Notes under the pieces: generated by a model
What the model saw: only the letters and a program-made list of their open reading frames with translations
What the model was told of the DNA's origin: nothing
Database searches by the model: none
Shown: positions 1-64,000 of the stretch, one piece after another
Layout: the number at the start of each line of letters is the position of its first letter
Position numbering within the stretch: position 1 is the first letter of the stretch
Program-made: the position numbers and the translations under genes
NCBI RefSeq assembly: GCF_037975245.1
Contig: NC_092565.1
Span: 8,178,999-8,242,998 of the forward strand
Source of the DNA: Apostichopus japonicus
Taxonomy: Eukaryota; Echinodermata; Holothuroidea; Aspidochirotida; Stichopodidae
Direction of reading: 5' to 3'
Length of the DNA stretch: 64,000 nt

Positions 1-1617
1 GTACAAGTGCTTAGGTTCCATAAGGTCTTTAACCCGTAAATACAGCTTTAGGCCCAATGGTCGTTTAGGAAGCATTGCTCTACTATGCATGTATGTAGTG
101 TGGAATTTAGTAAATTGACCAGAGACCAGTTTTTTTACTAGACATATCCATGCCCTATGTTAGTGATTGTTACTGTTTCAGGACAAGGCATCGCTCTCTC
201 TGTCTCTGGCAACTATCACATGCTGTTTGACCCATTCCTGTCCTTCTTTGCATTTTAAGAAATTTGATTCAGCTTTGTCCTCTAGTTATAAAATTTATTG
301 AATGCTTTTCCTGTGCAAGAAGATGAAGCAGTGTTAGTAGTGGGCAATTCAGGGATTTAATTTCAAGGCAATCATCCTCATCCATTTGCTCTCTTTGTTC
401 CTTGTATGATAGATGATATGAAATTTCACTATATATTACATCCATCGATGGTGTGCCACGTAGTAGTGTGGATGTGACACAGCTGCCTCTGTGTATCTAG
501 CTGCCCACTACACACAGATTTGTAAACAGTGAATATTTACATAGAGGTTACTCTAGTTCTGTTTAGAGAGCATCGTCAAAAATCATTACCTTTTTTATGC
601 CTTTTGCTCATTTCATTTTTGCAGACGATCTATTTGCAATATCAATGTCATTTTTTTTCTGATCTCGCAAATCTTTTCAAGCTATAAGCCACCTAGAATA
701 AAGAGCTGATATTATGCAACACGTGTAATAGTGTGATTCTTCACACTGTCCCATTCTGAATTGAGCTCATTGAATAATCTTACTTTGGTTGAGATGTAAC
801 TGGAAGTGGCAGGCTGTAGTAAAACTACTGGTTTTGGAACCTGTGAGGTGTTTCCTTCCCCCAAAGAAGCCCTTAATAAAGCATTTCTTTGCTTTCCCTT
901 TGGTTTGAAAATGGGGATGTTCACTTTTTTACTGCTTCAACTAAATTACAACAGTCTATGTATGACAAGAGGCCAGAAGCATTTTTGTTGTATTGTTAGT
1001 GCCAAAGCTTTCAGTGATTTCGCTGTTGTTGATAATGAACATCTACACAGTAACACTAGTAACACCAGTAACTGGTGTCAAACTACAAGTTCAATTGTCA
1101 TCATGTAATGAGTTATTCTACCTTTTAGCAAAGGTGGAGGAGAGTAGATGTGAAAAATGATAAAATGTATGACCTGCACCATTGTGCTGGATTGAAGGGT
1201 CAAACCGTCATCATACATGTGCACAAAATGGTGATATTGCTGTGTTGTATTGAAGTGTTGTGAATAGTTGTTATGTAGGAGTCAAAGAGAAATTATACTG
1301 GAAGAGTGATTTACCCTGGAGTCTGGAGCAACAGTTAACAAGTAGCATTACAATGTGTGAGTTTGCTAAAGTTTGAGGAGTATATGTTGGTCACTCAACC
1401 TCTCTAGCCTATTATGGAACTTAAAAATGATACATTCTGGAAGGGGGATGTTCATCCCAACATTGGTATGTTGAAATCTGATGACTTTTCCTATAACATC
1501 TCGAGGATATCTTTTCGGCTGTGATGCTTTCTTAAACTGTGTTGGATGTGTTCACAGATTCAGATATGTTGCTAATAATTCTTGTCACAATAATTTGTTG
1601 TTGTTTTGGTTTTGCAG
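1..1617 (+). other. Intron of the TIA1-like gene (left part, entering from outside the window)
   Basis: No coding exon was recognised here. The first recognisable exon begins at 1618 in the middle of RRM2, so the exons for RRM1 and the start of RRM2 must lie left of the window. The stretch is AT-rich with no clear transposon. Short open frames at 712-924 and 806-1108 overlap on opposite strands and resemble nothing recognised. Confidence 0.7.
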
Positions 1618-4600
1618 GGATGCTCGTGTTGTGAAGGACATGAACACTGGACACTCCAAAGGATATGGATTTGTTGCGTTTGCCAGAGAATCAGTAAGTT
1701 AATGTACAGAGCCATTTAGTTTTATAAGCACTTTCAGTTTAGCTTAAATTATCACTTTCAAGATGACACTTTAACTTATTCTTTGAAACTTCAAAAACCT
1801 GAAAGTTCAATTTTAAAAAAAAGTTAAAAGAAAAGTGATAGCACTAAAATTCCCGAGATACTGAAGGCTGAAAACCTTGCAAACCTTTCAATGCACAAAG
1901 GTAAGATGTGACAAGGAATCTGTTGGCTGTTTGGTTTATTCTTTGTCAGAGGAAACTGAAAGCTATGTAATGGTAGAAGATGTTATGTAGAGGTCATGTG
2001 AGGTCAGTAGAGTTCAAAGACTGACAACCTTGTAAACTCAATAACTTTAAGAGCAAGTTTGGGTAGTTGTGGATCCATCTGGGTGATTCAAGAACTGTAT
2101 GGTTTTCTGTAGAGGTAATTTGAGGTCACCAGAAGACGATGTTTAGAAATCTTGTAAACTTGATAACTTAAACAGCACTGTTTGGATGAATTTCATGCTT
2201 GGAATGTAGATACACCTTAGTAAGCACAAGAACACCACTTTTTTCGTAAAGATGTAAGGTCACCAGATGTCACAGTCTGAAATTGTAAACTTGATAACTT
2301 CAAAAGGCAATACTTGGATGAGGTTGATACTCAGCATGTTGATAAACCTTAGTGACTATTAAGTGACTATTAGTTACTATAGTCCTATTGTTTTTGTAGA
2401 GGTCAAAGGTCATTTTGGGGTCAAAGTTTTAAATCTAGTAAACTCAGTTACTTCAAAATTAATACTTTGATGAATTGCATACCTAGCATGGGGATCCATA
2501 ATTTGGAACCTACGCCTCTTTGCTTGCACACTTGGTTGTCCAGTTTGTGGGATATCAACAGCATATAAGCAAACATGTATGCAGGAAGTTCAGCAAGGTT
2601 TTCCAAGCTCGATCAGAAGTAAGTTCTACAAAGAAGAGGAAGGAACATCATGAGTTGTGTTCATGAACTGAGGAGCAGTGACACAACATATTTGTCTGAA
2701 TTAATGTGCATTTAAGGAACATATACCACTGGTCAGTTTATCAAGTGATCAATATTTGTTATGAACCTACTTTTAATACATCTTAACATTCTAAATCCTT
2801 TGCTTTGCCTTTTGCAGGATGCTGAAAATGCTATGAAGCAGATGAGTGGTGCAGTTCTGGGAGGAAAGCCTATTCGCACTAACTGGGCTTCTCGCAAGCA
2901 AAACCAGTCTAAGGGGGAAGGTGAGCAGACTGTCGTCATTAAATTGTCACAGATGTTCATTTATTTTAACATTAGACACTAGAATGAATAGTTGTGAGCT
3001 GTATGAGAGTCCACAGCCCAGTGTTAAGCAGAAATAAGCCTGGTATGTCAATGCAACTGTTACTCTCCCAACTCAATGGTTCTAAGCAAACTGGATAATA
3101 TCACAACTCCCCTTTCCTTGAATATTGGTAGTGGTTCAAGGGTAAAGGGCTGGCCTACAATTGCTCTCACCAAATTGGCATTGGCATTAGCCAACAGAAT
3201 ACTGTTCCAAGCCTATTGTTTCTCTTGGGAGTAAATTATGTGTTCACCAGTCGGACAGAATATACTGTGACAAGGAAAGCAATTTCTGAAATACACGATG
3301 GCATTCAGCAATTAAAATATTTTGATAAATGTGTACATAATGTCCACACACTTCAACTGGACCTTATTCTTATGGTATTGGAGTACATACATTACAACAA
3401 AATTACGGTGCAAAAACACAAAAGAAATTTCTTCTTAATTTGATTTGCAAGTTCCTCTTAAATTTATCACGCACAGCTGCATATATACAAGCAATACAAA
3501 GTAATTCCTTACCAAATTTTGTCACATTAGCAAATTAGTTTGTGTACATTAAGAAAATCAGTTTTGGCATTAAACCAGTTTCTGAATTCAGAACTGTTAA
3601 GTTCTCATTTCAGCCCAACTGAACAGCCTAAGTCAACTATTATATTAACATTGTTGATGTGTGCTAACTGTTAGAAACATGAATTCGTTTAAGTTATGTG
3701 TTATTATTGGTTTTATATCATTTTTGTCCACAGCTAAAGAATATAAAAGCGTGTTTGACAAGACCAGCGAAGCAAACACCACAGTTTACATCGGCAATAC
3801 CCCAGACAGTTTCAGTGGTAATTCTTTCTGTTTTTTTTAATCCAAACCTTATGAGAAGATCTTACTAGACAATTCTTGAAAGTTGTCTTTTAATTAGTAT
3901 TATGAAATCTCAAAAAGTGGAGCCCTGTGAAGTGTAAAAGTCCAGTGTTCCACATATTTTAGTTGAGATTTTAAATTCAAAAGAAACTATCTCTTCTTGT
4001 AAGTGATGGTCAAAACTATAGGCCTCATTATATGCATTTCATTATGAACACATATAGGCCGATCCACAACTCTATAATTGCTTTTGTTACCTTTATGTGC
4101 AATACAGAATCACAAAATCATGATGATGTACTATTTTGGCAAAACTTTTGGCCATTTTGGCAGAGATTGAGCTACTTAAAAATTCACATCAAAACATTGA
4201 TGTCCCATCAAAACATTGATTGGATGTACGCACAAGCAAATGTTTGGACCTCCAAACATGAAACACCTAGTGCAAAACCATTTTGCAATTTTGCAACAGT
4301 GCAGAACAATTTTGGCTTGAGTCTAACAACACATTTGGCAAACAAGGTACATGGTGATGATTTTAATAGATCATGGAGGTTGATGCATAATAAGTACTTT
4401 GTCCATGATTTAAACTTTGTACCATTTTTATGACATCATTGTTACACCAAAAAAAGGACTATATTATAGAAATTGTTGTTAATCCTATTTTTTAACTTCT
4501 TTGTTTTTACAGAGGCCGAAGTTCGAAACATGTTTGAGACTTTTGGGCAGATTTTGGAAGTTAGAGTTTATCCTGACAGAAACTACGCATTTGTCAAGTA

Positions 4601-7600
4601 AGTGTCGGGGACCTTGAAAAAGTTGAAAGGCCTTCAACACCTTGCCAAGGCATACAACTTTATGGTAGCAGATATTTCTAACCCAACATACTTTACATCT
4701 AATTATCAGGATAAGAATTCATAGCTCAAACCAAAGTTTTTTTGTAAATATGTGAGTGAATTAGAAAGTGGACTACGGGCATATAAATGAATGAGTGAAT
4801 TAGTGGAGAAGTGTACTGCAAACATATAACTGTGTGAGTGAATTATTGGGGAAGTGGACTTCAAACATGCAACTTACTGTGTGAGTGAATTAGTGGAGAA
4901 GTAGACTACAATCATAAAACTATTTGAGTTAATTAGTGGGGAGGTGGACTATGGACATATTACTGTGAGAGTGCACTAGGGACATATAACTGTGCGAGGG
5001 GACTATAGACATATAACTGTGTGAGTGAATTAGTGGGTAAGTGGACTTAAAGCATACAACTATGTCAGTGAGTAAGTAGGGGAAGTGGACTATGGACATT
5101 TAACTGTGTGAGTGAATTAGTGGGTAAGTGGACTTCAAGCATACAACTATGTCAGGGAATTAGTGGGGGAAGTGGACTATGGATATTTAACTGTGTGAGT
5201 GAACTACATACATATATGTTGGACCCTCTGTAGCATTGTTTCATCTACCATTATTTGTTAATCTTTTCAGGTACAGTGATCATGATCAAGCTGCCCAAGC
5301 TATTGTTGGTTGTCATGGCCAGACAGTGCAGGACAGGCCCATAAGGTGCGACTGGGGTAAAGAGGACAATCAGCCAAAGGTTAGTAGCACTGCTTCAAAT
5401 CAGAAAATCATATTTTAAGTAACAATTTGAATAAGGTCGCACAGACGTTGCTACTACTTCAAATTTCAATATCAGCAGATACCGATCTGATACAGAATAC
5501 AATACTTATAAGACGTATAACCTAAAGGCCATATCTGTGAACAATGACTTGCACAAACGGTGGATATTGTTGCATGCTGTGTTGCTGCTGAGGGTGATAC
5601 TGGGTTATATTAGTGCCAATTTGTGTTTTGGATTGCCTTGAAATGCCACAGGAAAGGGATTGGTTTTCTAGGCCATAGTAGGTTCTACTTAACTCTGACA
5701 AAAGCCTGTCTGTTTTGAAGAAACAATATCTTACGTGAATGACACAAATTTGACTGACATCGACCTATACCAATAATTCATGTCGGTAATCTGTGCAACA
5801 TTAATTTTGAAACCGTTAGTTTCTTCTTTGTGACAAGTTTAAGAGATGCTCATAAACAATAAATCTCAAGAATTGTCAGCTGTTTTGATGGATACTTGGC
5901 ACAATGATACCCAAAGCCCAGTGATTATTCTTACCTTTGTTCTGAAATGGATTGTATGAATATTAATGAAAGGGCGGGTCTTACAGTGCAAAACTACAAA
6001 GTTAAATTCCTTCTTAACCATTTGGCATAGTAACTATGTATTTGGTATGGACATGATAGTTGACCTTTGAAATGTTTACAGTGCCATTTTTCTGATGCTG
6101 ATTAAATATTCATCAGGGCCATGCAACATTAATTTGGCTTAAAATGAAATCTCAGGAACTGAAAGCTGCTGTTGCTAGTTGATTTGTGGCACATTGCTAC
6201 TTTATGGGCTTGATTTTCATGTGCCTTGTATCGACTCCTCCTTAACATTTTTTCATGAGCTTAGTCATTATAGACAACATATTTTACACTGAGATTGGAA
6301 ACATATGAAGCTAATGCCTCCCCTGATAGTGAGATGTGAAACTACATGTTGCCATGTACAGTGAGTGAAATATTTGTACATCAGATGCAGGACGTAGTTT
6401 AATCTGTTTTCTAAATCAAATTGTTCCTAGCACACTTGCTTTTTAACTTAATCAGGAAATTGTAGTTTCTTTATATAGCTCAGTCTATATACTACAGTAC
6501 TGCAGTTTGTTACACTACTTCACGATGGCTGTCTGACTGGACCTCGGCACCTACTTTATTACACTGTTTAAGGGTGGTTTTCTACATTGTGGTTTGTGTT
6601 TTCAGGGCCCTGGTAGTGTTACTCAGCCTTACATGCAGCAACAGCAGCAACAACAGCAGCAACAACAGCAGCAACAAGCTTACCAACAAGCTGCATTGCT
6701 TTATAACTCCTTTTCCCAGCAGCAGACACCGTTTCAACAGCAACCTCAACAGCAGTTCAGTGGTAATCCCCCTCCAGGAATGTACAGTCAGCAGCAATAT
6801 GTTGGTGGCAACCAGAGTCAGGTGTACCCATATTTTGACAGGCAAGTCACTTTTTATTTATAAGTATTATGATATGAATTCCATTCATGTTGCTAGATGG
6901 AACTTTGTCAAAAATTGGGGGGGGGGGGGGGGGACAGGTATTACAAGATAAGGTGGGTTTGTCAGGATGTTTATTGACTAATAGTAATATGGATCATTTG
7001 GCTGAAAGGTGATGCTAGTTAGTTTGGTAGACCAGTTTTAATTAAAATCCCCTGAGAAATTTTTCAAAGAAAGGAAAGTTTGATGCAATTGTGTAAACAG
7101 GTAATCATAGAAAGTCCTGTTGGAAGACCAGCCCTTTTCAATGGATAATGAGTGACAGCCTATTAGCAAGTCTACATTCAGTTTGTATTTTTGAGGTGGG
7201 AAGTGATGTTTTATGTCTAAAAAATTTCATAGCAATGCAACTGAAGAAATGCTTGATGGATGTACATTATTTTCCCAAACATCTACAACAAACTTATTAT
7301 GAGGTTACAATGGTAAGTAGTAACGATGCTTAAAAGTGGCATGGTATCTCAATTTATGAATTTTACTTATGTGGCTTTATATACAAAATATGTTCTTGGC
7401 AATGGTGTTGTAACTTGTTCAGTTTGCCTATCATTTTACTTATGTAAACTGGAGAAGTAACGTCAAGACAAAAGCTTCTTAATTAAATGGTTAATGTTGA
7501 TCACTGTTGATTTCAATGTTGATTTCATGTTGATTTGTTTCATGTTGATTTCATGTTGATTTCATGTTGATTTCATATTGATTTCATGTTGATTTCATGT

Positions 7601-7765
7601 TGATCAATGTTGATTTCATGTTTTGTTTGTTTCTTTTACAGTATGATGATGCAAACGGGTCAGTTTTCTGGGTATGGACAAGATGCTTCTCACAGCACCT
7701 TCATGGGCCAGGGATCAAATTCAGCTGCTACATCCCAGGGTGGATTTGGTTACCAGCAACAGTAG
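1618..7765 (+). CDS. TIA1: TIA1/TIAR-like RNA-binding protein, 3' part (seven exons)
   Basis: Exons: 1618-1693, 2818-2920, 3734-3817, 4513-4597, 5271-5379, 6606-6841, 7642-7765. Phases agree at every junction. The product is the C-terminal ~271 residues of a TIA-1/TIAR family protein, which binds U-rich RNA, promotes use of weak 5' splice sites and nucleates stress granules. Visible parts are the end of RRM2 (DARVVKDM, KGYGFVAF RNP1, then IRTNWASRK), a full RRM3 (RNP2 TVYIGN; RNP1 NYAFVK; ending RCDWGKED), and a Q/G/Y-rich prion-like tail. The tail starts with 14 consecutive glutamines coded by mixed CAG/CAA and ends GGFGYQQQ. RRM1 and the start codon are left of the window. The intron after 6841 begins with GC rather than GT (AG|GCAAGT). 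The GT at 6822 would shift frame and lose the Q/G tail. Family assignment is firm; TIA1 versus TIAL1 cannot be separated in invertebrates. Confidence 0.93.
1955..2480 (+). repeat. Dispersed AGGTCA-rich repeat, several tandem units
   Basis: About four diverged units of roughly 115-130 bp. Each has the order: AGGTCA half-sites, a CTGAAAACCTTGTAAACT-like block, 'ATAACTTNAAAAGC', 'CTTGGATGAA', then a GTGGATCC/CTTAGTGA-like block. A DR4 of AGGTCA lies at 1991-2006 and a perfect DR1 at 2400-2412. The same family recurs at 18330, 28925, 30530, 47260, 48570 and 62265. Confidence 0.75.
4745..5215 (+). repeat. Minisatellite in a TIA1 intron
   Basis: Imperfect tandem units of about 45-50 bp. They share GTGTGAGTGAATTAGTGG, GGGAAGTGGACTA and GGACATATAACT blocks. 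The array sits between the RRM3 exons ending at 4597 and starting at 5271. Confidence 0.8.
6842..6847 (+). promoter_or_regulatory. Non-canonical GC 5' splice site in the TIA1-like gene
   Basis: The exon ends ...GACAG and the intron starts GCAAGT, the classic strong GC-AG donor. Two bases carried from the exon (AG) plus T at 7642 make a serine codon. This restores the Q/G/Y-rich frame to the stop at 7763. Confidence 0.8.
7494..7620 (+). repeat. Short tandem repeat of an 11-bp unit
   Basis: About ten copies of ATGTTGATTTC with small variants. The array ends about 20 bases before the 3' splice site of the last TIA1 exon, in the region where a branch point and polypyrimidine tract should lie. 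Confidence 0.85.
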
Positions 7766-9536
7766 ATAGAGCTATGTCATATATACCAGGTAGATTAGAT
7801 TGGGCGGTGTGTGGCAAAAGGGGGGGTTCATTGACTGGTATACTAAATGACCATTTAAGGGTACAAGAAGTATTTAGTCAAAGTGAAATGTAAGTTTAAA
7901 ATTTAACGGTAACCTTTGTAGAAATTGTGTAGTTTTTTCTTGGGTTGAAATCTTCCATTTATTAATGTTATGAACATCTGTAGTTTTAAAAATTTAAGTA
8001 AATTTTTGCCAATGAAATCATTGCTAAAGTTCAATTGGTCTTACATGTGAGACAACAGTACTTAGTCTTTTTTTTCCCTCCTCAGGATAACTCAGCTATT
8101 GAGTTACCTGCTGAAGTAAGCAATTCTCTTCTTAACATATTTATCATATGCTTTTAATATGTATTGTTGGCTGCTTCAGAGACTGAAATGAAGAACCGAG
8201 TCATTAACTAAAAATATGGGTCTCTATAACTGGCCACAAAAGCTTTTCATTACGAGTTGGTTATTTGAGGAAGATTGTTGTAGCTTCACTAGCCCCCTAT
8301 TGTATGTATAACTCAAACTCTTTCTTTTCAAATTTAAACGTCAGATTTTGTAATTTCAACAGATTTAACCATATTGTAATGTTTTGTTTTTCATAAATGC
8401 AAATATATACTATTGTTCATTTTTGTTGTTCTTCAGGTTTCCATTTTGTCAAATTCAAATTTTTCTTTGTCCTTTTTTTTCTCTTAATTTTTCTTTAAAG
8501 TGCTGGAAGCAATAGCACAATTGTATGACAACTTCTTTGACATTTATCATCCAATAAAATATATCAGTCTTTTTTTATTTCGTTTTTTGTTTGTTTTTTG
8601 GACTTAAATTTTCTTCTTGATGTTCTTTTAAAATTCACCTTTACAATCATTGTAAATAAATATGTTTGGTTTTTTTCAGGTATTTCTGCAGTTCCTTCAC
8701 ATTCATGTTGATGTTTTTTCCTCGATTATTGTCAAAAGGTTTACTCCATAATCTTACTTTGCATTTTATGACCACTTTCTTTGGTTTCAATTTTAATAAG
8801 TACAGTTTGATAAAGAAAAGTTTAAACAATCTTCAGAGTAACTCTATTTGCTTCATCATTTCAAAACATTTTTAAGAAATTTTTGTCCACTTCAACATTT
8901 AAGGTTCAGAATTATTGACATTGTAAAGAATGAATGCAAGTTGTGCCTTCCTTATTAGGTGTGTAAGCAGTTGACAAAGGCTGCAAAGCAATTAATCCAA
9001 CATTTCACATGTTTTCTTCAAAATTTGTCACATTTGGTTCAAAGTGTTTGTACAGGTTTCTTGTTAAGTGCTAATTGTCATCAAGTGCAAGATGTGATTG
9101 TTGTTGTTCAGCACCTGCCAGCTGTACGATTTTTCTCTTTCTGTGAAAAGAATTTTGTCTTTTTAGAAATCCAATAATTTTGACTTTTGTGAAAATACAA
9201 CACATTTTGATGTTTTTGCCAGCTTTTCCCAATTTTGTTGTAAATAGGCTACAAATTAGTATTTACAGAAGAAGAGATGTATTCTAAAATAACTATATCG
9301 TGACCTTTTCAATTTTTTTCACCTTCTCTACTTGATAAGCTTGTAAGTGGACCTGAGTTTGACTTTTAAGGCATACCAAATGCATTCCTGTAGGTCCAAA
9401 GATATTATCTACTGTTACTTTTTACAAAGTAGGATGACTCGTGATGTTTTGGTATTTTTCTGTTTTCATACATAATGGGTGGGATAGATAAGTTAGATTA
9501 AGGATAGTATCAACTTGGGATGGATAAATGAATAAA
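7766..9536 (+). other. Probable 3' UTR and polyadenylation region of the TIA1-like gene
   Basis: T-rich sequence follows the stop codon, with AATAAA at 8553-8558, another at about 8655, and one at 9531-9536 followed by an A-run. No further coding exon of the family is visible. Which signal is used cannot be told from sequence. Confidence 0.5.
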
Positions 9537-9599
9537 ACCCTGGTGATAAAAAAAAAAATTGTTTTCTCCTTTTCTTGTGTTTACACTATATATATGTAT

Positions 9600-9827
9600 G
9601 TGTTTTAGATCCTCCTGCAAGCAGAAACTCGCGAAGGAGCCTCATTGGCTAATCAAAGCCGCAGGCTGACCAAAGTCAGTCTCTTAGAATCATATTTAAC
9701 GTCCATAATTATGAATTGTAAATTATCAACAAGTCTGTAACTGGACGACATACATTAATCTTGGAGTGACTTGAACTGGGACCTTATGATTGGAAGGCAC
9801 CGGCGTTAACCACTGAGCTAACACTCC
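9600..9827 (-). mobile_element. tRNA-derived SINE
   Basis: Read on the minus strand from 9827, the sequence opens like a tRNA (GGAGTGTTAGCTCAGTGG) with an A box (TAGCTCAGTGG) and a B-box-like AGTTCAAGTCA near 9768-9777. It is followed by about 150 bp of non-tRNA body ending near a TATATATA run. This is the architecture of a Pol III SINE. The 3' boundary and target duplication were not resolved. Confidence 0.65.
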
Positions 9828-9839
9828 ACAGTGTAGTCT

Positions 9840-10560
9840 CCTTTTTGGTTGTCACCTTTTTGGTTTGATGTAAATTGTAAACTTTGCATTCATCTCGGTG
9901 GCTATGTGTGTGTGTGTGTTTATCTCTGTACATGTGTTTTTGTGTTACCACTTGCTTGTAACCACAAAATCTCAAAAAGGGAAGGTTGAATGGATTTCAA
10001 ACGTTGTACTCGTGTCAGTGTATGTGGTGAGGTACGTCAAAAGTAACTATTTCAATGGATATTTCTGTATCCCGCGTTAATAAGTGACTATCAAGATCAT
10101 TATTATAACAGACCCTAACAGTCCGACATTATTACAAGCAGTATACAACTCTTCAACGACATCATTAAACATGACAGACATTGCCTAATGTCTCCAACAT
10201 ACCATTTCCTCCTCATTAAACCCATGATTCTTCAGATAGGAAATTAAACTGCAGGTCTTTGAGAAAAGAATACTAGTAATACAAGTTATTGGTACAAATA
10301 TTTCAATGGATATGTATGTATCCTGCCTTTACAAATAACTATCTTGACACACACGTTGAACTATAGCGCTTTTAACCTCGCCATATTCAACAGCCATATG
10401 CATCTATATAGTTCATAGTAAAGAATATTTACATATAAGCGCAAAAATCTCAACGCTATGCAGCAGAATTCTAAATGGACCACCAATATGCTGGAAAACA
10501 ACTGTCCCTGGGTAATATGGTAAGCTGGAAAACGGAAATAATCCTTAATGGAAACTATTG
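9840..10560. other. Intergenic DNA, no gene seen
   Basis: A GTGTGTGTGT tract lies near 9906. Two loosely similar ~60-bp stretches with 'TTTCAATGGATAT' lie near 10050 and 10300. Nothing else is supportable. Confidence 0.5.
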
Positions 10561-10568
10561 GGATAATC

Positions 10569-11195
10569 TAAGGGCGTAGGAACCGGGGGGCTGGGAGCAC
10601 CAGCCCCCCCCCCCCCAGTGAAGTAATTTTCAGATTTTACTGTTTTGCAATGTTAGTATGTCATCTTCTCCATGCTTCCGTAATCATTTCATGCTAGTGT
10701 ATTTTTGTGAGTAACCAAAAGTACCAGTGCTGTTGCTCAATTTAGAGAAAACAGATACAGTGAGCGCATATCAGGTATTCGTAACATGCTGATATCGAGG
10801 TCTAATAAGCTGATATTGTTTTCTGACATACTGATATTTAAAATGTAAGACATGAATATAAACCATAACATACTATAACACCCTGAAATTTTGATTTGAA
10901 ACGAAGGTCATCGCCTACGAACGACGATATGGTCAACCCAGAAAGCCTTGTCAGGTTCCAAAAAACAAATGCGTTTTAACATGTTAATGTTATATCTGAT
11001 ATACTTATATGGAAATTACATATTGAGTTTAATATTGGCATGCTGATAACTTATTGTAGTCCCTTAACTAGGTGCTTTACTTAACTTAACTAGGTGGTCC
11101 TTAACATGCTGATATTAACTAGGTGTGGTCCCTCCACGTGTATATATTATCTGTGGAAAATCAAAGCAATTCAAACTTTTAACATGCTGATATTT
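10569..11195. mobile_element. DNA-transposon fragment with repeated AACATGCTGATATT motif
   Basis: Starts with GGCGTAGGAACCGGGGGG followed by a long C-run and AGTGAAGTAATTTT. That resembles the terminal region of the elements at 53731 and 55359. Downstream are six diverged copies of AACATGCTGATATT (near 10786, 10806, 10829, 11037, 11103 and 11181). No matching right end or target duplication was found, so the limits are approximate. Confidence 0.45.
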
Positions 11196-11218
11196 TCTCC
11201 AAACATTGGTAAACAGAT

Positions 11219-11597
11219 CAGTGGCGGATCTAGGGGTATTGGTCAAGTGGGCGAGAATGGTCTGTAGGGGCGCTTTCGACACTATCTAAGCGGAGCGCCA
11301 CCACAGGTTGGCGCGGAGCGTACACAATTTTTTTGAGTAAAGATACTTCCTAGATCGTCGGAATTGACCCTTTCCTGGCCTTGCTAATTTGCAGATAAAC
11401 GAAGACTAAATAGGTGTCATCGCCAACAAAATGTGACAAATGTCAAAAGGTAGATGAGAGCGCAATAAAAAAGTAAATAATCGCGAATAAGTAAAAAGTG
11501 GTAAAAAGCTGAAAAGGGCGCCAGCAGTCCATTTGAGTCCGTCGGGGGGGGGGGGGGGGGGCATCCGCCCCCTGACTGTATGGACACTCCGTCACTG
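11219..11597. mobile_element. Non-autonomous hAT-type element (379 bp)
   Basis: Bounded by a perfect 8-bp direct duplication AAACAGAT (11211-11218 and 11598-11605). Ends are CAGTGGCGGAT on the left and, reversed, CAGTGACGGAG on the right. It holds a G18 run and no transposase. The segment at about 11281-11330 (GCGGAGCGCCACCA and GGTTGGCGCGGAGCGTACA) matches, inverted, the right part of the elements at 53731 and 55359. Confidence 0.85.
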
Positions 11598-11605
11598 AAA
11601 CAGAT

Positions 11606-12240
11606 GGCGTTCCGTGTTGATTCTGTGGTAGTACTAGTAGTACTGTTAGGGACCCTATATCCATTTTTGAACGTGTTTCGCGCTTTATCAAGTCATGTCC
11701 GAAGTCCACGGGCAGCGATGAAACCAGGTATGTTGTGCATTAACCAAACTGGTACTGGAATCATACGTAGTATCCAGTAAATTCTTTACACCAACAGTCA
11801 TCCTCGAAGTTGCGGAAGCAGTTGCAAAGCTCAAACTTAAGTCTGACGGTGAACCGGTTAGTCCTAGGCTAACTTTTCATTGTTGGTCCAACCTTTCGTG
11901 GTTATGCTAGATCTAGCCTACCACAGTACCAGCCATAGGCCTATACTACGTTACTAGGCCTATAGAATAATAATATATTAATTGTAAGTTAGGCCTGACT
12001 GGAACTTTTTTAGGCCTAGCCCAGATGAAAAGTTATATTTCATCCAATCACCGAAACTTTGCTGTGAATCAGTTCTGGCAAATTTTCGTCGATTTTTGTG
12101 GCAGAAAACAAGGAAAGTATAGCGTAGCCTATGTTATTACTATGTAGCCTAGGCCCTAGACTGGTTTTCGAGTGACGATGGTGTATCGAACGAATATTTA
12201 ATCGCTAAACTGTTGTCATATCAGATTTAGGCGTTGGTAA
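11606..12240. other. Intergenic DNA upstream of the BTB zinc-finger gene
   Basis: Several TAGGCCTA-like words between 11930 and 12010. No coding exon is recognised. It may include the promoter or untranslated exons of the gene starting at 13778. Confidence 0.4.
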
Positions 12241-12248
12241 TAGCTGTA

Positions 12249-12598
12249 TTTTGCAAAGTAAGAAATCATGTTATGTATGAACAGTGTGAATGTGAGATGG
12301 CATGATAAAGCTTTAATGAGCATTGAGCCTACTTCAGCTGTTAGTGTTAGATTTTCAACGTTAAGGTAACAAGTAAGCTGCATGTATCACAGCATTGAAC
12401 TTTCAGTCGTGTTGAATGTATTTTGCAACGTAAAAAATCATGTTGGGTATCAACAGTGTAACTGTGAGATGGCATGATAAAGCTTTAATGAGCATTGAGC
12501 CTACTGTACTTCAGCTGTTAGTGTTAGATTTTCAACGTTAAGGTAACAAGTAAGCTGAATGTATCACAGCATTGAACTTTCAGTTGTGTTGAATGTAG
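12249..12598. repeat. Tandem duplication, two copies of about 175 bp
   Basis: Copy 1 (12249-12420) and copy 2 (12421-12598) share GAGATGGCATGATAAAGC, GAGCATTGAGCCTACT and TCAACGTTAAGGTAACAAG in the same order with only a few differences. This is a recent direct duplication upstream of the BTB zinc-finger gene. Confidence 0.9.
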
Positions 12599-12866
12599 GC
12601 TATTTCTGATTTCTATGAAGTTTATTGAGATGTGATTCTTGTGTAAGGTAGTCATAGGCCTATGTACTACCAGGTCTCTACAAATATTTTTAAAACTACT
12701 CCCTATTTGGCGAGCGTGAGTAAAAGTTGACTCGTCAAGAGGAAAATTCACTTGCCGAGCTATTAACGCTATTAACGTCTCTTACTTGTTGTGTAGTGCA
12801 AAGCTACAACATCATTCTTCATAGTATACTTCTAATTAAAGTTATGCAGATACTTGGTACTATGTT

Positions 12867-12963
12867 ATGCGCATTGGAAAATGTTTCAAGTGCAGTATGA
12901 AATTTAAAGATCTTCCACCAAAAGAAAGAGATGAACAATGTAAAACATGTCACAGAATCATAA
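12867..12963 (+). other. Possible exon with a four-cysteine cluster, unassigned
   Basis: An open frame (to 13055) reads MRIGKCFKCSMKFKDLPP then ERDEQCKTCHRI. The C-x2-C ... C-x2-C spacing is like a small zinc-binding knuckle. A possible acceptor lies upstream (TTATGCAG near 12848) and a possible donor (AA|GTATGC) near 12964. It cannot be read through into the BTB protein, because that start codon is preceded by an in-frame TAA. It could be an unrelated small exon or chance. Confidence 0.2.
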
Positions 12964-13061
12964 GTATGCACCTTGGCATATTTTGTCTGAAATTCCAAAG
13001 AACACCTGCAAGAATGTGGCTGCCTAGCTACGACAGTAGCCTAGCTGAACTCTAACATTAA

Positions 13062-13418
13062 AGGCATTGAAGACTCGCCTCAAACCGCATGTCGCCCTCT
13101 GAAAAAGGTAACTTTCCGTTGCACTTGCAAGTGAAGTTTTTTCTTGTCGCTTCAAAATGCAGACAGTACAAAAAGTATGATACCTTGATATCTTTTATCT
13201 GGACCTGAGATGTCCATCGCTGCTATGTACACTGTGTTGTGGGTATTGACTAGCTGCATGTATTGACTTTACACTAGTGTCTAATTACCGACAATAGCAA
13301 GCTGTGTGTGTATTTTCTGGGATCGATGGTGGTGTCTAACACTTCTGTTACACCTCATTCGAAACTAGGTCATATAACCGGCATCCAACGTTTCTTTGTG
13401 CGCGAGTCTTCACTCTCT
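13062..13418 (-). mobile_element. TTAA-flanked MITE, copy 1
   Basis: 357 bp between TTAA at 13058-13061 and TTAA at 13419-13422. Terminal inverted repeats are AGGCATTGAAGACTCGC on the left and, reversed, AGAGAGTGAAGACTCGC on the right. The inner sequence is the reverse complement of the copies at 20581 and 51098. There is no open frame of note. Confidence 0.85.
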
Positions 13419-13777
13419 TTAATGCTCCTGTAGTTCTAGAACTGTAATACTGTAGCTAGGTATACATGGGTAAAATTATACAGTACCTCACCGCAACTTT
13501 GAGCCACTACTCCATTGGCGACTGCATATTTTCAATTTTGTTTTCTTGTCCATTGAAATGGTATGCAAAAATGTCACTGTTTCTCCACAACACTGCCTAA
13601 ATCAAAGCGATCTTTTTACGCAATGAAAATCTAAGGTTGACAAAGCATATATCTTTTAAAATACATCACGTACTTGGTAAGCTCAACACATTAAAGATTA
13701 TAAATGGTTGTTGCACAATATTACATTTTCAGTGACATTTAATGTGTTATGTTTTGCAGCATCTGAGATAAGACATC

Positions 13778-16700
13778 ATGGTGTGTACAAGTGCCACTGC
13801 GACCCATGAGAAAGATGGCAGTATCATGGTCAGCATTCCAAACCAGCTAGAGATGGTCGTATCATCGCTACAGGACAGTCTACATCATCCGCATCTATGT
13901 GATGTAACCATCTCTATCAATGGCCAGTCTTTTCTAGCTCACAAATTCCTCTTGGCTGCTCTCAGTAACTTCTTCCATCATCATTTCTACAATCATTCCA
14001 AAGAGACGGAGTTTGATATCAGCAACCTGAAGAACATCTCCGCAAATGCATTTGAATTCTTCATCCAGTTTGCGTACTCATCTAAGGTGAAGTTGCAGTC
14101 ACTGGACGATGTTAAGGGTCTGTTGAAACTGTCCAGAGGACTGGATTCGGTGTCGGTCAAGGAGGCCTGCTGTGAGTATCTGAGGAGCAAGCTGACCGGT
14201 GACAACTGTACAGAAATACTGTCATATGCTGAAGAATTCCAGCTGACTGAACTAGAGAAGCAAGCAAAGAAGCTCATGAACAAAAGACTGATTGAGCTAT
14301 CAGAAACCTACATGAAACAGAACCAGGTGAACAGCTCTCAAAGTCAGAAGAACACAGGTAAAGCAACTCATTTCATGTTACATAGATATATAGCAAGTTA
14401 TGTGGGCTTTTCATATGTGAGCTATCAGGAATGGTTCTACAAAGTGTTATAAATCAAGTCCAAAGAGATGTTCAGGTAAAGAGTTAACTGTGGTAAAAAC
14501 TTATGTATATCTGTATTGCATTATAGCTAATGTCGCACCGATAGTCGTTTGTGATATCAGTATCGACCAATATTGGCAGCATATAGGTATCAGTAAATTT
14601 AGCCTCAATGCCGATAATGACACACTGATATTGAACCTTTCTTTTCACAACAAAAGCCATTTGTTGGTACTTGCGATGATTAATTCATCTATTCTAAAAG
14701 TCCAATTTTCTTAGTTTCAGTTACGATTGCGATTAAAAGGTGGTCAAGAACCAAGTTGCAAGTTCTGAAAAATATTTATCGATAACAATCTGTAAACAGA
14801 CAATTCATGCCACTTAATGTTACATACATAGTAGTCTTTGTTGCTCTTCAAAGTAAATATCATCAGTCTGGCCAATGTATTATAAATACAAGTGAACACA
14901 ACCTAATTAAAACTGAACATACCTGCTGTCACCTGGTTTGTCCTTGTAAAGGTACTGTACTGATACAGCAAAAGTTTCTGAGTGTGAACTTTGTTAAAAT
15001 CAAGTTACAGCAAATTAACTAGAAAAGCTAGGTGTTCAGTGCTCAGCTTGATAAATTTGTATTTTGAAGACCTTATTAAGTTTAGTAAAAGGTTCAGCAT
15101 GTGAATACCTAATTACTGTATGCTACTTTCAAATAAATTGAAGGACTGTAAGCACTGTATCACCTAAGGCTTGTATCACTCTTTAGAAGTGGGCATTTGA
15201 AGACACTTTGTTTGACATTTTCTGCAGTGCCTGGATATTATAGTGAAGGTAACAATTTGGTTGATCAAATGACAAATCGTTGTTTTTCGAAGTTGGTTAA
15301 CTGAAAAATGGTAAAATTGGCTCTAATATTTTTTAGTTTTCATCATTTTACATTCCAAGTCGGTATCCTAATATGGAAATTGACCATTTTGCCATAATCA
15401 GGTAAACATGTTTATATTATTGACAAGATTTCTATACCTAGCCACAAAGTCTGAGGGCATCTAAAGAATACTTAAGTACTTCTTCTTTTGTAGATGAAAC
15501 CAGTCAAGAGGATGTTGAAGTAGGTGTTGATGACACAGTAGCCTCACATACAACAGAGCAGCAGTTAAATACACAAGTAACGTTAAGGAGCAGTAAATCC
15601 TCTGTGATACCCAGTGATGTTCGTCCAGGTTCCACCCTAATGGTCGAAACTAAGGCTGCCCTTAAAGGATTTCCAATTCTTCGCTCCCGTAGGAGTAGGA
15701 AGCCGGCATTACCCATTCAGATTATCCACGGGGAGGACAGCAGGTCAAAGGGATTGAAAATAAAAACTAGTCGAGTAGAGAAAGAATCCAACAGCAAAGC
15801 TGTATTGACTTTGGCAAAGCAGAGAGATTGTAAAATGTGCAGGAGAAGTTTCCCATCACCGAAACAATTAAGAGAACATTGTAACAAGGAGCATGTGAGA
15901 TGTACCAAGTGCAAGAGACTATTTACGTCCAGGACCCATCTTCGCAATCATATGGTATTTCACAATAGGAAGGGTGGCAAAAGGTCATCGAATAGGAAAA
16001 AGTATGACTGCTCTTACTGTGGAAAGCAATGTAATTATGCCTCAGCTCTTAAAGTTCATCTTCGTACTCACACTGGACAGAAGCCGTTTGAATGTACCTT
16101 TTGCGATCAAAAGTTCACCCAGTCAATTAACCTTTATCGTCATGTCCTCTCCTATCATGAACCCAACGCTCCAAAGTATCAGTGTAAAGTGTGTGGCAAA
16201 GAATTCAATGTACAGATCTATCTAAAGAGTCACGAGATCACCCATAGCGAAGAACGTCCCTTCCAGTGCGAGGAGTGTGGTGCTCTCTTTAAGAGAAAGA
16301 ATGATCTACGAAGCCATAGACGTGTTCATAGTTCGGAAAAGCCTCACCAGTGCGAACTCTGCATGACGTACTTCAAGACTATGGGTGACCTGAAGACACA
16401 CAAGCAGATTCACAATAACAGCAAACCCCATTGCTGTGCACAGTGTGGAAAGAGCTTCAAAAGGACGGGTCATTTGAACAGACACATGAAAATACACTCC
16501 AACGAAAAACCATTCAGATGTGAGACGTGCAGTGCAGCTTTTAATCGTAAGGAAAATCTACGAAACCACATAAGGACCCATACTGGGGAATTCCCGTACA
16601 AATGCGAGGACTGTGATGCTCAGTTCAAGCACTCCTCCAGCTTAAAGGCTCACAGTAAGAAACATTGGAGGTAAGTCATAGAAATGTTGTAGTAGTTAGA

Positions 16701-17597
16701 GTGTACTCTACAGATAATATAGTGAAAAGTCTAACAATTTCAGAAGATAGTGATGCCATAGGTTTAGTTTTGCTTTATAAAAGGAATCTGCAATAGTGGT
16801 GGTGTGTGCTTGTGGAAGTGACAGTGTGAATGTGTACTGCAAATGCTTTGACTAATGAACATGATAACATTGTGGTTGAATTTCATTATTGGTATAATTG
16901 GTAAGCCTTACTGAACAAAAGAACTCTGTTGCACTTTGTAGAGGTCATACTTTCTTATCACTTGTCATTAATGGTACAAACTCAAATAATCTAGTGTGCA
17001 GTAATACCATTTAATGTTCTTGTATAAAACTTGTCAGCTGTCTCTCCATTGACTTTAAATGGTTCTTTCAAAGTTTGTTTGTATTTTTTAAGAATAAAAG
17101 TTTTTTTTGTGGAATTTGTCCACAGCCATGCTCATGCCAACACTGAAGTGTACGTGGTCCAAACTGCAGCCTTTGATCAGGCAGAAGATTCATCTCAGCA
17201 GCTTCCTACCTTCTACCAAACCAGTACCAAAACTCCTGCCCTTGTTACAATCCAGAACAATGAGCAGACCTCCATTGCCACGGAACTAACAACCGCTACC
17301 GCCCAAAGCAGCTTAACAAATTTTGCTGGGACTAAGTTTTTGTGCTTACAGAACTATCATCCTTCCAAATCCAATGTGTCAACTCCACAGGCTCTGATTC
17401 CCATATCTGACATTGGAGTGTTCGCTGATACAGCAGAAGGAATCTCAGATGGCACTCCGATTCACGGCCTTCCACTTCAAGTTTATACAGTGCCTAAACA
17501 AGATGCTAGTGGTATAGAAAGTAACACAATACAAGCAGTGCTTGTGAATACCCAAACTACGGGTGAATTTATCTTAAATAAAAACGACCGATTCTAG
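13778..17597 (+). CDS. BTB/POZ zinc-finger transcription factor (ZBTB-type, ten C2H2 fingers)
   Basis: Coding exons 13778-14357, 15494-16670 and 17126-17597 give 742 residues, and phases match at both introns. An in-frame TAA nine bases before the ATG fixes the start. The BTB/POZ domain is at residues ~25-130 (HLCDVTISINGQSFLAHKF core), followed by a BACK-like helical stretch. An acidic/basic linker (LRSRRSRKPALP) leads to ten C2H2 fingers at ~304-583, mostly with TG/S-E-KPF-type linkers. The ~155-residue C-terminal tail is S/T/Q-rich. The BTB domain mediates dimerisation and corepressor or cullin-3 contacts; the fingers bind DNA. The second exon could read to a stop at 16672, but GAG|GTAAGTCA is a strong donor and the exon from 17126 keeps frame, so the longer form is preferred. 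The BTB plus ten-finger layout recalls GZF1, but orthology is not established. Confidence 0.88.
14358..15493 (+). other. Intron 1 of the BTB zinc-finger gene
   Basis: No exon or clear mobile element is visible. The open frames here are short, AT-rich and unlike any recognised family. Confidence 0.6.
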
Positions 17598-18300
17598 AAC
17601 CAACTGCCTCGGGATTCCAGCAACAAAGATAAAATTCATCATTTAGTCATATCAGGAAATAATAGAGTTCTTTATCAGCCGATTACTTATCCAATCATTG
17701 TGATGTGTAATACGAAGAGCTCTATTGACAGTCAAGCTTGCATGTTGTGTGATGCCATACTTTATAAGATGACTTCTCAAGAAGGGGAATGTTAGTATAC
17801 CTTCACTTTGGCACGTAGCTTGCTCTAACGAGTGACTAGTCTCTATTGTTTTAGGGATCAAAGGTCAGCAACTGTCATGTAAAATATGCAAAGCTTTGTA
17901 TCTCATGAAACATCACTTTGAGAAACTGTGAATGCAATATAGAACCTCCAACCACTCCCCCCATCCGTCTTGCATCATATATTGATGTGAAACAGGTCTG
18001 GAGTTTTTGGTGAAGGTCAAAAGCTTTCAAAACTTGAAATCCTTCTAAACATGTTATCATAGGCAGGCCTTGGAATTGAGTACAAAATGACACCTGATTT
18101 AGAGAGATTTCTAACACGTTTATTCTTTCGATGGCATAGTCTGTATCACATGGTTGTTACTTTATGATATCTACATCTCAAATTGTCGTTGTTTCATATG
18201 ACATGCAAATATCAACTGAACACTACATGTTACTCCCTCTGTTCATTATTATTATTATTATTAAAGCTTTGGATGAACTTCATATTTGAATAAATGTAGA
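17598..18300 (+). other. Probable 3' UTR of the BTB zinc-finger gene
   Basis: Follows the stop at 17595-17597. There is a TTA microsatellite near 18246-18263 and AATAAA at 18289-18294. The 3' end is not proven. Confidence 0.5.
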
Positions 18301-18329
18301 GCTACCATAATGAAAACTAGAACCACACT

Positions 18330-18600
18330 GTTTGTTGTAGAGGTCAAATGTCATTTGAGGTCAACAAAGGTCATAGTCTGAAAACCTTGTAAACACATTT
18401 AACTCTAAACTAAAGCTTGAATGAAGTCCATACATTAGTATGTGGATCCATCTTAGTGAGTACAAGCACCATATTGTTTATGTGGAGGTCAATATGTCAT
18501 TTAAGTTCAAGAAAGGTTAAAGTCAGGAAACTTTGTAAGTAGGATAACTCGAAAAGTGAAACTTAGGAGAACTTAATAAGTGTATTATAGATTGATCCAT
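18330..18600 (+). repeat. Dispersed AGGTCA-rich repeat
   Basis: Two units of the family described at 1955. They include AGGTCA at 18341-18346 and a DR4 pair at 18358-18373, with the CTGAAAACCTTGTAAACAC block following. Confidence 0.7.
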
Positions 18601-18850
18601 AAGTTTCAAATTTGGAGTTATATTTACCAGGGCTTAGAACTTTGACCTCAATTGGGCTCTTTATAGTTACTAAGGTGGATCTTTATACCAAGTATGATAT
18701 TCAGATATTATGTTCTTTTTAAGCGGATAAAGTTTACAACGTTTCAGACTTGGACATCTACTGCCTTTAAATGACCTTTCATCATCACAAAAAATAATCT
18801 GTTTCTTATGCTCTTTTTTGAGTTAACATGTTTAAAATCCAAGGGTGTCA

Positions 18851-20576
18851 CATACTTACACCCTATCACACGGAACCCCTTTTGCCTCCAGTGAAGAATC
18901 AAAAATAAGAAATACTGAAATGTTGAAAGATGAAAATAATTTATTAAAAGGATTTAGCAAAAACTTATCAAAGGCAAATATAGATGTGCATATTGTAAGT
19001 GAACATGATCCAGAGTGAATGTTACTGTGCATAATGGTATACTGACAGTGGAATGTATAATACAGCTGCTGTACATACAACATGACTAACTGCTACTAGG
19101 ACAGTAAGACTTCAATCAGTAATTCAAAATCATTTTGTTCAGAAAGCTATGCTACATGTACATACAAGTCTCTGTATATGGAATGTTGTTTTTCGTTGGC
19201 CTTTCTCCTCTTGATATACACAACTTAGTTTCAGTTGTATAGATATTAACCAATCAGAGCGGCCAAGAGTTTTTATTAATGCCTAGTGTAGTAATCATAG
19301 CACCAGATATTTCTGATTTATAAAAATGATATTACTGGCCCAGTTCTGTGGTTTGGTTACTAAAATATATGCCACGGCATGTGGAAAGGAATTACCTCAA
19401 GCAACAAATAATGAGATAATGATCATTACGTTACTAGGTACGTAACTGTCTTTAGCTCATAAACAGGGGCATGGGGCCCTTCAACCTAACTTCACCTAAA
19501 CTACACTTGACATAGAGCCATAGATGTAAGAACACAAGCAAACAAACTAATATTACACCAAACCTGCGATGATAATGTTCTGGGTGAGTTATTCCATGCT
19601 CATTTTTTACAGAGTTCAATTTCCCATGTTTCCATGAAGTAAGTGGTTTAATGCTTAACACAAACTGAAAGCCCACAGAAATTACCCAATATGTTTGAGT
19701 TATCATGAGTCAAAAAGCTCCCTCAGTATTCAATGAGCCAGGGCCTGGTATTAATTTTTGGATTAGTCTTAATGTGCAAATTTCATCAAATGCACAAAAA
19801 GACCAGTTAATCTGTACTTAGTAATTCCCGAAGGTTCCATTGGACACATGATAAGGAACAATGTTATCAAGCATTCACTCTTAAATTGTTTGATTACTTT
19901 GGATGTTAACAGTTTCAAACTTGACTAAGAATCACTGTTGCCAATCCAAACTGACAACCCAGACATAAAGGTACGGAGGTGTTGGGAGGGGGGGGGGGGG
20001 GATGAAGTAACAGGCTAACAGCAAAGTTTGGTGAAGAAGATGAAGAATATATAGGGTTAGAATTCAGATCAAATAAGTTGATATTTCAGTGTCAGAGTAT
20101 TATACATTACACCCTACATTGCAAGATTTATTCTCTAAACATTTTCAGATATGGTACCTCAATACTGAAATATGTGAGGACACAGAGATTGTAAGATGAT
20201 ATTGTGGCATTGATATAAAGTCATAATACTACTAGGTGAAACCTTTCATTTTCCCTTTGTTGTCGTTTTCCTATTTTCAATGTCAACACTACGTTGTTCC
20301 TGAAAATAAATGTCAGTAAAAGAACATCTACAAGCGTCAATGTTTCAGACTTTGTTTTTTGCAAAATCCAACTTTAAATAAAACATTTGAAAGAAAAAGA
20401 TTAAAAATTCAAGCACAAACAGATAAAGAAAAAAAGGTCTGCTAGCTGTTTTAAGCAGATGAAAAATAAATGTGGTTACATTCTATCATGCGAATTTTAT
20501 AATGCTGCTGTTTATTGACTAGCTAAAGAAGGAAACTTCTGTAATACGTAAATCACTGCAGCATTTCAATGCCACC
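18851..20576. other. Convergent intergenic region / distal 3' UTR of PGM3
   Basis: No exon is recognised. The BTB gene (plus) and PGM3 (minus) converge here. Several TTTATT words (AATAAA on the minus strand), for example near 18938 and 20510, could end the PGM3 transcript. A G-run is at about 19988-20002. Confidence 0.4.
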
Positions 20577-20580
20577 TTAA

Positions 20581-20940
20581 AGGGTGTGAAGACTCGCGCC
20601 AAAAAAAACGTCTAATGCTGGTAATCTGACCTAGTTTCGAATGAGGTGTAATAGAAGTGTTAGACACTACCATGGATCCCAGAAAATACACACACACAGC
20701 TTGCTACCGTCTGTAATAAGACACTAGTGTACAGTCAGTACATACAGCTGCGGTCAATACCCACAACACTGTACAAACAATGCAGCGATGGACATATCAG
20801 GTCCAGCTAAAGATAACAAGGTATCACGTTTCATTACTGTCTGCATTTTGTAGCGACACGAACAAAACGTCACTTGCAAGCAACAGAAAGTTAACTTTTT
20901 CAGATGGCCGCACACGGTTTGGGGCGAGTCTTCAATGCCT
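20581..20940 (+). mobile_element. TTAA-flanked MITE, copy 2
   Basis: 360 bp between TTAA 20577-20580 and TTAA 20941-20944. Ends are AGGGTGTGAAGACTCGC and, reversed, AGGCATTGAAGACTCGC. It is closely related to the copy at 51098 in the same orientation and to 13062 inverted. It lies just past the PGM3 stop codon, so it may be in that gene's 3' UTR. Confidence 0.88.
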
Positions 20941-21400
20941 TTAAACAATTGTTTACTTGTTGGGAAGAACTTGAATTGCTCACATAAAATAAATGAGGCA
21001 TTTTTGGTGAACTTGTTACACAGAACAATGGCTACAAAGTAACTCAAGACATTGGGTATCATTTGATGCACGCTCTTCTGTGCATTTCATAAACAGATAT
21101 CCATGAAGCAACTAAATGATGCAAATGCTTAAGAAGTCTTGATTCCATAATTACAATGTTAAGAGATAACACTGTGGGTATAACCGCAGATATCATATAT
21201 GGATGGGTAACTGATATAGACGCACGCCTTTCTATAAATAATATAACATCACTGACAAGAATCCTGTCTAGTGAAGAAAGAAAACAACTTATCAACATTG
21301 TCAACACTCATGGGTGTATGCAGTAGGATAAACCAAACTCCTAAAAGCACATTGGTAAGGCAGGTTGAGGCTGCAAGGGATGCTTGGAGCTCCCAGGCAA

Positions 21401-24400
21401 TCAGTTAGGAGGGTCACCAATACCTCCAGCCAGTTGGAAGACTTGAAGGGCAATTTGTTTGGCTAGTTCATCTGCTGAAGCCTGTTAAAAAGAATAAAAG
21501 TAATAACATAGAACTTAGAAGTAATATAATAGAAGTTATGTCACAGAACATGAGAAATCCACGATATCAGTAATATCACATTTGACAGTAAACGGAATAT
21601 GAAACATGAGGAAAGACATGGAACATATTTGCAAACTGAACTTACTGAAGTTACATACAACTAGAACTATAAGCAATGTCACTTGTACGGAGTTGAGGTA
21701 TATTAACACTGTGTGTTTATCAGTGTTTGACATGATAGTCTTTCGTTTCGTTTATTTCACTTTTTTTCTTTTTTACAATTACATTTACAATTCTGAATAA
21801 TACCAATGTCAAAGAAAGAAAAAAAGCATGGAAAATCTGAAAAAGCTACGCTTGTACACTCATAAAGTGCAGATTCACCATGAAAAAATTAAATACAATA
21901 CGCTAACTACACCCCCCCCCCTCCCCCACTTCCCAAACGGGAGGCACAAATAGCATTATTAAATGTGATAACTTTAACGTATATATTACAAATCATTGTT
22001 TAACAAATATAGCTTCAGTTGCCTTATGAATATTGATAAGGTTGGTTATTATTTAAGTTTGGGTTCGAGAGTATTCCAAAATGTGGCACCAGTAATCTTA
22101 CAGATTTAGTATTTAAAACTAATCGTGGGTAATCAAAATGAATGGCAGTTGAGTGTCTAGTGTTATGACTATGGAGTTGATTATTTAAATTAAGAAAAAA
22201 ATTAAACGGAGGTGGAAGTAAGTCATGTTTGTATCCAACAGATCCTTGGGCATGTAAAATACAGTGGGCAAGCACATTCGTGGTAGGCAGAAACGGACTC
22301 TGAGAAAAAGAGTATTACAAACTATATTGTGAAGACTATGATACAGGCAGCTAGCGAAGTATAAGAACCGTTGGTCTGATCTGGAAGGTGGTTTATGCTT
22401 CCAGGAGTACATGTGCATTGACAGTAACAGATCAAATGATGTAACACAAACACACATCACATATGTAAATGCTACCTGTAGGCATACATTGAATGACAAC
22501 AGAGGATTACCTTTATAAGTATGTCATTTTTGGTGAGTGGTTTCCCACTTCACATCATCAACAGACTATACAATTATTCACAGATTTGCATAAACATCGG
22601 CAGAACATAGGTTTCAATCATTTTCAACCATTTTGCCCAGTTATCGTACTTGCTCACGATGTACATGAATTTTTCAATACCAATTTAAACACCTTTCCTT
22701 ATTTCTTTCAGCTTATTGTCATTATTCTCACCTGAGTCTCAGCCTCTGCATAAACCCTGACAATATCCTCAGTACCTGATGGTCTGAACAGAAACAAAAC
22801 CTGTTAATATTGATGCTGCCAAATCTGAGATAAAATCATACATACTTCTTCCAATACAGAAGACAAACAGGTTCACTAAGAACTTCTGATTACTAAACAA
22901 CAGACAGGGAATAAGCATTTATCAAATTAACTTTCCAAGAAGCCTCCCAAAACTACTGGGGTAACTGTTTAAGATACATATTAAAACAGTAGATGCTGCC
23001 TAACATGAAACAAACATACTCTTAGATGAAAAGTAGAGCTTCAAATTGGAGGAAATCTGTTGAGGAAACTTGTAATTCATACTTCATGGAAAGGCAACAA
23101 ATTAAAACTAACTAAAGGGTCATAAAAGGGATTGGAGTAGAAACAAGAAGAGTTACAATTGTGGGCAACCAGGTCATGGTTCAAAGGACTGTAAGAAACA
23201 TTAATCCGCCAATCAAGGAAGGGGAAGTAGTAGCTTTGAAAAAGGGGCTAGTGCCGAAGCTGAAAGGGTTGAGGAAACGATTGCCACAGGCAAAAATAAT
23301 TGGGCTGAATATGGTGAAGCTTGTCAACTGAGGCTGGAGGCTGGTGCAGTTAACGCCAGAAATGCGGGCGTGCCAATAAGCGTAGGTTACATGGGAAAGC
23401 ACAAAGTTGAGGTGGTGAGGGATACCCGATGTAATACCTTAATAGTTAGAAGAAATTTTGTTGAAATGTCAAAGTTCACAGGGCAGGTACAGCCATGAAA
23501 ATTACTGGACAGCACAGAACGTTGGTTTCCTGCTGCCAGAATTCATATCGACACACCCTATTTCGCTGGAGAAGTAAATGCGTTGGTAGTGGACAACCCT
23601 TTGCACGATCTATTTATTAGGAACATTGAAGGTGCTAGGGATGCAAACAATCCAGAGCCAAACTGGCAGCCACTAACAGTTAGGGAAGTAGAGGCGTGAA
23701 GTGGAGCTGTAGAGACGCGCGCAGCAGATAAGACAGGGAAGTCCGTTACAGCCGCTTAAATGTAAAGGGGCAGTTGGCGGCCATCGATAGGAATGAGTTG
23801 TCAAAGGCGCAGCAAGAGGAACAAGAATTTGCTAAGTTTTACAAGTTGGTAAAGAAAAGGGAGGTAAAATTATCGCAAGGAGGCAGTGAGGTAAAGTACA
23901 AAGTTTCTAACAGAGTACTCTTGAGAAAATTCAAGAGTGCCAAAGTTGAAAATGGAAGGGAATTTAATCAAGTGATTATTCCAAAAATTCTTCAGGAAAG
24001 TGTCATGAGCGTAGCATATGACGCTCCCTTCTCAGGGCACCTAGGAGCAAAGAAAACCGCTGATAGGGTAACAAGTAACTTCTACTGGCCTGGTGTTCAC
24101 ACCCATGATGCGAAAGTTACTAAGAGGCTTGCTTAACGTAGTGAACTACATCAATGATTTACTAGTGTATACGGCAGACTGGCAAAGTCATGTAGATTTA
24201 GTGCCAAGGGTGCTTCAAAGGCTGCGCGCGGCGGATCTCACAGCGCGCCCAGCTAAATGTTATTCAGGCAAACTTCTGTAGAGTTCTTAAGCCACATGGT
24301 TGGCAATGGACTACTAAAACCGCGGTCCAAGACGATGACTAAGGCCTTGGGGGTTAACGTCCCGAGAACAAAAAAGGAAATTAGGTCATTCTTAGGCCTA

Positions 24401-27400
24401 GTTGGCTATTACAACAAATTCAATTGAAACTTTTCGGCCCAAGCGGCCCCTCTCACCGACCTAACAAAACCCTTGAGGTTGAACAAGGTTGAAAGTCGTG
24501 GGCCGCAAAGTAGAGCATTTCAAATGTTAAAGCGCAGACTGGAAACTGCACCTATTCTAAGGTTACCCAATATTAGCAAGTCATTTATATAAAGATCATT
24601 TACAAAAAGAACCGACGCATCGGACATCAGGATAGCCGCTGTGCTATTGCAGCAGGATGCCGGCATTAAACATCCTATTTCTCACGTGAGCCGCAAGCTA
24701 CAACCGAGAGAGGTCTCGTACTCTACTGTTGAGAAAGAATTTGTGGCCCTCGTGTGGGCAGTGCAAAAGTGTCAAACTTATCTGTATGGGGTAGACTTTG
24801 TAGATCTAGCAAACATTACGAAATCTAAGTTCAAGAATAGCAGGGTGATGCGGTGGGCGCTGTGTTTACAACCGTTCAGGTTCGTAAGTAAAAGCTATTA
24901 AGGGTTCTGAAAATCATGGTGCAGATTTTCTCAGTAGGTGTACTGCTTGAAGCACACTTCCACGATTTTACATCTTGAGTTCATTAAAGGGACATTTGTG
25001 GGTCCAAACTTGTAAATTTTCAGGGAAGATGAAACATCTTCCTTAAGAAGGGGTGCGTGTCACAGGTCAGATTTAAGATATTTCCTTTTGTTTAAAGACC
25101 ACCTTGTGAGAAATTTACATTCTTTGTGCACCTTCAAGGTATTTCCACAAGGCTATTGTTTTATCAATTGTTTTATCATCTGCACGTTGTATTACATTGC
25201 CGCAATTTAATTATGTTATTGTTTCGATACGAGATTTGCAAGAAAATATTTTTCACTTATCTATTTTCAGGGTTTTTTGGTTTTTGTATTATGTATCTGC
25301 TGTACATCACGGTGAATAAATTCACTACACTTCAACTCCTGTATTCCCTTTGTCATTTTTGTCCTCCGACTTACAACGACATTTGGCACTTTCAAGCCGA
25401 TCTACGTATCTCTTCAGTAAGTTTGCATGGAAAGTCTTATCCTTTCCGTTTACCTCAAGCATGTAGTCGATTCCACCAACCTTAGTTTTAACCACAAATG
25501 GCCCTCACCACTGCAGTATCAGCTTATTATTAACAGTCGGCAATAATATCAGCACCTTATCGTTCGATTTGAATTTTCTGTCTCTAGTTCTTGCATCATA
25601 ATACTTTTTATGTCTAGCAGAAGCTTAACTCAATTCTTCCTGAGCAACCTTGCAGGTCTGCTCCAATCTTTTCCTCAAGTCAACTACATATCGATAAGTG
25701 GTTTTTGAACTCCTCCTCTTTAAGATCACCGGCGAGGGCCATTTATGGTTAAAGGTAAGGATGCAATTTGTGTTATAGACCAACCTGACAAATGATCGAG
25801 CCTGTCTGTAGTTAGAAACAGTTTTATTAATAGCATCTTGAAGGCCTTCTGGAGCTGTAACCTGTCTTTCTGCATCAGTAGTTCGGATCACTGTTCTGTC
25901 TTTTACCTAGAGCCAAAATGAGCACACACAAAAAGTAGGTGTTAGTCTGCTGCTTAGTTGGATAATACGTGTTAAGCAAAGAAAAAAGCTGTCAAGAGAT
26001 TTTCTCTTTCACCCAAATGTAGTATATGATGCAACAGGTACCTTCATACCAAACATAGCAGTAACACTGTATCATTTACTGCAGCGAGCAATGAAATAGC
26101 ACACATGATAGTGCTACTACCACTTACAGTGTATGCTAGAGTCCCTTTGGGCACAACTGGTAATTTGAAGTCATATTAACAGCAATGAGTCACACTGTTT
26201 TAGTGTTTATTAGCTCTACACCATATGCACTGATTGGAATCTGACTAAAGTATAGTCACTATTCTGAAGTGCTCTAGGACTGCTACACTTACCTCAAACG
26301 ACTTAAATGAACAAACTTTTTGAACATGCCTCGCTGAATGTATTTCGTAACATTACCTCTATTTTAATTCTTCTGGATTGCTTCACTCTTTACTTTTCAT
26401 GGGTTTGGGGATGTTCAAAGCTTTAACCAATATTGCAAAAGCTTAAAGTACTGCAGACACCTAGCCAACGTGCCCCATATTTAGTACATTTGTTCTTACC
26501 ACACATGGCAGTGGTGCAAGCAGTGTGGACTTAGCTATGTTCTTAAGCTATGTCCACAAGTAACGTTCACTGTACAAAACCATGGTGTGGAAGCACCATG
26601 TCAAGGAGGGTACACTGCACAAAACCACAGCTATATCACAAATGTCAATGGTGTGACCGCAAGTAGTATACACTGTACCAAACCACAGCTATACCACACA
26701 TGTCAATAGTGCTACACTGCAGTAATTACCTTGCCACCTAACAACCACTCACCTTTACTTTGAGTTGTCTGTTAGGGAGATCTGTGTATGAGCTGTTCCA
26801 CTGTTGAACATTCCATCCCTTGGCATAGAGGATAGCTTCCACTAACAACATATCTGCCAGAGCATCACCAACCGTCTTAGCAGTAGAAGAAGAAGAAGAA
26901 AGGGACAACGTAAAAATGTGTAAAAAATTGAAGACAACTCTGTTATCATCAATACTGTATGAGGAGTCCTGCTTTATGGTCACACAGCTGATCCTTACTT
27001 CTTTGGTGGAAAGGATGGTGGCTGTGATTATATAGATTACTGATGGAATTAATGGAATATTTAATACTTAAGTTTGCAAATTTGCATACAGGGTAACAAC
27101 ACAACACAAGGCTGGTTTATATTGAGCAGAACACTGTTTAGGGGATAAAACAGATCCAGATGAAAGGGATACTGAACAGAACAAGATTAAAAGGAATGTA
27201 GAATGTATAATAACTGTATGGATATTGAACAGTTCAAGACTAAAATGATATGAGGCAGAATAATATGAAAGGGATGTCCAACGTATCAACACTACATGGA
27301 TATTGATGATATCTTACTGATCAGATAGAGGCATACCACAGATAAGGAAGCTGGTTAAAGTGGCCATGACACAAAAATTTCAACGTCATGTCTTTTTGGG

Positions 27401-30400
27401 ATCCATCTAAGAATGCTCTCTAGAACATATATCAACCATTCTGCCAGTTAAAAATTTGATTTTTCCCTGCGAAAATTGAGATTTAATTTACCCTCTTCGG
27501 GCTTGAAAAGTTCGTTCGGATGAAAATTTTCCTAATCTCATGACGTCATGAATGCTGGTTATTGATACAGATTCCATCGCTCTCTTCAGAAATCAAATTT
27601 CTTCACTTTCATACCAAGCAAACTGAATCATTCAAAGGAAACAATTTGCATTAATAATAATAATAATAATGATCCAAATTAACATTAAACTGCCAGTTGT
27701 TATTATCACAATCACAAATAAAAAAAATCTGACCTGGTTTGTGAGATTGACTAAACATTGAAGGCACTCTGCGGCATGTCTTTGACTTTCTGAAAGACTA
27801 AATAAACAGAATGCAAAGATGCATTGAGGTTGTGATGATATATTAGTTATGATATCTGAGGGTTCTAGGTTGTGAGGTTTCCACCGATTGCTCTGTATTT
27901 CACTGATATAGAGACCATGGAATGTCATGTTGGAGCACAATTGACTTTTGCAAAGATGCAAGAGGACTATTTCAAAGATTTTAACACTTCCCATTACTCC
28001 AAACAAGACCAAATTTTTCCAGTAAGAAGAGAACAAACAAAACCCTTACAACAATTGTGATTGGCAGAATGCATCAACCACTTTGTAATTAACTTTACAT
28101 GTATATACATTGAGTAACACATCCATTCAGACCCCCCCCCCCACCCCCATGGATGGGCAATATTAGCATTCATTGTGATAACCCTCGACCTTTTCCAGCA
28201 GGAAAGACAAAAACACTTCCAGCCATAGTTGTAAATGTATATCAACTGAGCAAGACATCCCATACAGGCATTCCATTATTGATGACTGGTTGAGTTTGCA
28301 GTAATGTTTTACTGTGAGGTGCTCAAGATGACCTCTGGCCTATTTTTTCTGTACTGCTTATTGTGCCCCTTCCCAAACTGGATGTCTTAAACCTGCCCTT
28401 CTGACAATGTGAGCAACCTCTAGGAGAGATAGAGGTTTGATTCATTCTTGCTTTTGATAGCTAGTTACTTCTTATGGACTTCAAGACATATTCCTATGCA
28501 CTTTCCTTTACCCTTTCCTTTACCAACAATAGATAAAATTACATTACAGCACTATAAACAAGATTTGTTTGAAAAAATATCTCACAGTTTGCACAATAAT
28601 GACCTCGAACAACTTTTGACCTCTTATCCTTGCACAACTTTTGTGCCCACTCACCAACCAAAGTTTTTAAAGGATTTACATTTGGACCTGCCTGGCCCTT
28701 TCAATCTACATTTTGTGAACGCATTATTGAAGCCTCTAAACTTGGGCAAAATTTTGGACAATTCGTTACCAGGTTTGAGTAAACTGGGCCGTGAGCAATG
28801 TTATGTCAATGATGTCAAATAACCATTGACTTCTAATAAAACCAACAGGGTTCATATTCTAGCTATGGAACAACCACAAATTTAATTAGATATACACCCA
28901 AGATTCCATTTTTCAGATATCATGTTTAAAAAGGATCTTCAACCTTTGACCGCCACCATAAACAATAGGCTTCATAAAATCAATATGGGGCAACCACATG
29001 AAATGTTAGAGATCCATCAAGTTCCCTCTTGATATATCGTGTTTAGGTTTTCACATTCGAACGCTGATGAGCTAAACTGACCTTTCACCTCTGTCAAAAA
29101 CAAGACCACTTCTTGAGCATCCACATACAAAGTTTGAGATCCATCTAAGTTTCCTTCTTGACAAACTGTGTTCACATACTTTTCACATTTTGACCTCTGC
29201 TAATCTTAAATGACCCTTTGATCTCCAGTATAAAAACAAAAGGCATCAATATGGAGCATCCACAGACTAAGTTTGAGATCAATCACATTCCTGTTTTGAG
29301 ATATTGTGTGTGCAAGCAAGGCATCACACACACATTACACACTAACATCATGATGATTGCAAAGGTTACTAAATTCTAGCAACATATTGTGTAAAAGGTT
29401 CTGCATACTTTTTCTTCTGTTTAGAGTGTAACAGTTTGTCCTGATCATATCACACACAGGCTTTCCCAGGAGACAGGTAAGTTAGGAGCAAAATTAATGT
29501 GGAATCGATCTTCACAATTCCGAGAAACTCACTTATCACTACCAGTTGTTTTAAAATTTCACTAATGTTCTAGCTTTTTGGGACAAACAAGTTAGGGTTT
29601 GAAAGTCACTGCAATACTGTATTATTTAATGAGCAAATGTTTGATAAATGAAATTCTGTGTGATGGCCATAAGTTCATCGGCCATCCCTCTAACCAGTTT
29701 CTTTCATACACAGCCTGTGAATCTAAACACTATATTCTGTTACGTGGTGATGGCTTTGGCAAATCTTGCATAGTTCTGTGCAGCAATCTCAGTTAAACAA
29801 CTATTTAGCACATCTGCTTAACTCTCATCTAAGAATATGATAAATATTTAGTGGAACAAAACTGTTGTTATGATAAATGAATAACTTATTTCAGCTTTTC
29901 TTTGGTAATATCTTTAGTCATGAATAAAGCACTCTGCAGTTAAGTCTCTGAGTTAAGATTCTCACCTGTTGTTTTGAGAGGCAGACGATATTGCTTCTTC
30001 AGCTCTCTTACTGTACAGCACCTGTCATAATGAAATACATCACTCATCAATGGTTACAAACTAAAACACATTGCGGCGTTGTTTATGATAGGTTTAATAG
30101 AAGCAACTGAAGCAAATGATAGGAATAGAAGCAACTGGATGTGCTTATAGCTTCTCTTGCCATATAAAAAACATGTAACTATAAAAAAAAAAACGGATAC
30201 TAAAACACTTTAGAACATCTATTTAATTTCAGAACATACATCAAATCTAAACTAGACCTAAGAAACTTTCATAGCACACATACCAAAGTTTTCCTAATAT
30301 GGGTACAAGAATCAGTCATTATTCATGTAGTACCAATTAACTGCACCTTTTTGGCCCAACTAAAAATGCATAGTACTCATGCAAAACATTGCATAAATAA

Positions 30401-33400
30401 CCTGACTGGACTTGGTGAAAACTGTAATAAGATTTTGTAATAAAAAAACAACTCCTTTAGATTTGGTGTTAAGAATTCACTTTACGTGTTAGATGCATCT
30501 CATACTTGTCGAGTATTTTGAAAATATCATATTAGTCAAAGGCTTTCAAAGTCTGAAACCCTTGTAAAGATAAGCTTGGATGAATTTTCATACTTGCTAT
30601 GTCTTCAATGAATTTCATACTTAGTGTGTCTATCCAAATTTAATGAGTACAAAGAGCAATAGCAATAGCTGGTTCAGGTAGTTATTTACACCAGTGATCC
30701 CAATGTCCAGGGGACCCTGAGAGTTGGTTACGAAATTTTAGCCACATAAATAATTGATTTGCTTTCACGTAAGGGTTGCATACAGGAGCAGACATTAATT
30801 CAGATCAGTGAAGGGTACAGGGAAGAACAGGCTATGGACTGCCGTTCTTGTTTTCAAATTAATCAAGATTCCATTATAACAAACCCTTACACAACAAAAA
30901 TACGCAATGTTTAATTAAACTGATAGAAATGATAGCACCAACTTGCATATATAAGTACCATACCCAGTTCCATAATTTCTCGTATGGGCCTCATGTTAAG
31001 CACAGTTTAGATGAAATGAGGTTGTAGGGTCGAAGCTCTTGAACCAGGGCCCCTGAAAGCCAACTAACATACAAAAATCCTATCGGTGTTTATAGAGATC
31101 AAAGGATGTTTGAAGTCAATAGAGTGATAGTCTGAAAACCTTATAAAATAGGATAACCCCCATAGGAATGCTTGGATGGACTGGATTTAGATCCATCTTT
31201 GGTGATTTCATGTTCCTGTTTTTTTTTTTTGCAGATGTGAAAAGATTGGATGGTTCAGTCTATCTCGTATTTCTGGAGTCAGCAGCAGGACATCCATGAC
31301 ATCATGAATATCACTATGGCTACAACTAACATGGCCGACTTGGGGATATGCTAACAGACCAAGGAGCCAGAGAACAACTAAGCCTCTTTGGCTGTCTGCT
31401 TTACTGATATTTTGTGTAATGTAATTGTATAATATCATGTAAGATATATAGCCTTGCTGTTTTTTCTCTTTAATATAAAAGAAGAAGCTAATTGAAACTT
31501 ACTGTTCCATGACCATTAGCCTCAAAATAAACACCAATATCAAACTCGGCTGCTTTGTGATGCAAATGTTTGACTCCAGTCTTTACACAAGCAACAGGTA
31601 CTTTCTGTTGGTCAAAATGGGAAATATGGAAAAGTCAGTTTCATTGTCTGTAGTATCCAAATATGACAAACATTAGACCTTCAGTTAAACCACAATGTCC
31701 TTCTCAACATACTTCTTAGTACACTTACTTCTTAGTGCTTCTGCACTGAGCAGGAAAACCCTCATTAAAGATGACAATAATAATAAAAATAAATAAAAAA
31801 CACATATAATACTGAGACTTGTTTGAAATAAGGTTTAGCAATGGCAAGGTATAAACAACTGCTGTAGCTAAGATGGTTCATCTCATTTCAAGTTTGTTTG
31901 ATTACATGTATAGACACAAATCTCACACTACTCAAACTAGTGTTGGTTTCTTTTTTCTCTCCATCCTTTGTCTACTAATCCCCTAACATCTATCTCTTTG
32001 TGTTCACCCTGCTCATTAACCTGTCTGTATTCTGTGCTTTTATTTGTCCCTTCTGTTACTTGTCATTCAGCCTCTGAAGAAGATCCTGCTAGGATCGAAA
32101 CGTCAGGCCAACTTACTTTTACACACTTCTCAAACTACTGTAACAAGTTACTGATTACACATTCACATAGCACACTAAACACATAGTAGTTATCTCTAAC
32201 ATTTCTTCTTCCTCATAAAATGTAAATATTAAAAGGTACAAATGTTTCACTGTTATGAGATGTGATTACAAACATATTTTATGTTTAATGATCCCACTCA
32301 ATTGGAAGAAAACTTAATAACCTATTAGAGACTAACATTCAATTCATCAAGAAATTTGTAAGTCGAGAATTCTTACATCCTGAGGTGTTATCACGGTAAA
32401 CATCTTAAATGCAGAGATTAAAAAGGAAGACAAATATCAAAGAATAGCAACCGATATCTTGTTATTATTTAGGTTTATTTGCATTTGTGTTTTCTCAATT
32501 CTCTGAGGATATCCAGTCATACCATTGTAACAAAACATGTATAAAGGTACATACTATTTCTTGAACGGCATATTGAGTTGAGCTTCCATTGGCGTAGGCT
32601 GTCTGGACAAGACCAACATTCAGAGTAAGCCCTGACAAGGTAAGAAGATTCTGTATGTAACCTGCAAACTAAATAAACAATATGCTTTAATTTTCATGGA
32701 GTATGTTAAAATACATGACAATATAATCAATTACTATTAAACTAAATTTATGTCAAACTATTAAATAATTTTACAAAACTATGAAATAATTTATTACAGA
32801 TAATAATTTGAATATTCTAGCAAATTAACATACTAATTTATCTCAACAAGATACTTATGCTATATGTGAATGGGTGTCAGTCAGGCAAGGGTCTTCATAG
32901 TACTGTAATTGAAGGCCTGTAAGAAACATTTTTTTACAGCACGTTAATAGAATTTGCATACGTAATTGGTTATAGTAAAAAGAAATATATAAAACACTGA
33001 AAGTTCTAGACTGTGTCCAGAATATTAATGATATACTAAACAGGGCTGTTGCTCAATGTGATTGAATGTAGGCCTAGGTTACTGGTATAGTGATCAATTG
33101 TAAAGGTCACTTGGGCTGTACCAATTAACAAGGAAATATCCCTGAATAAATGGCCCATTTGGCAGTTATAAACCTCTGAAATCATGATGGTATGTTCATG
33201 TGTGTTTTTAATGAAGGCCAAATGTCATTTGACAAAAGAGTGCAACGTCTCAAGAAGGAGAATCTTAGATGATGATATTTCCTACTAGGAAAGTGGATAA
33301 AACATATTGGTTTGATGAACCTGAAGTGTATGTCAGAAGTCATGAAGAAACAAGTAACAAGACCTCATTCTTTAGTGGAGTTGAATGGTCATTTACAGGT

Positions 33401-36400
33401 AACAAAACCTCATTCTTTAGTGGGGTTGATTGGTCATTTACAGGTAACAAGACCTTATCCTTTAGTGGGGTTGATTGGTCATTTACAGGTAACAAGACCT
33501 CATTCTTTAGTGGGGTTGATTGGTCATTTACAGGTAACAAGACCTTATCCTTTAGTGGGGTTGATTGGTCATTTACAGGTAACAAGACCTCATTCTTTAG
33601 TGGGGTTGATTGGTCATTTACAGGTAACAAGACCTTATCCTTTAGTGGGGTTGATTGGTCATTTACAGGTAACAAGACTTTATTCTTTAGTGGGATTGAA
33701 TGGTCATTTACCGGTAACAAGACCTCATTCTTTAGTGGGGTTGAATGGTCATTTACAGGTAACAAGACCTTATTCTTTAGTGGGGTTGATTGGTCATTTA
33801 CAGGTAACAAGACCTCATTCTCTAGTGGGGTTGATTGGTCATTTTCAGATTACAAGACCTCATTCTTTACTGGGTTTAATTGGTCATTTACAGGTAACAA
33901 GACCTCATTCTCTAGTGGGGTTGATTGGTAATTTCAGGTTACAAGACCTTATCCTTTAGTGGGGTTGATTGGTCATTTACAGTTTACAAGACCTTATTCT
34001 TTAGTGGTCACTTCATATGGATTGAACAGGGAATTATTGGTGGAAACCAAGTAAGCATGATACCTCAAGAAGGAAGCCTTGAGATGTTTGATTCCTTAAG
34101 ATAAAACTACATTTTACATCCTTGATACCTCAATGAATATTGCATTTTATCATTTGCCAGGAATGTGCAATGTTAAAACAACCTAAACCTTGTTGGTAAT
34201 ATTACTAATAAAGACAGCTGTAGAATAGGTACTTATGTATATAAAGGTTATTACACTGAAAGGAATATTACTTCTCCATTCTGTTGTCAAAGCAAAGGAA
34301 ACACTCATCTCACTTGAATCTCCAGTTCAAGAGAAAAAAAGCAGAATTTATTAATACTGAAATGTGAAACATAATAGAGCTTACCAAAGTAGCAAGTTTG
34401 TCTCCATCCAGCAGGTAAAACTTCTTTTCTAAAGAAATAAGTAGATTGGAAAATGTCAAAAATATGTGATAGACCTATAAACCATAGTGTGAACCTCTGC
34501 ATGTCCACGTTAGATATGCACATGCACTATGCGAGGACATACAGTAGAGTCCTGTTAGAGGGAGGCTTACCATACCTACTACACAGCTGCTGATTATTAA
34601 GGGGTCACTTTTACTCTTTATGGCCAGGTGGTATTAAGTCTATATACTTATAACAACAAAATACAATTATCATTCAGAATACCATAAAAATCTTCCTACC
34701 AAGAGTAAAAACATATTGTTTACATCTCCTTCACACTTTTCATATTAGACAAGCACATACAATGTCAGTGTACAATTGCTCAAGAAACGGTACGAACAAA
34801 CCTTTTAAATTAGTACTTTCCATTGAATCCAATCATAGAACTTTACAAACCGGAAAAAGGAATTTAGGATTTTGGCAGATGCCTCGCATCAGTGAAGTGA
34901 ACCTATTTAGCACCTCTGTACATTTTAGAAGCAATGAAGGGCCATATGGAATCACCTTTATCAACATAAAAATACACAATCCTGTCTGCGTCACCATCAA
35001 AGGAGACACACTTAACATCAGCAACTGCTTCAACACCTGCAATAAATAACAAACAAAACAAAGATTGTTTACACTTCATATCATTCATATTTCACAAACT
35101 CAATGCAACTGAGTGTATTGTTTGTTAGTGAGTCGAGGGAGACAAATCAATGTAAACCGCAGAAGAGATTCACAGACAGTAACAGTAAAGACATCCATCG
35201 AAATACTAATAATAATAATATATTCATTTATAAAGCGCAACTATATGCAAATGCATTTCTATGCCCCTTAAAATCACAATATATTATCCCGGTCAACGAT
35301 AACCTGTCAAACTTAGAGACAATCCCTCCTCATGGCAGCAGCTAAACAGTGCCCAGCTGACAGTTTTATCTCACAGGTCCCCATTTATACACCTGGGTGA
35401 AGAGAGGCAATGGAGATAAAGTGCCTTGCCCAAGGACACAACGCAATGATCTGGCCAGGACTCGAACCTGCCAACCTTAGATCACAAGTCAGCTGCCTTA
35501 ACCACTTGGCCACAAAGCTCTCACTACGCTCTCACTACTTACCTCATAACGGACAAGATAATCAAAATACAATTAAAAACAATTCAACTTATTGTGACAC
35601 AGATTTAGCTACATCTTAAGTTGAGGGAGACCGTAAGAAACATGTTGCCCTTCCTTGGAACAAAACTGATCAATAACTATTATGTGCATGCGCTCTTTGA
35701 AAATATTAGTAAGACCTGTCACGGTATAATTGTATTCAAGACAACCACGAAGATATGCATATATGCTATAAACTCACCATTAGGGCACTTCTGTAGCAGC
35801 TTAACAAAGTCAGCACCACACTGAAATCAAAAGGATGATTCAATGGATGAAGTGGAGCTCATTTCTCAATTCTGCAACTCGCCCATTTAATTGACACATT
35901 TTCCTTCTTACAGGTTCAAAACAAGTCATTGCAAGATACAGAAACACTTGATTTATTATTCGAAGACGGGCTCATTACACATCAAGTTATGGAATATATG
36001 CAGAACCTTGGACATTGTTGTCCAAGCAAATTGCTATCATTAAGATCTCCCTCTGCTAATTTGTGTTTTTAAGATGACAATCCTTTATACTGTCTAAAGT
36101 TGATTATTAAATAACAGTCCAGGTCAGACAACTGTCAAAATAGAAAGCAAAATCCTAAAATTGAAGCATTCTTAGACTATGACTATCCATATTTACTTCA
36201 AATATGTGCAGTATGTTCATATTTCAAATGTGATTTAAAGCAGCTGCATGGAAAGTGGAATGTCATTTAAGTTGACAATGAATTACAACTAGGTGCAATA
36301 ATCACCAATTAAGAGAAGAGTACAACCTTTTTGGCAACTAGGACTAAGTTTGGGTTACCTTATATTATTGCACAAGTAAATACTTTGCAAGCATTTCCAG

Positions 36401-39400
36401 ACTTGACCTATGTAAACATCAAATAACCTTCTCATATTCACAATTTCAATTGAGGATTTTTAAAAGTTGAAGGTTCAATCTTGTTCATGGCAAAGGCCAT
36501 CTCGCACAACTTTACAACACTAAACCCTGGTCTTTGGTAACTTGTCACACCCACACACCAAACAGTGCACAATAGAGGCAATCCCTCTTGGGGCACATAT
36601 GATATATTGCTACCAAGTTACCAAGCTACCTTGGGACCAAGTTAACAAGTACCAAGCTGCCTTGGGACCAAGTTACAAGGACCAAGCTACCTTGGGACTG
36701 AGTTACCAAGTACCAAGCTACATTGGGACCAAGTTAGCTTGGGACCAAGCTACTTTGGGAAAAAGTTATCAAGTATCAAGCTACCTTGGGACCAAGTAAC
36801 CAAGTACCAAGCTACATTGGGACCAAGACCAAGTTACCTTGGGACCAAGCTACATTTGGACCAAGTTACCAAGCTACCTTGGAACCAATTTACCTTGGCA
36901 CCAAGTTACCTTGGGACCAAACTACCAAGTTACCAAGCTACCTTGGGACCAAGTTAACAAGTACCAAGCTACCTTGGGACTGAGTTACCAAGTACCAAGC
37001 TACCTTGGGACCAAGTTACCTTGGGACCAAGCTACTTTGGGACCAAGTTATCAAGTATCAAGCTACCTTGGGACCAAGTTACCAAGTACCAAGCTACATT
37101 GGGACCAAGTTACCTTGGGACCAAGCTACATTTGGACCAAGTTACCAAGCTAGCTTGGAACCAATTTACCTTGGGACCAAGTTACCTTGGGACCAAGCTA
37201 CCTTGTTTGCATGCTAATTGTTTGCAATTAAGTGTCAACTTTGCAAGACGTACTTTTTCATTGAGTTTACCGGTTGTACCATCATTGCAAACTGAGATGT
37301 CCAAAGTTCCTTTCAGAAAACTGAGTAGCTGTTGTATCTTTAATGCCCCAACCCCATTGGCACCATCCACAATAATAACAGGAGAATAGCCTCTGTCCCC
37401 ACTGGCCGAGACCTGCAACATAAATTACTCAGTGAAAATAACATGTGGTTGAAAAACATTAACAAGGACAAGTAAAATATTGCTATAAAACTTAATGCCT
37501 GATCATATTAACAATGTGTAAAAGTAAGTTGGCCTGACGTTTCGATCCTAGCAGGATCTTCTTCAGAGGCTAAAAAGTCAGGCCAACTTACTTTTACACA
37601 TTCTCTTACACAGGCTCTCTAGTAGATAAGCAATTTGCTAACAGTTTTACTTTATTTTGATCATTTTAACAAGACATTGAAAGTACGTCTGCATCTAACC
37701 TGCAATAATAACGTCTGTAAATATACCTGCCATACTGCAAACAAGGCAGCTAATATTATCTGTCTACATTAAAACCTGTAACTTTCCACCCAACATATAA
37801 ATGATAACTGCATTTAGCAAAAAAATGTGTCTGCTTCTTAACATTGTTCTTTTAGTTTATAAGCCATAGCACCAACTGAGAGGTAAACCCTTAAAATATG
37901 TGATGAATCTTTTGACATTTATACTCATATATGTTCCCTTACTCTCTATGACGAAAATGTGAAGAAAAATAGACAGAACGAGTAGCATAACAATAATATT
38001 TTGGACCAGATAAAAAATTGCACAACAGGAACTATAGCTTGACCATTGAAGTCATGAATAACTCTTATCTGTGTGTTACTCATTTATGGTGTCTAATTTT
38101 GCAATGGCATACGATTTAAAGTTTCCAGTTTGATAATAGTAGATGCAATTGTTATTTCCTTCATAATGTCACAAGACCATGCATGTTCATATGCTACAAT
38201 GTGCACAGGTTGATTTTTTCCTCCTAATATCGGTAATGTATGCATTTGTATCTGAAAGAGGATCTTGTACTGCCAGCTGCATTATGTAATCAATGGAGCT
38301 TTATCTATGTATATATCATGATTCATTACTAATATGAGGGTAGGAGAGGAACAACTTTCTTGAGTCATCAATCATTACCTAAAAAGCTTCTTAGCTTCTA
38401 TCTTTTAAATCAAACCTCCGGGCAAGATTTGTTAACCCTCACCAGCTACATGATGCTAACAGGAGTCTAATCCTGTAACATTACAGTATACTCTTACCAA
38501 TTGTCTCAATTTTAAGTATGCCCGAGACAGTTTTGTGTAGTAGCCTTGTTCTGTTGGTTGGCCGTACAATCCCTTAGTATTGTGACATCTAACCATATAG
38601 TGGAGTTGTGGCGTGGTTAGCAATCCTGTCAAATAAGAAAAAATCTAGTAGAATCACAATTGTCCAAACACTGCTTCCATATAATGAAACTTGAACTGAG
38701 GAGACATGAAGAAGAAACCAACCAAACATCACCATTGGACGATTGGATTGGATGGATACTGAGGACAATTCTATTAAGACTGGAGTGAGAAAAGTTCTGT
38801 TAAGACTGGAGACTGAGGATAGTTCTGTTAAGACTAGAGACTGAGGAAAGTTCTGTTAAGACTGGAGACTGAGGAAATTTCTGTTAAGACTGGAGACTGA
38901 GGAAAGTTCTGTTAAGACTGGAGACTGAGGAAAGAGCTGTTAAGACTGGAGACTGAGGAGAGTTCTGTTAAGACTGGAGACTGAGGAAAGTTCTGTTAAG
39001 ACTGGAGACTGAGGAAAGTTCTGTTAAGACTGGAGACTGAGGAAAGTTCTGTTAAGACTAGAGACTGAGGAGAGTTCTGTTAAGACTGGAGACTGAGGAA
39101 AGAGCTATTTAGACTGGAGACTGAGGAATGTTCTGTTAAGACTGGAGACTGAGGAAAGTTCTGTTAAGACTGGAGCCTGAGGAAAGTTCTGTTAAGACTA
39201 GAGACTGAGGAGAGTTCTGTTAAGACTGGAGACTGAGGAAAGAACTGTTAAGACTAGAGACTGAGGAGAGTTCTGTTAAGACTGGAGACTGAGGAAAGAG
39301 CTGTTAAGACTGGAGACTGAGGAATGTTCTGTTAAGACTGGAGACTGAGGAATGTTCTGTTAAGACTGGAGCACTGAGGATAGTTCTGTAAAGACTGGAG

Positions 39401-42400
39401 ACTGAGGAAAGTTCTGTTAAGACTGGAGACTGAGGAAATTCTGTTAAGACTGGAGCACTGAGGATAGTTCTGTTAAGACTGGAGACTGAGGAAAGTTCTG
39501 TTAAGACTGGAGGCTGAGGAAATTTCTGTTAAGACTGAGGAAAGTTCTGTTAAGACTGGAGGCTGAGGATAGTTCTGTTAAGACTAGAGACTGAGGAAAG
39601 AGCTGTTAAGACTGGAGACTGAGGAAAGTTCTGTTAAGACTGGAGACTGAGGAAAGTTCTGTTAAGACTGGAGACTGAGGAAAGTTCTGTTAAGACTAGA
39701 GACTGAGGAGAGTTCTGTTAAGACTGGAGATTGAGGAAAGAGCTGTTTAGACTGGAGACTGAGGAATGTTCTGTTAAGACTGGAGACTGAGGAAAGTTCT
39801 GTTAAGACTAGAGCACTGAGGATAGTTCTGTAAAGACTGGAGACTGAGGAAATTTCTGTTAAGACTGGAGACTGAGGATAGTTCTGTTAAGACTGGAGAC
39901 TGAGGAAAGTTCTGTTAAGACTGGAGCACTGAGGATAGTTCTGTTAAGACTGGAGACTGAGGAAAGTTCTGTTAAGACTGGAAACTGAGGAAAGTTCTGT
40001 TAAGACTAGAGACTGAGGAAAGTTCTGTTAAGACTGGAGGCTGAGGAATGTTCTGTTAAGACTGGAGACTGAGGAAAGTTCTGTTAAGACTGGAGACTGA
40101 GGAAAGTTCTGTTAAGACTGGAGACTGAGGAAAGTTCTGTTAAGACTGGAGACTGAGGAACATTCTGTTAAGACTGGAGACTGAGGAAAGTTCTGTTACT
40201 AGAGACTGAGGAAAGTTCTGTTAAGACTGGAGACTGAGGAAACTTCTGTTAAGACTGGAGACTGAGGATAGTTCTGTAAAGACTGGAGACTGAGGAAAGT
40301 TCTGTTAAGACTGGAGACTGAGGAAAGTTCTGTTAAATCGGACATAATACAGCCAGATGCTTGAATCTCTAATGTTTTTCTTCTTTCCTTACTATGTTTA
40401 TGTTCTGTCCTTACAATGGTTAATGTTCTGTGACACAGATGGGTTTTGCAAATCCAGGCACTAAAACCCCTTAAGCATTAACATAATCTTACACCAGTGT
40501 GACAGTGTAAAAGGCTAAGCTCCACCTGGGTATTTTATCCAGGGGCATATTATAATTCAATTTAAGACCATCCTACCTATTAATATAACTGTTGTATAAC
40601 ATCCCTTTTACCGTACAGTGAATATGCTCAATGCTTTTCAAGCACACTATTTAACGGACAGGGAGCCTGAGGGAGGAATAAACTACATCACTACAACACG
40701 ACAATAGATTTCACATGTGATGACGGCGCATAACCTATAACTTTTGAAATTGATTCATGCAATGCACAAAGTAATAAAGAGAGATGGCAAATATAGACAC
40801 TAAAATCTAGACACAGGGATGTACACACATTATACCATCTTCTTTTTCTAACATGATTTACACAGTTAACTGGCAGTCAATCCATAGTCAACCAGCATAT
40901 AATACCACATCTATGGATCAACAACAGTATGGAAATGGTGCACTGTGGTATTCCATGAGAACTGTTTGAGAGCTATATAGGTAACTGGTTCTGAGTATGA
41001 ACAATATATTGAGTGATTCATGAGAGGAATTGTATTATAAGAATGCAGGGTAATGAGACTGTCTATGGGTAAACTTACTATCACACTGGTTGATGTTTTT
41101 GTTCGCCCCCCCTTCCTCCCCGAGGCCCTGTCCCCATATGAAAGCTGTTTAAAGAATGCAGGAAAGTATCCATGAATCGATTACTACTGGAGCTGGCCCA
41201 CTAGAAACAGAAAAATAGGCTATACATACCTCAGTATGTGCACTCTGGGTAACACAGACTTAATTGTCAAAAATCAAACTTCACTCAGCTTATAGATCCA
41301 AATCATGTTAGATTCAACAAGAGATGGTGTGTGTAATATTTGGCTTTGAGCCCGATAACTATTTGATAGCACTCGTTCACTTTGATCGAAAGATGAGGAT
41401 GGTAGTGTAGAACCCCCAAAAAGGGGGAGGTTCTCCACTCACTAGCAGAATCTCCCCCTTTTTCTTTCCTTGAGTAAAACACTAAGTTAACTTAAAAACT
41501 TCTGTCAATATGGATTCGCTGTACATTTCCCTACCACTAATACCAGTATGTCGATGTTCATCAACAACAGGCAACACTGTTCTTCTTTTGTGAATCCTAC
41601 ACTGAACAAATCTAGGCTACGAGTCCTGGCTCCAGAATCATACTTTTAACAGTGATAAAATTATTGTTTTGGTCCATTTTATACTAACTTTTAACACTAG
41701 GAAGATTACCACTCATTATCAATCAGTGAAAATTCTTATGTCACGTGAAGGTTAATTTATTAATTGACCAGGCCAACTTTGCCCTCTTGTGTGCTTAGAC
41801 CCAGGGAATAGACGTATGCTACTTGCTGTGGAGTATATATATTGTGCATACTCACGCATGCGTTTACAAGTTATAGGCTACAACTGGACGCGAAGGTGAA
41901 CCATGTCACAAACTATCATTGTGTCGCACGTTACCCCTGTTTCATACTGTATGGCACATAGCCATATTTGAAAACTCCAAAGCCTGTCAATTAAGCCAAG
42001 TTTTCACATATAACTGGACCAGGCCAGGCACAATATCGTACTTTCTAGCCTAATTGAAATAATCATTTGCCCAGCCCTGACATCAAATGCAATATACATT
42101 ATGTGTTTGGGTTAAGATGTGGGTGTGTCAACTGTTGCTTCCACAACTAGGAAAGCCAACAGGCTTTCCAGTGATGGATATTCCAAAACAAGAAGCATGC
42201 AGGTTGGATTTAAGGAGATCGCAACTATGCAGATACCTTAACATTTATTCTGTGATGTGGAGTAGTGCTGTGCCGTTTACACGCTTAAACGTTTAATAAA
42301 ACCTGATGAACGTTTAAACGAAACTATGATATCAACTGAAAATTAAATTATTGGCAAAAATCGCGTATCACTTCCCGTGTTTATTTTGTCTACTACGCGA

Positions 42401-45400
42401 AATAACAACACAACTTACGATCAGTCGAATCATAAACCGCGTACGTAATCCTACTTTTGTCCCCCCCCCCGATGTATCCGGCAATATGAATGGCTTAAAC
42501 TTGAACGCTGTTATCCTTTTGTGAAAACTTCCTGATTCGCGGCACAAGTGTAATTTATATCGAGCCGACAGCGGCGGCGCAGATAATCCAGTCAATGCAT
42601 GTTCGATCGAAATGATTACAATCCCTGTCCATCACGTTGAACTCTCCCACCAGACAATACCGGGTCAAATACTCGACTTGGTAATAGTTGTTCAAATACA
42701 TGATCAAAGGAAATGTATCGATTGGAGATCGTAAAAAAAACTCTGAAAATCAGTAGAGAAATTACCAATTGTGTACGAAAAGTAAGTTGGTACACCTTTC
42801 AAATTTTTCGAAAGATCCAGCAAAACACTTTCGAAAATTCACGCGAAACTGGCATATCGTGCTAAATGCAACTAATGTCATGTAAACAAGGCTCTAGTAC
42901 ACCCATTTATGAATAAACCGTAAGACCAAAAAAAAAAACACAACTAATTGTATTTTGCGAACTTGACGTTTTCTACAAAGACATGGAAATAATGTTAAGC
43001 ATTAGTTAATCATGCCGTGTGGCCTAAAACATATTTTACTACAAGGATTACTTTCATAAAGATGGCCATAGCTTGATATCTTGTGCTGCGTGTACAGTAT
43101 GGTATGAACTGTGCCTCGTGTATCATGGGGAATACTCCATGAAACGTTTCTTGGAAACGTGCCAAAAATGTTAACAAACAGGTGTTAGACAGGGGATGAG
43201 CGCAGTTGTTTGGCAAGGTACCTGGGAAAATTCTGAGCACATGTACAGTATCCTACCGTAGTATTTAAGTGGTGTTAAACCGTACTGCAGTTGTAAACTG
43301 ATGTACGTTTAGTGCGCGCTATTCATTGTTAGGCAGTCTAGAAACGGGGCTTTGCCGAACGTTTTTTGTTTCATAATATCGGAGGTTCTGTAAGTTAAAC
43401 TTTTCAAAGATTGTAAGACAGATTAAATCTCTTTTCATTTTATACCATAATAAAGCTACTCTTACTTGTCATTTAAAAATTTTCATCAGCTTCGTGACAA
43501 TTTAAATTAAAAAAGTTGTCAGTGTTTTGCATCCTCAAATGCGATTTTTTTTTATCGCCAGACACGCAAAAATTTCCTTTTCCTGTTCCAGGGTCTTCGC
43601 CCCACCAGGGCCCTATGGCGGTCCCCTGGACCCCACGCTTTTATGCTCGCACGCTACGCGTGCTCGGCGTTTCTCGCGATTTTTGCGAATGTTTAAACGT
43701 TTAAACGAACGAAAAAATCGGCCGTTTAAACGTTTAGGTCTTTAAACGAAAACTCACAGCCCTAATGTGGAGTACCACTTTTCAAAAAAAAAACTCTGTA
43801 AAAGTGATCTTCCATTCTGTTTGGGACTGTGATAATAAGTAACTTTTATTTATCATTATGTACTACATATCTTGACAAACTATTGTAGGATATTATTTAT
43901 CTGTTCAGACGCTAAGAAGAAAACATCCATGACAACAAAAGACCCTTCCAGCACAAACTTAATCTCACTACATACAGTGAGATACAATGACAGCCCCTCC
44001 CCCTTACCCCCTGCATTCACATACCTTTATAAACTGATATCTCGTTAAATGTTTGCAGAATTGTTCATTTACAAAAACCCTATCATATTATGATAAAGAT
44101 CACCTTGCTTCTCCTTGATATGAGAATGATGTTTTCTTTTTATCAACACTCACCAAAATTAGTATATTGTCCATGCAAAGTTTGAATTCCATCTTGGAGA
44201 CTTTGTGAAAGGGTATAGCTACTTGGCCTAAAGAAAAGAAAAAGTAAACAGATTATTATAACACAGAAGATGATGCTTGAGCATTTAGGAATGAAGAATT
44301 GTAGATGAAGGAGGTAGGTATGACTTGAAATACAACTATCTAAAATGTACTCTTTTCATGGAAGTGTTATTTATGGTCAAAACTAATACCCTTTCTTCAT
44401 TTATCATTACCTCGTTGCGATATATGAGTGCATATTGTTTCCCATGGTTCCTTTATCATAACATCTTTTAAGACCGCATTTGATAAGGAAGACATATTTC
44501 TTGTTCATGTCTTTGACCTCCATAGAACAATCGCATTGAATAACTCAAAAAGAGAACAATATATATCCAGTTTAGCCAAAATGTCACACCTCTCCACCAT
44601 TAAATCATATATTCGAGAGAGATTCTTACCTAGTATCTTTGGCAAGAAAGACATTAGCAGTCACATCCATGTCGATACCATCACCAGTGATAATCTCCCT
44701 CAGAACTTCCTTTACATCTTCGTCTCTGCAATTTAACAATAATCCCGCATAACAAAAGGGTTAACAAGAGCAGAGATGCATATCATTGCAAACAATCTCT
44801 GTAAACAGTTCATTGTGGGCTACAAAACAGCAGTGTTGCAGTGTCAAGTCATGTCAGTAATCCATGTTTGTAGTCAAGTCAAGTCACAAGTCAAGTTTAT
44901 CCTCATCAAGTCACAAGTCATTTGATTTTGTCACACGTCACGTCACAAGTCGTTTTATTTAATTGCAGGTAATAAAGTCAAGGCACAAGTCAATGTTTGT
45001 AAAGTCAAGTCACAGGTCAGTTTTATTTTCATCGAGTCAGTTCAAACTGAAAGTCATTTGATTTTTATGGCAAGTCAATCAAGTCAAGTCAGTATATGTC
45101 ATCACATTCACTTCATCTCACAAAAGATCCAAAAGGGGACCAAACATACCTGAAGAGGAAAACTCCCTAAACCATGCCAAATAAATTGGCCGCTCAAGGC
45201 CACTTCTGCTTTCAGAGCAACAAGGCCAGTAAGCAATGTGGCAATGAAAGGTATTGTGAAATCAATACCTGCACAAATCCTTAACAACCCCACAAGAAAA
45301 GTTCTGTCAGAATCACATAGTTTTTCTTCTGAATGGTTGATGGAGGAGTGAGTGGGCCGTGCCCCAGAATTGAGGGGAGGGGGGCAGGGGGGGCAGTGCT

Positions 45401-48400
45401 TAAAGGTCCATATTGCATTTATCTGGAACTTTTAGCATTCCATTGTCACTTACATTAACTTACATATCAGCGACTTGCGATAGATTCAAGACAGAGAGCA
45501 CCTTAATTAACAAGTAATTAACCTTTTCGTAACAATTTACAAATTTGTTGGCCCAAACATTTATGCATGCAAACCACACCATTTTCATCATATTTTAAAC
45601 TCAACCAATCAAATCATCACTATCACATGAGGTCAGACAATAACAAACAGGCCTCTTTCAATATGTTATATTACATTGATATACTAGGCCTACACTACTA
45701 TAGATGTAACTGAACTGTACGTTTTAGTATTTTTCTTTTACATGTCATGATAACAGCCAATCAAAACCTCCAAAAGAAAAACCACAACCTCTTAATAGAC
45801 GTAAACAAATATTCACTAGGCATATTGAAGCTTTTGTTTACACAGACAAGCTTGCTAGTGAAGAGAGGGCAAATCATAGGTATATTATTAACAGCCTGTA
45901 CATAACATGATTAGTGTATCACTAAAGTCAGCTGGTGTAGGCCTATTATTCGGATGTAGTGAATGAAACGAATCAATCATGTCAAATGCAAGGTGCATAA
46001 ATACAATAAAAGATATACTGGTGCTTATAGCTATAGTCCTAAGGCATTAGGCTTTTGATAAAATCCACGGTATGTTCTGAAAATTTCGCTAACTGATCCG
46101 AAAATCTCAAATTGTTCAAGTTATATTTTTTATTTTCTGTAAACTAATTAGCTTGGATTTTTTTTGTAAAATGTGATGATTTTAGTCATGATTTCATTGT
46201 GTATATTGTAAATTTTGTACAGGTAAGTTTCATTGCTGGTTAAGGAGGGACTTACCTGGCATTGGCCAGTGAGGTGGCATAGGCCTCCCATTCTGGAACT
46301 AACATTTCTCCCATTGGTTCTGTAAGCTTCACTCCATTATCTTGCTCAGGATTATGAGATGCAGTGATCATGACACCGATGGTACCTTAGAAAATTAAAT
46401 ATGACAACTCTGTTAGTAACAAATGACAGGATACGGGCATAGAATAGAGCAATAGAAGCTTTGTGGTATGCTATGCTATGGTTGATGATGCACATGTTAA
46501 CATCATCTCATATAATCGCTATCACTGTGAAACTGCAAATGTCTGGTTTGGGTACATGATTTATCAATAATGACAATAATTACTGTTCTCCTTGCAACAT
46601 ATACAACCAACTTTACCTTAAGGCTTATTCTACCCCAATTGGTGAGATTGTACTACTATGCTTTCAGGTCAACAACCTCTCTCTCTTTCCTTAGAACCTC
46701 TCTCTTGGAAGACCTAAACCTAACTTCATCAGATTTATATTATTTTGAATCTAACTGGCATCAACTTCTGTGATGAAATCTTTGAATCCAAAGTATTCCT
46801 TATCAAGTTTCAACACCCTTTTACAAGTACTTGCTACATGTTGCCATTTGAGTTTTGCATATTTTTTATATTTACCTTTATCTGTTAATGTTAAGTAATG
46901 GTTTGGTTAAGTTAGATTGGAGTGCATATATGTTGTTAGAGAGGAGAGAAGTGAATAGACATGACACACCAAAAGACATGGAGGAAGAAAGTTGTAGTAT
47001 CATTCCAATATATTTAAGAATCAAAGCCAACTACAGTATAAAGATCAACTTCACAGCATTACTGCTACCTAATTCAAAGTCATATTCTCTCTACATAACA
47101 TGCTTCACTGATTATAGCAGGGGTCAGGGGTCAAGCTGAATGTGCTCAAAACACAACTGAATTATTATAAGACTGTGCTTTTATAGTACTGACCAGAATG
47201 CCAAAATGTGTAGTGATTCCTTGACCATTTTGATACAGTATATCCATATACCAAGTGTGAAATGCACCAAGGTTTACTTCTGGAGCTATTGTGATTACAA
47301 AGCAGCTTCACAATTTGACCTCTGTTGACTTCAAGTGACATTTGAGGTCTGCAAAAAACAATAGGGTTCTTGTGCTCAAGAAGGTGGATCCACACACTAA
47401 GTATGAATTCCATCCAACTTCCTGCTGGAGTAATCATGTATATAAACATTTCAGACTTTGACCTATTTTAACCTTTTATCACCACTAACACAAAAACAAT
47501 AGGAATCTTGAACACAATAACATGGATCCACACACCAAGTATAGTGTTCATTCCAGTTCTGTTTATCATGTATGTTATCATGTATATAAGGTTTTAAGAC
47601 TGACTGCTATTTACCATAAGTGACCTTCAGCCTCCACAGTATGGTTCTTACACTTGCTAAAATGGCTCTACTGTACATACAGTACAAAGGACTACCTTCA
47701 TATATGCCACACTTTTTGAGTTTTACTGTTTACATGGTTTTCAGGCTTTGACCAATGCTGATCTGAAATGACCCTTGACCTCCACCAATTTCAATAAAAT
47801 TCTTATTTGTTATTGTTCTTATTATAATGGTCTTTATACGTTGGTATATTACTACTCTTACTATTCTTACTCAGTAATGAAATCTGTGGATGAAACCCCT
47901 AGGCCTATTTCCAATGATTATTTTTGCAGGATGAGTCCTGTTTACCAGTCAATGATAGCCTTTGCTGCAATGCTTGAACCCTACTCTGGTCCATTTTGTA
48001 TTGCCTTAAAATAAAGACCCAAACGGCCAGCCATGAAAAGCTTAAGCGTTTGGTTTCAATGTTATGACCCGATATGGCCAACCTAGACGTACGGGTCATA
48101 AGGTCTTCCTTTACACGTTATGACCCGTACGGCCAACCACACACGTTATTGCAAAATTTTGTTTGCCTCGCCAAGGAATCAAAACTCCTAACACACTGAC
48201 AATAACATATATACATGAAGAAAGCTTAAATAGCTTGATTTACCTTTGGTGGCTTTGGAACGGAGTACAGCCAACAAACCCATTCGAAAAAGAGTGGAAT
48301 CCAGCAAGTCAGCCCTGTAGGAATGATTGAAGATGTACAAGATATATCACTAGCAATGAAACCTTTGGATCATCAGGGATAGACTAATTGAGCCAGAACG

Positions 48401-51400
48401 ACAACAGGCTTAGTGATTCTTGTGCCACATTTTATATCAGAAAATAAAATGTAAATTGTGTCCTATACTTACTCCAAATTATCAATTAGTCATTGACCAC
48501 ATGAAAAGAATGGAGTTTCACACTCTATAAGTGAACCCAGATATCGAGAACTAATTTCTTTCAGACTTTATAGTTGGATTAAAAGTGGTTTACAATGTTT
48601 CAGACTGTCATCTCTGTTGAATGATCTTTGAACTTCACAGAAGACAGTAGGATTCTTGTATTCAAACTTACTCCATATACCATGTATAAAGTTTACTTTT
48701 GGAATTAATTATCACGCTTAAAATGTTTCCATTTTTGACCTCAAGTGACCTTTGCCCTCACACAAAAGGCAGCATGGTTGTTATTGTTGTACACAACAAG
48801 GTGGATCCACACACTTAGGCATATACTGTATAAAGGTCATCCAACTTTACTTTAAGAGTTAACATGTTTACAATATTTTCAGAATGTCATTTTGTCACAT
48901 TAGAGTAGATAGTCCAGTGTATTTTACAATTGGTGATCTAGTAAGCTGGGTCATTTTTTGCTTGAATGAACAGGCTTTTTTGTATTAAACTTTTAATCCA
49001 GGGGTTTAGTCAGATCTAGTATAGTGATGTTGGCTATGTAGTAGGCATTACAGAGACAGCTGCAGTATGGGTAGGTTGAGAATGCTATAGAACTGCTCAC
49101 AGTGTACAGGTGATCCTACTATCAGTGCTAATAGATGGGACATACTATCTTTACAATGGATTAGCCAATTCATGTAGGCTAGTTTGGAGCAAACACATCA
49201 CTCTTAGCTGAAACATCATGCTGTAAGGAGTCATAAGATTTCTATGTGTCTCTCTTGGTAAGGCACTCGATTTAATTTTCTGTTTCAACACATAGAATGG
49301 GATTTATTTCACTTATGAAAAACCCATATTAGCCTGGGGCCATATTGTTGTGAATTTGGAATTCTTTGTTGGCAAGAGAGGTCGCCTGGGTACCAGAATC
49401 TTGATAGATTCTGATGAGGGCAGTTGTTTGATGGCAGTATTGGATTCTGACATGTATCACTGCAGCTGTACTATGGGGCTTGCCAAGGGAAGTCAAATAT
49501 GATATCATTGTAAGTAAAACTTTAACATAAGACCTGTATTTACAGTAAACATTTGGTGATATATGGTGAACTGCTGTATGGATGCAAATTAAGTCAGAAC
49601 TCTGAATACTAAAATTTAGGAAAAGTTCATGCAGTTATATTTTTGGAAATTATGAGAAAGGGTTTGTAAGATTTCTATGAAATTCAGATATTTTTTTCTT
49701 CATGCATGCATTATTTGTTGCGTTTAGGTAATGAAAATATAGCATGCATAAAAGGGGATCAATTGTGTTAAATTAGTGAATTATTGCAACTAAAGAGATA
49801 TTATTTTTACTGTGCCACGCCTCGTATTCAAAGTTGTACAACATGTGGCAATAACATTGTTTTGCAAGCATATGAAAGTTAAGTTATTTTGACGTTTGAA
49901 AAGGGTTTATATAATGTAAAAATTAAGTAGGTCAAGTTTAAGAATGACGAAAATGATATGCAAATTATTCATCCACTGGCAGCTTGAAGTTATTATTTTA
50001 GAAATGGAAATTTCTCAAAATCTTCCCAAGTTGAATTTATTGGCTGTTATATCACATTTCATGAATTTTATACTCTTATTTTGGAAATGTGGAAATATGA
50101 AAATCATCTCAAAATTGGTTGAAATGAAAGCATATATTACGGTATTGTGAATTCGGAATTAAAAGTTTTGAGTTCTTGCTTTCTTTTTTAATACAGTGCC
50201 ACTTTATATCCCTCGTTGGAATCAACGAGTGACTTCATCGTACTGGGGTAAACAATCCACACTGACCGGTGTTACATCTATAGTTATGAGAATTGAAACA
50301 TGAGAAGCGTTGGACACTGGAACTTCATTGACCTTTGAACTTTAAATATTGTGTTCACAAGTAAACTTGTTCTCAACTACTGGTCATATCATATCGTGAT
50401 AACAACATTATCGAGGTATGACATATTAGATATTACTTAGTTTTTCTGGGGTAAACAAATTGCTTGGGTATTGAGTAAGTCTTACATCACAAATATCTAA
50501 AATGTATTAAACTTGTGTAAATGGTTTCAACTTTGTGTAGTATCTCAACTCCATGCTGGTAGCAAGAGAATATTAGAATCCAAGGTATATAGAAATATAT
50601 TCCTTTATTTATTGAAGAAAGATGAAACTTTGATGAATTAAATTTATATTATTAAGCTTATACTTGGATGTCTTCGTGAATTTCTTGTACTGGTCTTGGT
50701 CGGATAGCCTCTATTCAAACACGCTAAATTGTACCCTGCTCTTGTACGTGACACATTTCAGTTAACTTCATATTTCAATAGGGCTTCTGAACTTTTGTAA
50801 TGTCATGATCTTATAGCCACCACATTTCTTGTGAAGCTACGCGAACAGTGCAGTCTAGCTAAGTGGAACGTTTTTCCGATAGTACTGTAACCGCAGTTCT
50901 CAAATCCGATATTGCCGCTTTTAGTATTTTTTTCCCCAAACAGTCGAACTGCAGATTGAACGAATGCAGCTTATCAGGACTGTAAAAAACTTTACATGGC
51001 ATGAGAAGCAGACGACAGGATTTGTTGTTCCCTGAGCAACACAAGGCTCCTTGCCTTTTTCGAATGTAAGACGCAGGTAAGACTTATGACTGCTTAAAGG
51101 GTGTGAAGACTCGCGCTCAAAGAAACGTCTCATGCCTGTAATCTAACCTAGTTTCGAATGAGGTGTAACAGAAGTGTTAGACACCACCATCAATCCCAGA
51201 AAATACACTCACAGCTTGCTACTGGCGGTAATTGGACACTAGTTTACAGTCAATACATACAGCTACGGTCAATACCCACAACACAGTGTACATAGCAGCG
51301 TGGACATCTCAGGTCTAGATAAAAGATAACAAGGTATCACGTTTCATGACTGTCTGCATTTTGTAGCGACAAGAAGAAAACGCCATTTGCAAGCAATGGA

Positions 51401-52383
51401 AAGTTAACTTTTTCAGAGTGCGGTATGCGGTTTGGGGTTAGTCTTCAATGCCTTTAAGATTCTGCCAGGTTATGATACATCAGCTGAAAACTAAAAGTTG
51501 GCAATCGGCAGTGTGAAGAGTAGATCACAATTAAAACCAACTGGTCTTAATAAATGTAACCAATCATGGGAAAGTTATTTTATACATGACCTAAACGAGC
51601 ACCAGTTGTTAACCAAAAACAGTTGCTAAGTGCATGGTTTCTTAAACAAGTCTCTATAAGTGTACTGTAACTTAGCACAGGATTTCAGTTATTTTATACA
51701 TGACCTAAATGAGCAGCAATCGGTAACAGAAAACAGTGCATTGTGTCCACACATCTGACGGTCAGTGTGAGTGGGTCAGTTGTATGACCATGGGTCTTAG
51801 TGACAATCGAAAACTAGGTCACAATGGTCATGTTGAGTCCGGTGCAAGGGGTAGTGTGTAGGCAGCTTAACAAAAGGCCAAAATTACTGCTGATTATCAC
51901 CACTCATTATTGGACTGTTCCTATAAACCTTTGCATCAACTCATGTGTGAATACAATACTTAAGGATTATGCCAGTGGGAACTTGATTTCTGTCAGTATA
52001 TTTCTTACAGCACTTCTTGCCATGAGGTTAAAATCGTGAGTTTTAGCCTAGGCCCTAGTATAGGCATGTAAACAAAGCACAAATTTAGTATTCCTGCAAA
52101 CTTCTTTTCAACATGGCAAGTATCAACGTGCTCAGCTAGTAGCCTAGGTTATGCCTGGTAAAGAAATCTGCCCGAACAAAATGCCTTATATTTGCTGTTT
52201 ATGCTAAAACAATGGTTGAATCAGTCACACTTAGCCAGATTTGCCCTCTCACACAGTAATTACTACACACACTCTCACTACAAACCTGCATCGAAAGCCT
52301 GCAGTACCATACATGAACAGCTGGTCAACTGGTTTTGGATGCTTAGCAGCATTGCGCTTCGCTGTTTCTAAAAGAGGTTCCAT
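21401..52383 (-). CDS. PGM3: Phosphoacetylglucosamine mutase, complete, 18 coding exons
   Basis: Exons in transcript order: 52383-52286, 48314-48244, 46385-46256, 44725-44630, 44227-44154, 38625-38498, 37412-37254, 35820-35778, 35036-34956, 34428-34385, 32668-32555, 31604-31503, 30021-29966, 27797-27734, 26875-26753, 25906-25785, 22783-22732, 21481-21401. They sum to 1638 nt, 545 residues, and every junction keeps phase. Human PGM3 is 542. The cytosolic enzyme interconverts GlcNAc-6-P and GlcNAc-1-P on the way to UDP-GlcNAc. Motifs: N-terminal YGTAGFR; phosphoserine loop TASHNP (Ser ~66); metal loop DGDAD (~280-284); sugar-binding FEANGHGT; phosphate-binding RPSGTED (~502-508). An in-frame TAG with no intervening ATG precedes the chosen start. 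The gene spans 31 kb because the introns carry transposons and minisatellites. All active-site residues are intact. Confidence 0.96.
22045..22420 (-). mobile_element. Decayed non-LTR retrotransposon (LINE) 3' end
   Basis: On the minus strand the frame ending near 22046 reads LPPPFNFF, then [13 protein letters not shown] and, across a frameshift, a G-A-T-F-W-N-T-L-like block. This is the characteristic C-terminal end of CR1/RTE-like reverse-transcriptase proteins (HSHNTR ... WN.L). It is broken by frameshifts and lies in PGM3 intron 17. The upstream RT core is not recognised. Confidence 0.6.
23110..25333 (+). mobile_element. Degenerate, rearranged Ty3/Gypsy-type LTR retrotransposon
   Basis: In PGM3 intron 16, antisense to the gene. 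In order: a gag zinc knuckle ([13 protein letters not shown] near 23150-23195, first Cys replaced by Ser); a protease/linker region ~23520-23700 ([31 protein letters not shown]); an integrase zinc-binding-type segment 23774-24104 ([20 protein letters not shown]); reverse-transcriptase palm/thumb from ~24105 (NYINDLLVY, with Asn in place of the first catalytic Asp); and RNase H ~24600-24960 ([14 protein letters not shown]). Several stops and frame changes make it non-functional. Integrase ahead of RT is not the normal order. AAGAAGGGG then TGTCACAGG at 25045-25066 resembles a polypurine tract and LTR start. Confidence 0.8.
25334..25740 (-). mobile_element. Inverted Gypsy integrase C-terminal fragment
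   Basis: The minus strand from 25740 encodes VAQEELS, a stop, then [28 protein letters not shown], a stop, [23 protein letters not shown] and LLKRYVDR. This is the integrase C-terminal (GPY/F) region of Gypsy elements. It faces the plus-strand copy ending nearby. It comes within ~45 bp of PGM3 exon 16 and is broken by at least two stops. Confidence 0.8.
28448..28822 (+). other. Unrecognised 124-codon open frame in PGM3 intron 13
   Basis: Codes for a protein with a hydrophobic start and leucine/proline-rich remainder ([20 protein letters not shown] then [20 protein letters not shown]). It lies antisense to PGM3. No family is recognised. It could be a mobile-element remnant or chance. Confidence 0.2.
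28925..29310 (-). repeat. Dispersed AGGTCA-rich repeat, inverted
   Basis: Three diverged minus-strand units of the 1955-type family (TGACCT-containing blocks, 'GAGATCCATC' and 'TTGATATATCGTGTT'-like segments). They lie in PGM3 intron 13. Confidence 0.65.
30530..31205 (+). repeat. Diverged AGGTCA-type repeat units
   Basis: Partial units near 30530-30660 and 31085-31205 keep the AGTCTGAAAACCTTATAAA block and the GGATGAATTT/CATACTT block. The half-sites are mostly mutated (AGATCAAAGGATG). They lie in PGM3 intron 12. Confidence 0.6.
32070..32108 (+). ncRNA. Hammerhead-ribozyme-like motif (Penelope/retrozyme type)
   Basis: Reads in order: stem I GCCT, core CTGAAGA, stem II GATCC-TGCTA-GGATC, core GAAA, stem III/cleavage C-GTC, stem I AGGC. 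GCCT pairs with AGGC and GATCC with GGATC. CUGANGA and GAAA are both present. With a loopless two-base-pair stem III it matches the short hammerheads described in Penelope-like elements, which are thought to work as dimers. It lies in PGM3 intron 11. Activity is inference. Confidence 0.65.
33352..34005. repeat. 45-bp minisatellite, about 14 copies
   Basis: Unit contains GGTAACAAGACCTCATTC and TTTAGTGGGGTTGATTGG. Adjacent units alternate between 'CTCATTC' and 'CTTATCC', giving a 90-bp higher-order period in the left half. Because 45 is a multiple of three, two plus frames and one minus frame stay open for 470-660 bp. These are not genes. It lies in PGM3 intron 10. Confidence 0.95.
35204..35525 (-). 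mobile_element. tRNA-derived SINE, near full length
   Basis: On the minus strand the tRNA-like head has an A box (TGGCCAAGTGG at 35502-35512) and a perfect B box (GGTTCGAGTCC at 35458-35468). Next comes TGTCCTTGGGCAAGGCACTT, a widely shared SINE body block, then a tail GCGCTTTATAAATGAATATA with (ATT)n ending near 35204. It lies in PGM3 intron 8. Confidence 0.88.
36613..37205. repeat. CCTTGGGACCAAG minisatellite
   Basis: Short units of roughly 13-29 bp built from CTACCTTGGGACCAAGTTA and CCAAGTACCAAG. A higher-order period of about 284 bp is visible (TGGGACTGAGTTACCAAG at ~36694 and ~36978; CTACTTTGGGA at ~36750 and ~37033). It ends less than 50 bp from the PGM3 exon 7 donor. Confidence 0.9.
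37515..37600 (-). ncRNA. Hammerhead-like motif inside a perfect palindrome
   Basis: The minus strand at 37570-37532 repeats the 39-nt hammerhead-like motif of 32070 exactly (GCCT-CTGAAGA ... GAAA-CGTC-AGGC). It is enclosed by 24-bp arms 37515-37538 and 37577-37600 that are exact reverse complements (core AAGTAAGTTGGCCTGAC). The arms equal the sequence that follows the plus-strand copy at 32101. It lies in PGM3 intron 6. Confidence 0.65.
38757..40336. repeat. 28-bp minisatellite, about 56 copies
   Basis: Unit: GTTCTGTTAAGACTGGAGA followed by CTGAGGAAA, with variants (GAGCTGTT, GCACTGAGGATAG, CTAGAGACT). It covers 1.58 kb and begins about 130 bp upstream (transcript sense) of the PGM3 exon 6 acceptor. 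It is non-coding: 28 is not a multiple of three. Confidence 0.97.
41418..41464. other. Inverted repeat / hairpin
   Basis: Arms AAAAAGGGGGAGGTTCT and AGAATCTCCCCCTTTTT (one mismatch/bulge) flank a 12-nt loop in PGM3 intron 5. Function is unknown. Confidence 0.7.
42263..43764. mobile_element. Non-autonomous hAT element (1.5 kb)
   Basis: Flanked by a perfect 8-bp duplication ATGTGGAG (42255-42262, 43765-43772). Ends are TAGTGCTGTG and, reversed, TAGGGCTGTGAGTTTTCG, the usual hAT start. Both subterminal regions carry GTTTAAACG palindromic motifs (42285-42325 and 43690-43750). No transposase frame was recognised. It lies in PGM3 intron 5. Confidence 0.88.
44815..45090. repeat. CAAGTCA-rich repeat
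   Basis: Irregular tandem array of GTCAAGTCACAAGTCA-type words in PGM3 intron 3 or the adjacent intron sequence. A reverse-oriented relative is at 56605-56705. Confidence 0.75.
47260..47790 (-). repeat. Dispersed AGGTCA-rich repeat, inverted
   Basis: About four minus-strand units (TTTGACCTCTGTTGACTTCA, AACAATAGG, GTGGATCCACACAC, AAGTATGAA blocks) in PGM3 intron 2. Same family as 1955. Confidence 0.7.
48010..48165. repeat. Short CpG-containing motif repeated in both orientations
   Basis: TTATGACCCGTACGGCCAAC-like words occur near 48060 and 48118. An inverted GTACGGGTCATAAGG occurs near 48089. The whole is local to ~150 bp in PGM3 intron 2, next to exon 2. Confidence 0.55.
48570..48890 (-). 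repeat. Dispersed AGGTCA-rich repeat, inverted
   Basis: Two to three minus-strand units (TTTTTGACCTCAAGTGACCT, GGTGGATCCACACACTTAG) in PGM3 intron 1. Confidence 0.65.
48900..51090. other. PGM3 intron 1, no feature seen
   Basis: AT-rich. No exon of a known family, no clear mobile element. Open frames are under 80 codons. Confidence 0.55.
51098..51453 (+). mobile_element. TTAA-flanked MITE, copy 3
   Basis: 356 bp between TTAA 51094-51097 and TTAA 51454-51457. Starts AGGGTGTGAAGACTCGC; the right end reversed is AGGCATTGAAGACTAACC-like. Very similar to the copy at 20581. It lies in PGM3 intron 1. Confidence 0.88.
51575..51745. repeat. Direct repeat of about 50 bp
   Basis: TTATTTTATACATGACCTAAA followed by GAGCA, a GGTAAC/GTTAAC word and AAAACAGT occurs twice, starting near 51577 and 51690. 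Confidence 0.65.
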
Positions 52384-53730
52384 CTTTAGAGCAATAATGC
52401 GATGTACTGTCAATACAGAAGTTTTCTTCTACGTTGACACTGACCAAACTGCCGAGAGAAATAATTGAATGGCCACGATACGATCTTCTTGGGTTAATGC
52501 AGTTTCTATGTGGCTTATGTGGCAACGTGCACAACCTGTTCTGGAGACTAAAACATCCATGTGCTTGTTTGTGGGTTGATGTGTAAACAACAGGTAGAAA
52601 TTACGTAGCCACGTAGTACTGAGGGTATATCTCCGTATACAACATCGAAAACTATGTAAACTCGAAACCACTTCACTCAGGCTGTGCTGGTTTCATGCCC
52701 CAATCAAATTATTATGCATGGTTAATTGTTAATTTTATTGAATACCCAATATTAGGATATTATTATTGTGAATTGTAAACGGTGCTACTTTGGAAGTAAT
52801 TTTTGCAACAGATCTTGCAGATACCTCTAAAGGCAAATGTTAATGTCCTGTACGTCATGTCGTTTCTTTGGTTATTTGGGGGGGGGGGGGGTGGGGGACT
52901 TATCAAAGCCAGATTTTCGCAGACAGTGGAACTCATTCCTGACTTGCAATGTACTTGTTTCATTTAAGCCAAATTGTCCAGGAAATTGGGGAAAGTAAAT
53001 CAGCAGCTATAGTCAGGTACAGCAAATTAGTATTGTTATATTCTATATGTTCTGCCAGGTTTTGAGATCGTCTGCGCAGGTCAGTCGTGGAGGTCATAGC
53101 AAACGCTTGTGTCTGAAATTAGTGGATATTTTGATGGTTACTAGTATAGGCTGTATTGTTTATATCCATCTTTTTACTTACATACATTCTGTTGTTTAGG
53201 AAGAACATCCAAAATTAATGGCTGAAATTCTGTTGTAATGATCAGTTGTCGATATGGACAATAGGTAAACAGTTTTCGATCGGGGCTTTGTCGTTAGCGC
53301 CGTGTTCGTGGTCACTTTGTTGTTATCAGTGTGCCGCAAGAGAATTATCATAAGTTGCCAGTGGAGATACATGGCCAGTACACAGCCTTGTAATTCCATA
53401 CAGGTGTATATAACTGTTGGGGATACAGGTGGAATTTTGCAATTTAGTAGCAAAATGTAGTCTTGTAAAAATAATGCTAGTGTTTCGTTCTCTCTAGTAG
53501 CTAGCTCCCAAATGGACTACATCAGATTTGTAAAACCGCTAAACGATTCGATCTTACCGACATTTTCATTTACGCGAGCTCCATCAGTTCTCCGGAACGC
53601 GACAACTGGTCTCAGAAGTGGGACGCACGGAACTCAACAGTAAATCGTAATATATACAAAGGCAAGATGGACCGTGACTGCATGGTAAGGGTAACGTTAC
53701 GCGGCTGGCTGTTTAAATAGTATAGTCATT
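52384..53730. other. PGM3 5' UTR and upstream region
   Basis: Directly upstream of the PGM3 ATG on the minus strand. No exon of another gene is recognised and no TATA box can be assigned. A G-run of 13 is at ~52878-52890. Confidence 0.4.
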
Positions 53731-54510
53731 CAGTGGCGGCGGAACCGGGGGGCTTGGGGGGCTCAGCGCCCCAATGAAAAAGTTTAGGGGGCAAATGCAT
53801 GATAAGCCCCCCAATATTTACCAAGGCTCCGAAACGTGCATCTGCCCATTTTTCAATGCATACTTGTCGATCTGTCCGATGCACACGTATTCTATATAGG
53901 TGTAATAATTTTAGTAAATGCTGGGGGGACCCTCGGCCCGTCCCCAGGCTATAGACCACATTGTCACCCCAACCGCGTCTTCACGCCCCGTGAAAAGTGG
54001 AAGTAGTGAGTGTGAGTACCGGTAAGCGCAACACAACTTCGTCTTTGGCCAATGACTTGCCTCATTTCAGCCAGTTCTCCAACATCTTTTTGTTGGCAAC
54101 TGCATATGGTTTTGGAATTACCCATTTGTTGACATTAAGAAATGCTTTCTGTTTTTTCTTATGACATTTATTTAATTATTGCATTTAATTGCAAGCAGTA
54201 ATTTACTACACTCAAAACGTCTTTGCGAGTACACTACGAGTAATAGCTACACCATCGAATATACAAATTACAATGTTTTAACAGATTTTTACGTGCAATC
54301 TGAGAAATTGCCCACTTGAGACCCATATTTTAGGGCTAGGTATTCACAGCATAAAACACTCGGGAAGTGCCGTTTCCGGCCATCTGGGGGTTTGAAAAAC
54401 CCAAAATTTTATTGTACGCTCCGCGCCAACCGATGGTGGCGCTCCGCTTAAATAGTCTCCACACATTAGCCCCCCCCCCCCCCAATAATTTTCCCGTTCC
54501 GCCGCGCCTG
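53731..54510. mobile_element. Non-autonomous hAT element, copy A (780 bp)
   Basis: Perfect 8-bp duplication TAGTCATT (53723-53730, 54511-54518). Ends CAGTGGCGGCGGAACCGGGG and, reversed, CAGGCGCGGCGGAACGGG. Contains a C-run near the right end and no transposase. About 97% identical by eye to copy B at 55359. Confidence 0.92.
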
Positions 54511-54518
54511 TAGTCATT

Positions 54519-55350
54519 ACCATTAGGGGTTTTTATAGTTGTTCTTTATTGTGGGTTGATTGCAAGGTACGCATATAGCCTATAGATATAGTGCATTATA
54601 AGACATATATATGCGACTCCCCTTCCCCCACCGCGCCACCCCCCCCCCCGATTGATGTTTTAGTCAAAATGACTTTAAAAGCCTTATAATTGCCTGTGGA
54701 CAGTCTAGAATATTGTGTTTGTTGTATTTGTTGCTTTTCAAGAATATCTTGTCTGGTACAGGAGATGATCCAGTTTGGAGGGGGGGGCGGGGACGTAGAG
54801 GAACGTTTGCGCCACCCTTTCTTTTCGCCGGCTAAACGGAAAACGATAATTGTGGGCCTATGACGCTGTATTATTTTAACAGTAAAATAATACTTTTTAT
54901 TTTTTTCAGGTAAATATCCTATCAATATGACTGGTAATTAATTAGGCCATATATAAATGCATGGTAGGTCTGATATGATATCCGCACAACTTCGACTAGG
55001 TATTGGCTATTAAGACACCCTACTGAGAGTTCTTCGTCAACGATTAATTATAAATTTTGATTGGTTAATTGAGTGAACGTACACTGTACTTAATTAAGAT
55101 CGAATTACGCTCCAATGGTTAGCGTACACACTACATGAAAATTAATGATGACAACCATATGTTCCGAGCTGTGCCGTCCAGCAGTTCCTGTACGTATTTC
55201 TTGTAGTACAAGTCAATCACACAAATGCTTTGTTGAACGACTACGTAATCGTACAAATAAAATAAATTCGTGTAACTGAGAATTGAATTGAATAAGAACC
55301 TATTTGGTTATGCGAATGAAGAGATGTGCTTACACATTAGCAACATTCAA
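54519..55350. other. Intergenic DNA between the two hAT copies
   Basis: AT-rich, with C- and G-runs near 54641 and 54780. No gene or promoter is recognised. Confidence 0.5.
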
Positions 55351-55358
55351 TATTTAAT

Positions 55359-56152
55359 CAGTGGCGGCGGAACCGGGGGGCTTGGGGGGCTCAGCCCCCC
55401 CAATGAAAAAGTTTAGGGGGCAAATGCATGATAAGCCCCCCAATATTTACCAAGGCTCCGAAACGTGGATCTGCCCATTTTTCAATGCATACTTGTCGAT
55501 CTGTCCGATTCACACGTATTCTATATAGGTGTAATAATTTTAGTAAATGCTGGGGGGGGATCCTCGGCCCGTCCCCAGGCTATAGACCACATTGTCACCC
55601 CAACCGCGTCTTCACGCCCCGTGAAAAGTGGAAGCAGTGAGTGTGAGTACCGGTAAGCGCAACACAACTTCGTCTTTGGCCAATGACTTGCCTCATTTCA
55701 GCCAGTTCTCCAACATCTTTTTGTTGGCAACTGCATATGGTTTTGGAATTACCCATTTGTTGACATTAAGAAATGCTTTCTGTTTTTTCTTATGACATTT
55801 ATTTAATTATTGCATTTAATTGCAAGTAGTAATTTACTACACTCAAAAACGTCTTTGCGAGTACACTACGAGTAATAGCTACTCTCTTAAAACACCATCG
55901 AATATACAAATTACAATGTTTTAACAGATTTTTACGTGCAATCTGAGAAATTGCCCGCTTGAGACCCATATTTTAGGGCTATTCGCAGCATAAAACACTC
56001 GGGAAGTGCCGTTTCCGGCCATCTGGGGGTTTGAAAAACCCAAAATTTTATTGTACGCTCCGCGCCAACCGATGGTGGCGCTCCGCTTAAATAGTCTCCA
56101 CACATTAGCCCCCCCCCCCCCCCCCCAATAATTTTCCGTTCCGCCGCACCTG
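55359..56152. mobile_element. Non-autonomous hAT element, copy B (794 bp)
   Basis: Perfect 8-bp duplication TATTTAAT (55351-55358, 56153-56160). Same ends and orientation as copy A. It differs mainly by an ~11-bp insertion (CTCTTAAAA region near 55881), a 4-bp deletion and a longer C-run. The independent target duplication shows a separate insertion rather than a segmental duplication. Confidence 0.93.
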
Positions 56153-57041
56153 TATTTAATCATCGTTCGATCCGGATCACAATAGCGACGGATACATGAT
56201 CATAATTACTGGCTAGCCTATCCCAAAATTGTAGAGTGCAGGTCACACTGCATATACAATGCACGATTCCATAAAGAAAAATGTTTCTTTGTGTAATTAT
56301 CTTGATTGCCAGATGCCCAGGAAATTGCATCTTTAACAATGTTTAATTTTAAAATTTTCCCGGGGGAGATCCCCCTGTCGAGGCTTCGTGTCTTCTGCGC
56401 TCGCAGGTTCGAACTTCGCTCTCACAAAGTTGAGCGCGCCCCTTTTTGAAAGACTGGATCCGCGGATGTCGTGGGTCATGATCACCGCAGCAAATATGAT
56501 TCGGTCGGACATTTAATGGAGGATGAAATATACTGCTGCACAGGCGGGCCACAATTGAGTTTCGTTAAACCTGTTTATATGACTTAATTAACAAGATGAA
56601 GTTTATATTGGCTTGTGACTTGACATGAGAAAAAATGACTTGTGAGTTGATCTTTGCGATAAATCAAATTGCTTGTGACTTTGACTTGACAAAAATGACT
56701 TGGTGACAACACTATTGGTTAACTCACAGTTCCTATTTGTATTTCTTGTATTCTCTGTGTGATTCAGAATTATGGGGGTTTTCATGTCCTTAAGGCCATA
56801 AACATTTCGACTTCTCGAAGTTGTGCTTTCGATATCTGGCAATATCTCCCAACTGAACCACCGAAGTGTACTTCCATGCCAAAGTAAAGCACAACTTCGG
56901 GTGAAGAAAAACTGTCTTTATTCCATGCTACCTAGATTAAACTTACGCAACGCAATCACTGATCTACACAGATCAGTGAACGCAATGCACGATAGAGCTG
57001 GATATAGTTCTAGTTACTGAGCCACAGTTACTTTCTGTTAA
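56153..57041. other. CIAO1 upstream region
   Basis: Contains a CAAGTCA/TGACTTG-rich stretch at 56605-56705 related to 44815. No core promoter element can be assigned with confidence. Confidence 0.4.
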
Positions 57042-60000
57042 ATGGAACTTCAGGCTGAGCTAACCGGTCACCTGGAAAGGGTGTGGTGTGTGAGTTGGAA
57101 CAAGGCAGGGAATCTACTAGCGAGTTGTAGCGGTGATAAAACAATCAGAATTTGGGGCAAGGAAGGTGAAAATCTCGTAATATAGGCCTAAGGGTAAATT
57201 TCGTGCAACTAGGCATCCGTAGGTTGATATTGTACTGAAGGTAACACAAGCAGACCACATCGCCAAAAAAAAAAAAAAAAAAAAAAAATGCTGGGACGCA
57301 ATCTCAATCCTAATGTTTTCTGTGGCTTTGTGGGGATGAAACGGTTGCTAATTTTCATCACGATGTTTTTACGTTGCCACCTGAAAGAATTTAAGAAATG
57401 TTTAGACCGAGTTCTGACGACATGCGTCAAGTTAGACGTCACACTACTTTATCTCTTCGTCCCACATACATCCGTATTCCGGTTTCAGTTGTTTTCCGCA
57501 TATGTTACTTTCCGCTGATTACTTTCCGCTGAAAAAATTCTTCTGCGGAAACACATTTTTTGTTCACTTATCAGTATACTATATTTTTCCGCAATTTTAG
57601 GATACCAAATTCAAGCAGGATGATTAAAATAACATGAGAAAGTATCAAAGAACGTCGATAAAGGATGGTTAGACTGAGTTCATGTCAGAAAAGTTAAGCT
57701 GCTTATAATGATGGTCCGCGTAATGATGGTTTAAAATGATGGTTTAAAAAAACCGGTCACACTAATTAGCGTCAACTCACGACAACTCACGACAACTCAA
57801 GACAACTCAAGACAACAGGTTTAAAATAACATCAAATACAATTGATGTTATCAGAGTATATCTGGAAACACGTTTAAAAGTGACTGGAACCAGCGTGCAT
57901 ACAGATCTTTCAAGGGAAAAATGTTTTTGTCGTAAAAATCGCCAACTTTTTCCTAACGTTGAATTAGACGACGTGATGCTATTGCGATTGCGCAATGCCA
58001 TTGGACCGAACCATTATAATATGAGTGGGTTTGTGCTAGGTTTGGAAAGTACCTTGTGTACAGTGTCGGTAAGGTGGGTTGTCGTAGTAATAAAGCACCA
58101 AAGTATGGTGAATGAACTCCAAATCAAATTATTTAATGTTTTAAAATAATGAATACTTCTTATTATTTTTCCATTTTAATTTACATATGTTATTATTAAT
58201 TTTACAGAGTCTTGCTTACTATCATCTTGCCCGGTTTTATTATTCTCTCCGTCAAATCATTGAATGTTTTTAAAATAATGAATACTTATTGTTTTTCCAT
58301 TGTAATTTACATATGTTATTGAAAAATTACACTTACCTGTAGTGTAATGGTTCGGTCCAATGTCATTGCGCAAGCGCAATGGCATCACGTCGTCCAATTC
58401 AACGTTAGAAAAAAGTTGGCGATTTTTACGACAAAAACATTTTTTCCCGTGAAAGATCTGTATGCACGCTGGTTCCAGTCACTTTTAAACGTGTTTCCAG
58501 ATATACTCTGATAACATCAATTGTATTTGATGGTATTTGATGGTATTTTAAACCTGTTGTCTTGAGTTGTCTTGAGTTGTCGTGAGTTGTCGTGAGTTGA
58601 CGCTTATTAGTGTGACCCAAAAAAACTGATGGTTTAAAAAAAAGTTGTAAAAGGCGGAATCTTTGATTTTCGCTGGAAATGGCTGTTTTAGTAAGGGCTG
58701 TTTTAATACCCGAACACGCATTTTGCACCACCTTTCTTACGAGTTACATCTAAAATCATGGCCGATTTATCCTGTTACAGTTAAATCCTATCTTCTCCAT
58801 CTTCCTAAATCATTGCATGTGTCTAATCAATTCAGTAAGTTATTCTGTTCCTCCCCCAAAAAAAACGGTTCTTTCCGCTGAAAAAAACGTTTTCCGCTGA
58901 CAAATTTGTTTGCGGAAAACACCGTTTTGTTTCAGCGGAAAGTAACGTGTGCGGAAAATAAAGGTACCCCCGTATTCCTACCTACACAATTTGCATTACA
59001 TAATGTGGCTGAAGGCCTAGTGTAGTAGAGTGAACTGACCGGTGTTTGTACCAAATATTTCAGGAAGATTGTCAAATAGCCTTCTTTCTTTTTAAAAATT
59101 GAGCCTATAGGGTTTTTCATTAGTCCAAAACTTAGAATGTGCTTCATGACATGGAACCATTGATTAATAATATTAGTTACTGATGGGAACTGTCCAAACT
59201 TTGCATGCATATGCTGATTTTGGTCAGTCCCCTGGGTACCACTGCCAGTTCATTACACATGCAACCTAAAACCCAACTCGGCCTATATTATAGGGCCATA
59301 CATTAGCTTAATGTTATTACACATATAGGCTATGTAGTAAGGCCGTCAATCATGTATATGGTAAGACTGTAAACAACCAGTGTTCAACCTGAGAACTGAT
59401 TTATTTGGCAAGGCAGCATATTTTTATTTACTACTTATGAACTAAAAGGTGAAACATGAGACATCCCCCAATTATTTGTTTTAGTGATCTAAGATTTTTA
59501 TAACTTGCAATGATGGGATATGGTCTGTGAAGTCTGACAGTGCAATGCTTCATTGAACAAATTACTCTTGAAAGAATAAACAGGAATGTTTACCTCACTT
59601 TCATTTTAGTCAAATAAAAATGTTACTGAAAACAGAGATGGTGGTGATTTTGACAAAGTCCCGGACTGGGTAGTAGGTTTTTAGGTTGGTGCCCTGGGTT
59701 CTCAAGTTTCCGTTCCCATCACTTCTTAATATATACAAGTAAAAATGTGTTTTTGTCCACTTTGTTATCCAATTCTTTATAGTTAGTATCATTTGTTTTC
59801 ACTCCTTTTGTTGAGATTTAACTTTGTGTCACAGAAACCTAAGGGTGAACATCCAACAGAAATAAGGAAGTACAAGAACTGTACTGTCTTCTTTTTCATT
59901 CGGGGGGGAGGGGGGTGGGTCTGTCAAATGTGATTTAAGATCAACAGGAGTAAAATATCTGATACCTTGTACACATGATAGCTCTAAAAGTTGAGAAAGC

Positions 60001-63000
60001 ATGGATGACCTTTATACAGTATGTCTCAATAGTTGGAAATTTACACCGATTCACAATATTTAGGGACAATTATGTAGTTAAAGTTGTGTTACCAGCTTGT
60101 ACAAGTGTTACCTGTTTTCACTCCTTTTGCTGCTGCTTGACCGTGTGTCATATAGCTGCATGTGTTTGGTGTTTCTGATAGATCTGTAATTTTGTGTCAA
60201 AAACTCCTTGTACATGGCTGGGCCGATTTGTCAATTTAAACAAAACAGTATCCTTGTAACAGTAGCTATTACTCTAATCAAAAAAATTACGACAGATGCA
60301 ATTTCGATGTTTGGAACTTAAAGTAATATTTGGAACCATCTTGTGAACCAGGTTCTGAACCTAGTGTTGCATTTTGAACCTCATGTTGCAAAAAAATTAC
60401 TTTATGAGTTTGGGGCTCCTTACAGCCTTAATGTTAACTTAAAACTAGAGTGTTTTGACTTGTTTTTGCCAGTATTGTATTTGTATATTTGGTTATTAAA
60501 TGTCAGTGCACGAATGTGTATGGAGTTGAAGAGGGTAGTTTCCCTGGAAGGCAGACGAGACTACCCCAGGTCTTCCAAGAGGGAATCACTTTGTGAGGGG
60601 AGTTGGTCTCATGAGAATGAAAGGCATTGACAGGAAGGGTTCGGTCATAGAGGGCACACAGTCTTAAAATGTTACCAGTTCATTCTAGACACGGTAAACT
60701 GAGAGTGCTAAGTTTTTGGGGAGACAAGTAACCTTGTCACTCGTAAATATCCAAACCAGTAAGTTTTGGAATTTTAATTGACATACATTTTTATTTTTTC
60801 TGATTTCAGGAAACAACTGGGTTTGTAAAACAATTCTTACTGACAGCCACAACAGAACAATAAGAAGAGTAGCATGGTCACCTTGTGGTCAGTTTCTAGC
60901 ATCTGCTAGTTTTGATGCTACAACGTGTATATGGGATCGTAGAAGTGGAGAATTTGAATGCACCGCCACATTGGAAGGACATGAAAATGAAGTCAAAAGC
61001 GTCACATGGGCTCCATCAGGCAACTTTTTGGCTACTTGCAGCAGGGATAAGAGCGTATGGGTCTGGGACGGTAAGCTTTGTCCTCCCTGCATGTTTATGA
61101 AGTTAACATTTCTAAATATAAGTAAAGCAACAATTACAATAAAGGAAAAGAAGTAGTAAGAAAAATAGGTTCAACCTTCCACTCTTCAGAAAGGTTATGC
61201 AATTTATTTTAACCCATTGCTTTTAATGTTTAACATATTTAGTGAATATGTTACTTTATACGCGAAACTGGATCAGTGTTATTTTCTGTGCTAAGACATT
61301 TTTGGTTACAATGCCGAAGGCTCAGTTACCTTTGCAATCATGCTGGCAAGCGTGTGCATATGTGTGATAGGTCTACCATAAAGCCAGTGACCTGGACCTT
61401 AAAAGCTTAATTTCACCCTTGGATGTAGTGCACAACCTCAGAAGTATAAGTTGTTGTGCTCCTGTTTGTTACCATAACTATTTTATGCGTGGAGGATCAC
61501 AGGGGAGTTGCAGTCAAAAGTTAAATACTTTTGTGCAATATGAAATTTACTGTACTTCTATATATCATAGCAAGGAATCACTAGGCCAGCTGGCACTCTT
61601 GGTTTCATATATATTGGCTGCAAAAAGTCACATTTTGTATGGCCGGAGGTAATGATGAATACAAACAGGCCAAATGTAAGCAACTTGACCATCTTGATTT
61701 AGTCACCACGGTTGACATTTAATGAAATGTTTAAGGTCTAAGCATTGAACATTACATATTTTACAGGTGAATCTAGTTTGCATATCTACCAGGCTTTTGG
61801 AAGTGGCTACCTGCAAGCACAAATATTTGTAGTATCAGATTGTTTTGCTTTTCAGTTGACCAAGAAGATGATGATTTCCAGTGTGCAGGGGTCTTAACGA
61901 GTCACTCTGAAGATGTCAAGAACATACGATGGCATCCTGAAAAAGAGGTATATCCGAACTTCATCAGAAGTTGAAAGAACCAGTTTGTGGAAACCTCAAT
62001 ATAGAAGTGCAAAACTTACTTTCTTGATGCCTTTTGTGTATTAAGGAAACATTCCATTTAGGTCCATAGCCTGAAATTCCCTGAATGTGTATGGATATTC
62101 TCCATTCAAAAGTAAATTCATGTTCTATTGAAGATTATTTCACTCTTGTGGCAGTTACAAAATAATGAAAACAAGTAGCAAATGCTTCTACACAACCTTT
62201 GACCATGCATCATCAGGTATTTGAATGAAAATTTTATTGCAAGGACGCACAAAGCCTGCAGGCTTCTAATTTTCAAAGTCTGAAAACCTTATAAACGCTG
62301 TAACTTCAAAAGCAAGCTATGATGAAATTCAAACTTATTATGTGGATGCATCTTAATGAGTGCGAAAGCCATGGTGCTTTTTCATAAAGGCCACAGACTA
62401 TTTTAAGGACAACAGAGGTCAAGAAACCTTGAAAATGTGAAGTCTAAAAACAAAAACTTGGTTGAAATACAAACTCAGTTGTGGATCCCCATGAGTGAGT
62501 GAAAGAACCCATTTGTTCATAGTCAATGAGTCATTTATTTTGAACAAGGGTGGAGTGTGCAACCTTGTACCTCAGGTTGATATAATCATCTAGTTTATTG
62601 GACAGTAGGTGTTACATGAACATTAAATGGTTATGCACTTTTCTCTTCTTGGAAAAGTATCTTAAAACTGTTGAAATGAATGAACAGAACCTTGATTGGA
62701 TCTGGGGAGACTTGCAGTATCAATGTTCTGGGGGATATTTATGTGTAATAGTCAGAGTATTGTATGTGTAAATGTTCAACCAGTTTCCTATCAGGATATG
62801 AGACTAAGGTCTAATTACATAAACCAATTTGCCTGTTCAGTAGTGACATGTTTTACCTCTTCTCTAACATCCATCTTCCACCCTTCATTGTTCGGTTAGG
62901 TTCTCGCTTCTTGCAGCTATGATAACAGTCTGCGTCTTTTCCATGAGGATGACGACGACTGGATAAGCTTTGCAAAGTTAGAAGGTCATGAGTCAACTGT

Positions 63001-63640
63001 CTGGGATTTTGCTTTTAACAAAACTGGCAATAGAATAGCCTCATGTAGTGATGATAAGAGCATTAAGATCTGGCAGGAATATCTACCAGGAAATGATGAA
63101 GGTAGGTCAATCTATTAATCATGATTACTCCTGATTAAACAACTGCTTTATCTTGTTTTGATGGTCAAAAACGAGATTGTTAGCAGGATAGCTCTAACGG
63201 AAACCCTGTGTAGTTCTTCAGTAGAAACCTTGTCTTGGGCCTTTAATCAAACTCATTCTAGGTTTCTCTCATAAAGCATTGTTAAGCAAATCATGAAAAG
63301 CATCTTGACTAGGAATACTATGTTGAAGTAGTACTGTCTTAACAGTCGATTCCCAATTTTAATAACATGGTAGTTTTTCTGTTACTTTTCATAATGCAAT
63401 TGTAATGTTGAAACAACACATGTGTATTTTACTTCAGATATTGTTTGTATTAGACTCTGAACCTAAGCAATATTGTATGAGTTTGAAGCAGCATATAAAT
63501 CTTAACAATTTAAGAACAAACATTATTAAACATGGTTTCAATTTGTCAACAGGTATAGCAACGCCAGAAGGTGTTTCTAAATGGAAATGTGTATGTACAC
63601 TCTCTGGTCATCATCAAAGGGCAGTGTACTCTATTGACTG
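57042..63640 (+). CDS. CIAO1: CIAO1 WD40 protein, cytosolic Fe-S assembly, 5' five exons
   Basis: Exons 57042-57165, 60810-61070, 61856-61947, 62900-63101 and 63553-63640 are all in phase and give residues 1-255 of a protein normally ~340 long. The rest lies beyond the right edge. An in-frame TAA immediately before the ATG fixes the start. WD40 blades visible: [48 protein letters not shown] with [23 protein letters not shown] with [26 protein letters not shown] with [10 protein letters not shown]; then [16 protein letters not shown]. These match CIAO1/Cia1 blade by blade. CIAO1 is a propeller adaptor of the cytosolic iron-sulfur targeting complex (with CIAO2B and MMS19), delivering clusters to cytosolic and nuclear apoproteins. 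Intron 1 is 3.6 kb and holds a Mutator-like element. Confidence 0.95.
57481..58969. mobile_element. Mutator-like foldback element (1.49 kb)
   Basis: Flanked by a perfect 9-bp duplication CCGTATTCC (57472-57480, 58970-58978). The ends align base for base as inverted repeats (TTTTCCGCAnAnGTTACTTT then CCGCTGA). Inside are inverted arms of almost 300 bp, about 57733-58020 versus 58346-58640 (AACCAGCGTGCATACAGATC on one, its complement on the other). Two ~68-bp direct repeats lie in the loop (58134, 58262). No transposase. The 9-bp duplication plus long inverted repeats suggests the Mutator superfamily. It lies in CIAO1 intron 1. Confidence 0.85.
58980..60809 (+). other. Remainder of CIAO1 intron 1
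   Basis: No exon or mobile element is recognised. G-run near 59901. Confidence 0.55.
62265..62510 (+). repeat. Dispersed AGGTCA-rich repeat
   Basis: Two diverged units (AAAGTCTGAAAACCTTATAAA, GTAACTTCAAAAGCAAGC, GTGGATGCATCTTAATGAGT, AGAGGTCAAGAAACCTTG) in CIAO1 intron 3. Confidence 0.7.
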
Positions 63641-63807
63641 GTAAGCCTTTCATGATGTATTCCTCCACTATCACTATCACTGTTGTCCCATATTTGTTCC
63701 TCTACAAACTCTAACATCAAGATGGGTGTATGAGAAGTTTAGTTAGTTGTAAGATATTTTAACCATATTAGTAACAAAGCATGGAATTGTAGTGAAAGTA
63801 TTTTCAT

Positions 63808-63965
63808 TGTATTATGTAATGGTGGGTCATTATCTGATCACTTGTGTTATGTAATGGTAATGGTGGGTCATTATCTGGTCACTTGTATTATGTAATGGTA
63901 ATGGTGGGTCGTTATCTGGTCACTTGTATTATGTAATGGTAATGGTGGGTCATTATTTGGCCATT
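63808..63965 (+). repeat. 41-bp minisatellite, about four copies
   Basis: Unit ACTTGTATTATGTAATGG followed by TAATGGTGGGTCATTATCTG, with a shortened first copy. It lies in CIAO1 intron 5. Confidence 0.9.
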
Positions 63966-64000
63966 TCTAGTTGATGAAAGTATATTGTGTTGCAAAAATG

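Follow-up and report, generated by a model that had tools for sequence, protein, structure and literature searches.

Paired outer ends in head-to-head Penelope-like element insertions of Apostichopus japonicus, viewed from a palindrome with a hammerhead-like core

Inverted ends, tails and hammerheads in known elements

Inverted ends, tails, target-site duplications (TSDs) and minimal hammerhead motifs are already in print for Penelope-like elements (PLEs), as the accessible text of several reports makes clear (PMC3846280; PMC11167929; PMC7761336; PMC6155905). Penelope of Adineta vaga is described with inverted pLTRs, one of them optionally tailed, with TSDs and with palindromes at the junctions, and self-priming is the explanation favoured there (PMC3846280). 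A purified PLE protein cleaves and extends both strands of its target in vitro and prefers AT-rich DNA; the cDNA starts at a position internal to the RNA, and the tail is the stretch between two reverse transcription (RT) start sites (PMC11167929). The accessible part of the same work reports no difference in start site between the top and the bottom strand, the pairing of start sites within one insertion lying outside its scope (PMC11167929). The minimal type I hammerheads of PLEs (Cervera and De la Pena 2014; Lunse et al. 2017; both as presented in PMC7761336 and PMC6155905) are said in the latter two sources to cleave as dimers. In the text accessible to date, accounts diverge on the way PLEs complete their insertion and on the reason for the frequent inversion of their ends, with self-priming (PMC3846280) set against the both-strand cutting and extension observed in vitro (PMC11167929).

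The family described here resembles Adineta vaga Penelope in having an inverted terminal copy at its other end, head to head and with a tail on one copy, as well as in its short TSDs, its junction palindromes and its tandem and truncated copies; unlike the latter as described in the accessible text, it is found as inserts of about 60-150 bp at thousands of places, and the counts make a rule of end pairing measurable (PMC3846280). With the Poseidon PLE of Anolis carolinensis (PAc) it shares an ORF with RT and GIY-YIG domains, tandem units, a hammerhead motif, two 3' ends bounding a tail and AT-rich targets (PMC11167929). For PAc, the accessible text demonstrates cutting and extension of both strands in vitro, not the pairing of the two cDNAs of one insertion, and the PAc hammerhead overlaps the start of the ORF, whereas no in-frame start is seen at the core of the present PLE (PMC11167929). 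The motif itself is like the minimal type I hammerheads in its CUGANGA, stem II, GAAA and GUC, in having no helix III and in its thousands of dispersed copies, and is unlike those in the accessible descriptions in an extra A between CUGAAGA and stem II and, at the locus considered below, in the position of the core inside a 26-bp stem (PMC7761336; PMC6155905). Among titles and abstracts, no account of start-site pairing within one PLE insertion was found, which is weak evidence of absence with most subscription papers outside the scope of the search. The useful addition made here is the end-pairing rule together with near-identical long arms.

The palindrome of the window and the family it belongs to

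The window, i.e., the whole stretch of 64,000 nucleotides analysed (C5:8178999-8242998, in a searched genome of 671.6 Mb), contains an exact inverted pair of 24 bp at 37515-37538 and 37577-37600. The original prediction had described such perfect arms around a minus-strand core; two further outer bases pair as well, giving an unbroken stem of 26 bp (37513-37538 / 37577-37602), and a repeat search of the window scores the same palindrome as 30 nt at 97%. Between the arms lies a single hammerhead-like core on the minus strand, and the 35-nt core at 37535-37569 has an exact copy on the opposite strand at 32071-32105, with no copies in 100 dinucleotide shuffles of the window. The arms were also rightly said to repeat the sequence downstream of this other copy, the matching stretch 3' of its core being 32101-32117. 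Element positions are given below on a coordinate called ref, which is a piece of one real copy (L077:526-1252) with the core at 615-645, the predicted cut at 645/646, the tail-less 3' end at 666 and the tailed 3' end at 727. The features are:

37501-37514, no strand: left TSD GATCATATTAACAA, 13/14 identical to 37659-37672
37513-37538, no strand: 26-bp perfect inverted repeat, left arm, with 24 bp belonging to the element (repeat search and fold)
37515-37576, minus strand: tail-less arm, reversed PLE 3' end, ref 666 to 607, followed by two additional A at 37575-37576 (alignment, 607-668)
37536-37566, minus strand: hammerhead-like core CTGAAGAAG..CGAAACGTC, with cleavage predicted at 37536/37535 (GTC^AGG on the minus strand)
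37577-37602, no strand: right arm of the 26-bp perfect inverted repeat (repeat search and fold)
37577-37658, plus strand: tailed arm, sense-oriented PLE 3' end spanning about ref 643 to 727 (BLAST alignment from 639, exact match from GTCAGG)
37601-37658, plus strand: PLE tail, ref 667-727, between the two recurrent 3' ends (alignment and locus census)
37659-37672, no strand: right TSD GATCATTTTAACAA (comparison with the left flank)
31976-32130, plus strand: other window copy, a tail-less, single-armed PLE fragment, ref 511-670 (core match and alignment)

The insert is 144 bp long (37515-37658) and is bracketed by 14-bp TSDs that are identical at 13 of 14 positions; in the TSD test the locus scores 9 (13 bp, one mismatch), which 1.7% of shuffled flank pairs reach. 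Both outer ends are PLE 3' ends, the tail-less one (ref 666) closing the arm at 37515-37576 and the tailed one (ref 727) the other arm, and the two arms stand head to head, the tailed arm beginning just upstream of the predicted cut site. Since one TSD pair surrounds the whole and the same outer ends recur genome-wide, a single PLE integration event is indicated, and the palindrome is, judged by its sequence, a single strongly truncated PLE insertion, within which a later central deletion is possible. A dense short tandem/inverted repeat of the type ACCAAGCTACCTTGGG is found at 36900-37216 of the window, adjoining the exon at 37262-37412.

Genome-wide, 4,315 places match the 41-bp core with no more than 3 mismatches vs 0 for the reversed control, and longer copies run upstream of the core into an ORF. 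In L108 this is a 513-aa frame with matches to RVT_1 (36.7 bits, cut-off 29.6) and GIY-YIG (22.7 bits, cut-off 22.6). Searching the genome with the L108 ORF yielded at least 87 rows (84 of 3,723 candidates scored), with open frames of up to 953 aa among the matches listed. On C20, C10 and C11 such rows follow each other in tandem about 3,252 bp apart, as in the tandem units (pseudo-LTRs) of PLEs, and one array (L140) was read; inverted terminal copies, an optional tail and TSDs, likewise typical of PLEs, emerge from the locus census, the TSD test and the long pairs presented below. By these sequence features the family is a PLE with an RT and GIY-YIG ORF. Stand-alone insertions of about 60 bp with little beyond the hammerhead-like motif, some of them with clear TSDs, are present at L016, L017, L019, L031, L044 and L092. 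The same insertion is also seen at two loci of one chromosome in the cases of L010/L011 and L151/L152, which are probably duplicated segments; L010 and L011 share their visible flanks too.

Regarding the motif, CTGAAGA, GAAA and GTC are all present in the window core, i.e., the conserved elements of a type I hammerhead and an NUH cleavage triplet, with one additional A after CUGAAGA and before stem II. A single copy is predicted to fold into stems I and II only and not into three helices; GAAACGUC gives no stem III within one molecule, and a dimer could pair ACGU/ACGU as stem III. An Rfam scan of the whole window found no family at its gathering score, and at E up to 10 the ten weak matches in 37300-37800 include no hammerhead. 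Lacking stem III as a single molecule, carrying one nucleotide too many in its core and matching no Rfam hammerhead, the motif is called hammerhead-like here and not a canonical hammerhead. The best of the weak matches, mir-74 (23.2 bits vs a cut-off of 57, E 0.0083), was taken as a match of hairpin shape. A search for stem II covariation with the second stem pair changed gave 3 places vs 1 for the control, one of them with a compensated pair, too few for a claim, and a search for the CTGATGA variant gave 13 places vs 2 for the control, largely made up of point variants of this family, and no sign of another large family built in this way.

The single copy at 32062-32121 is predicted to form hammerhead-like stems I and II with an open core at -12.5 kcal/mol, a fold no more stable than those of shuffles (z -0.94). 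The minus-strand RNA of 37513-37602 has a predicted energy of -50.6 kcal/mol vs a shuffle mean of -16.0, and in its predicted 26-pair stem the GUC triplet is paired and the CUGAAGA strand pairs with UUUUUAG. The local transcript would thus form a 26-bp hairpin in place of the hammerhead-like fold, its cleavage site being buried in the long stem, and the altered folding expected for a PGM3-sense transcript is borne out at the level of structure prediction. The minus strand is the sense strand of the window core, and the minus-strand frames of the window carry, in gene order, motifs that we take to be those of PGM3 (51 protein letters, not shown); since one 50-aa exon of the putative gene gave no match in sequence searches of Pfam and PDB, the gene name is a putative one based on these motifs.

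Outer ends, arms and junction centres across the genome

The census consists of 100 exact 41-mer places among the matches listed on C1-C4, which make 95 loci. L001-L039 were found with the palindrome as query and are biased to palindromes, and the further loci read include others besides those ranked by palindrome similarity (again biased); unbiased counts are those of the 95-locus census only. Single-armed copies account for 70 of the 95 loci (38 tail-less, 32 tailed) and inverted segments for 25. Of these 25, 24 hold a head-to-head junction, in agreement with the recurrence of inverted junctions raised by the original prediction, and the junctions number 25, two being in L108; tail-to-tail junctions number 2 (L108 and a weak 29-nt piece at L085). 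The outer ends are tail/no-tail in 18 of the 19 classifiable head-to-head junctions (binomial p 7.6e-5 vs one half), a tailed end being called by alignment to ref 727, which read-through into a tandem unit may mimic. The exception is L073 (tail/tail). Six of the 25 are unclassified, with an end cut by the locus edge or lying elsewhere in the element, and one of them, L084, is tail/no-tail once its right end is read (L161). The near-duplicate L011 (of L010) was excluded from the outer-end reading, the subfamily-site test and the junction counts, and L152 (of L151) from the junction counts.

A TSD score of at least 10 was obtained for 42 of 94 insertions, biased and unbiased loci being taken together and insertions less than 40 bp from a locus edge omitted, vs 0.4% of shuffled flank pairs. 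Median TSD length is 13 bp, and A+T makes up 79% of the TSDs vs 60% across the loci as a whole, the composition set (n=42) being made up of 41 of the 42 scoring at least 10 (a poly-T one omitted) and the window TSD.

Longer copies display the same arrangement. Using 86 of the 87 listed ORF rows (at least 87 exist; the query's own row was omitted), neighbours within 8 kb are head to head in 11 cases, tail to tail in 0 and in the same direction in 11, three of which are pieces of one ORF. Outer ends of the 11 long pairs are tail/no-tail in 9, with 1 exception and 1 unclassified. Six of them (L156, L157, L158, L162, L163 and L164) were read whole and are tail/no-tail with a TSD by eye around the whole in 6/6, and the pairs on C11, at C8:906823 and on C4 (L128, L129) are also tail/no-tail. 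The C20 pair is the exception, with one tailed end and the other end at ref 698, and the C10 pair is unclassified because its tailed ends may continue into tandem units. Over about 1.64 kb the arms of the six pairs differ by 0, 0, 0, 1, 3 and 1 bases, L156, L157 and L158 having been noticed through equal ORF-search scores, which may lean to identity, and L162, L163 and L164 having been picked by adjacency alone; the median difference between arms of separate loci is 0.61% (72 comparisons). In the subfamily-site test, to which few loci with long overlapping arms contribute, arms agree at 27 of 29 diagnostic comparisons, both disagreements being at L084; arms paired across loci disagree at 46% of diagnostic sites, and non-diagnostic sites disagree in 96 of 2,119 cases. 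Near-identical long arms suggest one RNA, or RNAs of one source. Against an RNA of a single unit, the arms of L084/L161, one insertion with a TSD by eye, are unlike at two subfamily sites, which could come from a tandem RNA with unlike units or from two RNAs.

Two loci display particular centres. In L012 (C8:908600-909950), two long PLE arms are joined head to head by a run of about 35 A; they match perfectly across 640 bp and extend outward, past the tail, in the direction of ORFs. At 4090-4190 of L158, repeated GGTACGAAT units lie at the centre of a 3.4-kb head-to-head PLE palindrome and were possibly made during joining.

When all loci are considered, 46 tail/no-tail pairs are available, of which 26 are symmetric to within 10 nt, mostly around ref 599-611, the tailed arm reaching further 5' in 9 and the tail-less arm in 11; for unbiased loci only, the corresponding numbers are 9, 5 and 4. 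In the 11 of the 46 where the tail-less arm reaches further, the window locus among them, each arm has sequence absent from the other. In an alignment-based count, 30 of 105 5' ends fall at ref 599-611, every other 13-nt bin from ref 300 on having at most 7; this count is preferred over an exact-walk count in which 12 of 40 fall at ref 599, mostly longer copies differing from ref there. The pile-up at ref 599-611 directly precedes the core, and some 39 nt separate it from the predicted cut (645/646), a distance by which ribozyme cleavage was ruled out as its source. Tailed and tail-less copies alike stop at ref 599-611, and thus the 5' stop is tied to position, not length. The simplest reading of the pile-up is a putative RNA 5' end, for which an initiator and a downstream promoter element at ref 606 are unproven candidates. 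Tight palindromes are centred near ref 598 in 3 cases, with alleles concordant by eye, and near ref 607 in 18; L157 has a tight centre with a short loop. Copies ending at ref 607 (L002, L013, L026, L039, L055, L063, L071 and L109) carry a T just before it and longer copies mostly an A, the T being either an extra one added at the end or derived from a variant source.

Probable priming from both target ends and its alternatives

The likely course is priming of cDNA at both ends of the target, probably with one RNA as template, followed by joining of the cDNAs. The RT/GIY-YIG protein would have cut both target strands about 14 bp apart, and each free 3' end would have primed reverse transcription, one at each of the neighbouring start sites, a single RNA most likely serving for both. 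These cDNAs would then have been extended toward the RNA 5' end, often just upstream of the hammerhead-like motif (about ref 606), and joined. Both cDNAs reaching the RNA 5' end would yield a near-perfect palindrome; at the window locus the tailed arm may have halted earlier, near the predicted cut site, or may have lost its start by central deletion. The counts fit double-ended priming, the outer ends being the start sites, one of each, and so does the published biochemistry of cutting and extension on both strands with start sites on either side of the tail (PMC11167929). Points against this explanation are L073 and the C20 pair, which break the end pairing, the tail-to-tail junctions at L085 and L108, the unlike arms of L084/L161 and the equal use of start sites by top and bottom strands in vitro (PMC11167929). 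In L1 twin priming, both target strands prime on the element RNA and an inverted insertion results. The present insertions are alike in the priming by both target strands and differ in that both outer ends are 3' ends, whereas in L1 the second primer lies further upstream in the RNA and the 3' end is not known to be repeated. A more far-reaching proposal is that one RNA was reverse transcribed twice in every head-to-head PLE insertion, the ends of the target break priming at two neighbouring start sites, one each, and that perfect palindromes arise if the RNA 5' end at which both enzymes run off is shared and lies a short way upstream of the hammerhead-like motif. This proposal is tentative, and we give it slightly less than an even chance.

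Self-priming, where a single cDNA or antisense RNA folds back and is copied into the inverted arm, would account for the symmetry within 10 nt of over half of the tail/no-tail pairs (26/46), for the tight centre and short loop of L157 and for near-identical arms, although symmetric centres such as L157 fit double-ended priming equally. Under self-priming, however, the first arm should hold all of the second, yet only one arm has the tail, and both arms have exclusive sequence in the 11 pairs mentioned above, the window locus included. Foldback followed by central deletion could yield some of these 11 pairs but not the tail rule, and self-priming is on the whole unlikely.

Quite improbable is the scenario of the original prediction, in which two separate copies were inserted head to head and one was then almost fully deleted. 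Both arms are indeed element sequence, central deletions in palindromes are plausible, and the head-to-head junction of element origin stands; the second copy and its loss do not, given the single TSD pair around the 144-bp composite, which makes this course of events unlikely, and the recurrence of the head-to-head arrangement and of its outer ends at ref 666 and 727. The six long head-to-head pairs read whole are also each bracketed by a TSD, judged by eye. Palindromes are prone to misassembly, but an assembly artefact is scarcely credible, as the two TSD copies differ at one base, the arms are unequal and many independent loci share this architecture. A foldback DNA transposon or MITE with terminal inverted repeats, which high-copy short palindromic insertions with a TSD might bring to mind, can practically be dismissed, as symmetric terminal inverted repeats are lacking with 70 of 95 loci single-armed, the outer ends are unlike (tailed vs tail-less) and longer copies lead into the RT/GIY-YIG ORF.

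For the PGM3 intron the insertion likely has a modest meaning, as the stable predicted hairpin should silence any ribozyme activity there. With thousands of short copies, many of them with readable TSDs, models of PLE insertion become testable by counting. If each head-to-head insertion does record two reverse transcriptions, as in the tentative proposal above, the inverted pLTRs of PLEs would be the expected product of double-ended target-primed reverse transcription.
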